From Deltaproteobacteria bacterium (GTDB lineage Bacteria; Desulfobacterota; Binatia; Binatales; Binataceae): DNA of 64,000 nt. A program made the translations under genes and the position numbers. Below are positions 1-64,000 of the stretch, piece after piece; position 1 is the stretch's first letter, and every line of letters begins with the position of its first letter. Location of the stretch: assembly GCA_021799495.1 (NCBI GenBank), contig JAJZAI010000010.1, positions 1 through 64,000 on the forward strand, written 5' to 3'. The notes beneath the pieces were generated by a model. That model worked only from the letters and a program-made list of their open reading frames with translations. It was not told where the DNA came from and did not search any database.

Positions 1-2
1 AG

Positions 3-140
3 CTCGAAGCCTTCCGCCACAAGATTTATCTGACTCCCGCCGAGGAACTGGAAAAGAAACGCATTCAGAAGCTGAAATTGGCCTCGAAGGATCGTATGAT
101 GGACCTCCTCAATCGCCATCAGCACGATGAAGCGCATTAA
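3..140 (+). CDS. C-terminal part of a DUF465/YdcH-like small protein (cut by window start)
   Basis: The open frame enters from the left edge and ends at TAA (138-140). The 45 visible residues are highly charged and helical, with a YLTPAEELEKKRIQKLKLASKD stretch resembling the conserved end of DUF465/YdcH family proteins (LTP-EE, then LKK-KL-LKD). This is a family of small coiled-coil proteins of unknown role. It does not look like the end of an acetolactate synthase large subunit, so ilvB is not directly upstream of ilvN. The start lies outside the window. Confidence 0.55.
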   Translation, partial: LEAFRHKIYLTPAEELEKKRIQKLKLASKDRMMDLLNRHQHDEAH

Positions 141-181
141 GCGCATACCGGGGCGGGGCCGATTGTGATGATCCATCCGCG

Positions 182-703
182 ATGCCTAGTCATACGATAT
201 CGGTTCTGGTTGAGAACGAATTCGGCGTACTGTCCCGCGTAGCCGGGCTTTTTTCGAGCCGCGGCTTCAACATCGAGTCGCTCACGGTCAACGAGGATCC
301 GCAGGATCCGACGGTCTCGCGGATTGTGCTGGTCACGTCCGGCGACGATCAGATACTCGAGCAGATCAACAAGCAGCTCAACAAGCTGGTCTCGGTGATC
401 AAGGTCACCGATTTCAAGGAAGTCGATACCGTCGATCGCGAACTGGTGATGGTGAAGATCGCGGTCGACGAGCGCACCCGCACCGAGCTGGATTCGATCG
501 TGCACGCGTTCCGCGCCCATGTCGTGGACATCGGCCCGCGCTCGGTGACGGTGGAAGTGACCGGCGACACCGGCAAGATCAAGGCGTTCATCGCGCTGGT
601 CCGGCCGTTGGGGATCAAAGAGATGGTGCGCACGGGAAAGATCGCGATGGCGCGATCGGTCCAACTCGAATCAAATCACAACCATCGTCACGTCAGGGAA
701 TAA
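182..703 (+). CDS. ilvN: Acetolactate synthase small (regulatory) subunit
   Basis: Regulatory subunit of acetohydroxyacid synthase, the first common step of valine, leucine and isoleucine synthesis. It binds the catalytic large subunit and confers feedback inhibition by branched-chain amino acids. The 173-aa protein starts with an ACT domain (about residues 4-75; HTISVLVENEFGVLSRVAGLF, then GFNIESLTV) and continues with the C-terminal ALS_ss domain (about 80-160), the usual family length. It sits 21 bp upstream of ilvC, so the two are probably co-transcribed. The catalytic subunit gene is not in the window. Confidence 0.95.
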   Translation: MPSHTISVLVENEFGVLSRVAGLFSSRGFNIESLTVNEDPQDPTVSRIVLVTSGDDQILEQINKQLNKLVSVIKVTDFKEVDTVDRELVMVKIAVDERTRTELDSIVHAFRAHVVDIGPRSVTVEVTGDTGKIKAFIALVRPLGIKEMVRTGKIAMARSVQLESNHNHRHVRE

Positions 704-724
704 AAATTCCGGGAGAAAATCGGG

Positions 725-1741
725 ATGAAAGTATTTTACGACCGCGACGCCGACCTCAGCGCGCTCCGGCCGAAGAAGATCGCGATCATCGGATTCGGCA
801 GCCAGGGCCACGCGCACGCGCTTAATCTGCGCGACAGCGGGATGGACGTGCGGGTGGGATTGCGCAAGGGCAGCCCGACCTGGGAAAAGGCGGCCAAGCA
901 GGGCCTGCGCGTGCTCGACACGGCGGCGGCCGCCGCCGAAGCCGACATCATCATGATGCTGACGCCGGATGAGATGGCGAGCGACATCTACAAGGCGGAA
1001 ATCGCGCCGCATCTGGGCAAGGGCAAATACCTGGCCTTCGGCCACGGCTTCAATATCCATTTCAAATTCATCGAGCCGCCCGCCGACGTGAACGTTTTCA
1101 TGATCGCGCCGAAGGGGCCCGGCCATCTGGTGCGTTCCGAATTCGTCAAGGGGCGGGGAGTGCCGTGCCTGCTCGCGATTCAGCAGGATCCTTCCGGCGA
1201 CACGGAGAAAATCGGCCTTGCCTACGGATGCGCGATCGGCGGCGGACGCGCGGCGGTTATCGAAACCTCGTTCCGCGAAGAGACCGAGACCGATCTGTTC
1301 GGCGAACAGTCGGTGCTCTGCGGCGGGCTGACCGAACTTATCCGCGCCGGTTTCGAGACGCTGGTCGAAGCGGGTTACGCGCCGGAGATGGCTTATTTCG
1401 AGTGCCTGCACGAGGTCAAGCTGATTGTCGATCTGATTTACGAGGGCGGCATCGCGAACATGCGCTACTCGATCAGCAACACCGCGGAGTACGGCGACAT
1501 GACCCGCGGCAATCGCGTGGTCGGACCGGCGACGCGCGAAGCGATGAAGAAAATTCTCGCCGATATCCAGTCGGGCAAGTTCGCCAACGAATGGATCGCC
1601 GAGTATCGCGCGGGCCTGCCGAACTTCAAGCGTTTACGCGGCGAGGCGGAACAGCATCAGACCGAACAGGTCGGACGGCAACTGCGTTCGTTCATGCCGT
1701 GGCTGGGCAGCGATCGGCTGGTCGATAAAGCGAAGAACTAG
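725..1741 (+). CDS. ilvC: Ketol-acid reductoisomerase, class I
   Basis: Isomerises and reduces acetolactate or acetohydroxybutyrate with NADPH and Mg2+, the second step of branched-chain amino acid synthesis. The 338-aa length is that of short class I enzymes. The N-terminal Rossmann motif [17 protein letters not shown] is near residues 22-38, followed by the cofactor loop LRKGSPTW. The C-terminal knotted domain carries E-rich metal-binding motifs ([13 protein letters not shown] and YFECLHE). A GGGAGAAAATCGGG ribosome site precedes the ATG. It follows ilvN closely. Confidence 0.97.
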
Positions 1742-1750
1742 GCCCGCACC

Positions 1751-2452
1751 TTGAACGAATCCGAAGCAGGCGGCGCCGCGGCGCCGGAGGGGATGCGCGC
1801 GTGGATCGCGCGGCGGATGGGCATCGCGCCGGAAGGGGCCTACTATGCCGCCGGCGCGGCTGCGGCCGGCGTGATCTTCGCCGCTTCGGGAGCGGAGTCG
1901 CTGGGAGTTCTGATCCTGATCGCCGCGTTCGCGATCGGGATGTTTTTCCGCGATCCGGAACGCACCACGGCCGCGCCCGCCGGCGCGATTCTGTCGGCGG
2001 CCGACGGCAAGGTCACGGATATCGGCGCGGGCGCGCCGGCCGAGCTCAAGCTCGAAGATGGGAGCCTGCGGATCTCGGTTTTCATGTCGCCGCTGGACGT
2101 GCACGTGAATCGCGCGCCGGTCGCGGGCGAAATTTCGGCCGTCAGGCATACGCCCGGCGAATTTCGCGCCGCTTACAGCGACGCGGCCAGCGAGCATAAC
2201 GAGCGCAATCTGATCGTAATCGCCGACGCCGCCGGACGGCGGCATGCGATAGTGCAGATGGCGGGTTATCTGGCGCGGCGAATCGTATGCCGGGTGCGGC
2301 CAGGCGCGAAGGTCGCGCGCGGCGAGCGCGTCGGCATAATCATGTTCGGCAGCCGCGTCGATCATTATCTGCCGGCGGGTTACCGGGCGACGGTCGCTGT
2401 CGGCGAGCGCGTGCGTGCGGGCGAAAGCGCGATTGGAGAACCGGATCGATGA
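1751..2452 (+). CDS. psd: Phosphatidylserine decarboxylase proenzyme
   Basis: Decarboxylates phosphatidylserine to phosphatidylethanolamine at the membrane. The 233-aa protein belongs to the short Psd type. Hydrophobic segments span about residues 25-65. The conserved FMSPLDVHVNRAP motif is near 115, and the autocleavage site GIIMFGSRVD is near 198, where the serine of GS becomes the pyruvoyl group. The track starts at TTG 1751; an in-frame ATG at 1793 is an alternative start. The stop overlaps the pssA start (ATGA), coupling two consecutive enzymes of phosphatidylethanolamine synthesis. Confidence 0.93.
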   Translation: MNESEAGGAAAPEGMRAWIARRMGIAPEGAYYAAGAAAAGVIFAASGAESLGVLILIAAFAIGMFFRDPERTTAAPAGAILSAADGKVTDIGAGAPAELKLEDGSLRISVFMSPLDVHVNRAPVAGEISAVRHTPGEFRAAYSDAASEHNERNLIVIADAAGRRHAIVQMAGYLARRIVCRVRPGAKVARGERVGIIMFGSRVDHYLPAGYRATVAVGERVRAGESAIGEPDR

Positions 2453-3348
2453 AAGGCGGCGAGGCGCGGAGCGATTCCGGCGGGCGTGAGCGGATGCGGC
2501 TTGCGCCGGCCGCGCTCAAAGCGCGTCGGGAAAAGATGGCCGAACCACTCAGGCGGGGGGTTTTCGTGGTGCCGGCGACGATTACGTCGCTGGGCCTGCT
2601 CGCCGGATTCTACTCGCTGATTTCGTCGATGAGCGCGCACTTCGAGCTGGCCGCGACCATGATCGTCGCGGCCTTCGTGTGCGACGGTCTCGACGGGCGA
2701 ATCGCCCGCCTGTCGCGCAGTTCGAGCCAGTTCGGAGTCGAGTACGACAGCCTGTCCGACGTCGTCGCCTTCGGCGTCGCGCCGGCGGGACTAGTCTATA
2801 GCTGGGCGATTCGTTCGCTGGGTTCGCTCGGAATCGTGATAAGCGGGCTGTTCGTGGTATGCGCGGCGCTGCGCCTCGCCCGGTTCAACGTGCAGACGGC
2901 GGTGACGGACAAGCGCCGCTTCACCGGATTGCCGGTGCCCGGCGCCGCGGCGCTGATCGCGGGCGCGGTGCTTGCCTACAGCTATTTCGAAATCGATTCG
3001 CCGCGCACGCTGTGCGTCGTGATGACGCCGGTCACGCTGGGGCTGGCGGCGCTGATGATCTCGCGCGTGCCGTATCCGAGTTTCAAAACCTTTACCCCGC
3101 ATCGCCGCGCCCAGGTCGAGCTGATGGCGGTGGTGCTGGTGATAGCGGCGATGCTGTTCGCGATGCCGCAATTCACGTTTTTCGCGCTTGCGCTCGCATA
3201 CGTTTCGTCCGGGCTGTTCCTGCTGGCGCGGGGCGAGCGAATCGCGAAATTGCCGGCCGCGCCGCCGCTGCCGGCGGCGGGCACGGCGCCGCAAGCCGCA
3301 GACCCAGCCGCGCCGCGACCGGGCGAAACCGCCGCGACCGAGCCTTGA
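2449..3348 (+). CDS. pssA: CDP-diacylglycerol--serine O-phosphatidyltransferase
   Basis: Makes phosphatidylserine from CDP-diacylglycerol and serine, supplying Psd. The start is ATG 2449, overlapping the psd stop by ATGA; the longer track ORF from 2287 is a read-through of the psd region. The 299-aa product shows the CDP-alcohol phosphatidyltransferase signature DG-x2-AR-x8-G-x3-D-x3-D (DGRIARLSRSSSQFGVEYD, then D) near residues 80-105, several membrane helices, and a Pro/Ala-rich tail. It resembles the Gram-positive/archaeal-type integral membrane PssA rather than the E. coli PLD-type enzyme. Confidence 0.93.
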   Translation: MKGGEARSDSGGRERMRLAPAALKARREKMAEPLRRGVFVVPATITSLGLLAGFYSLISSMSAHFELAATMIVAAFVCDGLDGRIARLSRSSSQFGVEYDSLSDVVAFGVAPAGLVYSWAIRSLGSLGIVISGLFVVCAALRLARFNVQTAVTDKRRFTGLPVPGAAALIAGAVLAYSYFEIDSPRTLCVVMTPVTLGLAALMISRVPYPSFKTFTPHRRAQVELMAVVLVIAAMLFAMPQFTFFALALAYVSSGLFLLARGERIAKLPAAPPLPAAGTAPQAADPAAPRPGETAATEP

Positions 3349-3374
3349 CGCGGGAATGTTCCGCTGGCTAGGAT
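3345..3374 (+). promoter_or_regulatory. Candidate sigma-70-type promoter for the leu leader
   Basis: TTGACG (3345-3350, overlapping the pssA stop codon) and TAGGAT (3369-3374) are separated by 18 bp. They match the consensus -35 at five of six and -10 at four of six positions. Transcription would begin near 3381, leaving almost no 5' leader before the leader-peptide ATG at 3385, so that peptide might be leaderless. This is a prediction from sequence only. Confidence 0.4.
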
Positions 3375-3384
3375 GCCAAGCGTA

Positions 3385-3468
3385 ATGACGTTGAACCTGC
3401 ATCTCGGACTGCTGCTTATTCTGGCCCTTAGCGGGGCCCACGCCGCGGGCGTCGAGGTGCAGGCCTGA
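3385..3468 (+). CDS. leuL: Leucine-rich leader peptide of the leuA attenuator
   Basis: A 27-codon ORF that the track missed. Leucine fills 8 of residues 3-15 (MTLNLHLGLLLILAL). It ends 23 bp before a strong intrinsic terminator that stands in front of leuA. This is the architecture of transcription attenuation by leucyl-tRNA supply, as established for enteric leu operons: stalling on Leu codons would favour read-through. GGCCCAC at 3435-3441 can pair with GTGGGCC at 3502-3508, inside the terminator, as a possible antiterminator (inference). The alternative is a small signal-peptide-like protein, but the context argues against it. Confidence 0.7.
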   Translation: MTLNLHLGLLLILALSGAHAAGVEVQA

Positions 3469-3491
3469 CCAAGGCTTGAAAAGCTGAGACC

Positions 3492-3539
3492 AACGCCCCG
3501 GGTGGGCCGAACAGGCGACCCGGGGCGTTTTCTTTTTTT
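3492..3539 (+). terminator. Intrinsic terminator/attenuator upstream of leuA
   Basis: AACGCCCCGGGT (3492-3503) and ACCCGGGGCGTT (3518-3529) form a perfect 12-bp stem with a 14-nt loop, followed by a T tract ending at 3539. It lies between the leucine-rich leader peptide and the leuA start, so it likely works as a regulated attenuator rather than only as the pssA terminator. Confidence 0.85.
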
Positions 3540-3598
3540 GGCCCGGCGCGGTCGCCGTTACGGTTCACGAGATGGGCTGAAGACGAGGGAGATGCGCA

Positions 3599-5164
3599 AT
3601 GTCCACGACCAGTTCCGATCACGCTGGCGCCGATTACGTAAGGATTTTCGACACCACGCTGCGCGACGGCGAACAATCGCCGGGCTGCACGATGAACGTC
3701 GAAGAGAAGGTCGCGATCGCGCGCCAGCTCGAGCGCCTGAACGTCGATATTATCGAGGCGGGGTTCGCCGCGTCGTCGCCGGGGGATTTCGAGTCGGTGC
3801 GCCGGATCGCCGAGGCGCTCGAGCGGCCGACCGTGTTGAGCCTCTCGCGCACGCGCGACGAAGACGTGGACGCGGCGCTGAAGGCGGTCGAGGGAGCGAA
3901 GCGGCCGGGCGTCCATATTTTCATCGCGACCTCGGATATCCATCTCAAGTACAAGCTGAACATGACGCGCGAGGACGTGCTCAACGCCGCGACCTGGGCG
4001 GTGACGCGCGCCAAACGGCATCTGGACCATATCGAATTTTCGTGCGAAGACGCCTCGCGCAGCGACTGGGACTACATGACGAAGATCTGCGAAGAGGTGA
4101 TTCGCGCGGGCGCGCGGATTATCAACCTGCCCGACACCACCGGCCACGCGATTCCGGAGGAATTCGGGCGGATGTTCGCCTACATGCGTGAGCATGTGGC
4201 CGGCGCGGACCAGGTGATCTGGAGCGCGCATTGCCATAACGATCTGGGGCTTGCGGTCGCGAACTCGCTGGCGGCGGTGCGCAACGGCGCCCGCCAGGTC
4301 GAATGCACGATCAACGGAATCGGCGAACGCGCCGGCAACACCTCGATGGAAGAGGTGGTGATGGCGGTCCGGACCCGCAAAGACCTGATGGAGGTGCGGA
4401 CCGGAATCGACACGCGCCAGATTTATCCGGCGTCGCGGCTGCTGTCGCAGATAATCGGCCAGCCGGTGCCGCCGAACAAGCCGATCGTCGGCGACAACGC
4501 GTTCGCGCACGAAGCCGGAATCCATCAGGACGGCGTGCTCAAGAACAAGCTGACCTACGAAATCATGAAGCCCGAGGATATCGGGATTCCGTCCAACAAG
4601 CTGGTGCTGGGCAAGCATTCGGGACGCCACGCCTTCGTCAACCGGCTGAAGGAGCTTGGAGTCGAGCCGGCGGCGATCGACGTGGAGAAGGCGTTCGCGG
4701 CGTTCAAGGCGCTGTGCGACAAGAAAAAGGTCGTGTACGACGACGACATTCTGGCGCTGGCGAACGAAGAGACGCGGCGCACGGCGGAACGGTTCGAACT
4801 GGTGGACGTGGCCGTCACCTCGTCGAGCCGCACGGAGCCGCGGGCCGAGGTCACGATGCGCGTGGCGGGCGAGGAGCGCAACGCCGCGGCGACCGGCGAC
4901 GGGATGGTGGACGCCTGCTACAAGGCGATTTACAAGATCGCGGGAATCACGCCGGCGCTGGAGCGCTACTCGGTCAAGGCGATTACCGGCGGCACGGACG
5001 CGCTGGGCGAAGTGTCGTGCCTGGTGCGCGAGGACGGAATGACCGTCGCCGGGCAGGGGGCGCATAGCGATATCGTGATGGCGAGCGCGCTGGCGCTGGT
5101 GAACGCGCTCAACCGGCTCAAGGCGCGGGAGGCGAGCGCGGCGCGTCCGGTCGAAGGACCGTAA
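3599..5164 (+). CDS. leuA: 2-isopropylmalate synthase
   Basis: Condenses acetyl-CoA with 2-oxoisovalerate, the committed step of leucine synthesis. The 521-aa protein has the HMGL-like TIM barrel (about residues 12-280) with the [12 protein letters not shown] signature and the metal-binding [12 protein letters not shown] motif. The C-terminal LeuA allosteric domain (about 370-510) should mediate leucine feedback inhibition. The ATG is preceded by GAGGGAGATG. Regulation probably acts both on the enzyme and through the leader/terminator just upstream. Confidence 0.97.
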
Positions 5165-5426
5165 AGCGCGCGGGACTTGCCGCGGCGCGGCGCTTGGGCT
5201 AAGTGCTGATACGTTGTAATTTTTGCGCGTTGATTCGGGACGTTGGATATTCAATCGTTTGCGAAACGGCGGCGTCTGGCGGCGCGCCCCGGGCGCATCG
5301 GCAATGGGCGCGCGGTAAGCCGGTTTCGCGCAAGCGGAGCGCCCGCAATCCGAAATCCCGAAAACACCGGCGAGGGAGAAGAGCGTTTCGTCCGCGCGCG
5401 TCGCGGTCAGGCGTCAGCGGCTGGTA

Positions 5427-6539
5427 ATGGCCTACAAAATTCTTGTGCTCAAGGGTGACGGTATCGGTCCCGAGGTCGTCGGCGAGGCCTTGCAGGCGCT
5501 CAAGGTAGTCGCACGGCGCGACGCCGTGGATATCGAATTCAAGGAAGCGCCGATCGGCGGCCACGCGATCGACGCGCACGGCAAACCGCTGCCCGATGCG
5601 ACCTTGGCGGCCGCGCGCGACTGCGACGCGATATTGCTCGGCGCGGTCGGCGGGCCGAAATGGGACAATCCGAAGGCCGAGATGCGGCCTGAGCAGGCGC
5701 TGCTTGGACTGCGCAAGGAGCTTGGGCTGTTCGCGAACGTGCGGCCGGTCAAGAGCGTGAAGGAATTCCTGCCGGCCTCGCCGTTGCGCGCGGATATTGT
5801 CAACGGCGTCGATTTGGTGGTGATTCGCGAACTCACCGGCGGCATCTATTACGGCAAACCCAGCGAGCGGCGCGTCGGCGCGGACGGACGCGAGGCGGTT
5901 GATACCTGCTATTACTCGGAAGGCGAAATCGAACGGGTGTTGCGCTACGGCTTCGAGCTGGCGCGCGAACGGCGCAAGCATCTCACCTCGGTCGACAAGG
6001 CCAACGTGCTTTCGACTTCGCGCCTGTGGCGCGAGGTCGCAACAGAGGTCGCCGCGCGTTATCCGGACGTCAAATGCGACCATCAGCTGGTCGATTCGAT
6101 GGCGATGCATCTGATTCGCCGGCCTCGCGATTTCGACGTGATCGTCACCGAAAACATGTTCGGCGACATTCTGACCGACGAAGCGTCGGTTCTGGCCGGT
6201 TCGATGGGGCTGTTGCCGTCGGCGTCGCTCGGCGAGGAGCTTAACGGCGCGGGCTATCGGATTGGATTGTATGAGCCGATCCACGGCAGCGCGCCCGATA
6301 TCGCCGGGCGGGACGAAGCGAATCCGCTGGCGGCGATTCTGTCGGCGGCGATGCTGCTGGAGCATTCGCTGGGGATGCGCGCGGAGGCGGAATTGATTAC
6401 GCAGGCGGTCGAGGGCGTCGTGCGCGACGGCTACCGCACGCGCGATCTCGGCGGCGGCGCGGGCGTCAAGGTCGTCGGATGCAAGGCGATGGGCCGGCTC
6501 GTGCGCGAGCGTATCGAGAACCTTGAGCCGGAAGCCTGA
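5427..6539 (+). CDS. leuB: 3-isopropylmalate dehydrogenase
   Basis: Oxidatively decarboxylates 3-isopropylmalate with NAD+, the third leucine-pathway step. The 370-aa protein opens with KILVLKGDGIGPEVV and shows the decarboxylating dehydrogenase signature NMFGDILTDEASVLAGSMGL near residues 243-262 and GSAPDIAGRDEANP near 288. It lies 262 bp after leuA on the same strand; no terminator or gene was recognised in that gap. The leuCD isomerase genes are not in the window. Confidence 0.96.
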   Translation: MAYKILVLKGDGIGPEVVGEALQALKVVARRDAVDIEFKEAPIGGHAIDAHGKPLPDATLAAARDCDAILLGAVGGPKWDNPKAEMRPEQALLGLRKELGLFANVRPVKSVKEFLPASPLRADIVNGVDLVVIRELTGGIYYGKPSERRVGADGREAVDTCYYSEGEIERVLRYGFELARERRKHLTSVDKANVLSTSRLWREVATEVAARYPDVKCDHQLVDSMAMHLIRRPRDFDVIVTENMFGDILTDEASVLAGSMGLLPSASLGEELNGAGYRIGLYEPIHGSAPDIAGRDEANPLAAILSAAMLLEHSLGMRAEAELITQAVEGVVRDGYRTRDLGGGAGVKVVGCKAMGRLVRERIENLEPEA

Positions 6540-6598
6540 GCGCAAGCGGTCGGGAGCGGCGCGCCGATGAATTCGGCAGGCCGAAAAGAGGCGCGATT

Positions 6599-7567
6599 TT
6601 GAGCAACGGGCGCAAACCGCGCGTCGCGATCGTCGGAGCGACGGGAATCGTCGGCGGCCAGATCGCGGATCTGATCGGCGAACGCGAATTCCCGCATGCG
6701 GAACTGAAGCTGTTCGCCACAGAAAGCGGCGCGTTTGATTCGGTCGAGGCGGCCGGTGAAAGCCATCCGGTGGCGCGTCTCGATGAGCCCTCGGAGCTCG
6801 CGAATTTCGACATTGTTTTCCTCGCCGTGCCTGACGCGGCCGCGCGTGCTCTGGGCGAGCGGCTCGATGTGCAAATAGTTATTGACCTGAGCGCGGCGCT
6901 TCGGGCGCCGGACGACGCCCGATTGGCGGCGCCGGGACTCACGCCGCGCGAGCGGATCAAAACGCTCGTCAAAGGCGGGAGGGTCGCGCCGCCGCATCCG
7001 GCGGCGCAGGTGATCGCGACGATTTTGCGCGCGCTGGAAATCGATTCGGGATTTGTCGGCGCAAGCGTGATCACGGGAGCGAGCGGCGCGGGCCGCGAAA
7101 AAGTCTCCGAGCTGTTCAATCAAACCGCCGACCTGCTGAACGCGCGGCTCGATCTCGGCGAAGACGGGCAGCAGCTCGCATTCAACCTGTTTATGCCCCC
7201 CGGCGCCGCTGAGAACGCGCAAGCGCTCGGCGCGCAGATTTCAGCGCTGGCCGGAGACGCCGTATCGCCGGCCGTGCAGATTGTGCAGGCCCCCGTTTTT
7301 CATGGCGGCGGCGTCGCGCTTTCCGTGCCGGCGAACGGACGCGATTCGGTGGATTGGGTAAAAAAGATGCGCTCCGCGCCGGGAATTCTCTTTATCGAGG
7401 GCGAGGATCCGGCCGGCTTCGTCGATGCGATCGGCCAGGAAGCGGTGATTGTGCGGATGGCGCGCAACGCGGAAGGCGCGATCTTCTGGTGCGTTTTCGA
7501 CGCCGCGCGAGTCGCCGCGATGACGGCCCTTTGGATCGCCGAAAGCGCCTGGTTCACCTTTTCCTGA
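6599..7567 (+). CDS. usg: Usg-1-like, catalytic-Cys-less aspartate-semialdehyde dehydrogenase homologue
   Basis: A 322-aa protein of the Asd fold: N-terminal NADP-binding motif VAIVGATGIVGGQIADL and a C-terminal dimerisation/catalytic domain. The catalytic loop, NP-x-C-S/Q in true Asd, reads APPHPAAQV here (near residue 138). The only cysteine lies near the C terminus (FWCVF), so dehydrogenase activity is unlikely. In enteric bacteria and pseudomonads an Asd-like, Cys-less gene (usg) lies near truA; here too truA follows by 45 bp and leuB precedes. The start is TTG 6599. Its function is not known. Confidence 0.75.
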   Translation: MSNGRKPRVAIVGATGIVGGQIADLIGEREFPHAELKLFATESGAFDSVEAAGESHPVARLDEPSELANFDIVFLAVPDAAARALGERLDVQIVIDLSAALRAPDDARLAAPGLTPRERIKTLVKGGRVAPPHPAAQVIATILRALEIDSGFVGASVITGASGAGREKVSELFNQTADLLNARLDLGEDGQQLAFNLFMPPGAAENAQALGAQISALAGDAVSPAVQIVQAPVFHGGGVALSVPANGRDSVDWVKKMRSAPGILFIEGEDPAGFVDAIGQEAVIVRMARNAEGAIFWCVFDAARVAAMTALWIAESAWFTFS

Positions 7568-7612
7568 TTCGGTCCGGCGTTCCAGCGCACTGCGGCGCGG
7601 CGCCGCACATCA

Positions 7613-8344
7613 ATGAAAATCCGCATCACTCTCGAATACGACGGCGCGAATTACGCGGGCTGGCAGATTCAACCGGGCGCGGATTCGATTCAGGCGCGGC
7701 TCGAGGAGGCGCTGGCCCGCATCTTCGGCGCCGCCGTCCGGGTGCATGGCGCCGGGCGCACCGACGCGGGCGTGCACGCGCGCGGACAGGTCGCGGCGTT
7801 CGATCCGCCGCGCGCGTTCGATCCGGAAGATCTGCATCGCGCGCTGAACGCGTTGCTGCCGCCGGATATCGCGATTCTGGAAGCCGCGGCGGCGGCGGAC
7901 GATTTCGATCCGCGGCGCTCGGCCCGTTCGCGAATTTACGAATATCGCGTGCTGAATCGCGAACGGCGCTCGGCATTTGAATTTCGCCACGCATGGCTGC
8001 TGCCGGGCGCGCTCGACCTCGATGGGATGGCGCAAACCGCCGAAGTCTTCATCGGCGAGCATGATTTCGCGGCGTTCCGTTCGCTCGGCTCCGATGAACG
8101 TACGACGATGCGGCGGGTCATTGCGAGTCAATGGCGGCGCGAGGGCGAGTTCTTGATCTATCGCGTCGAGGCGACGGCGTTCCTGCGCCGGATGGTCAGA
8201 ACGATGGTCGCGGCGATGGTCGAAGCCGGCCGCGGCCGGTTGTCGCCGGAAGACGCCGCCGGAATTCTCGCCTCGCGCGATCGCGCGCGTGCGCCGGCCG
8301 CCGCGCCGGCCGCGGGACTTTTTCTGATCGCCGTGAATTATTGA
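7613..8344 (+). CDS. truA: tRNA pseudouridine(38-40) synthase TruA
   Basis: Converts uridines 38-40 of the tRNA anticodon stem to pseudouridine. The 243-aa protein has the catalytic Asp in the GRTDAGVHARGQ motif near residues 49-60, the N-terminal IRITLEYDGANYAGWQ segment, and the C-terminal FLRRMVRTMVAAM helix, all typical of TruA. It lies 45 bp after the usg-like gene. Confidence 0.97.
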   Translation: MKIRITLEYDGANYAGWQIQPGADSIQARLEEALARIFGAAVRVHGAGRTDAGVHARGQVAAFDPPRAFDPEDLHRALNALLPPDIAILEAAAAADDFDPRRSARSRIYEYRVLNRERRSAFEFRHAWLLPGALDLDGMAQTAEVFIGEHDFAAFRSLGSDERTTMRRVIASQWRREGEFLIYRVEATAFLRRMVRTMVAAMVEAGRGRLSPEDAAGILASRDRARAPAAAPAAGLFLIAVNY

Positions 8345-8554
8345 TTTCACATGCCACGAAGTCGCAAAACCGCCGTCAGGCGCTAATTTCCTGCCGCCGG
8401 TGGCGCGTTTTCAACGCCCCGCGCGCGTTCCGGCGATCGCTTGTGCAAAATTCCGCATGGTTGTAGGGGAAAACGCGCGATGAACGCTTGAATTACGGCG
8501 TTCTCTGGTTCACGCTTGAAAACAGGCCAAAATCGGGCCGCAAGGAGGAGGATG

Positions 8555-8836
8555 ATGACGCAGTCGCAGGTCGCAGCCCATCTTGCCGACAAACTCGGCA
8601 TCACGAAGAAGCAGGCGAAGTCAGCGCTTGAGGAACTCACGGGCCTCGTCGTTCGCGAACTCAAGAAGGAAGGTTCGCTGCGTCTGGCGGGCCTTGGAAT
8701 TTTCCGCAAGCGCAAGACCAAGGCGCGGATGGGGCGCAATCCCATGACCGGCGCGCAAATCAAAATTCCCGCGCGCACGCGCCTGCGCTTCACGCCGGCG
8801 AAATCGTTGAAGGATTCCGTGCTCGGCGCCCGCTGA
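8555..8836 (+). CDS. HU/IHF-family DNA-binding protein
   Basis: A 93-aa nucleoid-associated protein. The ATG at 8555 was chosen because AAGGAGG (8542-8548) is 6 nt upstream; the ATG at 8552 is only 3 nt away. The N-terminal helices (QVAAHLADKLGITKKQAKSAL) and the DNA-bending arm (GRNPMTGAQIKIPARTRLRF) match the HU family. The position after a 210-bp gap from truA suggests its own transcription unit. Confidence 0.93.
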   Translation: MTQSQVAAHLADKLGITKKQAKSALEELTGLVVRELKKEGSLRLAGLGIFRKRKTKARMGRNPMTGAQIKIPARTRLRFTPAKSLKDSVLGAR

Positions 8837-9063
8837 TTCGACTACTCATGTGATCAAGCGACGCCGCGGGGTTGGGATGTGACGCCCGATCCCGCGGCGC
8901 GCGTTTCAGGGCAAAGCCAAATCGCATATTGGATTGCCAATGCCGATCGCGCTTTCGCGCAGGTTATTCTTTGCGCTGATTCTTCCTGGATTTTGTTTTT
9001 CCGGGCGCGGAACCTTGAGCACCGGCGAGGTTGCGGCGAGGCGGCGTCATCCGCTCCGTGGTC

Positions 9064-10416
9064 CTAATCCTTGCGGCGCGCCGCGGCGCGCGCCTTGCGC
9101 ACACGTTCCAGATAATCGCGGATGCGCGCTTCGTAGCCGCGGTCGGACGGCGAATAGTAAATCGTGCCGATTAGTTTGCCGGGCAGGCAATCCTGATCGG
9201 CCAGCGCGCCTTCATATTCGTGCGGATATTTGTAGCCTGAACCGTATCCGAGCTCCCGCATCAGCCTGGTCGGCGCGTTCCGCAGATGCATCGGAACCGG
9301 CAGCGCGCCGTGCTGGCGGGCAGCGTCGCGCGCGGCGTTCATCGCCAGATATGAGGCGTTGGATTTCGGCGCGCTCGCAAGATAGGTCACGCCCTGCGCG
9401 AGCGGAATGATTCCTTCCGGCAGTCCGACGAAATCCACCGCGTCCTTGACCGCGATCGCGATCTGCAGCGCGCGCGGATCCGCGTTGCCGATATCTTCCG
9501 AGGCGAAAATCGCCATCCGGCGCACGATGAACAACGGATCTTCGCCCGCTTCGATCATCCGCGTCATCCAGTAGAGCGCCGCGTCGGGATCGCTCGCGCG
9601 CATGCTTTTGATGAACGCCGAGATTACGTTGTAGTGCTCTTCGCCGGCGCGATCGTATTGCAGCGCCTTGTGCTGCGCGGCCTCGGTGACGTCGCCGATC
9701 GCGATCGCGCGCCGTCCGGCGCTTTGCGCCAGGTCCGCCGCGACTTCCAGCGTGCCAAGCGCGCGCCGCGCATCGCCGCCGGAGATTCGAACTATCTCGT
9801 CGATCGCGTCGCCGGCGAGCGTGAGGTCCATCGCGCCGAGACCGCGCTCGCGATCCGCGAGCGCGCGCCGGACCAGCGCCGCAATCGCGTCATCGCCGAG
9901 CGGCTTGAGCACCAGCACGCGCGCCCGCGAAAGCAGCGGTGAAATTACTTCAAATGACGGATTCTCGGTGGTCGCGCCGATCAGCGTGACCAGGCCGCTT
10001 TCGACGTGCGGCAGAATGGCGTCCTGTTGGGCGCGGTTCCAGCGATGGATTTCGTCGATGAAAATGATCGTGCGGCGGCCTTCGAGCTCCAGCGCGCGCC
10101 GCGCTTCCTCGACCGCCTCGCGCAGGTCGGCGACTCCGGCCGAGACCGCGGCGAGGGTTTTGAAAACCGCCCCGGACTGGCGCGCGACCAAAAGCGCGAT
10201 GGTCGTTTTGCCGGTTCCCGGCGGACCCCACAGGATGATCGAATGGATCGCGCCGGTCGCCGCCATCTGCGCCAGCAGCTTGCCCGGTCCGAGCAGATGT
10301 TCCTGTCCGACGACTTCGGCGAGCGCCTGCGGCCGCATCCGATCCGCGAGCGGCTGCGCCGGGGCGCGCGGCGTTGCGAAAAGACCGCGGCTTTCGTCGC
10401 TTTTTCGTCGCGCCAT
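9064..10416 (-). CDS. rarA: Replication-associated recombination protein A (MgsA/WRNIP1-type AAA+ ATPase)
   Basis: AAA+ ATPase acting at stalled replication forks. The 450-aa protein has Walker A GPPGTGKTT near residue 58, Walker B IIFIDEIHRWNRAQQD near 110, sensor 1 IGATTENPSFEV, and the C-terminal MgsA domain with YKYPHEYEGALADQDCLP. Residues about 20-45 carry the family start ADRMRPQALAEVVGQEHLL. It is divergent from the pantothenate kinase gene, with a 132-bp shared upstream region. Confidence 0.96.
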   Translation of the reverse strand: MARRKSDESRGLFATPRAPAQPLADRMRPQALAEVVGQEHLLGPGKLLAQMAATGAIHSIILWGPPGTGKTTIALLVARQSGAVFKTLAAVSAGVADLREAVEEARRALELEGRRTIIFIDEIHRWNRAQQDAILPHVESGLVTLIGATTENPSFEVISPLLSRARVLVLKPLGDDAIAALVRRALADRERGLGAMDLTLAGDAIDEIVRISGGDARRALGTLEVAADLAQSAGRRAIAIGDVTEAAQHKALQYDRAGEEHYNVISAFIKSMRASDPDAALYWMTRMIEAGEDPLFIVRRMAIFASEDIGNADPRALQIAIAVKDAVDFVGLPEGIIPLAQGVTYLASAPKSNASYLAMNAARDAARQHGALPVPMHLRNAPTRLMRELGYGSGYKYPHEYEGALADQDCLPGKLIGTIYYSPSDRGYEARIRDYLERVRKARAAARRKD

Positions 10417-10548
10417 CGCGGCGAACTTAGCATAACCGCGGGAACGTGAAACCGCCTGCGCGGACGCCCGTCAAAAATTGCCGGATTGCGCCGCGGTTCC
10501 TTGATGTTCTAGCTTGGGAGCGGGCTGAACAGGAGTCGGCACCAGACT

Positions 10549-11358
10549 ATGCTCGTCGGAATCGATATCGGCGGATCCACCACGGACGCCGTGATCCTCG
10601 ACAATGGCGGGGTTCACGTCGTCACCATCGAAGCCAACGACCCTATCGCCGCGGCCGCGGGCGCGCTTGGAAAACTGGTCGAATCGTGCGGCCTTCACCT
10701 CGATCGCGTCGAGCGGATCGCGGCCACCGGCGCGGGTTCTCGCGTGCTGGGCGAAACCCTGCTCGGGCGGCCGGTCGTGAAAGTGAACGAGTTTTCCGCA
10801 ATCGGCATCGGTGGCACCTCGCTGGCGGCGCGCAAGAAAGCCCTGGTCGTTTCGCTCGGCACCGGCACGGCGATCGTTTCGGTGACCGGCGAAAAAATCG
10901 AGCACGTCAGCGGCACCGGTCTCGGCGGCGGCACCCTGCGCGGACTCTCGAAACATATGCTTGGCGTTTCCACTTTGGAAACGCTGGAAGCGATGGCGGC
11001 GCGCGGCGATTTAAGCCGCGTGGATTTGACCGTGCGCGATATCGCGGGCGGAGCGATCGGCGACCTGCCGCCCGGCACCACCGCCTCGAATTTCGGCAAG
11101 GTTGGCGCGGACGCGACCGCCGATGACAAAGCGTTGGCGATCATGAACATGATCGTCGAGGTCGTCTCGGTGCTGAGTATCGCGGCGGCGCGCGCGTGCG
11201 GCCAGGAAGATATCGTATTGACCGGTAAATTGACGCGCATTTTCCGTTTCATGCAGAGGGCGAAGCGGTTGAACTTCGGTTTCGGCCGCGGTTTCCTGAT
11301 TCCCGAACACGCCGACTATGCGACCGCGATCGGCGCGGCGCGCGCGGCGATGCAATAG
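10549..11358 (+). CDS. coaW: Type II pantothenate kinase (CoaW-like)
   Basis: Predicted to phosphorylate pantothenate, the first step of CoA synthesis. The 269-aa protein of the ASKHA fold has an N-terminal phosphate-binding loop GIDIGGSTTDAVI, a central GTGTAIVSV and the GTGLGGGTLRGLSKHMLG motif, followed by TASNFGKVGADAT, all characteristic of eukaryote-like/staphylococcal PanK II. Proximity to two CoA-transferase genes downstream is compatible with CoA metabolism. No adjacent coaX or coaA gene was seen. Confidence 0.85.
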   Translation: MLVGIDIGGSTTDAVILDNGGVHVVTIEANDPIAAAAGALGKLVESCGLHLDRVERIAATGAGSRVLGETLLGRPVVKVNEFSAIGIGGTSLAARKKALVVSLGTGTAIVSVTGEKIEHVSGTGLGGGTLRGLSKHMLGVSTLETLEAMAARGDLSRVDLTVRDIAGGAIGDLPPGTTASNFGKVGADATADDKALAIMNMIVEVVSVLSIAAARACGQEDIVLTGKLTRIFRFMQRAKRLNFGFGRGFLIPEHADYATAIGAARAAMQ

Positions 11359-11502
11359 CCGCGATTCCAGTTCCGCCCGCCGCGTGATTCCATTTCGCAT
11401 CGCGCGCCGAAGCGGTTACAATTCGCTCGCTGTGCGCGCTTGCCGGCCGTTCGCCGATTCATCGCGTTGCCGCGCATTCAAATTCGCCTGGGGAGCCGAA
11501 CG

Positions 11503-12762
11503 ATGCGCTCGGAATTGCTCAAGGGCCTGCGGATGCTCGACCTTTCGGACGAGAAAGGCGCGCTGTGCGGGAAAATCTTCGCTGACATGGGCGCCGACGT
11601 GATCAAGGTCGAGCCGCCCTCCGGATGTTCCAGCCGCAATATTCCGCCGTTTCTGGAGGACCGGCCGGGCCTCGATCGCGGACTCGGCTTTTTGGCGTGG
11701 AACGCCGGCAAAAAATCGATAACCTTGAATCTCGCTTGCGAAGACGGACGCCAGCTCCTGCGGATGCTCGCGGAACAGGCGGATTTCCTGGTTGACTCGT
11801 TTCCTCCCGATTATCTGCAATCGCTCGGAATCGGATACGAGACGCTCGCCGCGCTGAATCCGGGCCTGATTCATGCGACCGTCACCGCGTTCGGCGACCG
11901 CGGTCCGGGCAAAAACTACAAGGCCGCGGACATCAACGGATGGGCCTCCGGCGGCGCGATGTTTCTGATGGGAGAGGAGGGCAAGCCGCCGATCCAGATG
12001 AGCGTGCCGCAGGGCTGGCTGCACGCGGCGGCCGAAGCCGCCGTCGCCGCGATGATCGCATACTACGCGCGCGCCGCCGACGGCCTTGGACAGCATATCG
12101 TGGTGGACATGCAGGCCTGCGTTGCGTGGACGCTGATGAACGAGCAGGCGATGCCGTTGTTGCACGGCGATTATCTGCGGCGCAGCGGAGTTTTCAGCGG
12201 CGCGGTCGGCGGGCGGCGCAAAACCGTGTACCGATGCGCCGACGGTTTTATCTCGTTCATAATCGCGGGCGGTCCATACCTCGGATCGACGAATGCGGTA
12301 ATCGCATGGATGAAGGAAGAGGGCGCCGCTCCCGATTGGCTGACCCGCGAAGGCGGATTGAAATCGCTGACGCCCACCAGCTTCATGGCGGCGACGGCGG
12401 CGGACCTGGCGGAACTCGAGCGCACCGAAGAAGCCGTGCAGAAATTTTTCCTTGGCAAAACCAAGAAAGAATTGTGGGCGAACATTCTCAAGCGCAGGCT
12501 CTTCGGGGCGCCGGTCGCCGACGCCGCCGATATCGCCGAAGACCCGCAGCTAAAGGCGCGCGGCTATTTCGTCACGGTCGAGCATCGCGGGCTTGATCGC
12601 ACGCTCACGTTGCCGGGCGCCTTCGCGAAGCTGAGCGAGACGCCGGTCGGGCCGCAGGGACCGGCGCCGGGGCTGGGCGAACACAACGACGAAATCTACG
12701 GCGCTCTGCTCGGATTGAGCGCGCGTGAAATCGTCGAGCTGCGCGCGGTCGGCGCGATTTAG
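11503..12762 (+). CDS. Family III (CaiB/BaiF) CoA-transferase, first of a tandem pair; catalytic Asp not evident
   Basis: A 419-aa member of the formyl-CoA/carnitine CoA-transferase family: N-terminal KIFADMGADVIKVEPP, then NAGKKSITLNL and the C-terminal GLGEHNDEIYGALLGL. The start ATG 11503 follows GGGGAGCC; the longer track ORF reaches into upstream sequence. Where family members carry the acyl-anhydride-forming Asp, this protein reads SVPQGWLHAAAEAAVAAM, and I see no equivalent Asp. Its neighbour 23 bp downstream keeps TDF at that place. A heteromeric enzyme like BbsEF is therefore possible (inference). Substrate unknown. Confidence 0.85.
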   Translation: MRSELLKGLRMLDLSDEKGALCGKIFADMGADVIKVEPPSGCSSRNIPPFLEDRPGLDRGLGFLAWNAGKKSITLNLACEDGRQLLRMLAEQADFLVDSFPPDYLQSLGIGYETLAALNPGLIHATVTAFGDRGPGKNYKAADINGWASGGAMFLMGEEGKPPIQMSVPQGWLHAAAEAAVAAMIAYYARAADGLGQHIVVDMQACVAWTLMNEQAMPLLHGDYLRRSGVFSGAVGGRRKTVYRCADGFISFIIAGGPYLGSTNAVIAWMKEEGAAPDWLTREGGLKSLTPTSFMAATAADLAELERTEEAVQKFFLGKTKKELWANILKRRLFGAPVADAADIAEDPQLKARGYFVTVEHRGLDRTLTLPGAFAKLSETPVGPQGPAPGLGEHNDEIYGALLGLSAREIVELRAVGAI

Positions 12763-12785
12763 CCGCGGCGGAGGTTGGCGCATCG

Positions 12786-14003
12786 ATGGGCAAATTGCCG
12801 TTTGAAGGAATTCGCGTGCTGGATTTCACCTGGTACGCGGTCGGTCCCGTGACGACCAAGTACCTCGCTGATTACGGCGCCGACGTCGTCCGGATCGAAT
12901 CCGCGGCCCGGCTCGACGGCCTCAGGCTGGCGCCGCCATGGAAAGACGCGCGGCCCGGCGTCGATCGCAGCCAGTTCTTCGCTAGCTTCAATACCTCCAA
13001 ACGCGGAATCACGCTCGACATGAGCAAGCCCGCGGCGCGCGAGATTTTTCTGCGGATGCTGCCGTGGGCCGATCTTGTGACGGAGAGCTTCACGCCCAAG
13101 ACGCTGCGCAACTGGGGCCTCGATTACGAACTGCTCCGCGCGATCAAGCCCGATCTGATCATGCTTTCGACGTGCATGCAGGGCCAGACCGGGCCGCATC
13201 GCGACTATCCCGGATTCGGCAATCTGATGGCGGCGTTGTCGGGCTTCTATCACATTTCCGGATATTCGAAAGACGAACCATGCCCGCCGTACGGCGCGTT
13301 CACGGATTTTATCGCGCCGCGCTTTTCCGCTTGCGCGTTGATCGCCGCGCTGGATTATCGGCGCCACACCGGCAAGGGGCAGTACATAGATATGTCGCAG
13401 TACGAAGCGGCGCTGCACAATCTTGCGCCGATGCTAGTCGATTATTTCGCGACCGGCCGCGTGCTCGGACCCGAGGGCAACAAATCCCAGCGCTATGCGC
13501 CGCACGGCACCTACCGATGCGCCGATGAAGACGGCCATGAGCGCTGGATCTCGATCGCGGCCGGCGCGGATTCTGAATGGTCGGCGTTGACCAAGATTCT
13601 GCGCATCGACGATTCCGCCGGTCGATTCGCAACGATGCGTGCGAGGATGGGCGCCCGTGATGCGCTCGATGAAACGATCGGAGCGGCGGTCCGCGGCCGT
13701 TCAGCGGAAGAGTTGACCGAAACTCTGCAAAAGGCGGGAGTCGCGGCGTATCCGGTTCAGAACTGCATGGATTTGCATCGCGACGAAAATCTCGAGGCCT
13801 TCGGTTTCTGGCGGTGGCTGGATCATAAGGAAATGGGTCCGTCGCCGTATGAGGGACTGGAGCATCGGATGAGCCGCACGCCCGGCGACTTGCGGCGCCC
13901 CGCGCCGGCGCTCGGCCAGCATAACGACGAAGTCTTCCGCGAAATTCTTGGCATGAAAGACGACGAGATCGAACGGCTTCGGCGCGACAAAGTGATATAT
14001 TAG
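12786..14003 (+). CDS. Family III (CaiB/BaiF) CoA-transferase, second of a tandem pair
   Basis: A 405-aa CoA-transferase that begins GIRVLDFTWYAVGPVTTKYL and has the ADYGADVVRIES and FASFNTSKRGITLDM motifs. The probable catalytic Asp is in AFTDFIAPRFSACALIAAL, and the C terminus has ALGQHNDEVFREILGM. It lies 23 bp after the first paralogue, so the two are almost certainly co-expressed. The acyl substrates cannot be named from sequence. Confidence 0.9.
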   Translation: MGKLPFEGIRVLDFTWYAVGPVTTKYLADYGADVVRIESAARLDGLRLAPPWKDARPGVDRSQFFASFNTSKRGITLDMSKPAAREIFLRMLPWADLVTESFTPKTLRNWGLDYELLRAIKPDLIMLSTCMQGQTGPHRDYPGFGNLMAALSGFYHISGYSKDEPCPPYGAFTDFIAPRFSACALIAALDYRRHTGKGQYIDMSQYEAALHNLAPMLVDYFATGRVLGPEGNKSQRYAPHGTYRCADEDGHERWISIAAGADSEWSALTKILRIDDSAGRFATMRARMGARDALDETIGAAVRGRSAEELTETLQKAGVAAYPVQNCMDLHRDENLEAFGFWRWLDHKEMGPSPYEGLEHRMSRTPGDLRRPAPALGQHNDEVFREILGMKDDEIERLRRDKVIY

Positions 14004-14068
14004 GCGCGGCGGCGGCGCGAGGGCCTGTCTCGTTCGCGCGCCAATTTTCGCCCGGCCGGATTGGTCCA

Positions 14069-15295
14069 TTGCGTTACGAACTGCATATCGCGGCGCGCTA
14101 TTTGCGCGCGCGCCGGCGCGACGCGTTCATTTCGGTCACGACCGTGTTTACCGCGATCGGCGTTATGATCGGCGTCGCGGCGCTGGTGGTGGTGCTTGCC
14201 GTGATGGGCGGATTCGAGCGCAGCCTCCGCCAGCGTATCCTGACGCTCACGCCCCAGGTCGAAATCCTGAGCTACTCCGGATCGATCGGCGACGCCTCCG
14301 CATTGCTCGCACGCGCGGATGCGGTTCCCGGAGTCGCGGGTTCCGATCCGTTCCTCGTCGGCCAGGCGATGATGAGTTCGCCGCGCGGAATCAGCGGCGT
14401 GATAGTGCGCGGCATCGACCCGCGGAACGCGGCGATCGTCGGCCAGCTCAAGCGCTACATCCAGTCTGGTTCGCTCGCGAATCTGGCCCAGGCGCCGCCG
14501 GCTTCAGACGGCGAAGTCGCGCTGGGCTCCACGCTCGCCGAAAAACTGAAAGTCGGCGTCGGCGATCCGCTGACCGCCGTCGCGCCCGTGGCCGCCGGTC
14601 CCGATAACGAGATTGCGACGCGCACGGGCCATTTCACGGTCGGCGCGATATTCGAGTCGGGCGTTGCGTTTCTCGATCGCGATCTGGCGTTCATGCGCCT
14701 GGAGAATGCGCAGGCGTTCTTCGGACGTCCCGGCAAGGTGGATGGAATCGAATTGCGCCTGAGCAATCTCGATCAGACCAGCGCGATTACCCGGCGGCTG
14801 AGCGCGGCGTTCGGTCCGGGTTATCGCGTCAGCAACTGGATGGAATTCAACGAATCGGCCGCGGCCGGATTCGAACTGCTGAAGCGCGTTTATGCGCTGG
14901 TGCTGCTGTTGCTGATCGGCGTCGCCGCGTTCAATCTTGTCGCCACCCTGATTATGGTGGTGATGGAAAAGCGCAAGGACATCGCCGTGCTGATGGCGAT
15001 GGGCGCCACGCGCCGGGAAGTGCGATCGATTTTCGTGCTCAAGGGGCTAATCGTTGGCGCGATCGGCACGATCGCCGGTTTGATGCTGGGCGCGGCGACC
15101 TGTTTTGCGTTGGGGCGCTACCACTTCATCCATATCCAGAAAGAAATCTACGGCATCGCGACGCTGCCCGTCGCCTTTCAACCGCTCTCGTATGTCGTGG
15201 TGGCGATCGCCTCGATGCTGCTGTGCTGGGTCGCGACTTTCTATCCGGCGCGGCAGGCGTCGCGCGAGATGCCCGTGGAAATTTTCCGCGGCTGA
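14069..15295 (+). CDS. LolC/LolE-family lipoprotein-releasing ABC transporter permease
   Basis: A 408-aa inner-membrane permease with the MacB/LolC layout. A first transmembrane helix at about 25-50 (FTAIGVMIGVAALVVVLAVM) is followed by a large periplasmic domain (about 55-270). Three more helices make up the FtsX domain (about 275-400), with the conserved EKRKDIAVLMAMGATRREVRSIF loop. It begins at TTG. No LolD ATPase gene is next to it in this window. It would extract lipoproteins from the inner membrane for transport to the outer membrane. Confidence 0.87.
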   Translation: MRYELHIAARYLRARRRDAFISVTTVFTAIGVMIGVAALVVVLAVMGGFERSLRQRILTLTPQVEILSYSGSIGDASALLARADAVPGVAGSDPFLVGQAMMSSPRGISGVIVRGIDPRNAAIVGQLKRYIQSGSLANLAQAPPASDGEVALGSTLAEKLKVGVGDPLTAVAPVAAGPDNEIATRTGHFTVGAIFESGVAFLDRDLAFMRLENAQAFFGRPGKVDGIELRLSNLDQTSAITRRLSAAFGPGYRVSNWMEFNESAAAGFELLKRVYALVLLLLIGVAAFNLVATLIMVVMEKRKDIAVLMAMGATRREVRSIFVLKGLIVGAIGTIAGLMLGAATCFALGRYHFIHIQKEIYGIATLPVAFQPLSYVVVAIASMLLCWVATFYPARQASREMPVEIFRG

Positions 15296-15371
15296 ATGCG
15301 CGCGCCGCGGCGCGTCCGCAAAAACGCGCCGTTGTTCCATCCGGCACCGGCGAATCGAATCTGGCGGAGGA

Positions 15372-15656
15372 TCAGCGGCTGTCGCGGTCGCTGTTCGCGA
15401 GCGGAGGTTTCGGGCTTAGCTTCGGCTTGCGAATCACCAGCGTTTCGTGGCCCCGAACCTTGATTGTGCGCGCCGAATCGGACTGGAAATTGCCGCGCGG
15501 TTCGTCGTTGCGCCGCGGATGGCCCGACGTGCGCCGCCGCCGCCAGTTGCTCAATTCCTTCGAAAGCTTCGACGCCAGCAGGTCGCTGTCTTCTTCGGCG
15601 CCGCGGCCCGTCGCTTCTGGTTCGACCGGTCCGTCGGTCAAGTTCTCTGCGCTCAT
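15372..15656 (-). CDS. Small hypothetical protein, 94 aa
   Basis: Not recognised. The polar, Arg/Pro/Ser-rich protein has no membrane segment and looks largely disordered. It is preceded on its strand by an AAGGTG ribosome-binding-like sequence, the main support that it is real. It is convergent with the LolC/E gene. Alternatively it is non-coding. Confidence 0.35.
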   Translation of the reverse strand: MSAENLTDGPVEPEATGRGAEEDSDLLASKLSKELSNWRRRRTSGHPRRNDEPRGNFQSDSARTIKVRGHETLVIRKPKLSPKPPLANSDRDSR

Positions 15657-15981
15657 GTGTTCACCTTATCCAACCTTGTGATGGAATTATCGGGGATGTT
15701 TCCCCGCGCTTTGATTTCGCCGCAATGGCCCCGCATTCGGGAGAAATTTCAGCCGGTTCGAATCAGGAAAGAATGAAATTAGCCGACATGGAAGTGCGCA
15801 TCGGATGCGAACTCAAGCCCGCGCCGCAATCGCTGCCGCGCGGCGTCCCGCCATTCCCGGATGCATCTGCGTGATTTCCTTGCGTGGAGATTCTCGTCTG
15901 GAAGGAGCTTTCAGCTTGCGATCGATTCGCGCCGGACGCCCGCCTTCGCGCCGTCCGTTCCGCGCAAATCCCGATTCCGTC
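15657..15981 (+). other. Intergenic stretch of about 325 bp
   Basis: No convincing complete gene. A short frame (15774-15874) starting MKLADMEVRIGCELK has some likeness to the N terminus of transglutaminase-like proteins but stops after 33 codons. It could be a decayed fragment. Confidence 0.3.
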
Positions 15982-16311
15982 TTATGAGAACAGGCTCTGC
16001 AACCTCAATGCGAGGCCCATGTCGCCCGCGATACGAAGTTTGCCGGTCATGAACGCCATCTGGCCGTTCAACTTCCCGTTGACCATGTCCAGATAATCGT
16101 GCGCCGTCATCGAGATGGTGATGTTCGGCGACGCATGCGCGCCTTCTTTAACCTCGCACGTCTCGTCCTTGATTATTGCGTGCCACTTGCCGCCGCCGTC
16201 GCCGGAAAGATCGAATTGGTAAACCGCGTTCAGACCCTTCGCCGCCGCTTTATTGAAACGGCCCGGCATATCGGTAAACACCTGCTTACAAGACGTTGCG
16301 GTTTCAGCCAT
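15982..16311 (-). CDS. SCP2 sterol-binding domain protein
   Basis: A 109-aa stand-alone SCP2 domain (LNAVYQFDLSGDGGGKWHAIIKD, then ITISMTAHDYLDMVNGKLNGQMAFMTGKLRIAGDMGLALRLQSLF). The start is MAETAT at 16311, chosen because GAGGAGG lies 8-10 nt upstream; the longer ORF adds 18 residues. Such proteins bind hydrophobic ligands (lipids, acyl-CoAs). The nearby acyl-CoA enzymes fit that role, but the ligand is unknown. Confidence 0.9.
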   Translation of the reverse strand: MAETATSCKQVFTDMPGRFNKAAAKGLNAVYQFDLSGDGGGKWHAIIKDETCEVKEGAHASPNITISMTAHDYLDMVNGKLNGQMAFMTGKLRIAGDMGLALRLQSLFS

Positions 16312-16426
16312 GTTCGGGAATTCCTCCTCGCGGAGCGGGGCGAGCCAACGATTCTCTGATCGCAATCTAAGCGTTGGCCCGCGAAATTGTCAATAGCGCG
16401 CGCCGATGGTTTTGCCTAATCTCCGC

Positions 16427-17956
16427 TCACCATCCGAAAAATCCCGGATCGACGCGAATCAGATTCGTGCTCACTTTCACCGGCGCCGCGCCCATCGCGA
16501 TCGTCACCGCGCGCTCGCGATCCATCTCGGTCTTCACTTTGCCGTCCAGGTAGCAGCTTTTGCCGATCACCTTCGCCGTGACGTTGGTCAAGCCCGCCGC
16601 CTGCAACGCCGATTGAATCGCCGCCTGGTTCGCCGCCCATTGCGAAGTCTCGGTCGTCAGATCGTTCACCACCGACGTCACGCCGCCGACATTGCGCACC
16701 GCGCGCGCCGCCGCCGCCTTCGCATTGCCATCGAATACCGTGCCCGTCAGCGTCACCAGTCCGCCCGGACTCGCGTAGGCCCGCACGCGCCCGAATCTGC
16801 GATCGCGCCCCAACGTCTGCGCGACGCGCTCGCTGAGCGGCGGCGCCGCCGGACGCGAAGGCCTTCGCACCGCCGCCAGTTCCTCGCGGCGGCGCCGCGC
16901 GCGCCGTTCCATCTCGGCCTTCGACGGCCCTGGCGGTGGCGCCGCGGGCGTGGCGGTCGCCAGAGGCGGCGGCGTTGCCGCAACGACCGCGGTCGGCGCC
17001 GGCGAGCTGGCGTATTCGGGCGATTCGCCCGGCGACCGCGACGCCATCTTCGTGCTCAAATCGGCCTCGAGCGCGCCGATATCGCCCGGTCCCGACGCGA
17101 AGATTACCGGGTAATCGACGTCCGCGGCGCCGCCGCTCACGGCCGGGAATTTCCATCCCCCGGCCGCCGCGACCACTTCCGCGTCGAGGCTCGGATTCTG
17201 CGCCGTCGAGAGCACCACCGAGCCGCCGTTCACGCTCCCGTCGGGCATCACATGCAGCCGCATCACCATCCCGTCGCGCAGCGTCGCATCGGTTTCGAGC
17301 GCGCGCTTGTAGGTATCGAGCAGCGCGCCGCTATTTGCATCGAAAACCGTCTTCGCCCCCGCCGGATCGCGCTGCAATGCACCCGCGAGGTCGCTTCCCC
17401 GAACCGATATCTGCATGTTGCGCGCGAGCGTTACGCTCGGCTGCTGCGCGATCGGACTCGCTGCCGGCGACGCCTGTGCGATTGGCGTTTCAGCGTGCCG
17501 ATGGCCGCTCAGATGAATCGCAAGCCATATTCCCGCGACCAGCGCGGCCACCGCCGCCAGTGAATAGCCGAGCAATCCCGCCCATCGATGGCCGGCCGGC
17601 TCTTCCTCTTCCGGCTCGGTTTCGATCTCGGCCGATTCGTCGCCGAACTCTCGCGGCCCGCCGCGTTCCGCCTGCGGCGACCATCCTCTCCCCAATTGCG
17701 CGGTCGCCGTCGCGCCCGTAAGCGGTTCGCCCTCGCCGCCCAGCCGGGTTCCGCAAAAATTGCAGATCAATTCGCCCGGCTCGGCCCGGCCACCACAGGT
17801 CGGACATTCGATCGCCTGCTGGCCGCCCGCCGCGCTCGGACCCGCCGCCGCGCCGGACGCGCTCGCCGCTCCGTGCTCGGCCAGTTTCGAGCCGTCGGCT
17901 TCGCAGAAAGTGTCGCCGTCAGGATAGGACCGGCCGCAATGCGGACAGTTCTTCAT
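16427..17956 (-). CDS. Zinc-ribbon membrane protein with energy-transducer-like and two BON domains
   Basis: A 509-aa mosaic. Residues 1-25 hold a CPHCGRSYPDGDTFC ribbon and residues about 50-75 a second one (CPTCGGRAEPGELICNFCG). One transmembrane helix follows at about 130-150. A region like the TonB/AgmX C-terminal fold (about 210-300: VMRLHVMPDGSVNGGSVVLS) comes next, then a Pro/Ala linker and two BON domains (about 360-500) ending at PGFFGW. A cytoplasmic zinc-binding head and a periplasmic lipid-associating tail are inferred. It starts with MKNCPHCG. Function unknown. Confidence 0.75.
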   Translation of the reverse strand: MKNCPHCGRSYPDGDTFCEADGSKLAEHGAASASGAAAGPSAAGGQQAIECPTCGGRAEPGELICNFCGTRLGGEGEPLTGATATAQLGRGWSPQAERGGPREFGDESAEIETEPEEEEPAGHRWAGLLGYSLAAVAALVAGIWLAIHLSGHRHAETPIAQASPAASPIAQQPSVTLARNMQISVRGSDLAGALQRDPAGAKTVFDANSGALLDTYKRALETDATLRDGMVMRLHVMPDGSVNGGSVVLSTAQNPSLDAEVVAAAGGWKFPAVSGGAADVDYPVIFASGPGDIGALEADLSTKMASRSPGESPEYASSPAPTAVVAATPPPLATATPAAPPPGPSKAEMERRARRRREELAAVRRPSRPAAPPLSERVAQTLGRDRRFGRVRAYASPGGLVTLTGTVFDGNAKAAAARAVRNVGGVTSVVNDLTTETSQWAANQAAIQSALQAAGLTNVTAKVIGKSCYLDGKVKTEMDRERAVTIAMGAAPVKVSTNLIRVDPGFFGW

Positions 17957-18081
17957 TGTCGCTCTCGCCCGCCTTCACGCATTTACCTGCTCGATGATAA
18001 ACGCGGGCGCGACAATATACCAAGCCCGGCGTCCAGTCTTCCGGCCGGCGGCTTATCCGCCGGCGATCCGGCGCGCGCGAA

Positions 18082-18300
18082 TCAGTTCACCGGAGCGCCT
18101 TCGAGCCGGAAGCCGATCCGCACCTCGACCTGAAATTCTAGCTTGTCGCCGTGAACCCCGCCGCGGATATTCTGCACCTCGAACCAATCGATATTGCGCA
18201 GCGTCTGGCTGGCCTTGTTCAGGGCGTTACGGACCGCCTGCTGAATGCTTTCCTCGGAAACCCCGACCACTTCCACGATTTTGTAAGTTTTGTCAGGCAT
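18082..18300 (-). CDS. Dodecin
   Basis: A 72-aa flavin-binding dodecamer-forming storage protein. The beta-alpha-beta-beta layout and the motifs YKIVEVVGVSEESIQQAV and LRNIDWFEVQNIRG (the Trp that stacks on flavin) are clear. Family length matches. It lies 84 bp downstream of selA on the same strand. Confidence 0.95.
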   Translation of the reverse strand: MPDKTYKIVEVVGVSEESIQQAVRNALNKASQTLRNIDWFEVQNIRGGVHGDKLEFQVEVRIGFRLEGAPVN

Positions 18301-18384
18301 CGGAAGTTCCTCCGCGGCGCGCAGTTGCGCCTAACGCCGGTTTACGTCCAAACCTTGGCGATGCGCAAGCGGTTGATGCGCCGT

Positions 18385-19815
18385 TCAGGGTGGAAAAGTC
18401 ACGGCGAGCGCGGACGCGTCCTCGATCGCGCGGAGATCGATCATGAACGCGCCGTCGCGAATTCTGCCGATCACCGGCGGCCGCGCGCGCCGGAACATCG
18501 CGGCGATCGCGTCGGCGGAGCGCTCCGGATGCGTAATCCTGAGCGCGCGCGATTCGATCTGTTCGGCCGGCTGCGCGCCTGAGCCGATTTCAGCCGCTGA
18601 CTCGATTACTTCGATTCCGAAGCCGCTGTCCAGGCGGCCGGCCAGAACCGCGCGCGCGGCCTGCGCGATTTCTTCGAGTTCGGCCGGATTTCGCCGCAGC
18701 ATCCGCAGCGCCGGAATTAGTTCGGCCGGTTCGTCCTCGCGCCGATAAATCCTGAGGGTCGCGGCCAGCGCCGCGAGCGTCAGCTTGTCGCAGCGCAGCG
18801 CACGCTTGAGCGGATTCCGCCGGATTCGATCGATCAGTTCCCGCCGTCCGGCGACAATTCCCGCCTGCGGGCCGCCGAGCAGTTTGTCGCCCGAAAACGT
18901 CACGAGATCGGCGCCCGCCGCGATTCGCTCGGCGACGATCGGCTCGTGCGGCAATCCGTAACGGCTCAAATCAATCATCGCGCCGGCGCCGAGATCCTCG
19001 GCCACGGGCAATCGATGCGCCCGGCCGATCGCGGCGAGTTCGCCCAGTTCGACCGCCGTCGTGAAGCCGACGATGCGGTAGTTCGACGGATGCACCTTCA
19101 GGAGCATCGCCGTGTCCGGTCCGATCGCGCCAACGTAGTCGGCCGGATGGGTCCGGTTGGTCGTGCCGACTTCCCTTAGCCGCGCGCCGCTTTGCGCCAT
19201 CAATTCAGGCAAGCGGAACGAACCGCCGATTTCGATCAATTCGCCGCGCGAAACGATCGCCTCGCGGCCGTTGGCCAGGGTATTCAGCGCGATCAGCAGC
19301 GCCGCCGCGTTGTTGTTCACGACCGTCGCCGCTTCCGCGCCGGTCAGCGCGCACAAGTCGCCTTCGACAATCGTGTCGCGCTCGCCGCGTCCGCCCGAGT
19401 CGAGGTCGTATTCGAGGTTGACCGGCGCGCGCGCCGCCGCCGCGATCGCATCGATCGCGCTTTCGGCCAGCAGAGCGCGGCCGAGATTGGTGTGGAGCAC
19501 GACGCCGGCGCCGTTGACGACCGCGCGCAGCCGCGGCTCGTCGCTGGCGAGCGCCGCGCGCGCCTGCGCGATCACCAGCGCGGCGATTCGCTCGCGCGAT
19601 TCGGCGGGTTCGCACGCGCCGGCGGCAAGCCGCGTTCGCACCTGCGCGAGCGCGCTCCGGAGCAGTTCGACGCGCCATCCGCGCCCGATTGCGCCGAGCG
19701 CGCCGTCGCTCTCGGCGGCGCGGAGGCATTCGTCCACCGACGGCAGCATCCGCAGCGCCGCCGCCGCGGCTCTGGTGTTGGCTTTCGCTTTGCCGCTTTT
19801 GTCCGCCGGCCGCAT
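18385..19815 (-). CDS. selA: L-seryl-tRNA(Sec) selenium transferase
   Basis: PLP enzyme converting Ser-tRNA(Sec) to Sec-tRNA(Sec) with selenophosphate. The 476-aa protein has the expected N-terminal tRNA-binding helical domain and the family motifs VVLHTNLGRALL, TVVNNNAAALLIALN, REVGTTNRTHPADY and LLKVHPSNYRIVGF. The PLP lysine is in FSGDKLLGGPQAGI. Two UGA-containing selenoprotein genes occur elsewhere in the window, so the pathway is in use here. selB, selC and selD are not present within these 64 kb. Confidence 0.97.
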   Translation of the reverse strand: MRPADKSGKAKANTRAAAAALRMLPSVDECLRAAESDGALGAIGRGWRVELLRSALAQVRTRLAAGACEPAESRERIAALVIAQARAALASDEPRLRAVVNGAGVVLHTNLGRALLAESAIDAIAAAARAPVNLEYDLDSGGRGERDTIVEGDLCALTGAEAATVVNNNAAALLIALNTLANGREAIVSRGELIEIGGSFRLPELMAQSGARLREVGTTNRTHPADYVGAIGPDTAMLLKVHPSNYRIVGFTTAVELGELAAIGRAHRLPVAEDLGAGAMIDLSRYGLPHEPIVAERIAAGADLVTFSGDKLLGGPQAGIVAGRRELIDRIRRNPLKRALRCDKLTLAALAATLRIYRREDEPAELIPALRMLRRNPAELEEIAQAARAVLAGRLDSGFGIEVIESAAEIGSGAQPAEQIESRALRITHPERSADAIAAMFRRARPPVIGRIRDGAFMIDLRAIEDASALAVTFPP

Positions 19816-19960
19816 CCTGGCGCGATTATACCGATTCGCGCGTTGTCGCGATGCGGTCCGTGCTGGCGCCCGCGTTCGCGGCGAACCGCCGCGAACGCCG
19901 CCCCTGCCGGGTCGGCCGCGCGAATCGATTCCGATTCGCGCGGCGGGCGCGCGCGCCGCC

Positions 19961-21322
19961 TCAGACCGCGGAGACGGCCTGCGCCGTTTCGATTCCAGCC
20001 TGCGCGGCGGCGAACAGCCGCAGCCGCGTCAGCAGGATCAGCGCGCACGCCAGCGACAGCGCGCCGCAGACCACGACCGCCGCTTCCGGACTGAAATGCT
20101 CGCCGAGGTAGCCGACCGCGAGCGCGCCGAGCGGCGCGATACCGATGAACGAGAGCGTGTAGAAGCTCATCACGCGCCCGCGCAATTCGTCGGAGACGAA
20201 CAACTGCAGCATCGTGTTGGTCGCCGCCATGTAGTTGATCAGCCCGGCCCCCACGCAGGTTTGCGCCGCGAGCGAAAGCCACATCGAGGACGAGGCGCCG
20301 AAACCGATTATCGCGAACGCAGTGAGAAAAAGTCCGACCGTCAGGTTTTCGCGCAGTCCGCGCGCCGTGCCCGAGCGCGACGCCAGCGCGATCGCGCCGA
20401 TCACCGCGCCGACGCCCTGCGCCGCCATCAACAGGCCGTAGCCGCGCGCGCCCGCATGCAGGATATTTTTGGCGAAGACGGGAATCAGCACCGCGTATTG
20501 CGCGCCCAGTCCGCTGTTCAGCGCGACCAGCACGAGCAGGTAAAAGGTCGGCCGATGCGCCCAGACGTAAGCCGCGCCTTCGCGCAGCCGCCGCAGCATG
20601 CTCATGCCCCGCGGCTCGTTCGCCCGCGGCGCGAGCCGCATCGCGAACAGGCTCCAGATCACCGCGATATAGCTGACGCCGTTCAGAAAAAAGCAGGTCG
20701 CGATTCCGGCCAGCGCGATCAGGAAGCCGGCGACCGCCGGCCCGATCGTGCGCGCGCCGTTGAACATCATCGAGTTGAGCGCGATCGCGTTGGGCAAATC
20801 CTCCAGCCCCACCATCTCGACCACGAACGCCTGGCGCCCCGGCATGTCGAAGGAGCTGACCACGCCGTTGAACGCCGCCAGGAAGATGACGTGTTCGACC
20901 CTGACCGCGCCCGCCCAGGTGAGCGCGGCGAGCGCGAACGCGCTCAGCATCAGCAGCGCCTGCGTGAGGATTATCAGCCGGCGCCGATCGACGTGATCGA
21001 CGATCACGCCCGCGAACAGCGCCACCAGTAGAATCGGCAGATAGTTCGCGAACGTGACCACGCCGAGCATCAGCGCCGAGTTCGTGAGCTTCAGCACCAG
21101 CCACGATTGCGCCACGGTCTGCATCCAGGTGCCGATCAGCGAAGTGAGTTGGCCGCCGAAGTAGAGGCGGAAATTGCGATGGCGCAGCGCGCGGAACGCT
21201 TCGCGCCATCCTGCGGGCCGCTCGCCCGCGATTTCGCCGGCCCGCGCTTCGGCCTCGGGACCGGCGTCCGGAGCGGAATCGCCGGAATTGAGCGCGGGGC
21301 TTGAACCTGCTTCGTCTGGCAT
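19961..21322 (-). CDS. MFS transporter, EntS/MFS_3 type
   Basis: A 453-aa major facilitator protein with an approximately 35-residue acidic N-terminal extension. It then has FRALRHRNFRLYFGGQLTSLIGTWMQ, typical of the MFS_3 group (enterobactin exporter-like), the GVIVDHVDRRRLI loop after helix 2 and 12 predicted helices. It lies 145 bp upstream of selA on the same strand. The substrate cannot be inferred. Confidence 0.87.
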   Translation of the reverse strand: MPDEAGSSPALNSGDSAPDAGPEAEARAGEIAGERPAGWREAFRALRHRNFRLYFGGQLTSLIGTWMQTVAQSWLVLKLTNSALMLGVVTFANYLPILLVALFAGVIVDHVDRRRLIILTQALLMLSAFALAALTWAGAVRVEHVIFLAAFNGVVSSFDMPGRQAFVVEMVGLEDLPNAIALNSMMFNGARTIGPAVAGFLIALAGIATCFFLNGVSYIAVIWSLFAMRLAPRANEPRGMSMLRRLREGAAYVWAHRPTFYLLVLVALNSGLGAQYAVLIPVFAKNILHAGARGYGLLMAAQGVGAVIGAIALASRSGTARGLRENLTVGLFLTAFAIIGFGASSSMWLSLAAQTCVGAGLINYMAATNTMLQLFVSDELRGRVMSFYTLSFIGIAPLGALAVGYLGEHFSPEAAVVVCGALSLACALILLTRLRLFAAAQAGIETAQAVSAV

Positions 21323-21503
21323 CGGGATACTGCGCCGGTCGTGAAGCCGTCAGCATGGCAAACCCCGCTCCCCAGCGCGAGCGCCGCCGCATCGGCCGCG
21401 CCGCGGCGGGTCAAGATGCGGGAAGATCGGGAAACGCGCCGAACAGCCTCGCGCGCTCGCGGCCTGACAGCGAGAATTTGCCGCGCCTACTTTCGCGTCG
21501 ATC

Positions 21504-21884
21504 ATGTTCTATCTGGAGGTTTTCGCTCTGCCGGCGCTGTTCGTTTTTGTCATGGGACTTTTGGATTGGCGATTCCGCCCCGGTCCCTGGCAAGACTGGT
21601 TGTGCGATTTGGATTGGGATTCTCATGTGTTGGCGTGGGGCGCCTTAGGCGGCGTTTTCACCAATCCCGAGATAGAGCGCTCGTTGGGAAATCGGAATCA
21701 GGAATTGGTTGTGGCAACGTTGTTTTGCGTTGGCGTGCTTTTGGTCCTGGCGATCGTTTTGCTTGGGCTGATGCCGAAGCGGTACGAAAGGCAGGTTGGA
21801 TGGAAAGCGATAGCGGCCCTGCTGCTGGGAGGGTTTGCGCTCGCCGTGCCGTGGGCTGTGGCATATCACGCCCACATGTCATAA
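21504..21884 (+). CDS. Hypothetical membrane protein, 126 aa
   Basis: Not recognised. Three probable transmembrane segments (about 4-20, 72-92 and 104-122) with a conserved-looking aromatic loop (WRFRPGPWQDWLCDLDWDSH). Hydrophobic enough to be a real membrane protein. It is followed 25 bp later by another small membrane ORF. Confidence 0.5.
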   Translation: MFYLEVFALPALFVFVMGLLDWRFRPGPWQDWLCDLDWDSHVLAWGALGGVFTNPEIERSLGNRNQELVVATLFCVGVLLVLAIVLLGLMPKRYERQVGWKAIAALLLGGFALAVPWAVAYHAHMS

Positions 21885-21909
21885 TTGGGCTGGCGGCGAT
21901 GGATCTCGT

Positions 21910-22134
21910 ATGCAGCTACTGATGATTCATATTGGTTTGGGCGGCGCGGTCGCGGCCGCCGGCGCGCTCGTCGCTGGAATAATTCTCGTGGGCCTGAGGA
22001 TTCTTTTCAGCCCGCGATTTCGCGAACAATACGCCGCGGTCGTTCGGCAGTTTGGCGTCGTTGGCGCAATCCGCCAGGCGCTGTTCGACGATCCTCGGTC
22101 GGAAACCGACCTGCACAAGGGCGCGGCAACCTAG
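21910..22134 (+). CDS. Hypothetical small membrane protein, 74 aa
   Basis: Not recognised. It has one long N-terminal hydrophobic segment (IHIGLGGAVAAAGALVAGII) and a polar tail. The start at ATG 21910 was chosen rather than the longer track ORF because it places the membrane helix at the N terminus. It probably pairs with the preceding membrane gene. Confidence 0.45.
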   Translation: MQLLMIHIGLGGAVAAAGALVAGIILVGLRILFSPRFREQYAAVVRQFGVVGAIRQALFDDPRSETDLHKGAAT

Positions 22135-22200
22135 ACCTCAACTCCAGCGATACAAACGATCGAATCGCGGGTATCGTGTCGCGCGAATAACTGACGGAAT

Positions 22201-22538
22201 ACCCCGGTCTTGACCGGAATTCTTCGCTTCGCTCAGGACCAGCCCGGAATGACAACAGCGGTAGGGATATTCCCGCTTCCGTATGCCGACATTCAGACCC
22301 GCATGGCGCTGATGGTCTTCCGGCCGGTCGGCGCGCGGATGGCGCCAGCCGCGATCGCGGCTCCCACAGCGTCATTCGCGGGCTTGACCCGCGAATCCAT
22401 AACACTGGATGCCCGGGTCAAGCCCGGGCATGACTAACCAGAGGAACTCGCCAAATCGACGGCTGCCCGGGCATGACTATCAGAGAACCTCTGCGCAAGT
22501 CAGATTGTCATTCTGAGCGCGGCGAAGAATCCCGGACC
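22201..22538. repeat. Cluster of intergenic REP-like repeats
   Basis: Two copies of a GTCATTC-nGAG-GAAGAAT type repeat face each other at 22201-22256 (minus sense) and 22505-22538 (plus sense). Between them, GCGGGCTTGACCCGC and GCCCGGGTCAAGCCCGGGC (22372-22434) are near-identical inverted repeats separated by GAATCCATAACACTGGAT. A partial third copy, TGCCCGGGCATGACT, is at 22464-22478. They fill most of the approximately 650-bp gene-free gap before ribBA. Similar elements are widespread in high-GC bacteria. Confidence 0.6.
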
Positions 22539-22579
22539 AGTTGAATCAGCTTCACGGTAATTGCGGGACGGCGCGCTGG

Positions 22580-22599
22580 CCCGGTGTTGCCGGGTTTTT
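22580..22599 (+). terminator. Possible short intrinsic terminator
   Basis: CCCGG (22580-22584), loop TGTTG, CCGGG (22590-22594), then TTTTT. The stem is short but GC-only. It would end transcripts entering the ribBA upstream region. Confidence 0.4.
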
Positions 22600-22782
22600 C
22601 GCGTTCGCGATGCCGCGGCCGCCGTGAAATTGCGCGGCGTTCGCTGAAACCATGCGTTCAGGCGGTTTGGTCCTGACGTTTCCTGTTCGCCGGAGCGGCG
22701 CGAGTAGGTTAGAATTGAACGGTCAATCGATCTAATGGCGTCTGGCCGGGCGCTGATCCCGTGCCGGCCCGGCGCGAGGTTC

Positions 22783-23970
22783 ATGGCCATGTTCGGTGAA
22801 ATCACGCCGCGCGTTCACGCTCCGACCGCTCCGTTCATCACGATCGAAGAGGCGCTCGAAGAGACCCGCCGCGGCCACATGATCATCCTGATGGATGACG
22901 AAAATCGCGAAAACGAAGGCGACCTCTGCATGGCCGCCGAAAAGGCCACGCCAGACGCGATCAATTTCATGGCGAAATATGGCCGGGGCCTGATCTGCCT
23001 GCCGATGGCGGGTGAACGGATCGATCAGCTTGGCCTGAACATGATGGTCGGCGACAACCAGGCCCCGCTCGGCACGGCCTTCACGATTCCGATCACCGCG
23101 CGTCGGGCCGCCGGCTCAGGCATCTCGGCGCAGGACCGCGCGACCACGATTCTGCAGGCCGTGCGCGAAGATGCGACCGGCGCGGAATTCATCACGCCCG
23201 GCTATGTTTACCCGCTGCGGGCGCGCGACGGCGGCGTGCTGGTGCGGACGGGACAGACCGAGGGCGCGGTCGACTTGGCGCGGCTCGCGGGACTCAAGCC
23301 CGCCGGCGTGATTTGCGAGATTCTGAAGGAAGACGGCACGATGGCGCGGCGGGACGACCTGGTCGAATTCGCGCGCGTCCACGGCCTTAAAATCGTCACA
23401 GTGGCCGACATAATCGAGTACCGGCTGCGCAACGAAACGATGGTGCAGCGGATCGCGGAAGCGCGGCTGCCCACCGATTTCGGCGAATTCCGCGCCTACG
23501 TCTATCGCAACCGCGTCGACCAGAGCGAGCATCTGGTGTTGGTCATGGGCGAACTCGGTCCGGATCGTCCGGTGCTGGTGCGGGCGCATCGCGAGTACCT
23601 GCCGGGCGACGTCTTCGGCTACATGAAGCGCAATACGCGCGCGCTGCTGCAGGCCGCGATGGAACATATCGCACAGGCGGGACAGGGCGTGATTCTCTAC
23701 CTCAAGCGCGAGTCCGACGCGATCGCGGGCGATATCGACAGCAACGGACCGCGCCGAATCATGCGCCGCGCCACCACGCGGCTGAATGCGCCGGAAGCCG
23801 ATTTTCGCGATTACGGCGTAGGCGCTCAGATTTTGCGCGACGTCGGCGTGCGCAAGATGGTGCTGCTGACCGACAAGCCGCCGCGGCTTGCGAATCTGCC
23901 CGGTTATGGTCTCGAAATCGTCGATAGCGAGCCGCTTTCGATCGAAGGGCAGGGACCGCTGGACGGTTGA
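22783..23970 (+). CDS. ribBA: RibBA-type protein: DHBP synthase with degenerate GTP cyclohydrolase II domain
   Basis: The N-terminal RibB domain (about residues 10-210) makes 3,4-dihydroxy-2-butanone 4-phosphate for riboflavin synthesis. It keeps the metal/acid motif [11 protein letters not shown] and the [18 protein letters not shown] loop. The C-terminal RibA domain is recognisable ([20 protein letters not shown]), but the zinc cysteines of the usual C-x2-GD-x-FGS-x-RCDCG motif are absent and the RGIGL motif is missing, so GTP cyclohydrolase II activity is doubtful. The start is uncertain: ATG 22735, 22783 or 22789; 22783 has GCGAGG upstream. dsbD overlaps its 3' end. Confidence 0.88.
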
Positions 23971-25864
23971 CATCAGCCGCTTAGAGGGTTTCGCCACGCA
24001 TCGGCATCGACCGCGGGACGCGTCGCGCGTCCAACCCGATTCGCTCAAACCTGAGCGCGGCTGGCTCCTTTTCCTTCTCGCGCTTCTGATCGCCGCCGCG
24101 ACTGGATGCGATGGCGGCGCGCCTGCCGCGGCGCAAACGCCCCCGGTGGTTTCGTTCGGATCGATCGCGCTTGCGCATCCGCTCCGTCCCAGCGGATCGA
24201 GCCAGCTTGAAGTGACGGCGCGGATCGCCCCCGGATGGCATATCAATTCCAACCGGCCGCTGGATTCCGCCTACGTCGCAACGCGGTTTGAAATCGCAAC
24301 GCCGGCGGAGGTCGTCGCGCAGGCTCCGATTTTTCCGCCCGCGGAGGTAGAGCAGCTCAAGTTTTCCGGCGGCGAGAAGCTGGCGGTCTTTTCCGGCGAC
24401 CTGCAAATCAGCGTGCCGGTCACCGCCGCGGCGGCCTTTCGAGCGGGTATCGGCGCGCCGGCGCAAATCAGGCTCGACTACCAGGCGTGCAACGACGTCC
24501 AGTGCCTACGGCCGTCGTCGATCGAGACGACCATCGACCTTGCAGGCGCCGGTGCGGCGGACGCGGGCGGTGCGGGTGCCGGCGGGACGACAAGTGGCGC
24601 CGCGGGACCGTCCGGGACATCGCGGGGCGCCGCGGGCGTGTCCGGGACGGCGGACGGCTCGCACGATTTTATCGCGGGAGTTTTCGCCCGCTACGGATTT
24701 CTATTCGGATTTATAGCGGTCTTTTTGGGCGGGATGGCGCTGAACCTCACGCCCTGCGTCTATCCGCTGATCGGCGTGACGATCGCGTACTTCGGCAACG
24801 AATCGGGCGGGCCGCGCAAGGTGATTGTTCTTGCGTTGCTTTACGTACTCGGAATCGCGCTGATGTTTTCCAGCGTGGGCGTCGCCGTCGCGCTCTCCGG
24901 CGGACTGTTCGGCGCCGCGATGCAGAATCCGTGGGTGCTCGCCACGATCGCCGGAGTGCTGTTTGTGCTGGCTGGTTCGAGCTTCGGGATGTATTCGCTG
25001 CAACCTCCGCGATGGCTGATGAATCGCGCCGGGACGGCCCGTCCCGGCTACGCCGGCGCGCTCCTGATGGGCCTTGGGATGGGCGTCGTGGCTGCGCCAT
25101 GTATCGGACCGATCGTGCTCGGGCTGCTCCTGATGGTTCAGCGGAGCGGCAGCGCGATCTTTGGCTTTGCGCTTTTTTTCACGCTCGCGCTAGGCCTTGG
25201 ATTGCCTTACGTCGCGCTGGCTATCGCCGCCGGGAGTATCCGCAGTCTGCCTCGCTCGGGCGAGTGGCTGGGATGGATCGAGCAGCTATTTGGTTTCGTG
25301 CTGGTTGGTCTCGCGCTCTACTTTCTCGATCCGGTCGCGCCCGATGGAATTATTTCTCGCGCATTGCCCTTCTATGCCGCCGTTGCGGGAATTTACCTGG
25401 GCTTTATTACCCGGATGGGTAAATCGTGGCGGCCGTTCATGGCGATACGCGCGCTGATCGGCGTCGTCGCCGTCGTGGCGCTGGCCGTGATGCTGTTCGA
25501 CCTGCGCGCGCAGCCGCCGCAAACGCTAAAATTCGCGCCATTTGACGATGCCATGCTGGCCAAGGCGCGCGCGGCCGGACAGCCCGTCGTGGTCGATTTC
25601 AGCGCCGATTGGTGCGTGCCGTGCCGCGAGATGGAGCATACGACCTTCACCGATCCGGCGGTGATTCGCGCGGCCGCCGGGTTCGTCCTGATGCGCGCAA
25701 ATTTGACCGCCAGGGACAAACAAAACGACGCGCTGATGCGACAGTTCAAGGTTGAAGGCGTGCCAACCTCGCTATTCATCGATGCGTCCGGCCGCGTCCG
25801 CGAGCGCCGCGTCGGCTACGTCGGTCCCGCCGATTTTGTGAAATACCTGCACGAGACCGGCTAA
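23906..25864 (+). CDS. dsbD: Thiol:disulfide interchange protein DsbD
   Basis: Transfers electrons from cytoplasmic thioredoxin across the inner membrane. Layout: export signal (about residues 45-65 of this reading, LLFLLALLIAAATGC), N-terminal DsbD-alpha domain, a Gly/Ala/Ser-rich linker, an eight-helix core with the paired redox motifs LTPCVYP and AAPCIGP, and a C-terminal thioredoxin domain with SADWCVPCREMEHTTF. The start is unclear: no ATG/GTG lies in frame between the ribBA stop and the signal peptide, so the gene either overlaps ribBA (ATG 23906) or uses a rarer start codon. Confidence 0.9.
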   Translation: MVSKSSIASRFRSKGRDRWTVDISRLEGFATHRHRPRDASRVQPDSLKPERGWLLFLLALLIAAATGCDGGAPAAAQTPPVVSFGSIALAHPLRPSGSSQLEVTARIAPGWHINSNRPLDSAYVATRFEIATPAEVVAQAPIFPPAEVEQLKFSGGEKLAVFSGDLQISVPVTAAAAFRAGIGAPAQIRLDYQACNDVQCLRPSSIETTIDLAGAGAADAGGAGAGGTTSGAAGPSGTSRGAAGVSGTADGSHDFIAGVFARYGFLFGFIAVFLGGMALNLTPCVYPLIGVTIAYFGNESGGPRKVIVLALLYVLGIALMFSSVGVAVALSGGLFGAAMQNPWVLATIAGVLFVLAGSSFGMYSLQPPRWLMNRAGTARPGYAGALLMGLGMGVVAAPCIGPIVLGLLLMVQRSGSAIFGFALFFTLALGLGLPYVALAIAAGSIRSLPRSGEWLGWIEQLFGFVLVGLALYFLDPVAPDGIISRALPFYAAVAGIYLGFITRMGKSWRPFMAIRALIGVVAVVALAVMLFDLRAQPPQTLKFAPFDDAMLAKARAAGQPVVVDFSADWCVPCREMEHTTFTDPAVIRAAAGFVLMRANLTARDKQNDALMRQFKVEGVPTSLFIDASGRVRERRVGYVGPADFVKYLHETG

Positions 25865-28608
<2,744 letters not shown>

Positions 28609-28687
28609 CGCGATCGCAAAGCTATCGGCTCAGCGCGGAGAGTTTCCGCCCGATGGAAAACGACGACGAAGCGGTCTGGCTCTTGTT

Positions 28688-28730
28688 CTCTCTCCTTGGA
28701 CAAGGAGAGGATTAGGGAGAGGCGCAGGGG
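28688..28730. repeat. REP-like inverted repeat
   Basis: CTCTCCTT (28690-28697), loop GGAC, AAGGAGAG (28702-28709) forms a perfect 8-bp stem, followed by ATTAGGGAGAGGCGCAGGGG. This resembles the common CCCTCTCC/GGGAGAGGGT bacterial intergenic palindromes. It lies between gyrB and the small membrane gene. Confidence 0.45.
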
Positions 28731-28769
28731 TCGGGTCGGCGCGCAACTATCGAGGCGGTTTCGTTATCG

Positions 28770-29219
28770 ATGAGCGAACGTGAAGATATTCCGATGCCGC
28801 GGACGGAGGCCGGAAATTTTGCAGGCGGCGCCGAGCGCGATATTGATCGGCAAGCCGGCGCGGCGCAAAACGCCGAGCGGCGCGCGGACGCTTCGCGCGA
28901 GCGGCGTGCGCTCGCCGGCGACGACGAAGCGGTGCGGCTGTTGCGCGAAATCCGCGGCGACTTGGCGCGGCTGACGCGGATTTCGGAAAAAGCCGCGCGC
29001 CGCGCCCGTGATTTCAACCGGCAAATCGAGCGGAGCAAGGCCGCGCGCCGGGTGGTGATCGGCCTGCTAATCGCGATCGCCGTGCTGCTGCTGATTCAGA
29101 TTCTGCAGATGATGGGCTACGGGCCGGGCGGCGGCGGAAGCGACTCGGGCAGCTCGCAAACGCTGCAGAAGGTTTATCAGCATCCTGCCGCGCCTCCGAT
29201 GCGGGCGCTTTGGGAATGA
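28770..29219 (+). CDS. Hypothetical protein with coiled coil and one transmembrane helix, 149 aa
   Basis: Not recognised. An Arg/Ala/Glu-rich helical region (about residues 20-85; EAVRLLREIRGDLARLTRISEKAARRAR) precedes one transmembrane segment (about 92-112, VVIGLLIAIAVLLLIQILQMM), then a Gly/Ser tail. This topology suggests a cytoplasmic coiled coil anchored to the membrane. It sits between gyrB and gyrA on the same strand. Confidence 0.55.
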   Translation: MSEREDIPMPRTEAGNFAGGAERDIDRQAGAAQNAERRADASRERRALAGDDEAVRLLREIRGDLARLTRISEKAARRARDFNRQIERSKAARRVVIGLLIAIAVLLLIQILQMMGYGPGGGGSDSGSSQTLQKVYQHPAAPPMRALWE

Positions 29220-29398
29220 AGCGGCGCGACGAAGGGCGCCGCGCGGGTTTGCCTTGATTGAAAGCGTGGATCGCGGTTCGAGCGCGCAGCGCGCCGCGGA
29301 AAGCGCGGCGAAAAATCATTTCTTCCGACTTGAAAAGGTAATGACCGGCAACGCCGCGCGGAAATACTAATCGCGCCGGCGGAGATACATTTCAGAAT

Positions 29399-31936
29399 AT
29401 GGCGGAAACCAACGGAAACGAACCGATTCGCAACGAACCGACGCTGCTGAATATCGAAGACGACATGCGGCAGTCCTATCTGGACTACGCGATGTCGGTG
29501 AATATCGGCCGCGCGCTGCCGGATATCCGCGACGGCCTCAAGCCGGTGCATCGGCGGATTCTCTACGCAATGTTCACCGCCGGATTGCTGGCGAACCGGC
29601 GCCACGCCAAATCGGCGCGCGTGGTCGGCGAAGTGCTCGGCAAGTTCCATCCGCACGGCGACACCGCGGTTTACGACGCGCTGGCGCGGATGGCGCAGAC
29701 CTTCAGCATGCGCTACCCGCTGATCGACGGGCAGGGAAATTTCGGCTCCGTGGACGGCGATCCGCCGGCCGCGATGCGTTACACGGAGTGCCGGCTGACG
29801 CGGCTGGCGGAACGGCTGCTCGCCGATATCGACAGCGAGACGGTGGATTTCGTCGACAACTTCGACGGCTCGCAGCAGGAGCCGGAGGTGCTGCCGGCGC
29901 AGATTCCGAATCTGCTGATGAACGGCTCGGACGGAATCGCGGTCGGGATGGCGACCAATATGCCGCCGCATAACCTGGGCGAGGTCTGCGACGCACTACT
30001 GGCGCTGATCGAAAATCCCGATCTGCCGCTGGAAAAAATCCTCGACATTATCCCGGGGCCGGATTTTCCTACCGGCGGACAGATCCTTGGCCGCCAGGCG
30101 ATCCGGCAGGCCTATTTGAGCGGGCGCGGAACGATCGTGATGCGGGCGCTCGCCGCGGTCGAAACCGACAAGCGCACCTCGAAGGCGTCGATAATCGTGC
30201 GCGAGATTCCGTACCAGGTGAACAAGGCGCGGATGATCGAGCGGATCGCCGAGCTGGTCAACGACAAGCGTATCGAGGGCATCACCGATATCCGTGACGA
30301 ATCGAGCCGCGACGGGATGCGGGTGGTGATCGAGCTTCGGCGCGACGCCGAACCGAAGATCGTGCTCAACCAGCTCTACAAGCTGACGCAGATGCAGGCC
30401 GGCTTCGGCATGATCATGCTGGCGATTCACGAGGGGCGGCCGCGCGAGATGAGCCTGCGCGACCTGCTGCTCGAATTTCTGCATCACCGCCAGCGCGTCA
30501 TCATTCGCCGCTCGCAATACGAGTTGAAGCAGGCGGAGGCGCGCCTGCACGTCCTCGAGGGCCTGTTGATCGCGCTCAAGAATCTCGACGCCGTGATCAA
30601 GCTGATTCGCGAATCGGCCGACGCCGAGGCGGCGCGCGCCGGCCTGATGAACCGCTTCGGGCTGACGCAGATTCAGGCGCAGGCGATCCTCGACCTGACG
30701 CTGCGCCGCCTGACCTCGCTGGAGCGCGGCAAAATCGAGGCCGAGCACAAGGAGATGCAGGAGACGATCGCGCGGCTCAGGAAAATCCTCGGCGACGAGC
30801 GCGAACAGATGGCGCTGATCGCGGAAGACCTGCGCGAAATCCGCAAGGAGTTCGGCGACGAGCGCCGCACCCAGATTATCGAGGCCGAAGGCGACTTTTC
30901 GATCGAGGATCTGATCGTCGAGGAGGACGTGCTGGTCACCGTCACCCACGGCGGCTATATCAAGCGCACTCCGCTTTCGCTTTTCCGCACGCAGAAGCGG
31001 GGCGGCGGCGGCAAGCGCGGCGCGAGCACGGCCGAGGACGATTTCGTCGAGTATCTGGTGCCGGTCGGCACGCACGACCGGCTGCTGTTTTTCACCAGCG
31101 CCGGCAAAGTTTACGAGAAGAAGGCCTACGAGCTGCCCGAAGCAGGCCGCGGCGCGCGCGGAAGATCGATCGCGAACCTGCTGAGCCTCGCCGCCGACGA
31201 AAAGCTGTCGGCATTCCTGCCACTGCCGAAAGAGGTCAGCGGCAAGTATGTCTTTTTCGCGACGCGGCGCGGTCTGGTCAAGAAAACCGAGCTCGAGCAG
31301 TACGACAATATCCGCGCCAACGGCATAATCGCGATCAATCTCGAAGATGGCGACGAGTTGATCGGCGTCAGGCTGACCGACGGCGATCAGCAGATCGTGC
31401 TTTCGACCCGCGAGGGCCAGGCGATCCGCTTCCGCGAGGACGAGGTGCGCTCGATGGGACGTGGCACCTACGGCGTGGTCGGGATGGAGCTCGAAGAGCG
31501 CGCGGTCAAGGAAGGCAAGACGGTCACGCTGGTCAAGGACGAGGTCGTGTCGATCGCGGTCGTGCGCGACACCGAGACGCTGCTGACGGTTTCGGAGCGC
31601 GGCTACGGCAAGCGCACCGAGGCGTCGGAGTATCGCCTGACGCATCGCGGCGGCAAGGGCGTGATCACGATGAACGTCACGGACAAGACCGGCAAAGTGG
31701 TGGGAGTCCGGCAGGTCGGACCGGACGATCAACTGGTGCTGGTGACCGATCGCGGCAACATAATCCGGCTCGCGGTGAAGCAGGTGCGGATCACCGGGCG
31801 CAACGCGCAGGGCGTGCGGCTGGTGAAGCTCGAAGAGGGAAATTTCGTGCGCGCGGTCGCGCCGCTCGCGGAAAAAGACGACGAGGCGGACAACGGCGCC
31901 AACGGCACGGCCGCGCCCGACGACGTTGGGGAATAA
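29399..31936 (+). CDS. gyrA: DNA gyrase subunit A
   Basis: DNA cleavage/religation subunit. The 845-aa protein opens the winged-helix region with [25 protein letters not shown]. The catalytic Tyr is in [15 protein letters not shown] near residue 125, and the quinolone-region [17 protein letters not shown] sequence is present. A coiled coil follows (about 370-490), then the beta-pinwheel C-terminal domain with a GyrA-box-like [15 protein letters not shown] precedes the ATG. Confidence 0.98.
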
Positions 31937-31985
31937 TCGTACGTGCCGTTGGACGGAAACGGGCGGCGGCGCTATTAGATAGCGC

Positions 31986-32861
31986 ATGCCACTCGATTCG
32001 ACCCTGGTTGGAACGCAAGCCGAGCCGCGCGCCTATGACGTCGATGCGCGCTGGACGATGGCTTACGCCGCGTCGCTCGGCGACGTAATCGATCGCTATA
32101 TCGATACGCGCCGCGCTGAAGGAATCGTGGCGCATCCGCTGTTCCCGGTATGCCTCGAATGGCCGACGGCGGGCGCGCTGCGCACGCGCCATCGCGGCAC
32201 GCTGACGGCGGCGGAGGCGGCGCGCGGCGTTCATGCGACCCATCACGCGGTGGTGCATCGCGCGATTCGTCCGCCGGAGCGCCTCACGACGCGCGCGGAG
32301 ATCGCCGGAATCGAGGCGCGCAAGGCGGGCGCGTACGAAATCACGAAATTCGAGACGGTCGATGAGCGCGGCGGACTGGTCAATACGACCTGGTACGGCA
32401 CGCTCTATCGGCAGGTGGATGTGGCCGGCGGAGATCGGACCGGCGAAGCGCCGGCGCCGCAAGCGCTCGCGGCGCCGCCCGCGCGGGCGCGCGCCGAGAT
32501 GCGCGCGCCGGTGGGCGCGGGCGCGGCGCACATCTATACCGAGTGCGCGCGCATCTGGAATCCGATCCAAACCGACGCGGCGGTGGCCGCGGCCGCCGGC
32601 CGGCCGGGGCTGATCCTGCACGGCACGGCGACGCTGGCGATGAGCGTATCGCGGATTATCGCGGCGGAAGCCGGCGGCGATCCCGAACGGGTCGCGGAAA
32701 TTTCGGGACGCTTCAGCGCGATGGTGTTCATGCCGTCGGAGCTGACGATCCGGATTTTCGCCCGGGAACGGCGCGGTTCGTGCGACGCGGTTTTCTTCGA
32801 AACGCTCAGCGCCGAAGGCGGCCGGGCGATTCGCGACGGCGTAATCATGCTGCGCCGCTGA
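31986..32861 (+). CDS. Double-hotdog MaoC-like protein, first of a tandem pair
   Basis: A 291-aa protein with two hotdog halves (N-terminal FAS1-like dehydratase about 8-135, C-terminal MaoC about 165-290), the organisation of (R)-specific enoyl-CoA hydratases. In the C-terminal half the hydratase-2 motif GD-x-NP-x-H is degenerate (ARIWNPIQTD), lacking the Asp and with Gln for His, so it may be inactive or structural. It is paralogous to the next gene along its whole length (shared MAYAA-LGD, FMPSE and FFETL-AEGGRA). Confidence 0.8.
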   Translation: MPLDSTLVGTQAEPRAYDVDARWTMAYAASLGDVIDRYIDTRRAEGIVAHPLFPVCLEWPTAGALRTRHRGTLTAAEAARGVHATHHAVVHRAIRPPERLTTRAEIAGIEARKAGAYEITKFETVDERGGLVNTTWYGTLYRQVDVAGGDRTGEAPAPQALAAPPARARAEMRAPVGAGAAHIYTECARIWNPIQTDAAVAAAAGRPGLILHGTATLAMSVSRIIAAEAGGDPERVAEISGRFSAMVFMPSELTIRIFARERRGSCDAVFFETLSAEGGRAIRDGVIMLRR

Positions 32862-32923
32862 CGCCCGGCGGATCATTGCGGGCGCGCCGGCGGACGGCCC
32901 CGGCCGCGCCGCTGGAGGGAAAG

Positions 32924-33814
32924 ATGCCCTGCGATTCCTCGCTGGTTGGTGCCACGCTCGGACCGTTCGAGTTCGAGATCGATCAATTCCGCACGATGGC
33001 GTACGCGGCCGGACTTGGCGACGCGAATCCGCGTTATCTCGATTCGCTCAAGTCGGGCCGGCTGGTCGCGCATCCCTTTTTTCCGGCGACGTTCGCCGTC
33101 GCGGCGCCGATGGCGGAGATGGATCGGTTGATGGACGCGGCCGGCCTGACGCGCGAGGAATCGATTCGGCGCGTGCACGCCACGCATGACATGCGCGTCC
33201 ATCGGCTGGCGCGACCGCCGGAAAAACTTTTCGTGCGCACCACGCTGCTCGGCGTCGAGCGCCGTCCTCCGGGTGCCTACGTGGTGACGCGCTACGAAAC
33301 TCTCGACGCGGCGGGCGCGCCGGTCGCGACGATCGATTGGGGGCGGATTTTTCGCGGCGTCGCGGTGAAAGGAGACGATCGTCCGGCGGCGATCGAGCCG
33401 CCGCCGGTTTGGCGCGGCGCGGCCGATGCCTTTCGCGCGGAGTGCAAGCTTCCGATCGCGGCGACGGCGGCGATCGTGTACACCGCATGCGCGCGTCCGG
33501 GAAATCCGGTGAATTTTCATACCGATACGGCGGCGGCCAGACGATCGGGACTGCCGGCGCCGATCCTGATGGGCGTGGCGACGCTGGCGATGAGCGTATC
33601 GCGCGTGATCGACGCCGAAGCCGGCGGAAATCCGGAACGGGTCGCGCGAATTCGCGGCCGGTTCGGCGCGATGGTCTTCATGCCGTCGGAGGCGACGGTG
33701 AGGATCTCCGCTCGCGCGAAGATCGCGGACGGCGAGGAAGCGGTTTTCTTCGAGACGTTAACCGCCGAGGGCGGCCGCGCGGTGCGCGACGGAGTCGTGA
33801 CGCTGCGCGCCTGA
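32924..33814 (+). CDS. Double-hotdog MaoC-like protein, second of a tandem pair
   Basis: A 296-aa paralogue of the preceding gene. The start is ATG 32924, preceded by GGAGGGA; the long track ORF from 32543 runs through the upstream gene out of frame. The N-terminal half has [11 protein letters not shown]; the C-terminal half has [12 protein letters not shown] with a His and a two-residue insertion relative to its partner. A heteromeric or divergent enoyl-CoA/hydroxyacyl-CoA hydratase pair is plausible. The substrate is unknown. Confidence 0.8.
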
Positions 33815-33894
33815 TGGCGGCGCGGCGCGCTTGCGCGATCGCTCGGGCGCGGCGAAGATCGGATCGATTATCCATCCCGAAACGGGGAGGTTTC

Positions 33895-35004
33895 GTGAAA
33901 GCAAGAGCCGCGGTGGCGCGCCGGGCGGGCGCGCCGCTTGAAATTGCGCAGGTCGATCTCGAAGGGCCGAAGGCGGGCGAAGCGCTGGTCGAAATCAAGG
34001 CGACCGGCGTATGCCATACGGACGCGTTTACGCTTTCCGGCGCCGATCCCGAGGGGCTTTTTCCGTCGATCATGGGCCATGAGGGCGCGGGCGTCGTGGT
34101 CGAAGCCGGCGCCGGCGTGACCACGCTCAAGCCCGGCGACCACGTGATTCCGCTGTATATTCCGGAGTGCCGGAATTGTCCGGCGTGCCTTTCGGGAAAG
34201 ACGAACCTCTGCACCGCTATTCGTGAAACGCAGGGCAAAGGCCTGATGCCCGACGGAACCAGCCGCTTTTCAGAGAACGGCCGGATGGTCCATCACTACA
34301 TGGGCACCTCGACGTTCGCGAACTACACGGTGGTGCCTGAAATCGCGCTGGCGAAAATCCGGTCCGACGCGCCGTTCGACAAGGTTTGTTACATCGGATG
34401 CGGCGTGACGACCGGAATCGGCGCAGTGCTCAATACGGCGAAGGTGCAGGCGGGCGACCGCGTGGTCGTGTTTGGTTTGGGCGGAATCGGTCTCAACGTT
34501 GTGCAGGGCGCGCGGATGGCGGGCGCGGCGATGATTGTGGGCGTGGATTTGAATCCGGCGCGGCGCGCGATCGCGGAAAAATTCGGCATCACCCATTTCG
34601 TCAATCCTTCCGAAACACGGGCCGAGCTGGTTCCGTATCTGATCGATTTAACCAGGGGCGGCGCGGATTTTTCGTTTGAATGCGTCGGCAACGTCGGCCT
34701 GATGCGCCAGGCGCTGGAATGCTGCCAGCGCGGATGGGGCACGAGCGTCATTATCGGCGTCGCGGGCGCCGGGCAGGAAATCTCGACGCGGCCGTTTCAA
34801 CTGGTGACGGGCCGCACCTGGAAAGGCACGGCGTTCGGCGGCGCACGCGGCCGGCGCGACGTGCCGAAAATCGTCGATTGGTACATGGAAGGACGGATCA
34901 ATATCGACGATTTGATTACGCATACGATGCCGCTCGAACGGATCAACGAAGCGTTCGACTTGATGCATCGCGGCGAATCGATTCGCAGCGTAGTGATATA
35001 TTGA
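33895..35004 (+). CDS. frmA: Class III alcohol dehydrogenase / S-(hydroxymethyl)glutathione dehydrogenase
   Basis: Zinc-dependent medium-chain dehydrogenase that oxidises the glutathione (or other thiol) adduct of formaldehyde. The GTG start at 33895 is preceded by GGGGAGG. The 369-aa protein has the catalytic zinc motif [20 protein letters not shown], and the four-Cys structural zinc loop [15 protein letters not shown]. Its nucleotide site is [20 protein letters not shown]. The family's PLYIPEC and [14 protein letters not shown] signatures are present. It follows the MaoC pair. Confidence 0.93.
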
Positions 35005-35005
35005 A

Positions 35006-36217
35006 ATGTGGGGCGGTGGAGCGACGGTTAAAAGTTTTATGAGCTGGGCCGCGGCGCTGGCGTTGGCGGCCGGTTGGGCCGGCGCCGCGATCGCGCGGGA
35101 TATTCCGGCGGCCAACAGTCTGCCGATAACAAAATATCTTCAAGTCGCGGTCAGGCCGTCCTCGCCGAGCGTTGACGGGTTCGTCGGGGACGATCGCGCG
35201 CACGCGGCCTACGAATTGTACGTCACCAACTTCGGCGACAAGCCAATCCGGATAGTCGCGGCGAGAATCGCCGCCGCCGCGGGCGGACCGGCATTTTCGC
35301 GGATGATCGATCGCGACGAATTGGCGGGGGATTTCGCAAAAATCGGCGCGCGGCGCGGAACCCGGCAGACGCCGCTGCTCGGCCGCGGAGAGTCCGGCGT
35401 CATTTTTCTCTTTCTCGATTTCGGTCCGCCGGAAAAAACCCCGGCGGCGCTGGTCAATTCGCTCGATATCGAGATCGAAGGCAAACCGGACACGGAGCAG
35501 CGTCTCACGATCGCTCAAATCGAAGTGAGCGGTAACGGCGCGGCCGTGATTCGGCCGCCGTTCACGGGCGCCAACTGGCTTGCCGCCAATGGCCCGTCGA
35601 ATACCTCGACGCATCGAAGGACGATTTTGACCGTGGACGGACGCCCGCGAATCGGTCAGAGATTCGCGATCGATTTTGTCCAACTCGGAGCGGACGGCCG
35701 CACCTATCGCGGCGATCCGAACCGCAACGCCAGCTATCTGGCCTACGACACGCCGATCGCGGCGGTCGCCGCCGGAACGATCGCGGCGGCGCTCGACGGC
35801 GTGCCCGAAAACACGCCGCAATCGCCAAAGATGGCGGTCGAGCTGAATCTCTCGAACGTTGGCGGGAATTTTATCGCCGAAAAAATTGGCGCCGGCCGCT
35901 ACGTGATGTACGCGCATCTGAAGCCGGGCTCGCTCAAGGTAAAGCCCGGCGACAAGGTCGCCGCCGGCCAGATAATCGCCCGCTTGGGGAATTCCGGCAA
36001 TTCGACCGAGCCGCATCTTCATTTGCAGGTGTGCGACGCGCCGTCATTTGCCGCATCGAGCGGAATTCCATATGAATTCGACTCGTTCAAACTGGAAAAG
36101 TATCGAATTGATCGAAAGGACGGGCAGCCCGTAAACTTGACGATCGAAGGTTCGACCCACGTCGAGCGGCAGACTCCGATGGAAGATGAACTCGTCGCTT
36201 TCCCCGGCGGGCAATAG
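35006..36217 (+). CDS. M23-like peptidase-domain exported protein
   Basis: A 403-aa protein with a signal peptide (WAAALALAAGWAGAAIA), an unrecognised domain (about 35-180), and a C-terminal LytM/M23 fold. The latter includes YVMYAHLKPGSLKVKPGDKV, GQIIARLGNSGNS and the HLHLQV zinc motif. The first zinc motif (H-x3-D) is not clear; the matching region reads ASYLAYDTPIAAVAAGTI. It may be a murein endopeptidase or a degenerate regulator. An alternative start is ATG 35039. It begins 1 bp after the frmA stop. Confidence 0.75.
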   Translation: MWGGGATVKSFMSWAAALALAAGWAGAAIARDIPAANSLPITKYLQVAVRPSSPSVDGFVGDDRAHAAYELYVTNFGDKPIRIVAARIAAAAGGPAFSRMIDRDELAGDFAKIGARRGTRQTPLLGRGESGVIFLFLDFGPPEKTPAALVNSLDIEIEGKPDTEQRLTIAQIEVSGNGAAVIRPPFTGANWLAANGPSNTSTHRRTILTVDGRPRIGQRFAIDFVQLGADGRTYRGDPNRNASYLAYDTPIAAVAAGTIAAALDGVPENTPQSPKMAVELNLSNVGGNFIAEKIGAGRYVMYAHLKPGSLKVKPGDKVAAGQIIARLGNSGNSTEPHLHLQVCDAPSFAASSGIPYEFDSFKLEKYRIDRKDGQPVNLTIEGSTHVERQTPMEDELVAFPGGQ

Positions 36218-36220
36218 CGA

Positions 36221-36742
36221 ATGGCCAACGCCAATACTTATACGTTCAAGCCGGGGCGTGGGCACGGCGAGCCAGCGTCGAAGCTGGCGTGCGCGCGATC
36301 CGTCTCGATCGCGATGTTGCTGGCGGGGGCCGTCGCCGGATGTTCATTGTTTCATCATGGCGAATCCCAGCAACAGAAGTTTATCGACGAGCTGAATCGC
36401 GGGAATGGGGCGCAGGCAAGCCAGACTTGGCTGAACATGTCCGAGCAGGATCGGGAAGCGCTTTCCCATAATCAGGGGTTCAAACCGCAGTTGACGCAGA
36501 AGGAGGTCGAGGAAGCGGTCGAGCGGCAGGCGGAACACAGGGCTGAAGCAGGCGTCACCGATCCCGATTCCACGGGAATCGACGACTCGGTCACGCCCGA
36601 TCCCGAAAACGGCGACATCACCACGCAAATGATTGAACAACCCGGCGTTCAAGTCGATCCGAACGCCAATGGCCTGTCGTCGCTTCCGAAACTGACCGCG
36701 CCGGATCAAGCGCCAGCGTCGCTTGAAGAAAGTCCGCAATAG
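36221..36742 (+). CDS. Hypothetical lipoprotein, 173 aa
   Basis: Not recognised. The hydrophobic segment SIAMLLAGAVAGCSLF ends in a lipobox-like AVAGC, so lipid attachment at that Cys (about residue 41) is likely. The mature part is acidic and polar with no known domain. The start may be later (ATG 36314 shortens the signal peptide to a more normal length). It begins 3 bp after the M23-like gene, probably in the same operon. Confidence 0.6.
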   Translation: MANANTYTFKPGRGHGEPASKLACARSVSIAMLLAGAVAGCSLFHHGESQQQKFIDELNRGNGAQASQTWLNMSEQDREALSHNQGFKPQLTQKEVEEAVERQAEHRAEAGVTDPDSTGIDDSVTPDPENGDITTQMIEQPGVQVDPNANGLSSLPKLTAPDQAPASLEESPQ

Positions 36743-36764
36743 ATCCGGCCGAACGTTCTGAACC

Positions 36765-37841
36765 ATGATTGCGAGATGGCGCCGGCAGTCGATCGCCGTC
36801 GTGTGGCTGTGCCTGGCCCTGACAGGCGCGGCATGGGGGGCGAGCGGTTCGTGCGGCCCTTTCGGCGATCCGCCGGCGCGATTCATCAAGAGCATCATTC
36901 CGGAATGTACGAACGGCGCAAGGCTCGGCCCGTGGAGCGACGGCGGCGGAGCGCCGCGCTACGCCTGCCTGTACGAACCGCCGCAAAGTTCGGCGGCGAA
37001 ACCTTTGCCGCTTGTGGTGTACCTGCATCCTTCGCTTTTCACGGCCGACAGCGTAAGGGACGCGACCAATTTGCTCGATCTGCTCGCGACCGCGAACGTC
37101 AGCGACAATCCCGCCCGGCCGGGATTCATTCTTCTGGCGCCGCAAGGCCGCGACACCACCCATCAATATTCGTGGCCCGACCGCACCGGAAGCGGATGGG
37201 ACGTATGGTATCGGCAATTGAGTCCGGCGGGAGCGGTCAAGATGGACGGACGCGATTATCCGGAAAACGCCGATGCGGCGGCGATCGATCACTTTATCGA
37301 TGCGGTCGTCGCCAGCGGCAAGGTCGATCGCGGCCGGATCTATCTGACCGGATGGTCGAACGGCGGATCGATGGCGTATCTGTACGGTTTGAACCGTCCG
37401 CAAATCGCGTCGGCAGCGGTTTATTCGGCGCCGGATCCTTTCGGATTGGCGCCAGACGCTTGCCCGCAAACTCCGGTCGCCAAACCACCGTCCGGCGAAC
37501 GCGAAGTGCGCGTGTACAATCCAACGCTGGCCGCCTACCAGGTGCATAATAGCTGCGATATCGCCGGCATTTGTCCGAACGTGCTGCGGCTTGAGAGCAA
37601 TCTTTCAAAGTCCGGCGCGCGCGTCTCCGATACGATTATCGATCGCAAAGGGCACATGACGCGCGACTGCGAGGCTTTTTGCGGAACGGATCCGAACGGC
37701 GGCGTGCATAATCCGATCGGCGCGATGATCGGCCTTGAGCGGCACCTGCACTGGCCGCGTCCGTGGACCGCGGCGATGCTGGACTACTTTCGGCGCCATC
37801 CGTTGAAACCCGCGCCGCCGCCGCGCGCGCATGGGAAATGA
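36765..37841 (+). CDS. Secreted alpha/beta-hydrolase, PHB-depolymerase/feruloyl-esterase-like
   Basis: A 358-aa exported hydrolase: signal peptide (about 1-27, ending GAAWGA), LPLVVYLHPSLF near the oxyanion hole, the nucleophile elbow GWSNGGSMAY near residue 203, and a C-terminal DRKGHM with the likely catalytic His. Its many cysteines suggest disulfides in the periplasm, in line with the upstream dsbD. It is related to LpqC/PHB depolymerase esterases; the ester substrate is not predictable. Confidence 0.7.
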   Translation: MIARWRRQSIAVVWLCLALTGAAWGASGSCGPFGDPPARFIKSIIPECTNGARLGPWSDGGGAPRYACLYEPPQSSAAKPLPLVVYLHPSLFTADSVRDATNLLDLLATANVSDNPARPGFILLAPQGRDTTHQYSWPDRTGSGWDVWYRQLSPAGAVKMDGRDYPENADAAAIDHFIDAVVASGKVDRGRIYLTGWSNGGSMAYLYGLNRPQIASAAVYSAPDPFGLAPDACPQTPVAKPPSGEREVRVYNPTLAAYQVHNSCDIAGICPNVLRLESNLSKSGARVSDTIIDRKGHMTRDCEAFCGTDPNGGVHNPIGAMIGLERHLHWPRPWTAAMLDYFRRHPLKPAPPPRAHGK

Positions 37842-37865
37842 ACGCGGATATACTGGGGAGAATTT

Positions 37866-39020
37866 ATGGATTTTAATTTCACCGAAGACCAGAACCTGCT
37901 CCGGCGCACGATTTCGGAATTCGCCGCGCGCGAATTGGCGCCGCACTATCAGGAGCGCGACAAGGATGAAGACTTGCCGCGCGAAGTGGTGCGCCATCTC
38001 GGCGAATTGGGCTTGCTCGCGCCTATGGTCGATCCGGCTTACGGCGGCCAAGCGCTGGATTTCGTCGCGCTGGGAATCGCGTTCGAAGAGTTCGGCCGTC
38101 ACGACTTCAACGCCGCGTATGTGCTGCTGCTCTCGGCGCTGGTCGGCGCGATCATCAGCTCGCGCGGCGACGAGCGTCAAAAGCGCGAGTATCTTCCCGC
38201 GATTTGCAGCGGGGAGGTCGTGCCGGCGCTGGGCGTGACGGAGCCATCCGGCGGCTCCGACGCGGCGCACGTGAAGCTCACCGCCCGCCGCGATGGCGAC
38301 AGCTACATCCTGGACGGCGAAAAAAGCTCCATCTCGTTCGCGTCGTGGGCGGACACGATCCTGTTGATGGCGCGCACGGGAACGATCGAGCAGGGCGCGC
38401 GCGGCGTCAGCGCGTTTTACGTCGATCTGAAATCGCCGGGAGTGAGCCGGGCGCGATTTCGCGACCTCGGCACGAAGGCGATCGGCCGCGGCCAGCTATT
38501 CTTCGACTCGGTGCGAGTGCCCACCGGCGCCCGCGTCGGCGACGAGGGGATGGGTTTCATCCAGGTGATGCAAGGCTTTGATTTCAGCCGGTCGCTGATC
38601 GGCCTGATGTGCGTTGGCGCCGCGCAACAGAGCGTTGACGAGACCTGCAAGTATGTGGCCGACCGCCAGGCTTTCGGCGGCAGCCTTGCGCGTTTTGAAG
38701 GAGTGTCGTTTCCCCTTGCCGAAGCGGCGGTGCAACTGCGCGCGGCGCGGCTGCTCTGCTACGAAGCGCTCTGGAAGAAAGATCGCGGCGAACCGCACGG
38801 ATGGCTTGCCGCTGGATGCAAATGGTGGGCGCCCGAGCTGGCGGCGAAGGTCCTGCATCAGTGCCTGCTGCTGCACGGACATCTCGGCTTCAGCATGGAC
38901 CTGCCGCATCAGCAGCGGATGCGCGACGTAATCGGACTCGAAATCGGCGACGGCACCGCGCAAATCATGAAGCTGCTGGTCGCGCGGGAACTGATCGGGC
39001 AGGTTGCGCGCGGCTACTGA
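37866..39020 (+). CDS. Acyl-CoA dehydrogenase, cyclohexanecarboxyl-CoA dehydrogenase-like
   Basis: A 384-aa FAD acyl-CoA dehydrogenase: the N-terminal helical domain starts MDFNFTEDQNLLRRTISEFA, the middle sheet has GVTEPSGGSDAAH, and the C-terminal domain has YVADRQAFGGSLARFEGVSF. The base position near the C terminus, normally YEG-T, reads IGDGTAQI, placing Asp where short-chain enzymes have Glu. Asp is used by alicyclic acyl-CoA dehydrogenases. The exact substrate is inference. Upstream spacing to the esterase gene is 24 bp. Confidence 0.85.
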   Translation: MDFNFTEDQNLLRRTISEFAARELAPHYQERDKDEDLPREVVRHLGELGLLAPMVDPAYGGQALDFVALGIAFEEFGRHDFNAAYVLLLSALVGAIISSRGDERQKREYLPAICSGEVVPALGVTEPSGGSDAAHVKLTARRDGDSYILDGEKSSISFASWADTILLMARTGTIEQGARGVSAFYVDLKSPGVSRARFRDLGTKAIGRGQLFFDSVRVPTGARVGDEGMGFIQVMQGFDFSRSLIGLMCVGAAQQSVDETCKYVADRQAFGGSLARFEGVSFPLAEAAVQLRAARLLCYEALWKKDRGEPHGWLAAGCKWWAPELAAKVLHQCLLLHGHLGFSMDLPHQQRMRDVIGLEIGDGTAQIMKLLVARELIGQVARGY

Positions 39021-39068
39021 GCGAGTTCGCGCTTCCATCCGATCGAGCGCGCGCGGTCGCGGCGTGAT

Positions 39069-39839
39069 TCAGGGCGCATGCGCCTTGAAGCGCAGCCGGA
39101 TGTAATCGCCTGTCCATCGTCCGGTTTCGTCGCACAGCACCGGCTTAAGCCGCCCGACGGCTTCGGCGATCGCATCCTGCCGTTCACTTTGCGGCAGCCG
39201 GTTGAACAGGGGTTGTCCGAACAATTCCAGCCATCCGGCCATATTGGTTGGGAGCGGGGTTGGCCGCGGAATCAACTCAATGTAATCGACGCCGAATCCG
39301 GCCGCCTCAAGCCGCACGCGATAGTCGTTTACCGTCGGGAAATACCATGGGATGCCGGCGGCCGCGCCGGTTACGCCCCGCCGCTCAAGCGTCGCGACGA
39401 TCGAGACGATAATCGCGGCGACGCATCCATGCCCGCCCATCTCGGCGACAAAGCGGCCGCCCGGTTTGAGCGCGCGCTTGACGCCGGCAATTACCGCGTC
39501 AGGCGCGGATGCCATCCAATGGAGCGCCGCGTTCGAGAAAACCGCGTCGAATTCGCCGGCAAACGCCAGCTTTTCGCCGGCGCATACGCGAGCGTCGAGC
39601 CCGCGCGCCCGCGCCGCCGCGATCATGTCCGGCGCCGCATCGACGCCCACCACGGTAGCGCCAGCGGCGGCAATCTTTTCGGTCAGAACGCCGTCGCCGC
39701 AGCCGAGGTCGAGGATGCGTTCGCCCGGCTGCGGCGCCAAAAGTTCGAGCACGGGCGCGCCCAGGGCCGGCACAAAGTGCGCGTGCCGGGCGTAATTGTC
39801 GGCCTTCCATTCCTGTTTCGGCGTTTCGTTCGACTCCAT
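39069..39839 (-). CDS. Class I SAM-dependent methyltransferase (trans-aconitate methyltransferase-like)
   Basis: A 256-aa methyltransferase. The start is ATG at 39839 (MESNETPKQEW), with GGAG upstream; the longer ORF reaches into non-coding sequence. SAM motif I is LDLGCGDGVLTEKIAAAGA near residue 42, with the acidic VVGVDAAPDMIAAAR motif and FSNAALHWM. The order and the C-terminal helices match the Tam/UbiE-like group that methylates small acids. Convergent with the acyl-CoA dehydrogenase gene. Confidence 0.85.
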   Translation of the reverse strand: MESNETPKQEWKADNYARHAHFVPALGAPVLELLAPQPGERILDLGCGDGVLTEKIAAAGATVVGVDAAPDMIAAARARGLDARVCAGEKLAFAGEFDAVFSNAALHWMASAPDAVIAGVKRALKPGGRFVAEMGGHGCVAAIIVSIVATLERRGVTGAAAGIPWYFPTVNDYRVRLEAAGFGVDYIELIPRPTPLPTNMAGWLELFGQPLFNRLPQSERQDAIAEAVGRLKPVLCDETGRWTGDYIRLRFKAHAP

Positions 39840-40096
39840 CGTGAACTGCTCCGGCGGCGGCATCGATCGCCGCCGTCCATCCGCTTTAATTGATCTCTCG
39901 CATGAGGAGCAAGCCTGCGACGATTTTGGGCCTTGCGAGAACGACGACATTATACATAGTTATTGCTGCCAGATGAGAGTTCGCGACCTCAACGCACCAG
40001 CAACCGCTTGCTTGTGGCGCGTCCGAGCAAGCCAGGCAATGCTCGCGCCGGCGCTCATCCAATCAGCGAAATCCATCGTAGAATTGTCAGGGCATC

Positions 40097-40666
40097 GTGA
40101 TTAAGCCTCCTCCTGCCGAACTTACCGACGAAGCGGTAGTGCGCGCGGTCGCGGCTGGCGATCGCGAGGCTTTGCGTATTTTGAATCAACGTTACGGAAA
40201 TGCGCTTGCGGTCGTCGCCGAACGCATCCTGGGCGAACGGGCCGACGCCGAAGAGATTGCGGCCGACGTGCTCTGGCAGGTATGGCGGCAGGCGGGGACT
40301 TACGATCGCGCGCGCGGCTCGGTCGGCGCATGGTTGATGACCGTCGTGCGCAGCCGCGCGATCGACCGATTGCGATCGCGCAACGCCCGCGCGTCGGCGC
40401 ACGAGCGCGCTGGCGATGAGGCTGGCGCGCATGGCGGCGCCGATCCGGTCGCGGATCTGCACAGCGCGGAGCGGCGGCGCGCCGTCGCGGCGGCGATGGC
40501 CACGCTGCACGAGAACGAGCGCGCGGTGCTTGAATTGGCCTATTTTTCGGATTTGAGCCAGTCGATTATTGCGGAACGAACCGGGCTGCCGTTGGGGACG
40601 GTAAAGAGCAGAATCAGGAGCGCTTTGCTGAAATTGCGCGAGGGGCTGCAACAATTCGGCAGATAG
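40097..40666 (+). CDS. ECF sigma-70 family RNA polymerase sigma factor (SigK-like)
   Basis: A 189-aa ECF sigma factor: region 2 at about 20-95 (LRILNQRYGNALAVVAERIL, then AEEIAADVLWQVWRQ and VGAWLMTVVRSRAIDRLRSR) and region 4 at about 125-180 (LELAYFSDLSQSIIAERTGLPLGTVKSRI). It begins with GTG. The anti-sigma gene starts 5 bp after its stop, so the pair forms one operon with control by protein binding. Confidence 0.93.
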   Translation: MIKPPPAELTDEAVVRAVAAGDREALRILNQRYGNALAVVAERILGERADAEEIAADVLWQVWRQAGTYDRARGSVGAWLMTVVRSRAIDRLRSRNARASAHERAGDEAGAHGGADPVADLHSAERRRAVAAAMATLHENERAVLELAYFSDLSQSIIAERTGLPLGTVKSRIRSALLKLREGLQQFGR

Positions 40667-40671
40667 CGGCG

Positions 40672-41538
40672 ATGGATCACGACCAGTTGAAAGATCTTCT
40701 GCCGCTCGAAGCGCTGGGCCGCCTGGAAGGCGAAGAGCGCGCCGCGATGGCGGCGCATCTGGCCGCGAGTTGCGACGAGTGCGAGGCGGAACTGCGCGAG
40801 TTCCGCGAGGCGTTGGCCGCAATGGCGATGAATGCGGCGGGCGCGGCGCCGGCCGATCGCATTTGGAGCCGTCTCGAAAGCAGACTCAAATTCGAGCAGG
40901 CGGTGGATTCCGGTGCGCCGGCCGGAGCGATGCGCGCGCCGATGTCCTCTCGCGGCGCTCCGGCGATGCGCCGATGGCGGATTGCGACTGCGGTCGCCGC
41001 AGCAGCCGCTGTCGCGCTTGCCGTGACCGCAGGCCGCTATGCGAACGATGCGGAAATGACGCGCCGGCAGAGTGCGGACCGGATCGCCGCGTTGCTCGAT
41101 CAGAATCGCGCGCTCGCGGTCGCAAACGAAAATCAGCGGCGCGAACTGGCGATCGCCCATCTGAAACTTTCCGCGAGCGGACGGCTGACGCAGGCGATGC
41201 TCGCTCCCGATGCCCAGGTGATTCGTCTGGGGCCGCTGGCGCCTGCCCGCGGCGCCGCCGGAATCGTGGCGGTGAGCGCAGCCGATCAGCAGGCGGTGTT
41301 GCACGTCGCGGGGTTGCCGGCGCCTCCGCCGGGCAAAGAATACGAACTGTGGTGGATTGGCGCCAAAAGCGGACCGCTGCGCGCCGCCGTTTTTGCGCCC
41401 GGAGCGAAGGGAAGCGCGACGGTCGCCTCGACGATGCCGCCGGCCGGCGAACGTTTGCTCGCCAGCGCCATTACGCTCGAGCCCGCTGGCGGCGTGGACA
41501 AGCCGACCGGCGCGGCGTACCTGAAAGGCGTTCCCTGA
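40672..41538 (+). CDS. Membrane anti-sigma factor, RskA type
   Basis: A 288-aa partner of the upstream sigma factor. The N-terminal zinc-binding anti-sigma domain has HLAASCDECEAEL. One transmembrane helix (about 103-121, IATAVAAAAAVALAVTAG) and a C-terminal RskA-like periplasmic domain (about 170-285, LPAPPPGKEYELWWIGAKSG) follow. It should hold the sigma factor until an envelope signal triggers release. Confidence 0.9.
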   Translation: MDHDQLKDLLPLEALGRLEGEERAAMAAHLAASCDECEAELREFREALAAMAMNAAGAAPADRIWSRLESRLKFEQAVDSGAPAGAMRAPMSSRGAPAMRRWRIATAVAAAAAVALAVTAGRYANDAEMTRRQSADRIAALLDQNRALAVANENQRRELAIAHLKLSASGRLTQAMLAPDAQVIRLGPLAPARGAAGIVAVSAADQQAVLHVAGLPAPPPGKEYELWWIGAKSGPLRAAVFAPGAKGSATVASTMPPAGERLLASAITLEPAGGVDKPTGAAYLKGVP

Positions 41539-41609
41539 ATATTCAGTTGGGCCCCGCGCTCGCGAGCCGCGGGCGTGGCGCGCGGAGCGCGATCGCGTAA
41601 AATTGTGCA

Positions 41610-41726
41610 ATGTCGAGCGCGGACGGCACGCCACGGATCCTGATCGGCACGACCGGAAGCGGAGTCGGCAAGACGACCGTGAGCATAGGATTGATCTCGG
41701 CGCGCGCCCGGGTTTCGTCGCAATGA
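41610..41726 (+). pseudogene. Truncated cobB/cbiA N-terminal stub
   Basis: A 38-codon frame missing from the track. It reads PRILIGTTGSGVGKTTVSIG, which is the N-terminal P-loop of cobyrinic acid a,c-diamide synthase (CobB/CbiA). It then breaks off and stops by TGA that overlaps the cobQ ATG (ATGA). The rest of the approximately 450-aa enzyme is missing, so this looks like an internal deletion joining the cobB start to cobQ. Another possibility is a translational-coupling mini-ORF. Confidence 0.6.
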
Positions 41727-43252
41727 ACGCGCGCACTCTGATGGTGCAGGGCACGGCCTCGTCGGTCGGCAAAAGCCTGATCGTCACGGCTTTCTGCCGG
41801 ATTTTGCGTGATTGCGGCATGTCGGTCGCCCCTTTCAAGGCGCAAAACATGGCGCTCAATTCCTTCGTTACGCCTGACGGTTTCGAAATCGGCCGCGCGC
41901 AGGCCGTACAGGCCGAAGCCGCGGGAATCGCGCCCGCCGTCGAGATGAATCCAATCCTGCTCAAACCCGAACCGGGGATGCGTTCGCAGGTCGTCGTGAT
42001 GGGCCGGCCGGTGGCGTCGATGAGCTTTCGCGATTACCACTCGATGCGGCCGGAGCTGGTCCGGGTGATTCACGACGCGCTGACGCGCCTGCGCGCCACG
42101 CACGATTTCGTGGTGATCGAAGGCGCGGGCAGTCCCGCGGAAATCAATTTGCGTTCGCAAGACCTTGTGAACATGCACGTCGCGCGGGCGGCGGATGCGC
42201 CGGTGGTGCTGGTCGGCGATATCGATCGCGGCGGTGTGTTCGCGCAATTCGTCGGCACTCTCGATTTGCTCGAACCGCCTGATCGCGCGCGCGTGGCCGC
42301 CTTCCTGATCAACAAGTTTCGCGGCGATGCGGGACTGCTGGCGCCGGGAATCGAATACCTCGAAGGAAGATTCGGCATTCCGATGCTGGGCGTGGCGCCG
42401 TTTATCGCGGATCTGAAAATTGCCGATGAGGATTCGGTCGCGCTGGAGAATCGTCGCGGACGGCGTGCGGCGCGCGGCGATCTGGAGATCGCGGTGATTC
42501 AACTCCCGCATATTTCCAACTACGACGACTTTCTGCCCCTCGAGCACGAACGTGGCGTTTGCGTACGCTTCGTTCGGCGCGGCGACGCAATCGGCGCGCC
42601 CGATCTTCTGATCATTCCCGGAACAAAGAGCACCGTCGCCGATCTCGCATGGATGCGCGCATCAGGCTTCGCCGATGCGATCGTGGCGCGCGCGCGGCGG
42701 CGCGAGCCGGTAATCGGAATTTGCGGCGGTTGCCAGATGCTCGGGCGGCGAATCGACGATCCTTACGGCGTGGAATCGACGGCCGAGTCCACGCCGGCGC
42801 TGGGGCTTTTGCCGATCGCGACGCGCTTCGCACGGGAAAAGCGCACCACCCAGGTTCGCGGCCGGGCGCTCGCGCCGTCGGTCTTCACGGGGATGTCGCC
42901 GGAGGATATAGGTGAAATTTCCGGTTATGAAATCCACATGGGCGGAATCGAGCGCGACGCCGGCGCCGCGCCCTGCTTTGAAATTTTGAGCCGCAATTCC
43001 ACCGCCGTGAAAGCTGAGGACGGCGCGATCGCCGGCTCCGGCGCTACGGTCGCCGGGACGATGATTCACGGCATTTTCGACAACGATCGCTTGCGCGCGC
43101 GGATGCTCGCGTGGCTGGGGTCGCGGCGTGGCGCCGCCGCACCGGCGTTCGACTCGTCGTTTTCGCGCGATGCCGAGTATGAACGGCTGGCGAGCGTCGT
43201 GCGCGAAAATATAAACTGGTCTTTATTCGCACGAATCGCCGGACTTGCGTAG
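41723..43252 (+). CDS. cobQ: Cobyric acid synthase
   Basis: Glutamine-dependent amidation of the cobyrinic acid a,c-diamide side chains in cobalamin synthesis. The 509-aa protein begins MNARTLMVQGTASSVGKSLI (P-loop-like ATPase domain) and has KAQNMALNSFV and the DIDRGGVFAQF motif. The C-terminal class I amidotransferase domain has PVIGICGGCQMLGR (Cys nucleophile). The start is ATG 41723; the longer track frame is out of the upstream stub's frame. Other B12 genes lie at 59.5-64 kb. Confidence 0.95.
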   Translation: MNARTLMVQGTASSVGKSLIVTAFCRILRDCGMSVAPFKAQNMALNSFVTPDGFEIGRAQAVQAEAAGIAPAVEMNPILLKPEPGMRSQVVVMGRPVASMSFRDYHSMRPELVRVIHDALTRLRATHDFVVIEGAGSPAEINLRSQDLVNMHVARAADAPVVLVGDIDRGGVFAQFVGTLDLLEPPDRARVAAFLINKFRGDAGLLAPGIEYLEGRFGIPMLGVAPFIADLKIADEDSVALENRRGRRAARGDLEIAVIQLPHISNYDDFLPLEHERGVCVRFVRRGDAIGAPDLLIIPGTKSTVADLAWMRASGFADAIVARARRREPVIGICGGCQMLGRRIDDPYGVESTAESTPALGLLPIATRFAREKRTTQVRGRALAPSVFTGMSPEDIGEISGYEIHMGGIERDAGAAPCFEILSRNSTAVKAEDGAIAGSGATVAGTMIHGIFDNDRLRARMLAWLGSRRGAAAPAFDSSFSRDAEYERLASVVRENINWSLFARIAGLA

Positions 43253-43300
43253 CGCGGCGCGCCGCAGTATTCCGGCTGAAAGCGGCGCCCCGATGCAATC

Positions 43301-44164
43301 ATGAAACATCCCCATTCCGAAGATAATTCTCGAACCACGGGCGATCTGCCGGCCGTTCCGCTGACGCTGGAAGGCGCGGCGCTTCTGCATCAATTTTTCC
43401 GCATCCGCCGGCCACGATGGAATTCTTTGACCGTGAGCCGTCGCGCCGAAATCGTCGATCAGGCCGCGGACGCATTCGCGTCCATGGAGCGGCGCGAAGG
43501 CGGAAAAACCGCGCTCTTCTCGGAAATCGGACACAAGGGCGATCTGATTGCGGTTCATTTCCGGTCCGGGATGGAGGAACTCGACGCGGCGCAGCTCGAG
43601 GTCTCGCGGCTCGCGCTTTCCGAATTTCTCGAACCCGCTTCATCCTATGTCTCCGTGGTTGAAATCGGATTGTACGAAGCCTCGGTCAAATTGTATCGCG
43701 AACTCGCGGAGCGCGGCGTGGCGGCGCATTCGCCGCAATGGAACGACGCCGTGGCCGCGGCTCTGGCGGATCAGCGCGAAAAACTCGCGGCGCGCCTGTT
43801 TCCGCAAATTCCGGACCGTCGGTTTCTATGTTTTTATCCGATGAACAAGCGGCGTTCCGGCGCCGATAACTGGTATTCGCTGCCGATCGCCGAGCGTCAG
43901 CGCATGATGCGCGATCACGGCATGATCGGGCGGCGTTACGCCGGCCAGATCACGCAGGTGATTTCGGGTTCGATCGGTTTCGACGATTGGGAATGGGGCG
44001 TTGATCTGTTCGCCGACGATCCGCTGGTCTTCAAAAAACTCGTGTACGAGATGCGGTTTGACGAATCGAGCGCCCGTTACGCCGAATTCGGGCCGTTCTT
44101 CGTCGGCGTGCGGCTGGCCGCGAATGATCTCGGCCGTATCCTGGCCACGCCCGAAGATCGCTGA
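43301..44164 (+). CDS. Chlorite dismutase-family protein, likely coproheme decarboxylase (HemQ/ChdC)
   Basis: A 287-aa protein with the ChdC features FYPMNKRR and NWYSLPIAERQRMMRDHGMIGRRYAG (the proximal His is in MRDHG), QVISGSIGFDDWEWGVDLF and YEMRFDESSARYAEFGPF. Family members finish heme synthesis by peroxide-dependent decarboxylation of coproheme, while true chlorite dismutases carry a distal Arg; I cannot tell these apart with certainty. An N-terminal extension of about 25 residues is present. Convergent with the selW-like gene. Confidence 0.85.
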   Translation: MKHPHSEDNSRTTGDLPAVPLTLEGAALLHQFFRIRRPRWNSLTVSRRAEIVDQAADAFASMERREGGKTALFSEIGHKGDLIAVHFRSGMEELDAAQLEVSRLALSEFLEPASSYVSVVEIGLYEASVKLYRELAERGVAAHSPQWNDAVAAALADQREKLAARLFPQIPDRRFLCFYPMNKRRSGADNWYSLPIAERQRMMRDHGMIGRRYAGQITQVISGSIGFDDWEWGVDLFADDPLVFKKLVYEMRFDESSARYAEFGPFFVGVRLAANDLGRILATPEDR

Positions 44165-44228
44165 CGGAATCAGGCGCCGCGGTTTGCTTTTCCCGCTCCG
44201 CGCCCTTGATTAGTCGATTTAGCCGCGT

Positions 44229-44459
44229 TCAGGCCGGATTGATCCTGGACAATGCGTCTTCGACCTCGCCGTCAACCGGAAAGCGCCCGGTTTGTGCTTT
44301 CGAATAAATCAGCGATCCGTCCACGATCACGTCGAACTGGCCGGTGCGGCCTGGCTTGATTTCGGTCGGCTGATTAAACCGCTTTGCGATGCTGGCGGCC
44401 AGACTGGCCGCGCGAGGTTTATACCCTCAGGGAACGCAGTACAGAATCTCGATCTTCAT
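44229..44459 (-). CDS. SelW/Rdx-family selenoprotein with in-frame UGA (CVPU)
   Basis: Absent from the ORF track because codon 11 is TGA (44427-44429). Read through as Sec it gives 76 aa starting MKIEILYCVPUGYKPRAASL, the CxxU redox motif of the Rdx (SelT/W/H) thioredoxin-fold family. It continues with KPGRTGQFDVIVDGSLIYSK and GRFPVDGEVEDAL, as expected for SelW-like proteins, and ends in TGA at 44229. A hairpin lies 15 nt after the UGA. It follows the arginine decarboxylase gene by 54 bp on the same strand. Its likely role is thiol redox chemistry. Confidence 0.9.
44395..44411 (-). promoter_or_regulatory. Predicted bacterial SECIS hairpin of the SelW-like gene
   Basis: On the minus strand, GCGGCCA-GTC-TGGCCGC forms a perfect 7-bp stem with a three-base loop. 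It begins 15 nt after the in-frame UGA, with the loop 22 nt after it. Position and the G/U in the apical loop fit a SelB-binding element. Confidence 0.7.
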
Positions 44460-44513
44460 GATCCAAGCGTAGGGTCGCCGGTGCGGCGATGCAACCGGCG
44501 CGCACCCTGCCGA

Positions 44514-45077
44514 TTATTTGCCGTTCGGCAGATCGACGAACACTGCCGCCGCCACCACCGAAGTCCATAACCCGTCGCGATCTCCGATCGCCGATTGCGT
44601 GACGTTGCGCGTCGAGACGATCTTGTCGGAGACGCGCCAGATATCCTTGCGCTCGTCGTAGCTGGCGTTGGGATCGAAGTCCACGCCGAGAATCGTCGCC
44701 AGCATCATCGCGGCCAGATCTTCTGCGTAATCGCCCGCCTTCTGTTCGGTTTCGCCGAAGCTGTGATGTTCCGACAGATAGCCGTAATGGCGGGGATCGG
44801 CGGGAATGGCCACCCCGACCGATGCCGCGCACAGCCGATGCGGCTCGTACGTCGCGTTGTCGCTCATCACGGCGAATACGATCTGTCCCGGCTTCAGGTA
44901 GCGCAGCCCCTCTTGCGGCGTAATCAGCTTGCAGTTCGGCGGGAAAATCGACTTCACGCGCACGAGATTGAATTCCGCGATTTGCGCGGACCGCAGCGAA
45001 AGCTCGAATGCCGTCAGCTTCTCGCGATGTCGGCCGACGCCCTTGGTCAGAAACACCCCTTTCGGAAAAGGACCCAT
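44514..45077 (-). CDS. Pyruvoyl-dependent arginine decarboxylase
   Basis: A 187-aa proenzyme converting arginine to agmatine for polyamine synthesis. The family pattern is clear: FLTKGVGRHREKLTAFELSL, then the self-cleavage region RVKSIFPPNCKLIT, where the serine gives the pyruvoyl group. GQIVFAVMSDNATYEPHRLCAASVGVAIP and EHHSFGETEQKAGDYAEDLAA follow. It is 125 bp downstream of the mutase gene on the same strand, probably a separate unit with the SelW-like gene. Confidence 0.92.
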   Translation of the reverse strand: MGPFPKGVFLTKGVGRHREKLTAFELSLRSAQIAEFNLVRVKSIFPPNCKLITPQEGLRYLKPGQIVFAVMSDNATYEPHRLCAASVGVAIPADPRHYGYLSEHHSFGETEQKAGDYAEDLAAMMLATILGVDFDPNASYDERKDIWRVSDKIVSTRNVTQSAIGDRDGLWTSVVAAAVFVDLPNGK

Positions 45078-45202
45078 CTATCTCGTCTCTCCGTATGCGC
45101 GCGACCGTCCGCAAGCGCAATGATGCGCCTTCATTATCCTGACGGCGGCCCGCAAGAAAAGTCCGTGTGACGGCAAACTTCGTTCGACGCGTTACGAACT
45201 CG

Positions 45203-46876
45203 TTAAACTTCGTTGCTCGGATGATACTCGCCGAACACGCGTCGCATCGCGTCCGCAATTTCACCCAGGGTCGCGTAGGAACGCACCGCGTCGATAATCG
45301 GCGGCATCAGGTTGCCGCCTTCGCGCGCGCTCCGCTCCACCCGATCGAGCGCGGCGGCCGCCGCCGGTTGCGATCGCTCCGCCCGCACCCGCTCGATGCG
45401 CGCGCGCTGCTTTTCCTCGGTCGCCGGATTCACCTTCAGGATATCGCCCGCGGGCGCGTCGCCGGTGGTGAATTCGTTCACGCCCACGATGATCCGCGCC
45501 CTGGTCTCGATCTCGCGCTGATAAGCATACGCGGCGTTATGGATTTCGCGCTGCTGAAAGGCGCGTTCGATTCCCGCGACCGCTCCGCCAAGGTCGTCGA
45601 TCGTGTTCAGATACTCGTTGGCCTTCTTTTCCAGTTCCGCGGTCAGCGTCTCGATGTAATACGATCCGCCCAGCGGATCGATCGTGTCGGTCACGTCGGA
45701 TTCGTGCGCAATCACCTGCTGCGTGCGCAGCGCCAGCAGCACCGAATTTTCCGTCGGCAGCGCCAGCGCCTCGTCCCTGGAATTCGTGTGCAGCGATTGC
45801 GCTCCGCCGAGCACGGCGGCGAGTGCCTGCAGCGTCACTCGCACGACGTTGTTCTCGACCTGCTGCGCGGTCAGGGTCGAACCTGCCGTCTGCGCGTGGA
45901 ACCGCATTATCATCGAACGCTCGTCCTTCGCGCCGAAGCGTTCTTTCATGATCCGCGCCCACATCCGGCGCGCCGCCCGGTATTTCGCGATTTCCTCGAA
46001 GAAATTGTTGTGGACGTTGAAGAAGAACGACAGCCGGCTCGCGAAGTCATCCACCTTCAGCCCCGCCTTCACCGCCGCTTCGACGTACGCGATTCCGTCG
46101 GCCAGCGTGAACGCCAGCTCCTGCGCGGCGGTCGAGCCCGCTTCGCGAATATGGTAGCCCGAGATCGAAATCGTGTTCCAGTTCGGAACTTCCTTGCTCG
46201 CGAACTCGAAAATATCCGTGATTACCCGCATCGATCCGCGCGGCGGGTAAATATAGGTGCCGCGCGCGATATATTCCTTGAGGATGTCGTTCTGGATCGT
46301 GCCGTTGACCTTGCCCCACGGCACGCCGCGTTTTTCCGCGACCGCCAGATAGAGCGCCAGCAGCGTCGATGCGGTCGCGTTGATCGTCATAGACGTGGAA
46401 ATCTTGTCGAGCGGCAGTTCCGCCAGCAGGGTTTCCATGTCGGCCAGCGACGCGATCGACACCCCGACGCGCCCGACCTCGCCGCGCGCCAGCGGATGGT
46501 CCGGGTCGCGGCCCATCTGCGTCGGCAAATCGAACGCGACCGAAAGGCCGGTCTGGCCGTTGGCGAACAGGTAGCGGTAGCGTCGGTTCGATTCCTCGGC
46601 GTCGCCGAAACCCGCATACTGGCGCATCGTCCACAGCCGCCCGCGATACATCGTCGGCTGCACGCCGCGCGTGAACGGATATTCGCCCGGAAACCCCAGG
46701 TCGCTAAGGAAATCGAAACCGTTCAGATCCCCCGGATCGTATTCGCGCTTGATCTCGATTCCCGAACTCGTCGCGAACCTGTCGCGCCGCTCGCCGCCGC
46801 GTTTCAGCGCCGGCGCCACGCGCTTTTCCTCCCAATCCTTCCGCGCTTCAGCCAGCGTGCGTTCCCGCTCAGCCAT
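45203..46876 (-). CDS. Methylmalonyl-CoA mutase-type acyl-CoA mutase, large (catalytic) subunit
   Basis: Adenosylcobalamin-dependent isomerisation of acyl-CoA, presumably methylmalonyl-CoA to succinyl-CoA. The 557-aa protein holds only the TIM-barrel domain: FPFTRG-like [27 protein letters not shown], then [12 protein letters not shown], and [21 protein letters not shown]. It lacks the C-terminal B12-binding domain, so a separate small subunit must exist elsewhere. It is last in an operon after the carboxylase genes (17 bp spacing). An isobutyryl-CoA-type mutase is an alternative. Confidence 0.92.
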
Positions 46877-46893
46877 GGTTCTCGCCTCGCCGC

Positions 46894-47403
46894 CTATTCG
46901 ACCACGACCAGCAGTTCGCCTTTTTCGACGGTCTGGCCAGGTTTTACCTTGATTTCGGCGATCTTGCCGGCCTTGGGCGATTTCAGTTCGTTCTCCATCT
47001 TCATCGCCTCGACCACGACGATTCCCTGGTGCGCCGCGACCTCGTCGCCGACCGCGACCAGCACGTTCACCACCCGTCCCGGCATCATCGCCTTGAGTTC
47101 GGCGCGTCCGCCCGCATGCTCGCGCGCCGCGCCGCCATGATGGCGTTTGCGGGCGGCGTCCGCCAGCCCGACCCGCGTCGCGCCCCGGCGCGACGCCACG
47201 ACCATCTCGTCGCCGTCGCGGGCGACGTCGAAATCGAACGATCGCCGCTCCAGCAGAATCGAGTACGACGAGGGGCCGACCTGCCGCACGTCCACTTCGA
47301 AATCCCGCCCGCCAATCCCGAGGCGCAGCGTATGCGCCGCAAGTTCTTCGACTTCAATCTGATGTTCGGCGTCGCCCAGCGTCGCCACGAATCGCGTCGG
47401 CAT
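46894..47403 (-). CDS. Biotin carboxyl carrier protein of an acyl-CoA carboxylase
   Basis: A 169-aa protein with a C-terminal biotinyl/lipoyl domain (about 95-168) carrying [17 protein letters not shown], where the Lys between two Met is biotinylated. The N-terminal half matches the BT/linker region found before the biotin domain of acyl-CoA carboxylases. It lies 24 bp after the biotin carboxylase gene and 17 bp before the mutase gene. Confidence 0.93.
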
Positions 47404-47427
47404 CGTGCCGTCTTCTCCTTGCCCGTT

Positions 47428-48948
47428 CTAGCGCCGCAGCATGTCGAGGCGGCCGAGTATCTTCCACGGCGAAACCGCGCCGCCCGCCGCCGGCGCCGCC
47501 ATCGGCTGCGCGGCCGGCGCGCCGTTATGGCCGTTGCGATACGCCATCACGGCCGCCGCCAGCAGCGCCGCCAGATGCGCGTCGTCGCCGCCTTTGGCGG
47601 CTTCAGGGCGGTATTCCTGATTGATGAAATTGGTGTCGAAATCTCCCGCGATAAAGCGCGGATGCTCGACGATCCAGCGATGGAAATCCAGGTTCGTGGT
47701 CAGGGCTCCGGTTACCACGAACTCGCCCAGCGCGCGCCGCATCCGCCCGATTGCCTCGTTCCGATCGCGGCCCCACGCCACCAGCTTCGCGATCATCGGA
47801 TCGTAAAAGAGCGAGACCTCCGCTCCTTCATAGACGCCCGCGTCAACCCTAACGCCGGGACCGTCCGGCAGCCGCATCGTTTCGATCTTGCCGGGCGCCG
47901 GCACGAAGCCCGCCGCCGGATTCTCGGCGTAAATCCGGCACTCCAGCGCCCATCCGCGCTGCGCCAAATCGTTCTGCCTGAACGGCAGCGGCATCCCCGC
48001 CGCGACTTCGATCTGCGCCTTCACCAGATCGATCCCCGTGACCATCTCGGTCACCGGATGCTCCACCTGAATGCGCGTGTTCATTTCGAGGAAGTAGAAA
48101 TTCCGCTCGGCGTCGGCGAGAAATTCGATCGTGCCCGCGCCGACGTAGCCGACGGCGCGCGCCGCCCGCACCGCGACCTCGCCCATCTCGCGGCGCATTG
48201 CCGGCGTGATAAACGGCGACGGCGATTCCTCGACCACCTTCTGATGGCGCCGCTGGATCGAGCATTCGCGTTCGAACAGATGCACCGTTTCGCCGAGCGT
48301 GTCGGCGAACACCTGCACTTCGATATGGCGCGGCCGGTTCAGATATTTCTCGACGTAGAACCGCCCGTCGCCGAACGACGATTTGGCTTCGCTCGCGACC
48401 GTGCGCACCGCCGAGGCGAGGTCCTTGTCGTTCTCGATCATGCGCATTCCTTTGCCGCCGCCGCCGGCCGCCGCTTTCAGCATGATCGGAAAACCGACTT
48501 TCTTCGCGATCGCGCGCACCTCATCTTCCGTTTCAAGGGTGTCGGGCGATCCCGGCGTCACCGGCACGCCGGCCGCCGACATCAGCTTGCGCGCCTCGAC
48601 CTTGTCGCCCATTTTCTCGATCGCCTCGGGCGGCGGTCCGATGAACGTGATTCCCGCCTTCGCGACGGCGCGCGAAAACCCCGCGTTTTCGGAGAAGAAG
48701 CCGTACCCCGGATGGATCGCGTCAGCGCCGGTCGCGCGGGCGGCGTCGAGAATCCGTTCGATATTCAAATAGCTCTCGCGCGCCGGCGCCGGCCCCACCG
48801 CGACCGCGTAGTCGGCCTCGCGAACGTGCAAGGCCGCCCGATCCGCCTCCGAGTACACGGCGACCGACTCGATTCCCAAATCGCGGCAGGCGCGAATCAC
48901 GCGCACCGCGATTTCGCCGCGGTTCGCAATCAAAATTCTCTTGAACAT
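47428..48948 (-). CDS. accC: Acetyl/propionyl-CoA carboxylase, biotin carboxylase subunit
   Basis: ATP-dependent carboxylation of biotin. The 506-aa protein starts at 48948 (MFKRILIANRGEIAVRVIRA). It has the ATP-grasp loop KAAAGGGGKGMRMIEND, the EKYLNRPRHIEVQVFADTLG segment and the catalytic FLEMNTRIQVEHPVTEMVTG motif. The C terminus has a short linker with an Ala/Pro tail. Biotin sits on the separate carrier gene next to it. The context with a CoA mutase favours propionyl-CoA as substrate. Confidence 0.94.
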   Translation of the reverse strand: MFKRILIANRGEIAVRVIRACRDLGIESVAVYSEADRAALHVREADYAVAVGPAPARESYLNIERILDAARATGADAIHPGYGFFSENAGFSRAVAKAGITFIGPPPEAIEKMGDKVEARKLMSAAGVPVTPGSPDTLETEDEVRAIAKKVGFPIMLKAAAGGGGKGMRMIENDKDLASAVRTVASEAKSSFGDGRFYVEKYLNRPRHIEVQVFADTLGETVHLFERECSIQRRHQKVVEESPSPFITPAMRREMGEVAVRAARAVGYVGAGTIEFLADAERNFYFLEMNTRIQVEHPVTEMVTGIDLVKAQIEVAAGMPLPFRQNDLAQRGWALECRIYAENPAAGFVPAPGKIETMRLPDGPGVRVDAGVYEGAEVSLFYDPMIAKLVAWGRDRNEAIGRMRRALGEFVVTGALTTNLDFHRWIVEHPRFIAGDFDTNFINQEYRPEAAKGGDDAHLAALLAAAVMAYRNGHNGAPAAQPMAAPAAGGAVSPWKILGRLDMLRR

Positions 48949-48997
48949 CAGTTCTGGCCCGATTTTCCTCGAATTGCGCGGCGCCATCCGCGCCGTT

Positions 48998-50548
48998 TTA
49001 CAGCGGTATGTTGCCGTGTTTGCGCGGCGGATTTTTCTCGCGCTTGTTCTCCAGCGCCTTCAGCGAAGCGATCAGCCGCGGCCGCGTGTCGCGCGGCATA
49101 ATCACCTCGTCGATATAGCCCAGCTCGGCGGCCTTGAACGGATTTGCGAAGGTCCGCCGGTATTCCTCGACCAGCCGCGCCTTTTCGGCGGCCGGATCCG
49201 CGGCTTTCTCGATCTGCCCGCGGAAAATAATGTTGACGGCGCCGTCCGGCCCCATCACCGCGATCTCCGAGGTCGGCCACGCGAAATTGAAATCGCCGCG
49301 GATGTGCTTCGACGACATCACGTCGTACGCGCCGCCATAGGCCTTGCGCGTGATCACCGTCACCTTCGGCACGGTCGCCTCGCAGAAGGCGTAGAGCAGC
49401 TTGGCGCCGTGCCGGATAATTCCGCCGAACTCCTGCGCCGTGCCCGGCAGGAATCCCGGCACGTCCACGAAGGTCACCAGCGGTATATTGAAACAATCGC
49501 AAAAGCGCACGAAGCGCGCGCCCTTGACCGACGCGTCGATATCGAGGCATCCCGCCAGATAACCCGGCTGGTTCGCGACCACGCCCACCGCGTAGCCGCC
49601 CAGATGCGCGAAACCGATCAGCATGTTCTGCGCCCAGTCGGGCTGAATCTCGAAAAAATGCCCGTCGTCCACGACCCGCGTGATCACGTCGCGCATGTCG
49701 TACGGCCTGTTCGGATTTTCCGGCACGATCGAATCGAGCGCGTCGTCGCGCCGGCCCGGATCGTCGCCGGTCGGTTTGAACGGCGGGTCCTCGACGTTGT
49801 TCGACGGCATGTAGGAGAGCAGCTCGCGAATCGTCAGCAGCGCCGCTTCGTCGTCGGGCGCCTCCAGATGGCATACGCCGGACTTCATCGAATGCGTGTC
49901 GGCGCCGCCCAGCGCCTGCATCGTGACCTCTTCGTGCGTGGTCGCCTTGATCACGTCGGGCCCCGTGATGAACATGTAGGAGGTGTCGCGTACCATCACG
50001 ATAAAGTCGGTCATCGCCGGCGAATAGACCGCGCCGCCCGCGCACGGTCCCATGATCGCCGAGATCTGCGGCACCACCCCCGACGAGAGCACGTTGCGCA
50101 GGAAAATATCGGCGTAACCGGCGAGCGAAACCACGCCCTCCTGAATCCGCGCGCCGCCCGAGTCGTTGATCCCGATCACCGGGCATCCCGACTTCGTCGC
50201 AAGGTCCATCACCTTGCAGACTTTTTCGGCGAAGGCCCCCGAAAGGCTGCCGCCGAAGACCGTGAAGTCCTGCGAAAAGACGCACACCTGCCGGCCGTCG
50301 ATCATGCCGTAGCCGGTCACGACGCCGTCACCCGGAATCTTCCGCTCGCCCATCCCGAAATCGTCGCAGCGATGCGTTTTGAATTTGTCGAGTTCGACAA
50401 ACGAACCGGGGTCGAGCAGAAAATCGATTCTTTCGCGCGCGGTCATGCGGCCGCCTTCGCGCTGGCGCTTGAGCCGCTCGGCGCCGCCGCCGCTTTCGGC
50501 CTGGCGCGTCAATTCCTGGATTCGTTCGATGTTTTCTTTTAATCCCAT
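48998..50548 (-). CDS. pccB: Propionyl-CoA carboxylase-type carboxyltransferase subunit
   Basis: A 516-aa carboxyltransferase that moves the carboxyl group from biotin to acyl-CoA. The crotonase-like N and C halves are complete: [83 protein letters not shown] and [16 protein letters not shown]. It is first of the four-gene minus-strand operon carboxyltransferase, biotin carboxylase, carrier, mutase. Together they convert propionyl-CoA towards succinyl-CoA; the epimerase gene is not here. Confidence 0.94.
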
Positions 50549-50685
50549 CAGCTAAACCGTCTATCCAGCGGACCGGTGATCGCGTCAGAATATGACGCAA
50601 CCCGAAAATATATCAATTGAGCGTATGGCGGCGAAACCCGTCCGCGCCGCTCGCCGCGCTGCGGATTTACCGGTATTTGAGGAGC

Positions 50686-51219
50686 ATGAACGACACCCTG
50701 AACAAGATTTTCGTCGCCTGCGGATGGCTCGCCGCGGGCGCAATCGGTATCCTCAGCACCGCTTATGTCGCCAGCGGCCCAGAAGGCGGCTACGCCAAAT
50801 ATTATGTCATCCCGATGATGTTCATCGTGCTGGCCTTCGGCATCTATCGCATCAGCCGGCTCTGCGCGCTTGCCGCGCTGATTGTTTTCGCCGGGTCTCG
50901 CTTCCTATTTTATTCCGCCGCGGTCAGCCGGCAGCATTCCGCTGTGGCCAGCCAGTCGCATTCCGCCGCGGTCAGCCGGCAGCATTCCGCTGTGGCCAGC
51001 CAGTCGCATTCCGCCGCGGTCAGCCAGCCTCATCCTGATGTGGCCAGCCAGCCTCATCCCGCTGCGGTCAGCCAGCAGCAGGCGCGCGAAGGTGATGTCG
51101 TGATCGGTTTCTGGATTTCCTCCGTCTCCCTGAGTCTGCTTCTGATGCTTGGCGCGGTTGGAACCGTCGCATGGCATGCGCGCCACCCCGAAGCCTCGGC
51201 TCCGACGTTTGAGTCCTAG
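50686..51219 (+). CDS. Membrane protein with an eight-residue tandem repeat loop
   Basis: Not recognised. The 177-aa protein starts at ATG 50686 behind GAGGAG. It has hydrophobic segments at about 9-28, 39-56 and 60-75 and a last one at about 138-160. Between them lies a loop of seven 8-residue units (SAAVSRQH/SAVASQSH type, about residues 76-131). Ser/His/Gln-rich repeats of this kind are unusual among its neighbours. The 24-bp repeats stay in frame, arguing that the gene is translated. Confidence 0.6.
   Translation: MNDTLNKIFVACGWLAAGAIGILSTAYVASGPEGGYAKYYVIPMMFIVLAFGIYRISRLCALAALIVFAGSRFLFYSAAVSRQHSAVASQSHSAAVSRQHSAVASQSHSAAVSQPHPDVASQPHPAAVSQQQAREGDVVIGFWISSVSLSLLLMLGAVGTVAWHARHPEASAPTFES
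50912..51079 (+). repeat. 24-bp coding minisatellite, seven units
   Basis: Seven units of 24 bp. Units 1-2 (50912-50959) and 3-4 (50960-51007) are identical 48-bp blocks; units 5-7 are diverged and the last is one base short of a full match. Two alternating unit types, ATTCCGCCGCGGTCAGCC and ATTCCGCTGTGGCCAGCC, suggest a 24-bp duplication followed by a 48-bp duplication. Confidence 0.9.
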
Positions 51220-51418
51220 AAAAGCTCTGCAAAAGGTCCATCCCGTCATTCTTGTATGTTGGGTTTGTTAAAGAAGAAAGCAACGGGACGGGAGACCGTC
51301 GTCATTCGCGGTCGCAGGAAGCCGGCGTTCAGCAAGGTTCCCCGTCCGGCGCCGCAAGGGGCGAGGCAACCCGCACAGTCGCCCGGGCCAGGCGAGTCCG
51401 CATCGTGCGCAAAAATGG

Positions 51419-52089
51419 ATGAAGCCCCAGCGGGTGGCGCGGCTGATGTGCGCGGCCGAGCTGCGCGGCGTGAGCCGGCGCAGTTGGATAACCACCACGG
51501 TGCGCGATCGTCACGCGCGCCCTGCGCTCGATCTGGCCGAGCGCGACTTCGCCGCCGCGGCGCCCAATCGGCTGTGGGTCGCCGACATCGCCTACATCCC
51601 GACCTGGGCGGGCTTCCTCTACTTGGCCGTGGTTCTCGACGCGTTCAGCCGCAGGATTGTCGGCTGGGCGATGGATACCAATCTCAGGACCGAGCTGGCG
51701 CCAAAGGCGCTCGACATGGCGCTCGGCCAACGACGCCCGGCCGGCGTGATTCATCATTCCGGCCAGGGCGGCCAATACACTTCAATTGCCTTTGGCAAGC
51801 GCTGCGCGCAGGCCGGAGTCCGGCCCTCGCTGGGTTAGGTCGGCGACTGCTCTTCGACAACGCCATGTGCGAGAGTTTCTTCGCCACCGTGGAATGCGAG
51901 CTGCTCAGCCGCCGGTGCTTCAAGACCCGGGCCGAGGCGCGGATGGCCGTCTTCGATTTCATCGAGGGCTGGTACAACCCCCATCGCCGCCACTCCGCCC
52001 TCAACTATCGCTCGCCCATCAACTACGAAAGGAGCCATTCAGCGCAGGCTCATTACCGCAGCCCAACACCGTCTACCGAAACGGGTTAA
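51419..52089 (+). pseudogene. Dead IS3-family transposase OrfB (rve integrase core)
   Basis: Readable as two frames. 51419-51838 has RVARLMCAAELRGVSRR and NRLWVADIAYIPTWAGFLYL (the first catalytic Asp), then stops at TAG after RPSLG. The second frame continues DNAMCESFFATVECELLSRR (catalytic Glu) to FIEGWYNPHRRHSALNYRSP and ends at TAA 52089. The middle catalytic site HSDQG reads HSGQG, so the Asp is gone as well. The N-terminal part is missing. Inactive relic. Confidence 0.85.
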
Positions 52090-52098
52090 CTCCAACAT

Positions 52099-52230
52099 CA
52101 CGAGCTGCCCAACTTCTGCCCGCGCGATTTCGGCCAGCTCAGCTATCAGGCGCGCCGCGCGCTGTGGCGCATGCGCCGACGCCCACCTCTGGTGCGGTCC
52201 TTCTGGCGGCAAGCAAGTCTGTCACTATGA
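52099..52230 (+). pseudogene. C-terminal fragment of an IS630-like transposase
   Basis: This 43-codon open stretch reads ELPNFCPRDFGQLSYQARRA, then LWRMRRRPPLVRSFW, and ends at TGA. It resembles the extreme C terminus of IS630/Tc1-mariner-like transposases. It directly abuts the end of the IS3 relic. The remainder of the gene is absent. Confidence 0.45.
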
Positions 52231-52347
52231 TATGCAGGCCTCAATAAGCTGAGGAACGCCTAACAAGTCGGCGACCCGTCGAATCGCGTTCACGATATCG
52301 GTCGTCGAGTAGTCGGTCAGGCGATCCAGTTCGAATTTAAAAGACAT
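52225..52347 (-). pseudogene. N-terminal fragment of a homing-endonuclease-associated repeat protein
   Basis: The 40-aa frame begins MSFKFELDRLTDYSTTDIVN and ends after LLGVPQLIEA. This resembles the first repeat of homing endonuclease-associated repeat (HNH-linked) proteins, which usually continue for well over 100 residues. It overlaps the IS630 fragment by a few bases, so an insertion or deletion probably cut it. Confidence 0.4.
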
Positions 52348-52616
52348 CGGGTTGCCGCGAAAAGAATGGTAGCGTAGCGATGTGCAACGCAGGATACTAC
52401 GAATCGCGTGATGCACAAAACCACGAAGAACAGGGACGGCAAGGAAAAAACGTGGGCATCCGCCACGCATAGTGGATTGAGATGATTGTTCTTTTCCACC
52501 ACCCGCCAGAAAGCAGGCGCCATACGTGAACGCCACGACACCGCCGGGAGGAGAAAGGGGCTATCGGATAGAAATCGGTCGTTCATCTCGAAGTCGCGGA
52601 CAGCGATGCTGCCGGA
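52348..52616. other. Accessory-region gap, no gene recognised
   Basis: Locally A+T-richer than the flanks. Open frames here are short and resemble no family I know. Likely decayed mobile-element DNA between the homing-endonuclease fragment and the recombinase tail. Confidence 0.4.
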
Positions 52617-53042
52617 ATGCCCCGACTGCGCGTTCGCTTGGGCGTTCTGTCCGACGATCTTTACATCGAACCGGAGACGCGGCCTCGCATCGGTCGGCCG
52701 CCGAAGCACCACGTTGAGACATGGACCGTCACGGACGATTGGCCCGAGCACGTCCCGGTCGCGCAAGCCGACGCTGCGCGTGCCGTCGCAATGCTGGAGA
52801 CATCAAGCCAGCAATCCACCATGCGGCAAATGGTCCAGCGATTCGCCAGGACGGCGCGCGAGCGGATCAGGATCGAGGGCGGCGGCTACCGCCGCGATCG
52901 TCTCCGCGCGATTGTTCAGCGCGTCGAGGTCTCGGACCGCAAGCTGTGCATCATCGGCTCGAAAAGAAATCTGCTTCAGACGCTGGCCGCAGCCGGCGGC
53001 GTAAAACCGGCTACTCTCGGCGTTCGCAGTTCTGTTCTGAAG
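52617..53042 (+). pseudogene. C-terminal remnant of a site-specific (large serine-type) recombinase beside tRNA-Ser
   Basis: The frame reads TMRQMVQRFARTARERIRIE, then RRDRLRAIVQRVEVSDRKLC and IIGSKRNLLQTL, ending with VRSSVLKWRRGRDSNPRYR that runs into the antisense of the tRNA gene. This is the pattern of the last approximately 120 residues of recombinases found next to tRNA genes in rhizobial-type islands. The catalytic N-terminal domain is missing, so it is a relic. The identification rests on memory of the family. Confidence 0.5.
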
Positions 53043-53134
<92 letters not shown>

Positions 53135-53483
53135 GCAGCGCCGATTTTGCGAGCGATTCCACGGGCTTGCGCCCGATCACTATGTCTGCACCCTAGGGTC
53201 TGAATCCATCGTTTTCCCGCATTTTTGCCGAGTAAGCCGCGCCGCCGCCAACGATTGACAATCACCGAGACGATGGACAGTGGAATGGCCCATCTGACGA
53301 GCAGCGTGGAGCGGACTCAACCCCTTCAAAAGAAGCAATCTGACATAACCGTGGCGGCGCTGGTAGAGGCGCCGCTCCCGGAATCGCGTGCGCCGAAGCG
53401 CGTCAAGTTGCGCGCCACGATAATGACGGCCGCGCGGACGGTCACGCCATGCGACCGCATCCGCGCGATTTTACGCGCTTGAT
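53135..53483. other. Intergenic stretch of about 350 bp
   Basis: Between tRNA-Ser and the MBL-fold gene. An 85-codon frame (53225-53482) is open but has no recognisable domain or clear ribosome site, and I do not call it. Presumably holds the tRNA promoter and flanking spacer. Confidence 0.4.
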
Positions 53484-54461
53484 TCAGGCGCCGGCGCGCC
53501 GATTCCGGCGCAGTTCCGCCATCAGGCTGAACAACTCCGCGATCGGCGGCATCGGCGCCGCGCCTCCGGAAAACTCGCGATAGAGCGTGGCCACGTTCAC
53601 AACGATACGTTCGGCGTCGCCCCACGACTCGTAGTCGGCAAGCGAAATATCGCGCGCGGCGTCCGCGGCCGGCATCCCGGCGTCGAAGCGCCGACGCGCT
53701 TCGCGCTCGATGTACTCCAAATATCCTTTAACGGCCGCGACTCCGCGCTTGTCGGTAATCGGGCCGTGGCCGGGAACGACGGTTTCGAGATCGAGGTCGA
53801 GCATCAACTGGCAGGCCTTGATCCAGTTGCGAATCGGACCGGCCCAGATGATCGGATGGCCGCCGACGAACAGGATATCGCCGGTATAGACCACTCGATC
53901 GGCCGGAACGTAAGCGAGGACGTCTCCGCGCGTATGAGCGGGCCCAACCTCGATCAGACGCACCGTCTTGTCGCCGACGGGCACGTCTAGTTCTCCGCCG
54001 AAAGTTCGCGTCGGCATCGCGACGCTGATTCCCTCGAAATCGAAGGGGGCGAAAATTTCGGCGAAGAATTTTCCCGCCTCGCCCATCGCGGCGGCGTTGC
54101 GCTTGAAATTCGCGAGCCGGTCCGCGCCGCCATCATGCCGCATCTCCTCGTCGCAGGCGCGCGACGCGATTATTTCGGCCCCGGCGACCAATTCGTTCCC
54201 AAAAATGTGATCGCCGTTGGAATGCGTGTTGACCAGCGTGCCGATTTGCGCCGCCGCCTCCGGTTCGGCGCGCCGCATCGCCTCAAGCATCTCGCGGGTG
54301 AGCTTCAGGTCGAATAGCGTATCGACCAGCAGCGACTCGCCCGCCGAGACAACCAGTCCCGCGTTGCTCCATCCCCACGACCCGTCGGGCTGAAGATAGG
54401 CGTAGCACCCGTCGCCAAGGTCATGCAGTCCTTTGCTGTACGTCCATGCGCGCGCGCTCAT
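53484..54461 (-). CDS. Metallo-beta-lactamase-fold hydrolase
   Basis: A 325-aa MBL-fold protein. The start is 54461 (MSARAWTYS), with GGAGGG upstream. The metal motif is TLVNTHSNGDHIFGN (HSNGDH in place of HxHxDH), followed by VGPAHTRGDVLAY, YTGDILFVGGHPII and VPGHGPITD near residue 230. This sub-group includes quinoprotein relay-like and arylsulfatase-like hydrolases; the substrate cannot be inferred. It lies 100 bp downstream of the GH15 gene, same strand. Confidence 0.88.
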   Translation of the reverse strand: MSARAWTYSKGLHDLGDGCYAYLQPDGSWGWSNAGLVVSAGESLLVDTLFDLKLTREMLEAMRRAEPEAAAQIGTLVNTHSNGDHIFGNELVAGAEIIASRACDEEMRHDGGADRLANFKRNAAAMGEAGKFFAEIFAPFDFEGISVAMPTRTFGGELDVPVGDKTVRLIEVGPAHTRGDVLAYVPADRVVYTGDILFVGGHPIIWAGPIRNWIKACQLMLDLDLETVVPGHGPITDKRGVAAVKGYLEYIEREARRRFDAGMPAADAARDISLADYESWGDAERIVVNVATLYREFSGGAAPMPPIAELFSLMAELRRNRRAGA

Positions 54462-54561
54462 CGATGACCCTCCATTGGCGGCCGGATGCGGTCCGCTCCG
54501 CACAGATAGCATCGGCCCGCCGTTCCCGCCAGAACGGATCGCGCGGCGCCGGCAGCGGCGG

Positions 54562-56364
54562 TCAGTGGCGCGAACGTTCGTGCGCCGGACCGACCTCGCG
54601 GCTGAGATTGTGCGCGGTGTTGATCAAAAAAACATGAGTGAAAGCTTGCGGGAAATTTCCGAGCATCCGGCGCGCCCGCGGATCGTACTCCTCTGAAATA
54701 AGCCCGACGTCGTTGCAGAGTTCGAGCAGCCGCTCGAAAATCCGCCGCGCCTCTTCCATCCTGCCCATCATCGCCAGATTGTCGGCGAGCCAAAACGTGC
54801 ACGGCAGGAACACTCCTTCGCCGGGAGGGAGGCCGTCCACTCCCGACGCCGAGGTTTTGTAGCGTTTGACAAATCCCTGATCGGTCAAATCCCGCTGAAT
54901 CGCCGCGACCGTGCCGACGATTCGCGGATCGTTGGCCGGCAAAAAACCGACCAGCGGCATGATCATCACCGACGCATCGAGCGCGTCGGCGCCGTACGAC
55001 TGAACGAAGGCGTTGAGCTGGGGATTGAACGCCTGACGGCAGATATCTTCATGAATCTGGCTGCGCAGCGTGCGCCATCGTTCGATCGGACCCGCGAATC
55101 CATGCCGTTCGACGCCTTTGATCGCGCGATCGACGGCGACCCACGCCATCACCTTGGAATGGGTGAAATGGCGCCGCGGGCCGCGCACCTCCCAGATTCC
55201 TTCGTCGGGCTGCCGCCAGTTCTGATCGACGAAATCGACCATCACGTTCAGGATCTGCCATGCGTCCTCGCCCGGCTCCATCCCGGCCTGCAGGGCGACG
55301 TGAAACACGTCGATCACTTCGCCATAGACGTCGAGTTGGAATTGTTCGTGGGCGGCGTTGCCGATTCTTACCGGCCGGCTTCCTTCGTATCCCGGCAGCC
55401 ACGACGCCTCAAATTCCGTGAGCCGCCGCTCGCCGGCGATCCCGTACATGATTTGGGTTTGGCCGGGCTGGCCGGCGACCGCGCGCACCAGCCATTCGCG
55501 CCACGCCGCCGCTTCCTCGTGATAACCCGAACTCAGCATCGCGTAGAGCGTGAAGGTGGCGTCGCGCAGCCAGCAATAGCGGTAGTCCCAGTTCCGGGCG
55601 CCGCCAATCCATTCCGGCAGCGACGTCGTCGGCGCCGCGACGATCCCGCCCGTGGGCGCGTAAGTTAGCGCTTTCAGAGTTATCAACGAGCGCAACACCT
55701 GCGACCGGTAAGGTCCGGCGCAGCGCGCGCGTCCGGACCACTCCATCCACCACGCTTCAGTCTCGTCGAGCGCCCTGATCGGATGGCGCGTGCCCGGTTC
55801 GGCGTGATGCGACGGATACCAGGTGAGGGTGAAGGGAATTCGCTCGCCCTCCGCGATATGGAAATCGGCGACCGTCCGGAAATTTTCGCCGCGCATCCGC
55901 ACTCCTGTGCGCAACTGGAGCGCGTCCGGACCGGCGCCGGCGCTCAGACCGTAATCGCGCCTGCCAACCCACGGCACCACCCGCCCGTAGTCGAACCGAA
56001 ACGCGGCGTCCATCGCCATCGGCACCCGGCCGCGCCGTCCCTCGACGATGCGCACAACGTCCGCGCGATCTTCGCGTTTTTCGATCGGCATGAAATCGAT
56101 TAAGGCGACGCGCTCGCCGCCGGGCATCTCGAATTCGGTTTCGAGCACGAGCGTGTCGCCGCGATACGCTCGGCGCACGGATTTCGCCGGCGCCGCGGGC
56201 GCGATTTTCCAGCAACCGTGTTCGGGCCCGCCCAGCAACGCCGCGAAGCAGGCGGCTGAATCGAAACGCGGCATGCAGAGCCAATCGATCGAGCCGTCCC
56301 GGCCGACCAATGCGGCCGTGCCGGTGTTGCCAATCAGCGCGTAATCCTCGATCCGTTGCGGCAT
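54562..56364 (-). CDS. Glycoside hydrolase family 15 protein (glucoamylase/trehalase-like)
   Basis: A 600-aa protein. The start is 56364 (MPQRIEDYALIGN). The N-terminal domain begins YALIGNTGTAALVGRDGSID, followed by an (alpha/alpha)6 barrel with ARNWDYRYCWLRDATFTLYA (catalytic Glu/Asp region), IWEVRGPRRHFTHSKVMAWV and GEGVFLPCTFWLADNLAMMG. No signal peptide, so it is cytoplasmic, as is typical of GH15 proteins cleaving trehalose or alpha-glucans. The exact substrate is uncertain. Confidence 0.92.
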   Translation of the reverse strand: MPQRIEDYALIGNTGTAALVGRDGSIDWLCMPRFDSAACFAALLGGPEHGCWKIAPAAPAKSVRRAYRGDTLVLETEFEMPGGERVALIDFMPIEKREDRADVVRIVEGRRGRVPMAMDAAFRFDYGRVVPWVGRRDYGLSAGAGPDALQLRTGVRMRGENFRTVADFHIAEGERIPFTLTWYPSHHAEPGTRHPIRALDETEAWWMEWSGRARCAGPYRSQVLRSLITLKALTYAPTGGIVAAPTTSLPEWIGGARNWDYRYCWLRDATFTLYAMLSSGYHEEAAAWREWLVRAVAGQPGQTQIMYGIAGERRLTEFEASWLPGYEGSRPVRIGNAAHEQFQLDVYGEVIDVFHVALQAGMEPGEDAWQILNVMVDFVDQNWRQPDEGIWEVRGPRRHFTHSKVMAWVAVDRAIKGVERHGFAGPIERWRTLRSQIHEDICRQAFNPQLNAFVQSYGADALDASVMIMPLVGFLPANDPRIVGTVAAIQRDLTDQGFVKRYKTSASGVDGLPPGEGVFLPCTFWLADNLAMMGRMEEARRIFERLLELCNDVGLISEEYDPRARRMLGNFPQAFTHVFLINTAHNLSREVGPAHERSRH

Positions 56365-56536
56365 CAAACACCTCGCCCGGCGCGAATCCGCCGTCAATCG
56401 TCAACTATACCGTTTTGGCGGAGCCGAGCACGCCGCCGATCTCCGGCGCGCTCCGTGCATTTGCGCGGTGGATGCGGTATCAAAGGCGTGGAACCGGAAG
56501 CACCGGCTTATTCGACTTGTCGCGGGAGAATTCGGC

Positions 56537-57361
56537 ATGGGACGGCTGGACGGAAAAATCGCGCTAATCGTGGGTGGCGGTGCCGACGGTCCGCCGAATA
56601 GCGGCGAAAAGCTCTCGATCGGCAACGGCCGCGCCACCGCGATCATGTGCGCCCGCGAAGGCGCCGCCGTGATGGCCGCGGACCTGAAACTCGACCTTGC
56701 CCGCGAGACCGCCGACGCGATTCGCGCCGAGGGCGGCGCAGCCGAGGCGATTGCCTGCGACGTGAGCCGCGAAGAGGACTGCCGTCGCATCGTGGACGCG
56801 ACCGTGCGCAAATTCGGCCGCCTGAACCTGATGGTCAACAATGTCGGAATCGCGCTCGGCGGCGCGTTGCTGCGCACGGCCACCGATCAGTTCGACAAGA
56901 TGTACACGGTCAATCTGCGCAGCCAATTCCTTACGATGCGCTATGCCGTGCCGGAAATGACCAAGGCTGGTGGCGGCGCGATCGTGAATGTTTCGTCGCT
57001 TTCCGCCGTGATCGCCGGCGCCGGAATCGCGTATGAAGCCACCAAGGCCGCCTTGCTGGGCCTGTCGCGCTCGGTCGCCGTCCGCTACGCCCGCGACGGC
57101 GTGCGCGTCAACACGATTCTGCCGGGGTTGATCAACTCCTCGATGGTGCGGCGGGAGATCGGCGACCGCGAAGCGCGCGTCGCCCCGCGCATCCCGATGG
57201 GGCGGCAGGGCACGCCATGGGAAATCGCCAAAGCGATCGTCTTCCTGCTCTCCGATGACGCATCGTATATCACCGGAACCGAATTGATCGTCGATGGCGG
57301 CTTGCGGGCGGGCGAAGGCGTGCGCCGCCGCGAGGATCGCAACCCCGCCACGGGAGGGTGA
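56537..57361 (+). CDS. Short-chain dehydrogenase/reductase with extended glycine-rich loop
   Basis: A 274-aa SDR; ATG 56537 (MGRLDGKIALIVGGG) follows GGGAGA. The catalytic Ser and YxxxK are in NVSSLSAVIAGAGIAYEATK near residue 160, and SDR landmarks NNVGIA and ITGTELIVDGG are present. Unusually, the cofactor loop GGG...GxG is lengthened by roughly ten residues (GGADGPPNSGEKLSIGNGRA). It is first of a tightly coupled operon: the next ATG is one base after its TGA. Confidence 0.9.
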   Translation: MGRLDGKIALIVGGGADGPPNSGEKLSIGNGRATAIMCAREGAAVMAADLKLDLARETADAIRAEGGAAEAIACDVSREEDCRRIVDATVRKFGRLNLMVNNVGIALGGALLRTATDQFDKMYTVNLRSQFLTMRYAVPEMTKAGGGAIVNVSSLSAVIAGAGIAYEATKAALLGLSRSVAVRYARDGVRVNTILPGLINSSMVRREIGDREARVAPRIPMGRQGTPWEIAKAIVFLLSDDASYITGTELIVDGGLRAGEGVRRREDRNPATGG

Positions 57362-57362
57362 G

Positions 57363-57515
57363 ATGAAGCTCTTTACCTTCGCGACCAGCCCGTACGCGCG
57401 CAACGGCTTTGTCGATCTGGTAACGCGCGAATTCAAGGCGTACAAAATGATGTTTCCGCCGCACGCATCCCAGGATATAGAATTTTTCATGGATGATACG
57501 GAGGTACCTGGATAA
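57363..57515 (+). CDS. Unrecognised 50-aa protein between the SDR and the selenoprotein
   Basis: Starts at ATG 57363 with GGGAGGG just upstream (inside the SDR end) and ends at a TAA whose last A is the first base of the selenoprotein ATG. The sequence begins MKLFTFATSPYARNGFVDLV, has an aromatic-rich middle (EFKAYKMMFPP) and ends with a DIEFFMDDTEVPG tail; it contains no Cys. The first residues vaguely recall the start of glutathione S-transferase-like proteins, but it is far too short. The operon position suggests a partner subunit or coupling peptide. Confidence 0.65.
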   Translation: MKLFTFATSPYARNGFVDLVTREFKAYKMMFPPHASQDIEFFMDDTEVPG

Positions 57516-58369
57516 TGCCGGTTGAATATATCCCGCGCACGCGCGAGCTTTATCGCGCCTTTGTGCCCTACCGATGGGTCGTCAATACGGATACGCCGCC
57601 ATGGACTCCCCTGCGCAAGCCGATCGCCGAATCAAAGCTCGCGCTGGCCGGCTCGGGCGGAATTCTCTATCGCGATCAGCCGCGGTTCCATCGCGAAGAT
57701 GCGACCTACCGCCTCATCCCGAAAAATGCGACGCAGGCCGATCTCGATGTTTGGCACTTCGGCTACAAGATTGACGACGCGCGCCATGATCATAATTGCG
57801 TCTTTCCGCTGGCCCGCCTGCGCGAACTCGAGGCCGAGGGCGTTATCGGCGAATTCGCGGACCCGGCCTACAGTTTCATGGGCGGCATCTATTCCGCACG
57901 CAAGGTCCGTGAGGAATTGGCGCCGCGTATCGCCGACGAGCTGAAATCCGCCCACGTCGACGCGCTCCTGCTGGTGCCTGCCTGACCCGTGTGCCATCAG
58001 TCCGTTGGACTGATCGCTCGCATTGTCGAAGCCGCCGGCATCCCGACCCTCTGCATGACCTCGGCGCTGGATATCACTCAAGCGGTGAATCCGCCGCGCG
58101 CGGTGTTCCTGAATTTCCCGCTGGGCCATCAGACCGGCAAACCCGATCAGCCAGATTTGCAGCGCCGGATAGTCCGCGACGCGCTGCGCGCCTTCGATTC
58201 GATCGATCGGCCCGGCTCGATCGTCGAATTGCCCTACGTTTGGGACGAAAACGATCGGACCTGGGAGGCGACGGACTATACCGACGGCTTTTTGTCCGAA
58301 CGCCCGGCCAAGGTCGATGCCGATAAAGCCGAAGCGGATCGCCGCGCCCGCTTTACCGAGTCGTCGTGA
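57515..58369 (+). CDS. GrdB/PrdB-family selenoprotein (glycine/betaine/proline reductase-like), in-frame UGA
   Basis: The track splits this into 57515-57985 and 57989-58369. Both are in the same frame, separated only by TGA at 57983-57985. Read as Sec the protein is 284 aa with U157 in LLLVPAUPVCHQSVGLIARI, a UxxC redox motif. The N-terminal part (VEYIPRTRELYRAFVPYRWV) and the C-terminal part (PPRAVFLNFPLGHQTGKP) match stand-alone members of the glycine/sarcosine/betaine reductase selenoprotein B family. GGAGGT lies 8 nt before the ATG. A hairpin follows the UGA. The substrate is unknown; no grdA, grdC, grdD or grdE partner is nearby. Confidence 0.92.
57996..58014 (+). promoter_or_regulatory. 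Predicted bacterial SECIS hairpin of the GrdB-like gene
   Basis: ATCAGTCC-GTT-GGACTGAT forms a perfect 8-bp stem with a three-base loop. It begins 10 nt after the UGA codon, so the loop lies 18 nt after it. The same stem length class and GU-pyrimidine loop occur in the SelW-like gene. Confidence 0.75.
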
Positions 58370-58393
58370 TCGATTCGCCCGTCGCTTTACCTC

Positions 58394-58432
58394 CGCCCGG
58401 CGCGCGCTTGCACGTGGCGCCGGGCGTTTTTT
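58394..58432 (+). terminator. Intrinsic terminator of the SDR-selenoprotein operon
   Basis: CGCCCGGCGC (58394-58403) and GCGCCGGGCG (58417-58426) form a perfect 10-bp stem with a 13-nt loop, followed by TTTTTT. It is 25 bp after the selenoprotein stop and separates that operon from the MAPEG gene. Confidence 0.9.
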
Positions 58433-58471
58433 CGCTCCGCTCGCAACGTCAAAAATCGAGGAATATCCGTC

Positions 58472-58855
58472 ATGCGATGGCTTGAACTGATCACGTTGCT
58501 TGCCCTGATCGAGTACCTGGCGATGGGCCTGATGGTCGGACGCGCGCGCGACTTGTACAAGGTCGCCGCGCCCGCCACGACCGGCGATCCGACTTTCGAG
58601 CGCTATTACCGCATCCACTACAACACGCTCGAAGCGTTGATCATCTTTATCCCGGCGCTATGGATCTTCGCGATGCTGGCGAATCGTCCGCTCGCGATCA
58701 TCCTGGGCGCCGTCTTTATCGTCGTGCGCGCATGGTATGCGCGCTCCTATATCGCCGATCCCGCCAGCCGCGCGCCCGGCGCAATCGCGACCTTCGCGGT
58801 CAACGCGATTCTTCTGCTCGGCGCGCTTATCGGCTTGATCGTCCGCGCGCTTTGA
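58472..58855 (+). CDS. MAPEG-family membrane protein
   Basis: A 127-aa four-helix membrane protein of the microsomal glutathione transferase-like family. Family landmarks are RYYRIHYNTLEALIIFIPAL (the RxxxNxxE region) and VRAWYARSYI. GAGGA precedes the ATG. It could use a thiol cofactor on lipophilic electrophiles or peroxides; the neighbouring thiol peroxidase and selenoprotein fit a thiol-redox theme, but this is inference. Confidence 0.88.
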   Translation: MRWLELITLLALIEYLAMGLMVGRARDLYKVAAPATTGDPTFERYYRIHYNTLEALIIFIPALWIFAMLANRPLAIILGAVFIVVRAWYARSYIADPASRAPGAIATFAVNAILLLGALIGLIVRAL

Positions 58856-58962
58856 CGCTTGCGCCCGCGTCCGGCCGTCCGCCGGTTTACGCGCGGCGCC
58901 CAAGCGGTTAGATTCTTAGACCCGATAGGTTAACTATCCGTCTTCAAGAAGGAGAGGCTGCT

Positions 58963-59484
58963 ATGGCGGTAGAACGCAGCGGCGCCGTGACGATGCGCGG
59001 CAATCCGCTTACCCTGATTGGCGCTGAACTCAAGCCCGGACAGCCGGCGCCCGCATTCAAACTGGTCGGCGCCGGATTGAAGGAAGTCGCCCTCGATCAA
59101 TTCAAGGGCAAGGTCAAAATCATCTCGACCATCCCCTCGGTCGATACCCCCGTCTGCGACGCCGAGACCCGCCGCTTTAATGAAGAAGCGGGCAAGCTGC
59201 CCGGCGACGTCGTGATTCTGACGGTTTCGATGGATTTGCCGTTCGCGCAGGCGCGCTGGTGCGGCGCCGCCGGCGTGGACAAGGTGACCACGCTCAGCGA
59301 TTACCGCGGCGCCCACTTCGGCGAAGCCTATGGAGTGCTGATCAAAGAACTGTATCTCCTCGCCCGCGTGGTCTTCGTGGTCGACAAGCACGACCAGATC
59401 ACTTACGTCGAATACGTCAAGGAAGTCGCCAACCATCCTAATTACGAGGCCGCGCTGGAAGCGGCGCGCAAGGCGGCCGCCTGA
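58963..59484 (+). CDS. tpx: Thiol peroxidase Tpx (atypical 2-Cys peroxiredoxin)
   Basis: Reduces peroxides with thioredoxin. The 173-aa protein has the peroxidatic Cys in STIPSVDTPVCDAETRRFNE near residue 65, the resolving Cys in ARWCGAAGVDKVTTLSDYR near 99, and a typical N-terminal GNPLTLIG strand. AAGGAG precedes the ATG. Here Cys, not Sec, is at the active site. Confidence 0.95.
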   Translation: MAVERSGAVTMRGNPLTLIGAELKPGQPAPAFKLVGAGLKEVALDQFKGKVKIISTIPSVDTPVCDAETRRFNEEAGKLPGDVVILTVSMDLPFAQARWCGAAGVDKVTTLSDYRGAHFGEAYGVLIKELYLLARVVFVVDKHDQITYVEYVKEVANHPNYEAALEAARKAAA

Positions 59485-59547
59485 TTTTGTTTCCTGGTGG
59501 CGATGCGAGCGGACTTTGCGCCGCTCGCGCCGCCGCGGTCTCCCCCG

Positions 59548-60342
59548 ATGTCCGAAAAACCATCCATCGAACCTCGTAACGGCGATCGTGGCGCCGCCGC
59601 GATTCAGGATTTGCGGCGCGCATTCCCGGCGTCGTTGCGCCGCGGCCTGTACGAAGCGATCTTCCGCCGCCGCGACATCCGCTCGTTTCTGCCCGATCCG
59701 GTTCCTGACGAAACGCTCGCGCGCGTGCTGGTCGCGGCGCATCACGCCGCTAGCGTCGGATTCACGCAACCGTGGGATTTCGTGGTGATCCGCGATCTCG
59801 AACGCCGCCGCGAGGTGCATCGCGTCTTCGACGAAGAACGCCGCCGCAACGCCGATCAGTTCATTGGCGCGCGCCGCGAAAAATTCTTCTCCTTCAAGCT
59901 CGAAGGCATCCTCGACGCGCCCCTGAACCTGCTCGTCACCTGCGAGCCCGAGCGTTTCGGCCCGGCAGTGCTCGGCAAAACCAGCATCCGCGACGTCGAA
60001 ATCTATTCGACCTGCCTCGCGGTGGGGAATTTGTGGCTGGCGGCGCGCGCCGAAGGTCTGGGCGTCGGATGGGTCAGTATTCTGCGCAATGACGCGCTCG
60101 CCGCGATTTTCGGCCTGCCGGACAAGGTGATTCCGATCGCCTACCTGTGCGTTGGCCACGTCGCGGAGTTTCCCGATCGTCCGCTGCTGGAGAGCGCCGA
60201 ATGGGCGGCGCGGCTGCCCCCCAAATCGCTAATCCATTTTGACGCCTGGAACGGCGCGGGCGACGCGCGCGACCATCGCCTTGCCGAGCTCGTGCAAAGC
60301 GCCGAAATCTGGAAGTCGGTCTTTTCCGCCGATCCGGATTGA
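59548..60342 (+). CDS. bluB: 5,6-Dimethylbenzimidazole synthase BluB
   Basis: Aerobic conversion of reduced FMN to the lower ligand of vitamin B12. The 264-aa nitroreductase-fold protein has YEAIFRRRDIRSFLPDPVPD, HHAASVGFTQPWDFVVI, IYSTCLAVGNLWLAARAEGLGVGWVSIL and IAYLCVGHVAEF. The start is uncertain; ATG 59548 is used, while the track starts at GTG 59497. The context (cbiB, cobC, cobT and cobS downstream) strongly supports the call, and it implies oxygen use. Confidence 0.92.
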   Translation: MSEKPSIEPRNGDRGAAAIQDLRRAFPASLRRGLYEAIFRRRDIRSFLPDPVPDETLARVLVAAHHAASVGFTQPWDFVVIRDLERRREVHRVFDEERRRNADQFIGARREKFFSFKLEGILDAPLNLLVTCEPERFGPAVLGKTSIRDVEIYSTCLAVGNLWLAARAEGLGVGWVSILRNDALAAIFGLPDKVIPIAYLCVGHVAEFPDRPLLESAEWAARLPPKSLIHFDAWNGAGDARDHRLAELVQSAEIWKSVFSADPD

Positions 60343-60444
60343 CCGCTCCGTTCGCGGCCGACGCCACGATGAACGAGCCGCGAGCTTCGCGCGCCATCGC
60401 CCGCGCGATCCGAAATCCGCCGCGCTGAGCCGCGCTCGCCATCC

Positions 60445-61416
60445 ATGCGCTACGCCGTTTATCTCTCCGCGCCGATGATTCTCGCGGCGCTCCTGGGCGA
60501 CGCCGCTTTTGGCGATCCCGCCGGGCTGCCTCATCCGGTGCGGCTCTTCGGTGCGATGATTGCCGCGGGAGAACGCGCGCTGTGGTCGGGCGATTCGCGC
60601 CGCGATTCCGTCCGCGGCGCGCTGCTCGCCTGCGCCGTGATCTGCCTGGCCGCGATGCTCGCGGCGCTCCCGATCCTTGCAGCCGGAACGATCGCGCGAT
60701 GGCTCGCCGCGGTCGTCGCCATCGCGCTGGCGTGGACGACGCTCGCGGCGCGCGGACTCGGCGATGCCGCGACGGCGATCGAACGCGCGCTCGCGGCGAA
60801 TGATCTGGCGGGAGCGCGCAAGGCGATTCCGGCATTGGTGGGGCGCGATCCGGAAAGTCTCGACCCGGCCGGGATGATTCGCGCGACGATCGAATCCGTC
60901 GCCGAAAACGCCTCCGACGGAATCATCGCGCCGCTGTTCTTTCTCTTCATCGGCGGACCCGCCGCGGCTTTCGCTTACAAGGCGATCAACACGCTCGACT
61001 CGATGATCGGTTATCGCGACGCGCGCTATCTTTATTTCGGCCGCGCGGCGGCGCGAATCGACGACGCCGCTAATTTCCTGCCCGCCCGCCTGACCGCGCT
61101 TTGCCTGATCGCCGCCGCGCATCTGACCGAATTGCGGGGCGGCGCGGCGTGGCGCGTATGCCGCGCCGACGCCCGGCGCCATCAGAGTCCCAACGCCGGA
61201 TATCCGGAGGCGGCGATGGCCGGCGCGCTCGGCCTGCGGCTCGGCGGCGACGCGATTTATGGCGGCGAGATCGAGCGCCGCGCGTCCTTCGGCGCCGCCG
61301 GGCGCGAACCGGCCGTCGCGGATATCGCCGCCGCGCGCCGCCTGATGCGCCTCGCGGTCGCGCTGGGGTTTTGCCTGCTGGCGCTCCTGCGTCTTATCCT
61401 GACCGGCGGACTATGA
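60445..61416 (+). CDS. cbiB: Adenosylcobinamide-phosphate synthase CbiB/CobD
   Basis: Attaches the aminopropanol (phosphate) arm to adenosylcobyric acid. The 323-aa integral membrane protein begins with ILAALLGDAAFGDPAGLPHPVRLFG and has SVAENASDGIIAPLFFLFIGG, YKAINTLDSMIGYRDARYLYFG and NAGYPEAAMAGALGLRLGG, all typical of the family. It precedes cobC by 12 bp. Confidence 0.95.
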   Translation: MRYAVYLSAPMILAALLGDAAFGDPAGLPHPVRLFGAMIAAGERALWSGDSRRDSVRGALLACAVICLAAMLAALPILAAGTIARWLAAVVAIALAWTTLAARGLGDAATAIERALAANDLAGARKAIPALVGRDPESLDPAGMIRATIESVAENASDGIIAPLFFLFIGGPAAAFAYKAINTLDSMIGYRDARYLYFGRAAARIDDAANFLPARLTALCLIAAAHLTELRGGAAWRVCRADARRHQSPNAGYPEAAMAGALGLRLGGDAIYGGEIERRASFGAAGREPAVADIAAARRLMRLAVALGFCLLALLRLILTGGL

Positions 61417-61428
61417 TGAAATCCGCAC

Positions 61429-62577
61429 ATGCCGTCCGCATCTGACCATCGCCGTCTCGCCGCGGTTCGCGTCAATTGCGTCCAACGCCCGGAACGTCCG
61501 CCGATTCCGATCGATCGCACTCACGGCGGCGACGCGCCGCCCGGCGTGCTCGATTTCAGCGTCAGTCTGAATCCGCTCGGACCGCCGGAAGCGGCGCTCG
61601 CGGCGTACTTTCGCGCGGCCGGCGAAATCTGCCGTTATCCCGCTCCTTATCCAGGCGCGCTGGCCGCGCAAATCGCGGATTGGGTGGGGGTCGCGCCGGA
61701 AAACGTGGTCGTCGGCAACGGTTCGACCCAGTTGATCCATTTGCTGGCGCGGCTGTTCCGATGGCGGCGGCCCGCCGTCGCCATCCCGACGTTCAGCGAA
61801 ATCGCCAACGCGCTGACGCTCGCCGGCGGCGAACCCGCGGCAATCCGGCTCCGCGCCGACCGCGATTGGCGGCTCGCCGCGAACGACGCGATGGGCGCGC
61901 TGGCCGGCGGCGCCGACGCGATTCTGGCCGGACGCCCGAACAGTCCGACCGGCGCGATGCTGGAGTACGAAGAAGCGCAAGCCATAGCCGCCGCCGCGGC
62001 GGAATCCGGCGCCGCGTGCGTATGCGACGAAGCCTTTATCGAATTCGCCGCCGGCGCGCGCTCGCTCGCGCAATTCGCCGCCGCGTCCTCGAACCTCATC
62101 GTGCTGCGCTCGCTCACCAAGATCTTCGCGATTCCGGGCCTGCGCCTGGGCTTCGCGGTGGCGAACCGGGAGATTGCCGAGCGGATGCGCGATGCGCTCG
62201 AGCCGTGGTCGGTGAACGTCGCGGCCGAGCGCGTCGGCGCGGCATGTCTCGACCATGCCGCCGGCTATATCGCTCGAACCCACGCATTGATCGCGCGCGA
62301 GCGGGCTTTCGTGAGCGGGGAACTGGCGCGAACACCGCGCTTGCGGCCGTTCCCGTCGGCGGCCAACTTCCTGATGCTCGCGGCGGACGAAAACGCGCCG
62401 GGCGCATTCGGAAATTTCATGCACGAGCGCGGAATCGCGATCCGCAATCTGGCGGCGCTGCCCGGATGCGATCCGCATCTGTATCGAATCGGCCTGCGCA
62501 GCCGCGCCGAGAACCAGCGCCTGATCGAAGCCGCGCGCGAATTTGCCGGCGGAAACGGCCATGTCGTTGCTCGATGA
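61429..62577 (+). CDS. cobC: Threonine-phosphate decarboxylase-like PLP enzyme CobC
   Basis: Supplies aminopropanol phosphate for the B12 side chain. The 382-aa class I aminotransferase fold starts with a HGGDAPPGVLDFSVSLNPLGP opening. It has NVVVGNGSTQLIHLLARLF, RPNSPTGAML, CDEAFIEFA and the PLP lysine in RSLTKIFAIPGLRLGFAVA. The first cobT codons overlap its end by 17 bp in another frame. Confidence 0.92.
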   Translation: MPSASDHRRLAAVRVNCVQRPERPPIPIDRTHGGDAPPGVLDFSVSLNPLGPPEAALAAYFRAAGEICRYPAPYPGALAAQIADWVGVAPENVVVGNGSTQLIHLLARLFRWRRPAVAIPTFSEIANALTLAGGEPAAIRLRADRDWRLAANDAMGALAGGADAILAGRPNSPTGAMLEYEEAQAIAAAAAESGAACVCDEAFIEFAAGARSLAQFAAASSNLIVLRSLTKIFAIPGLRLGFAVANREIAERMRDALEPWSVNVAAERVGAACLDHAAGYIARTHALIARERAFVSGELARTPRLRPFPSAANFLMLAADENAPGAFGNFMHERGIAIRNLAALPGCDPHLYRIGLRSRAENQRLIEAAREFAGGNGHVVAR

Positions 62578-63625
62578 GACCGTCGCGGCGATCGCGCCGC
62601 CTGACGAGGATGCGGCGCGCCGCGCCGCCGCGCGGCTCGATTCGCTCACCAAGCCGCCGGGAAGCCTTGGCTATCTCGAGGAGATCGTGCGGCGCTACGC
62701 CGCGATTCGCCGCGATCCCGAAGCGTTATTCACGCGCGGCGCGATCGCCGTCTTCGCCGCCGACCACGGCGTCGCCGCCGCCGGCGTGAGCGCGTATCCC
62801 GCCGCGGTCACAGTCGAGATGCTGCGCAATATCGGCGCGGGCGGCGCGGCGATTAGCGTGCTCGCCCGCCGCTTCGGCTATGAACTTCTGGTCACCGACG
62901 TCGGCGTCGCGACCGATACCAGCACCGCGCCGTTTCCCGGCGTTCGCTACCGGCGCGTGGGCGCGGGCACGCGCAATTTCCTGGACGGCCCGGCGATGAC
63001 TCCCGCGCAGGCGCGCAGCGCGCTCGAAGCCGGAATCGCGACTGCGCGCGAGGCGATCGCCGGCGGCGCGGCGCTGCTCGGAATCGGCGAAATGGGCATC
63101 GCGAACAGCACGCCCGCCGCCGCTCTGCTCGCTGCGGTCACCGGAATCGCGCCCGCCCGGCTCGCTGGCCGCGGCACGGGAGTGGACGATCGCGGACTCG
63201 CCCGCAAAATCGAAGTGATCGAGCGCGCGCTCGCGCTCCATCGCGACGCGTTCGGCGACGGCGCCGCGACCCTCGCGGCGATCGGCGGTTTCGAGATCGC
63301 GGCGATGGCCGGCGTATGCCTTGCCGGCGCCGCGGCTTCGACTCCGGTCGTCGTGGACGGATTTATCGCGACGGCCGCCGCGGCGATCGCCGAACGAATC
63401 CGTCCGGGCGTGCTCGGCCATCTGTTTTTCAGCCATCGATCGGCCGAAGGCGGACATGCGCTCGCGCTGGACGCGCTCGGCGCGCGGCCGCTGCTCGACC
63501 TGGATATGCGGCTCGGCGAGGGAACCGGCGCCGCGCTCGCGATGAACGTAATCGAGTCGGCGCTCGCGCTGTTCCATCAGATGGCGACGTTCGCCAGCGC
63601 CGGCGTTTCCGGAAAGCTTGAATGA
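62561..63625 (+). CDS. cobT: Nicotinate-nucleotide--dimethylbenzimidazole phosphoribosyltransferase
   Basis: Activates dimethylbenzimidazole (the BluB product) as alpha-ribazole phosphate. The 354-aa protein starts at ATG 62561 (MSLLDETV). It has LDSLTKPPGSLGYLEEI, FAADHGVAAAGVSAYP, LGIGEMGIANSTPAAAL and the catalytic-Glu region LDMRLGEGTGAALAM. The track ORF is 18 bp longer upstream. The stop overlaps the cobS ATG. Confidence 0.96.
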   Translation: MSLLDETVAAIAPPDEDAARRAAARLDSLTKPPGSLGYLEEIVRRYAAIRRDPEALFTRGAIAVFAADHGVAAAGVSAYPAAVTVEMLRNIGAGGAAISVLARRFGYELLVTDVGVATDTSTAPFPGVRYRRVGAGTRNFLDGPAMTPAQARSALEAGIATAREAIAGGAALLGIGEMGIANSTPAAALLAAVTGIAPARLAGRGTGVDDRGLARKIEVIERALALHRDAFGDGAATLAAIGGFEIAAMAGVCLAGAAASTPVVVDGFIATAAAAIAERIRPGVLGHLFFSHRSAEGGHALALDALGARPLLDLDMRLGEGTGAALAMNVIESALALFHQMATFASAGVSGKLE

Positions 63626-64000
63626 ACGCGGCGGGGACGGGACCCGCGCGATCCGCCGCGCCGATCGCGCGGCATATCGGCACGCGGATCCGGCTGGCGG
63701 CGGCGTTTCTGACGATCCTGCCCGTCGCGCCGTCCGCTCAGGCCGATCCCGCCGACGTCGCCGCGTCCTACGGGTGGTTTCCGCTCGTCGGGTTTCTGAT
63801 CGGCGCGGCGCTTTGCGTCCTCGATCGCGCGCTCGCGCCGGTTCTCAATCCGTCGCTGCGATCGATTCTCGTGATTGCGGCGCTGACCGCCGTCACCGGC
63901 GCGGTCCATCTTGACGGTCTCGCCGACGCCGCCGACGCGCTGGGCGCCGGACGCGACCGCGCGCGCACGCTCGAAATATTGCGCGACAGCCGGATCGGCA
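63622..64000 (+). CDS. cobS: Adenosylcobinamide-GDP ribazoletransferase (cut by window end)
   Basis: Joins alpha-ribazole to adenosylcobinamide-GDP, the last step of B12 assembly. ATG 63622 overlaps the cobT stop (ATGA). About 126 residues are visible: RLAAAFLTILPVAP, a membrane helix with WFPLVGFLIGAAL, the metal motif AVHLDGLADAADAL, and the conserved LRDSRIG at the edge. The partner kinase gene cobU is not in the visible part. Confidence 0.93.
   Translation, partial: MNAAGTGPARSAAPIARHIGTRIRLAAAFLTILPVAPSAQADPADVAASYGWFPLVGFLIGAALCVLDRALAPVLNPSLRSILVIAALTAVTGAVHLDGLADAADALGAGRDRARTLEILRDSRIG

Follow-up and report, generated by a model that had tools for sequence, protein, structure and literature searches.

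The closest described system is the leucine attenuator of enteric bacteria (leuL-leuABCD; Rfam Leu_leader). It works by the same logic that we describe here for a locus of a soil bacterium of the uncultured group Binatia: a Leu-rich leader, a protector hairpin, an antiterminator and a terminator precede leuA. The Binatia leader differs from the enteric one in that it has no ribosome-binding site, that strand 2 of the alternative pairings lies inside its ORF, and that the last control codon is the rare CTT, whereas the Leu codon run of the enteric leader contains CTA. Searching with Rfam Leu_leader gave no match at the gathering score, either at the leader site in the window (the whole 64,000-nucleotide stretch of DNA that was analysed) or at 12 related loci, and the relaxed threshold gave only chance matches. 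Because no Rfam model covers the element, annotation misses the Binatia leucine leader.

An earlier note on this DNA considered ribosome attenuation outside the enteric bacteria worth documenting. Such attenuation is not itself new, as it is known in Actinobacteria and others (PMC1262725, PMC11857589). The actinobacterial LEU element also has a short ORF with a Leu codon run before leuA, but it forms a pseudoknot with the leuA Shine-Dalgarno sequence (PMC1262725), whereas the Binatia layout has a terminator/antiterminator pair, with the terminator and about 50 nt between the leader and the leuA start. Leaderless attenuator leader peptides have been reported for trpL of Sinorhizobium meliloti (PMC7298713), for ilvBNC of Corynebacterium glutamicum (PMC11857589) and, as relayed by a citing paper, for the mycobacterial polycysteine ORFs (Canestrari 2020, cited in PMC13236596). 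In these cases, the attenuator leader mRNA begins at or next to the start codon, as predicted for Binatia, and the operons and phyla are others than leuA in Binatia. Our literature search, covering few subscription papers, returned neither an attenuator from Binatia nor an amino-acid attenuator embedded in the gene upstream, which is weak evidence of absence.

The leuA locus and its leader peptide

The order at the locus is the end of pssA, a promoter-like pair, a Leu-rich ORF, a hairpin with a U-tract, and leuA. The coordinates given in the earlier note hold on re-reading the sequence.

2287 to 3348, + strand: pssA-type gene directly upstream of the leader, its 3' end inside the -35 box; named from its position and C-terminal motif
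3345 to 3374, + strand: candidate sigma-70-type promoter from a scan, with -35 box TTGACG (3345-3350), 18-nt spacer and -10 box TAGGAT (3369-3374)
3380 to 3385, + strand: predicted transcription start, ~7 nt after the -10 box, from promoter geometry
3385 to 3468, + strand: leader peptide ORF of 27 codons, from ATG at 3385 to TGA at 3466-3468
3599 to 5164, + strand: leuA, 2-isopropylmalate synthase (521 aa), with Shine-Dalgarno sequence GAGGGAG at 3585-3591

The leader peptide is MTLNLHLGLLLILALSGAHAAGVEVQA; the version quoted earlier comprised only the first 15 of its 27 aa. No Shine-Dalgarno sequence precedes it. Its Leu codons start at 3391, 3397, 3403, 3409, 3412, 3415, 3421 and 3427, which bears out the claim of eight in 13 positions, but they are of four types (TTG, CTG, CTC and CTT) and not of five as had been counted. 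An ATG ORF with 7 Leu in 12 codons arose in 0/5000 shuffles of the window region. Downstream of the attenuator, leuA is followed by leuB, and these genes make leucine, the amino acid that would be sensed. The leuA-leuB gap measures 262 nt (5165-5426) and is kept in the family, mostly at about 130-470 nt. No clear Shine-Dalgarno sequence stands directly before the leuB ATG, and a short GTCCGC....CGCGG(T/C)C-like motif recurs 20-40 nt upstream of leuB in several genomes.

We located leuA in 39/41 family genomes and 131/145 class genomes. The earlier reading depended on conservation of the leader ORF and its Leu codons, and comparison of the loci establishes both: the ORF is present at all 39 family leuA loci, about 200-300 nt upstream of leuA, and most of these loci share the peptide core GLLLSLALxxAHA. 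Across the class, 61/95 regions, drawn from families with a free-standing leader, contain an ORF that starts with ATG and has 6 or more Leu in 12 codons, against a background of 0.00026 per shuffled region and 0/95 on the reverse strand of the same regions. In 75/90 leaders the series of control codons closes with the rare CTT, a codon that makes up 26% of leader Leu codons vs 4% of those in leuA. Between families, little sequence is shared beyond the Leu codons and the pairing plan. The base after the last Leu codon (3427-3430 in the window) is A in 70/90 leaders, including most leaders of all families. Elsewhere, we found no second copy of the leader element in the window's genome, no Leu-rich leader before leuC of the same genome, and no convincing ILV-rich leader near ilvB in the part of each region covered in eight relatives. 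One class locus with the Binatia-type pssA-leader-leuA arrangement (CAMBFS010000144.1) is titled Klebsiella pneumoniae and is probably a mislabelled metagenome bin.

The position of the promoter is conserved as well. Scanning a 2.3-kb region, we obtained two promoter-like pairs vs 0.2 expected, all promoter calls being consensus matches only. TTGAC occurs 34-52 nt upstream of the leader ATG in 82/90 class loci and at 36-41 nt in 71/90, and where a promoter pair can be recognised in the family, 6-11 nt nearly always separate its -10 box from the ATG; in one exception (L028), an in-frame ATG further upstream restores the distance. Given this constant spacing between promoter and leader ATG, we predict that transcription starts ~7 nt after the -10 box and leaves a 5' UTR of 0-5 nt, so that the mRNA would be leaderless or nearly so. 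The leaderless peptide proposed earlier thus stands as a prediction from promoter geometry, and the same conserved distance makes a transcription start downstream of 3468 unlikely. The -35 box TTGACG (3345-3350) contains the pssA stop codon TGA (3346-3348).

Alternative pairings of the leader RNA

Four strands of the leader RNA can be arranged in two ways, the fourth being the 3' arm of the terminator.

3396 to 3406, + strand: strand 1, inside the Leu codons; in the MFE fold it pairs with 3453-3463 as the protector or pause hairpin of the untranslated leader
3435 to 3453, + strand: strand 2, encoding the AHA..GV peptide tail; antiterminator partner of strand 3, from folding and covariation
3488 to 3508, + strand: strand 3, pairing with strand 2 and covering 9/12 nt of the terminator 5' arm
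3492 to 3539, + strand: intrinsic terminator, with a 12-bp stem (3492-3503/3518-3529), a 14-nt loop (3504-3517) and a U-tract (3530-3539)

The terminator stem is perfect over its 12 bp, as had been claimed, and its U-tract reads TTCTTTTTTT. Our automated terminator scan made no call for the 3492-3529 hairpin because its loop limit was 8 nt. All 39 family loci have a similarly built terminator in the leader-leuA interval, and the fold of the leader RNA exceeds those of dinucleotide shuffles in stability by 4.1 sd. In f2, f6, f90 and f93 loci (e.g., L205, L139, L171), two tandem hairpins follow the leader rather than one; the first often lacks a U-tract, which suggests a his-type chain of alternative pairings.

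The antiterminator is built from four helices between strands 2 and 3 (3435-3441:3502-3508, 3443-3445:3499-3501, 3447-3450:3495-3498 and 3451-3453:3488-3490). In the outermost, proposed earlier as the antiterminator and subjected here to the folding check, GGCCCAC at 3435-3441 is exactly complementary to GTGGGCC at 3502-3508. The comparison across the family establishes this pairing: 245/273 cells of the outer helix are standard pairs in the 39 genomes, a count reached in 0/2000 random deals of the partner, and sliding the partner leaves only 84-147 cells paired. Double compensatory changes also support it, namely A-U to U-A (L010, L011), C-G to G-C (L012) and A-U to G-C (L036). The loci L036-L040 are diverged, and the outer helix is out of register or broken in three of them. 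An RNAalifold consensus of the gapped 39-row family alignment recovered the terminator and not the antiterminator, because a 3-nt indel and the diverged rows shift the register of strand 3; support for the antiterminator therefore comes from register-corrected pair counts and per-sequence folding. Other families preserve the pairing plan although the bases differ: their peptide tails encode CCGCCC-type strands whose partners are CACGGGCGG arms. Across families, strand 2 with its own strand 3 reached -30.7 vs -26.95 when permuted (sd 0.40), a difference of about nine sd that is inflated by relatedness within families and weakened by a wrong hairpin choice for several f2, f91, f96 and f98 rows.

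We folded the leader RNA in defined states, with an assumed ribosome footprint of 12 nt. Nascent RNA ending with strand 3 folded best as the long antiterminator 3435-3453:3488-3508 (-43 kcal/mol). With a ribosome at the last but one of the conserved Leu codons (L13 in the window), strand 2 was free, and 73% of the terminator arm was sequestered vs 51% with the upstream sequence shuffled; the stalled-state energy had a mean z of -3.6 and lay below -2 in 37/39 loci. The terminator was 99% formed when the ribosome stood at the stop codon. Masking of strand 2 by a ribosome at the stop codon would be only partial, since the estimated footprint leaves 3435-3447 uncovered. Once strand 4 is part of the fold, most family members favour the terminator over the antiterminator on thermodynamic grounds, even if the ribosome is stalled. 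For this reason, antitermination must, on these models, be kinetic, with the antiterminator forming first. Kinetic antitermination is usual for attenuators.

Taken as a whole, the sequence evidence, all of it comparative, makes it very probable that leuA is controlled by a ribosome-mediated transcription attenuator whose signal is charged tRNA-Leu. From its anatomy we infer a start site, stalling, termination and read-through as follows. Transcription would begin a few bases upstream of the leader ATG, and the leader would be translated from a leaderless or near-leaderless mRNA. When leucine is sufficient, the ribosome would move across strand 2 as far as the stop codon at 3466; strand 3 would then pair with strand 4 in the terminator, and RNA polymerase would stop at 3530-3539. 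When leucine is short, the ribosome would stall on the Leu codons at 3409-3429, covering strand 1 and leaving 3435-3453 free; strand 2 would then pair with strand 3 (3488-3508) ahead of the synthesis of strand 4, which would preclude the terminator and let leuA be transcribed.

The same parts could have a further role. Besides acting in cis, the terminated leader RNA or the peptide might act in trans, like rnTrpL/peTrpL of Sinorhizobium meliloti, which share the anatomy of a small leaderless mRNA ending in a terminator (PMC7298713). The core GLLLSLALxxAHA, conserved throughout the family, would be consistent with such a function, but its conserved non-Leu residues are explained by the RNA pairing of the same bases and the peptide tail changes between families, and we regard an additional trans role as improbable. 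Less probable again, and in our view very unlikely, is that the ORF is of minor importance and the terminator is controlled otherwise, by a leucine-binding RNA or a protein such as Lrp. Some Streptomyces leaders set a precedent, the codon changes at ilvB and leuA of S. coelicolor being atypical of classical attenuation (PMC1262725), and an undescribed element is conceivable given that no Rfam family matches. Control of this kind would hardly account for the retention of Leu at the control positions of peptides that otherwise vary in residues and codons, for the use of a rare Leu codon as the last control codon (CTT here and, in the nested version described below, TTA), or for families that differ greatly and have little but the Leu codons and the pairing plan in common. 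Scarcely credible is the idea that the hairpin merely terminates pssA and that the ORF encodes a small peptide, hydrophobic or secreted, with no connection to it: MTLNLHLGLLLILALSGAHA does resemble a signal peptide ending in AHA, its N-terminal 20 residues being signal-like with an A-x-A motif, but the promoter lies between pssA and the terminator, which places the terminator in the leuA mRNA leader, the AHA tail becomes CPPGAS- or IPPEGS-like outside the family while pairing with the terminator arm of the respective family is kept, and the seven residues left downstream of the putative cleavage site would scarcely amount to a protein.

Leucine codons at the pssA end of relatives

Attenuation by ribosome stalling at Leu codons may take a second form in some relatives. 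The 3' end of the window's pssA carries no control codons, whereas that of pssA appears to carry them in f5 (21 loci), f94 (9) and f99 (1), where a free-standing leader ORF was not found. In most of these, pssA ends about 25-30 nt before the terminator, which itself stands shortly before leuA. With pssA frames chosen by motif, TTA accounted for 86/212 Leu codons within the 22 codons around the Y..SGP motif near the pssA end vs 17/952 upstream in the same genes (Fisher p about 1e-53, a value that overstates the case because related genomes were treated as independent). Families with a free-standing leader showed no such excess (5/190 vs 44/1384).

Two further signs of constraint were found in single families. 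Among 47 conserved 4- or 6-fold degenerate columns in f5, one is synonymously frozen, an Arg CGG at the start of the motif CGGGAG, which is the complement of the CTCCCG arm of the terminator. In 9/9 f94 genomes, pssA contains a TTGCTT-17-TATACT pair that is followed after exactly 10 nt by an in-frame ATG; its -10 box is formed by the rare Ile codon ATA in all nine, and ATA makes up only 2/104 Ile codons elsewhere in these genes. The TTA excess, the frozen CGG and the internal promoter together argue that the tail of pssA itself, its last 40 codons, seems to serve as the leader in f5, f94 and f99 (L151-L202). The E. coli rph-pyrE attenuator (Andersen et al. 1992, listed in PMC10087573) reportedly uses the upstream gene as its translated leader and is thus a precedent for these relatives, not for the leader in the window. 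It senses UTP through transcription-translation coupling, not an amino acid through stalling at control codons.

The antiterminator of the nested form needs to be interpreted with caution. Swapping strands between f5 and f94 did not support it (own -23.2 vs -21.1 in f5; own -16.7 vs -19.0 in f94), and the z against shuffled strands was only -0.49. The energies leave it unproven, and in f94 it is entirely so; in its favour stand the frozen CGG codon and the visible complementarity.

In a LeuA tree, f94, f5 and f99 fell outside a 98%-supported clade containing all free-leader families and f92; this was a quick tree with SH-aLRT support only, and the basal splits individually had modest support. 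The simplest reading of this topology is that the nested form came first and the free-standing ORF later. Members of f92 (L132, L154, L155, L160, L170) belong to the free-leader clade yet have no free-standing leader; they keep an f5-like terminator, CTCCCGCTGGC, after pssA, and show no TTA codons and no clear internal promoter. With moderate confidence, we lean towards the view that the leucine leader began as the tail of pssA (phosphatidylserine synthase), with control codons, antiterminator strand and internal promoter nested in-frame as in f94, f5 and f99, and that the free-standing leaderless ORF is derived.

The locus extends classical leucine attenuation, in a predicted leaderless form, to the uncultured Binatia, a group without genetics, through a comparison deep enough to reveal compensatory base changes between the antiterminator strands. 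Judging from the relatives, a leader peptide seems able to originate as the codon-tuned tail of an upstream gene, to be replaced later by a separate small ORF. If this is true, the end of a gene for a membrane-lipid enzyme also acts as the leucine sensor of leuA, and the nested form, if shown to work, would be a new variant of attenuation.
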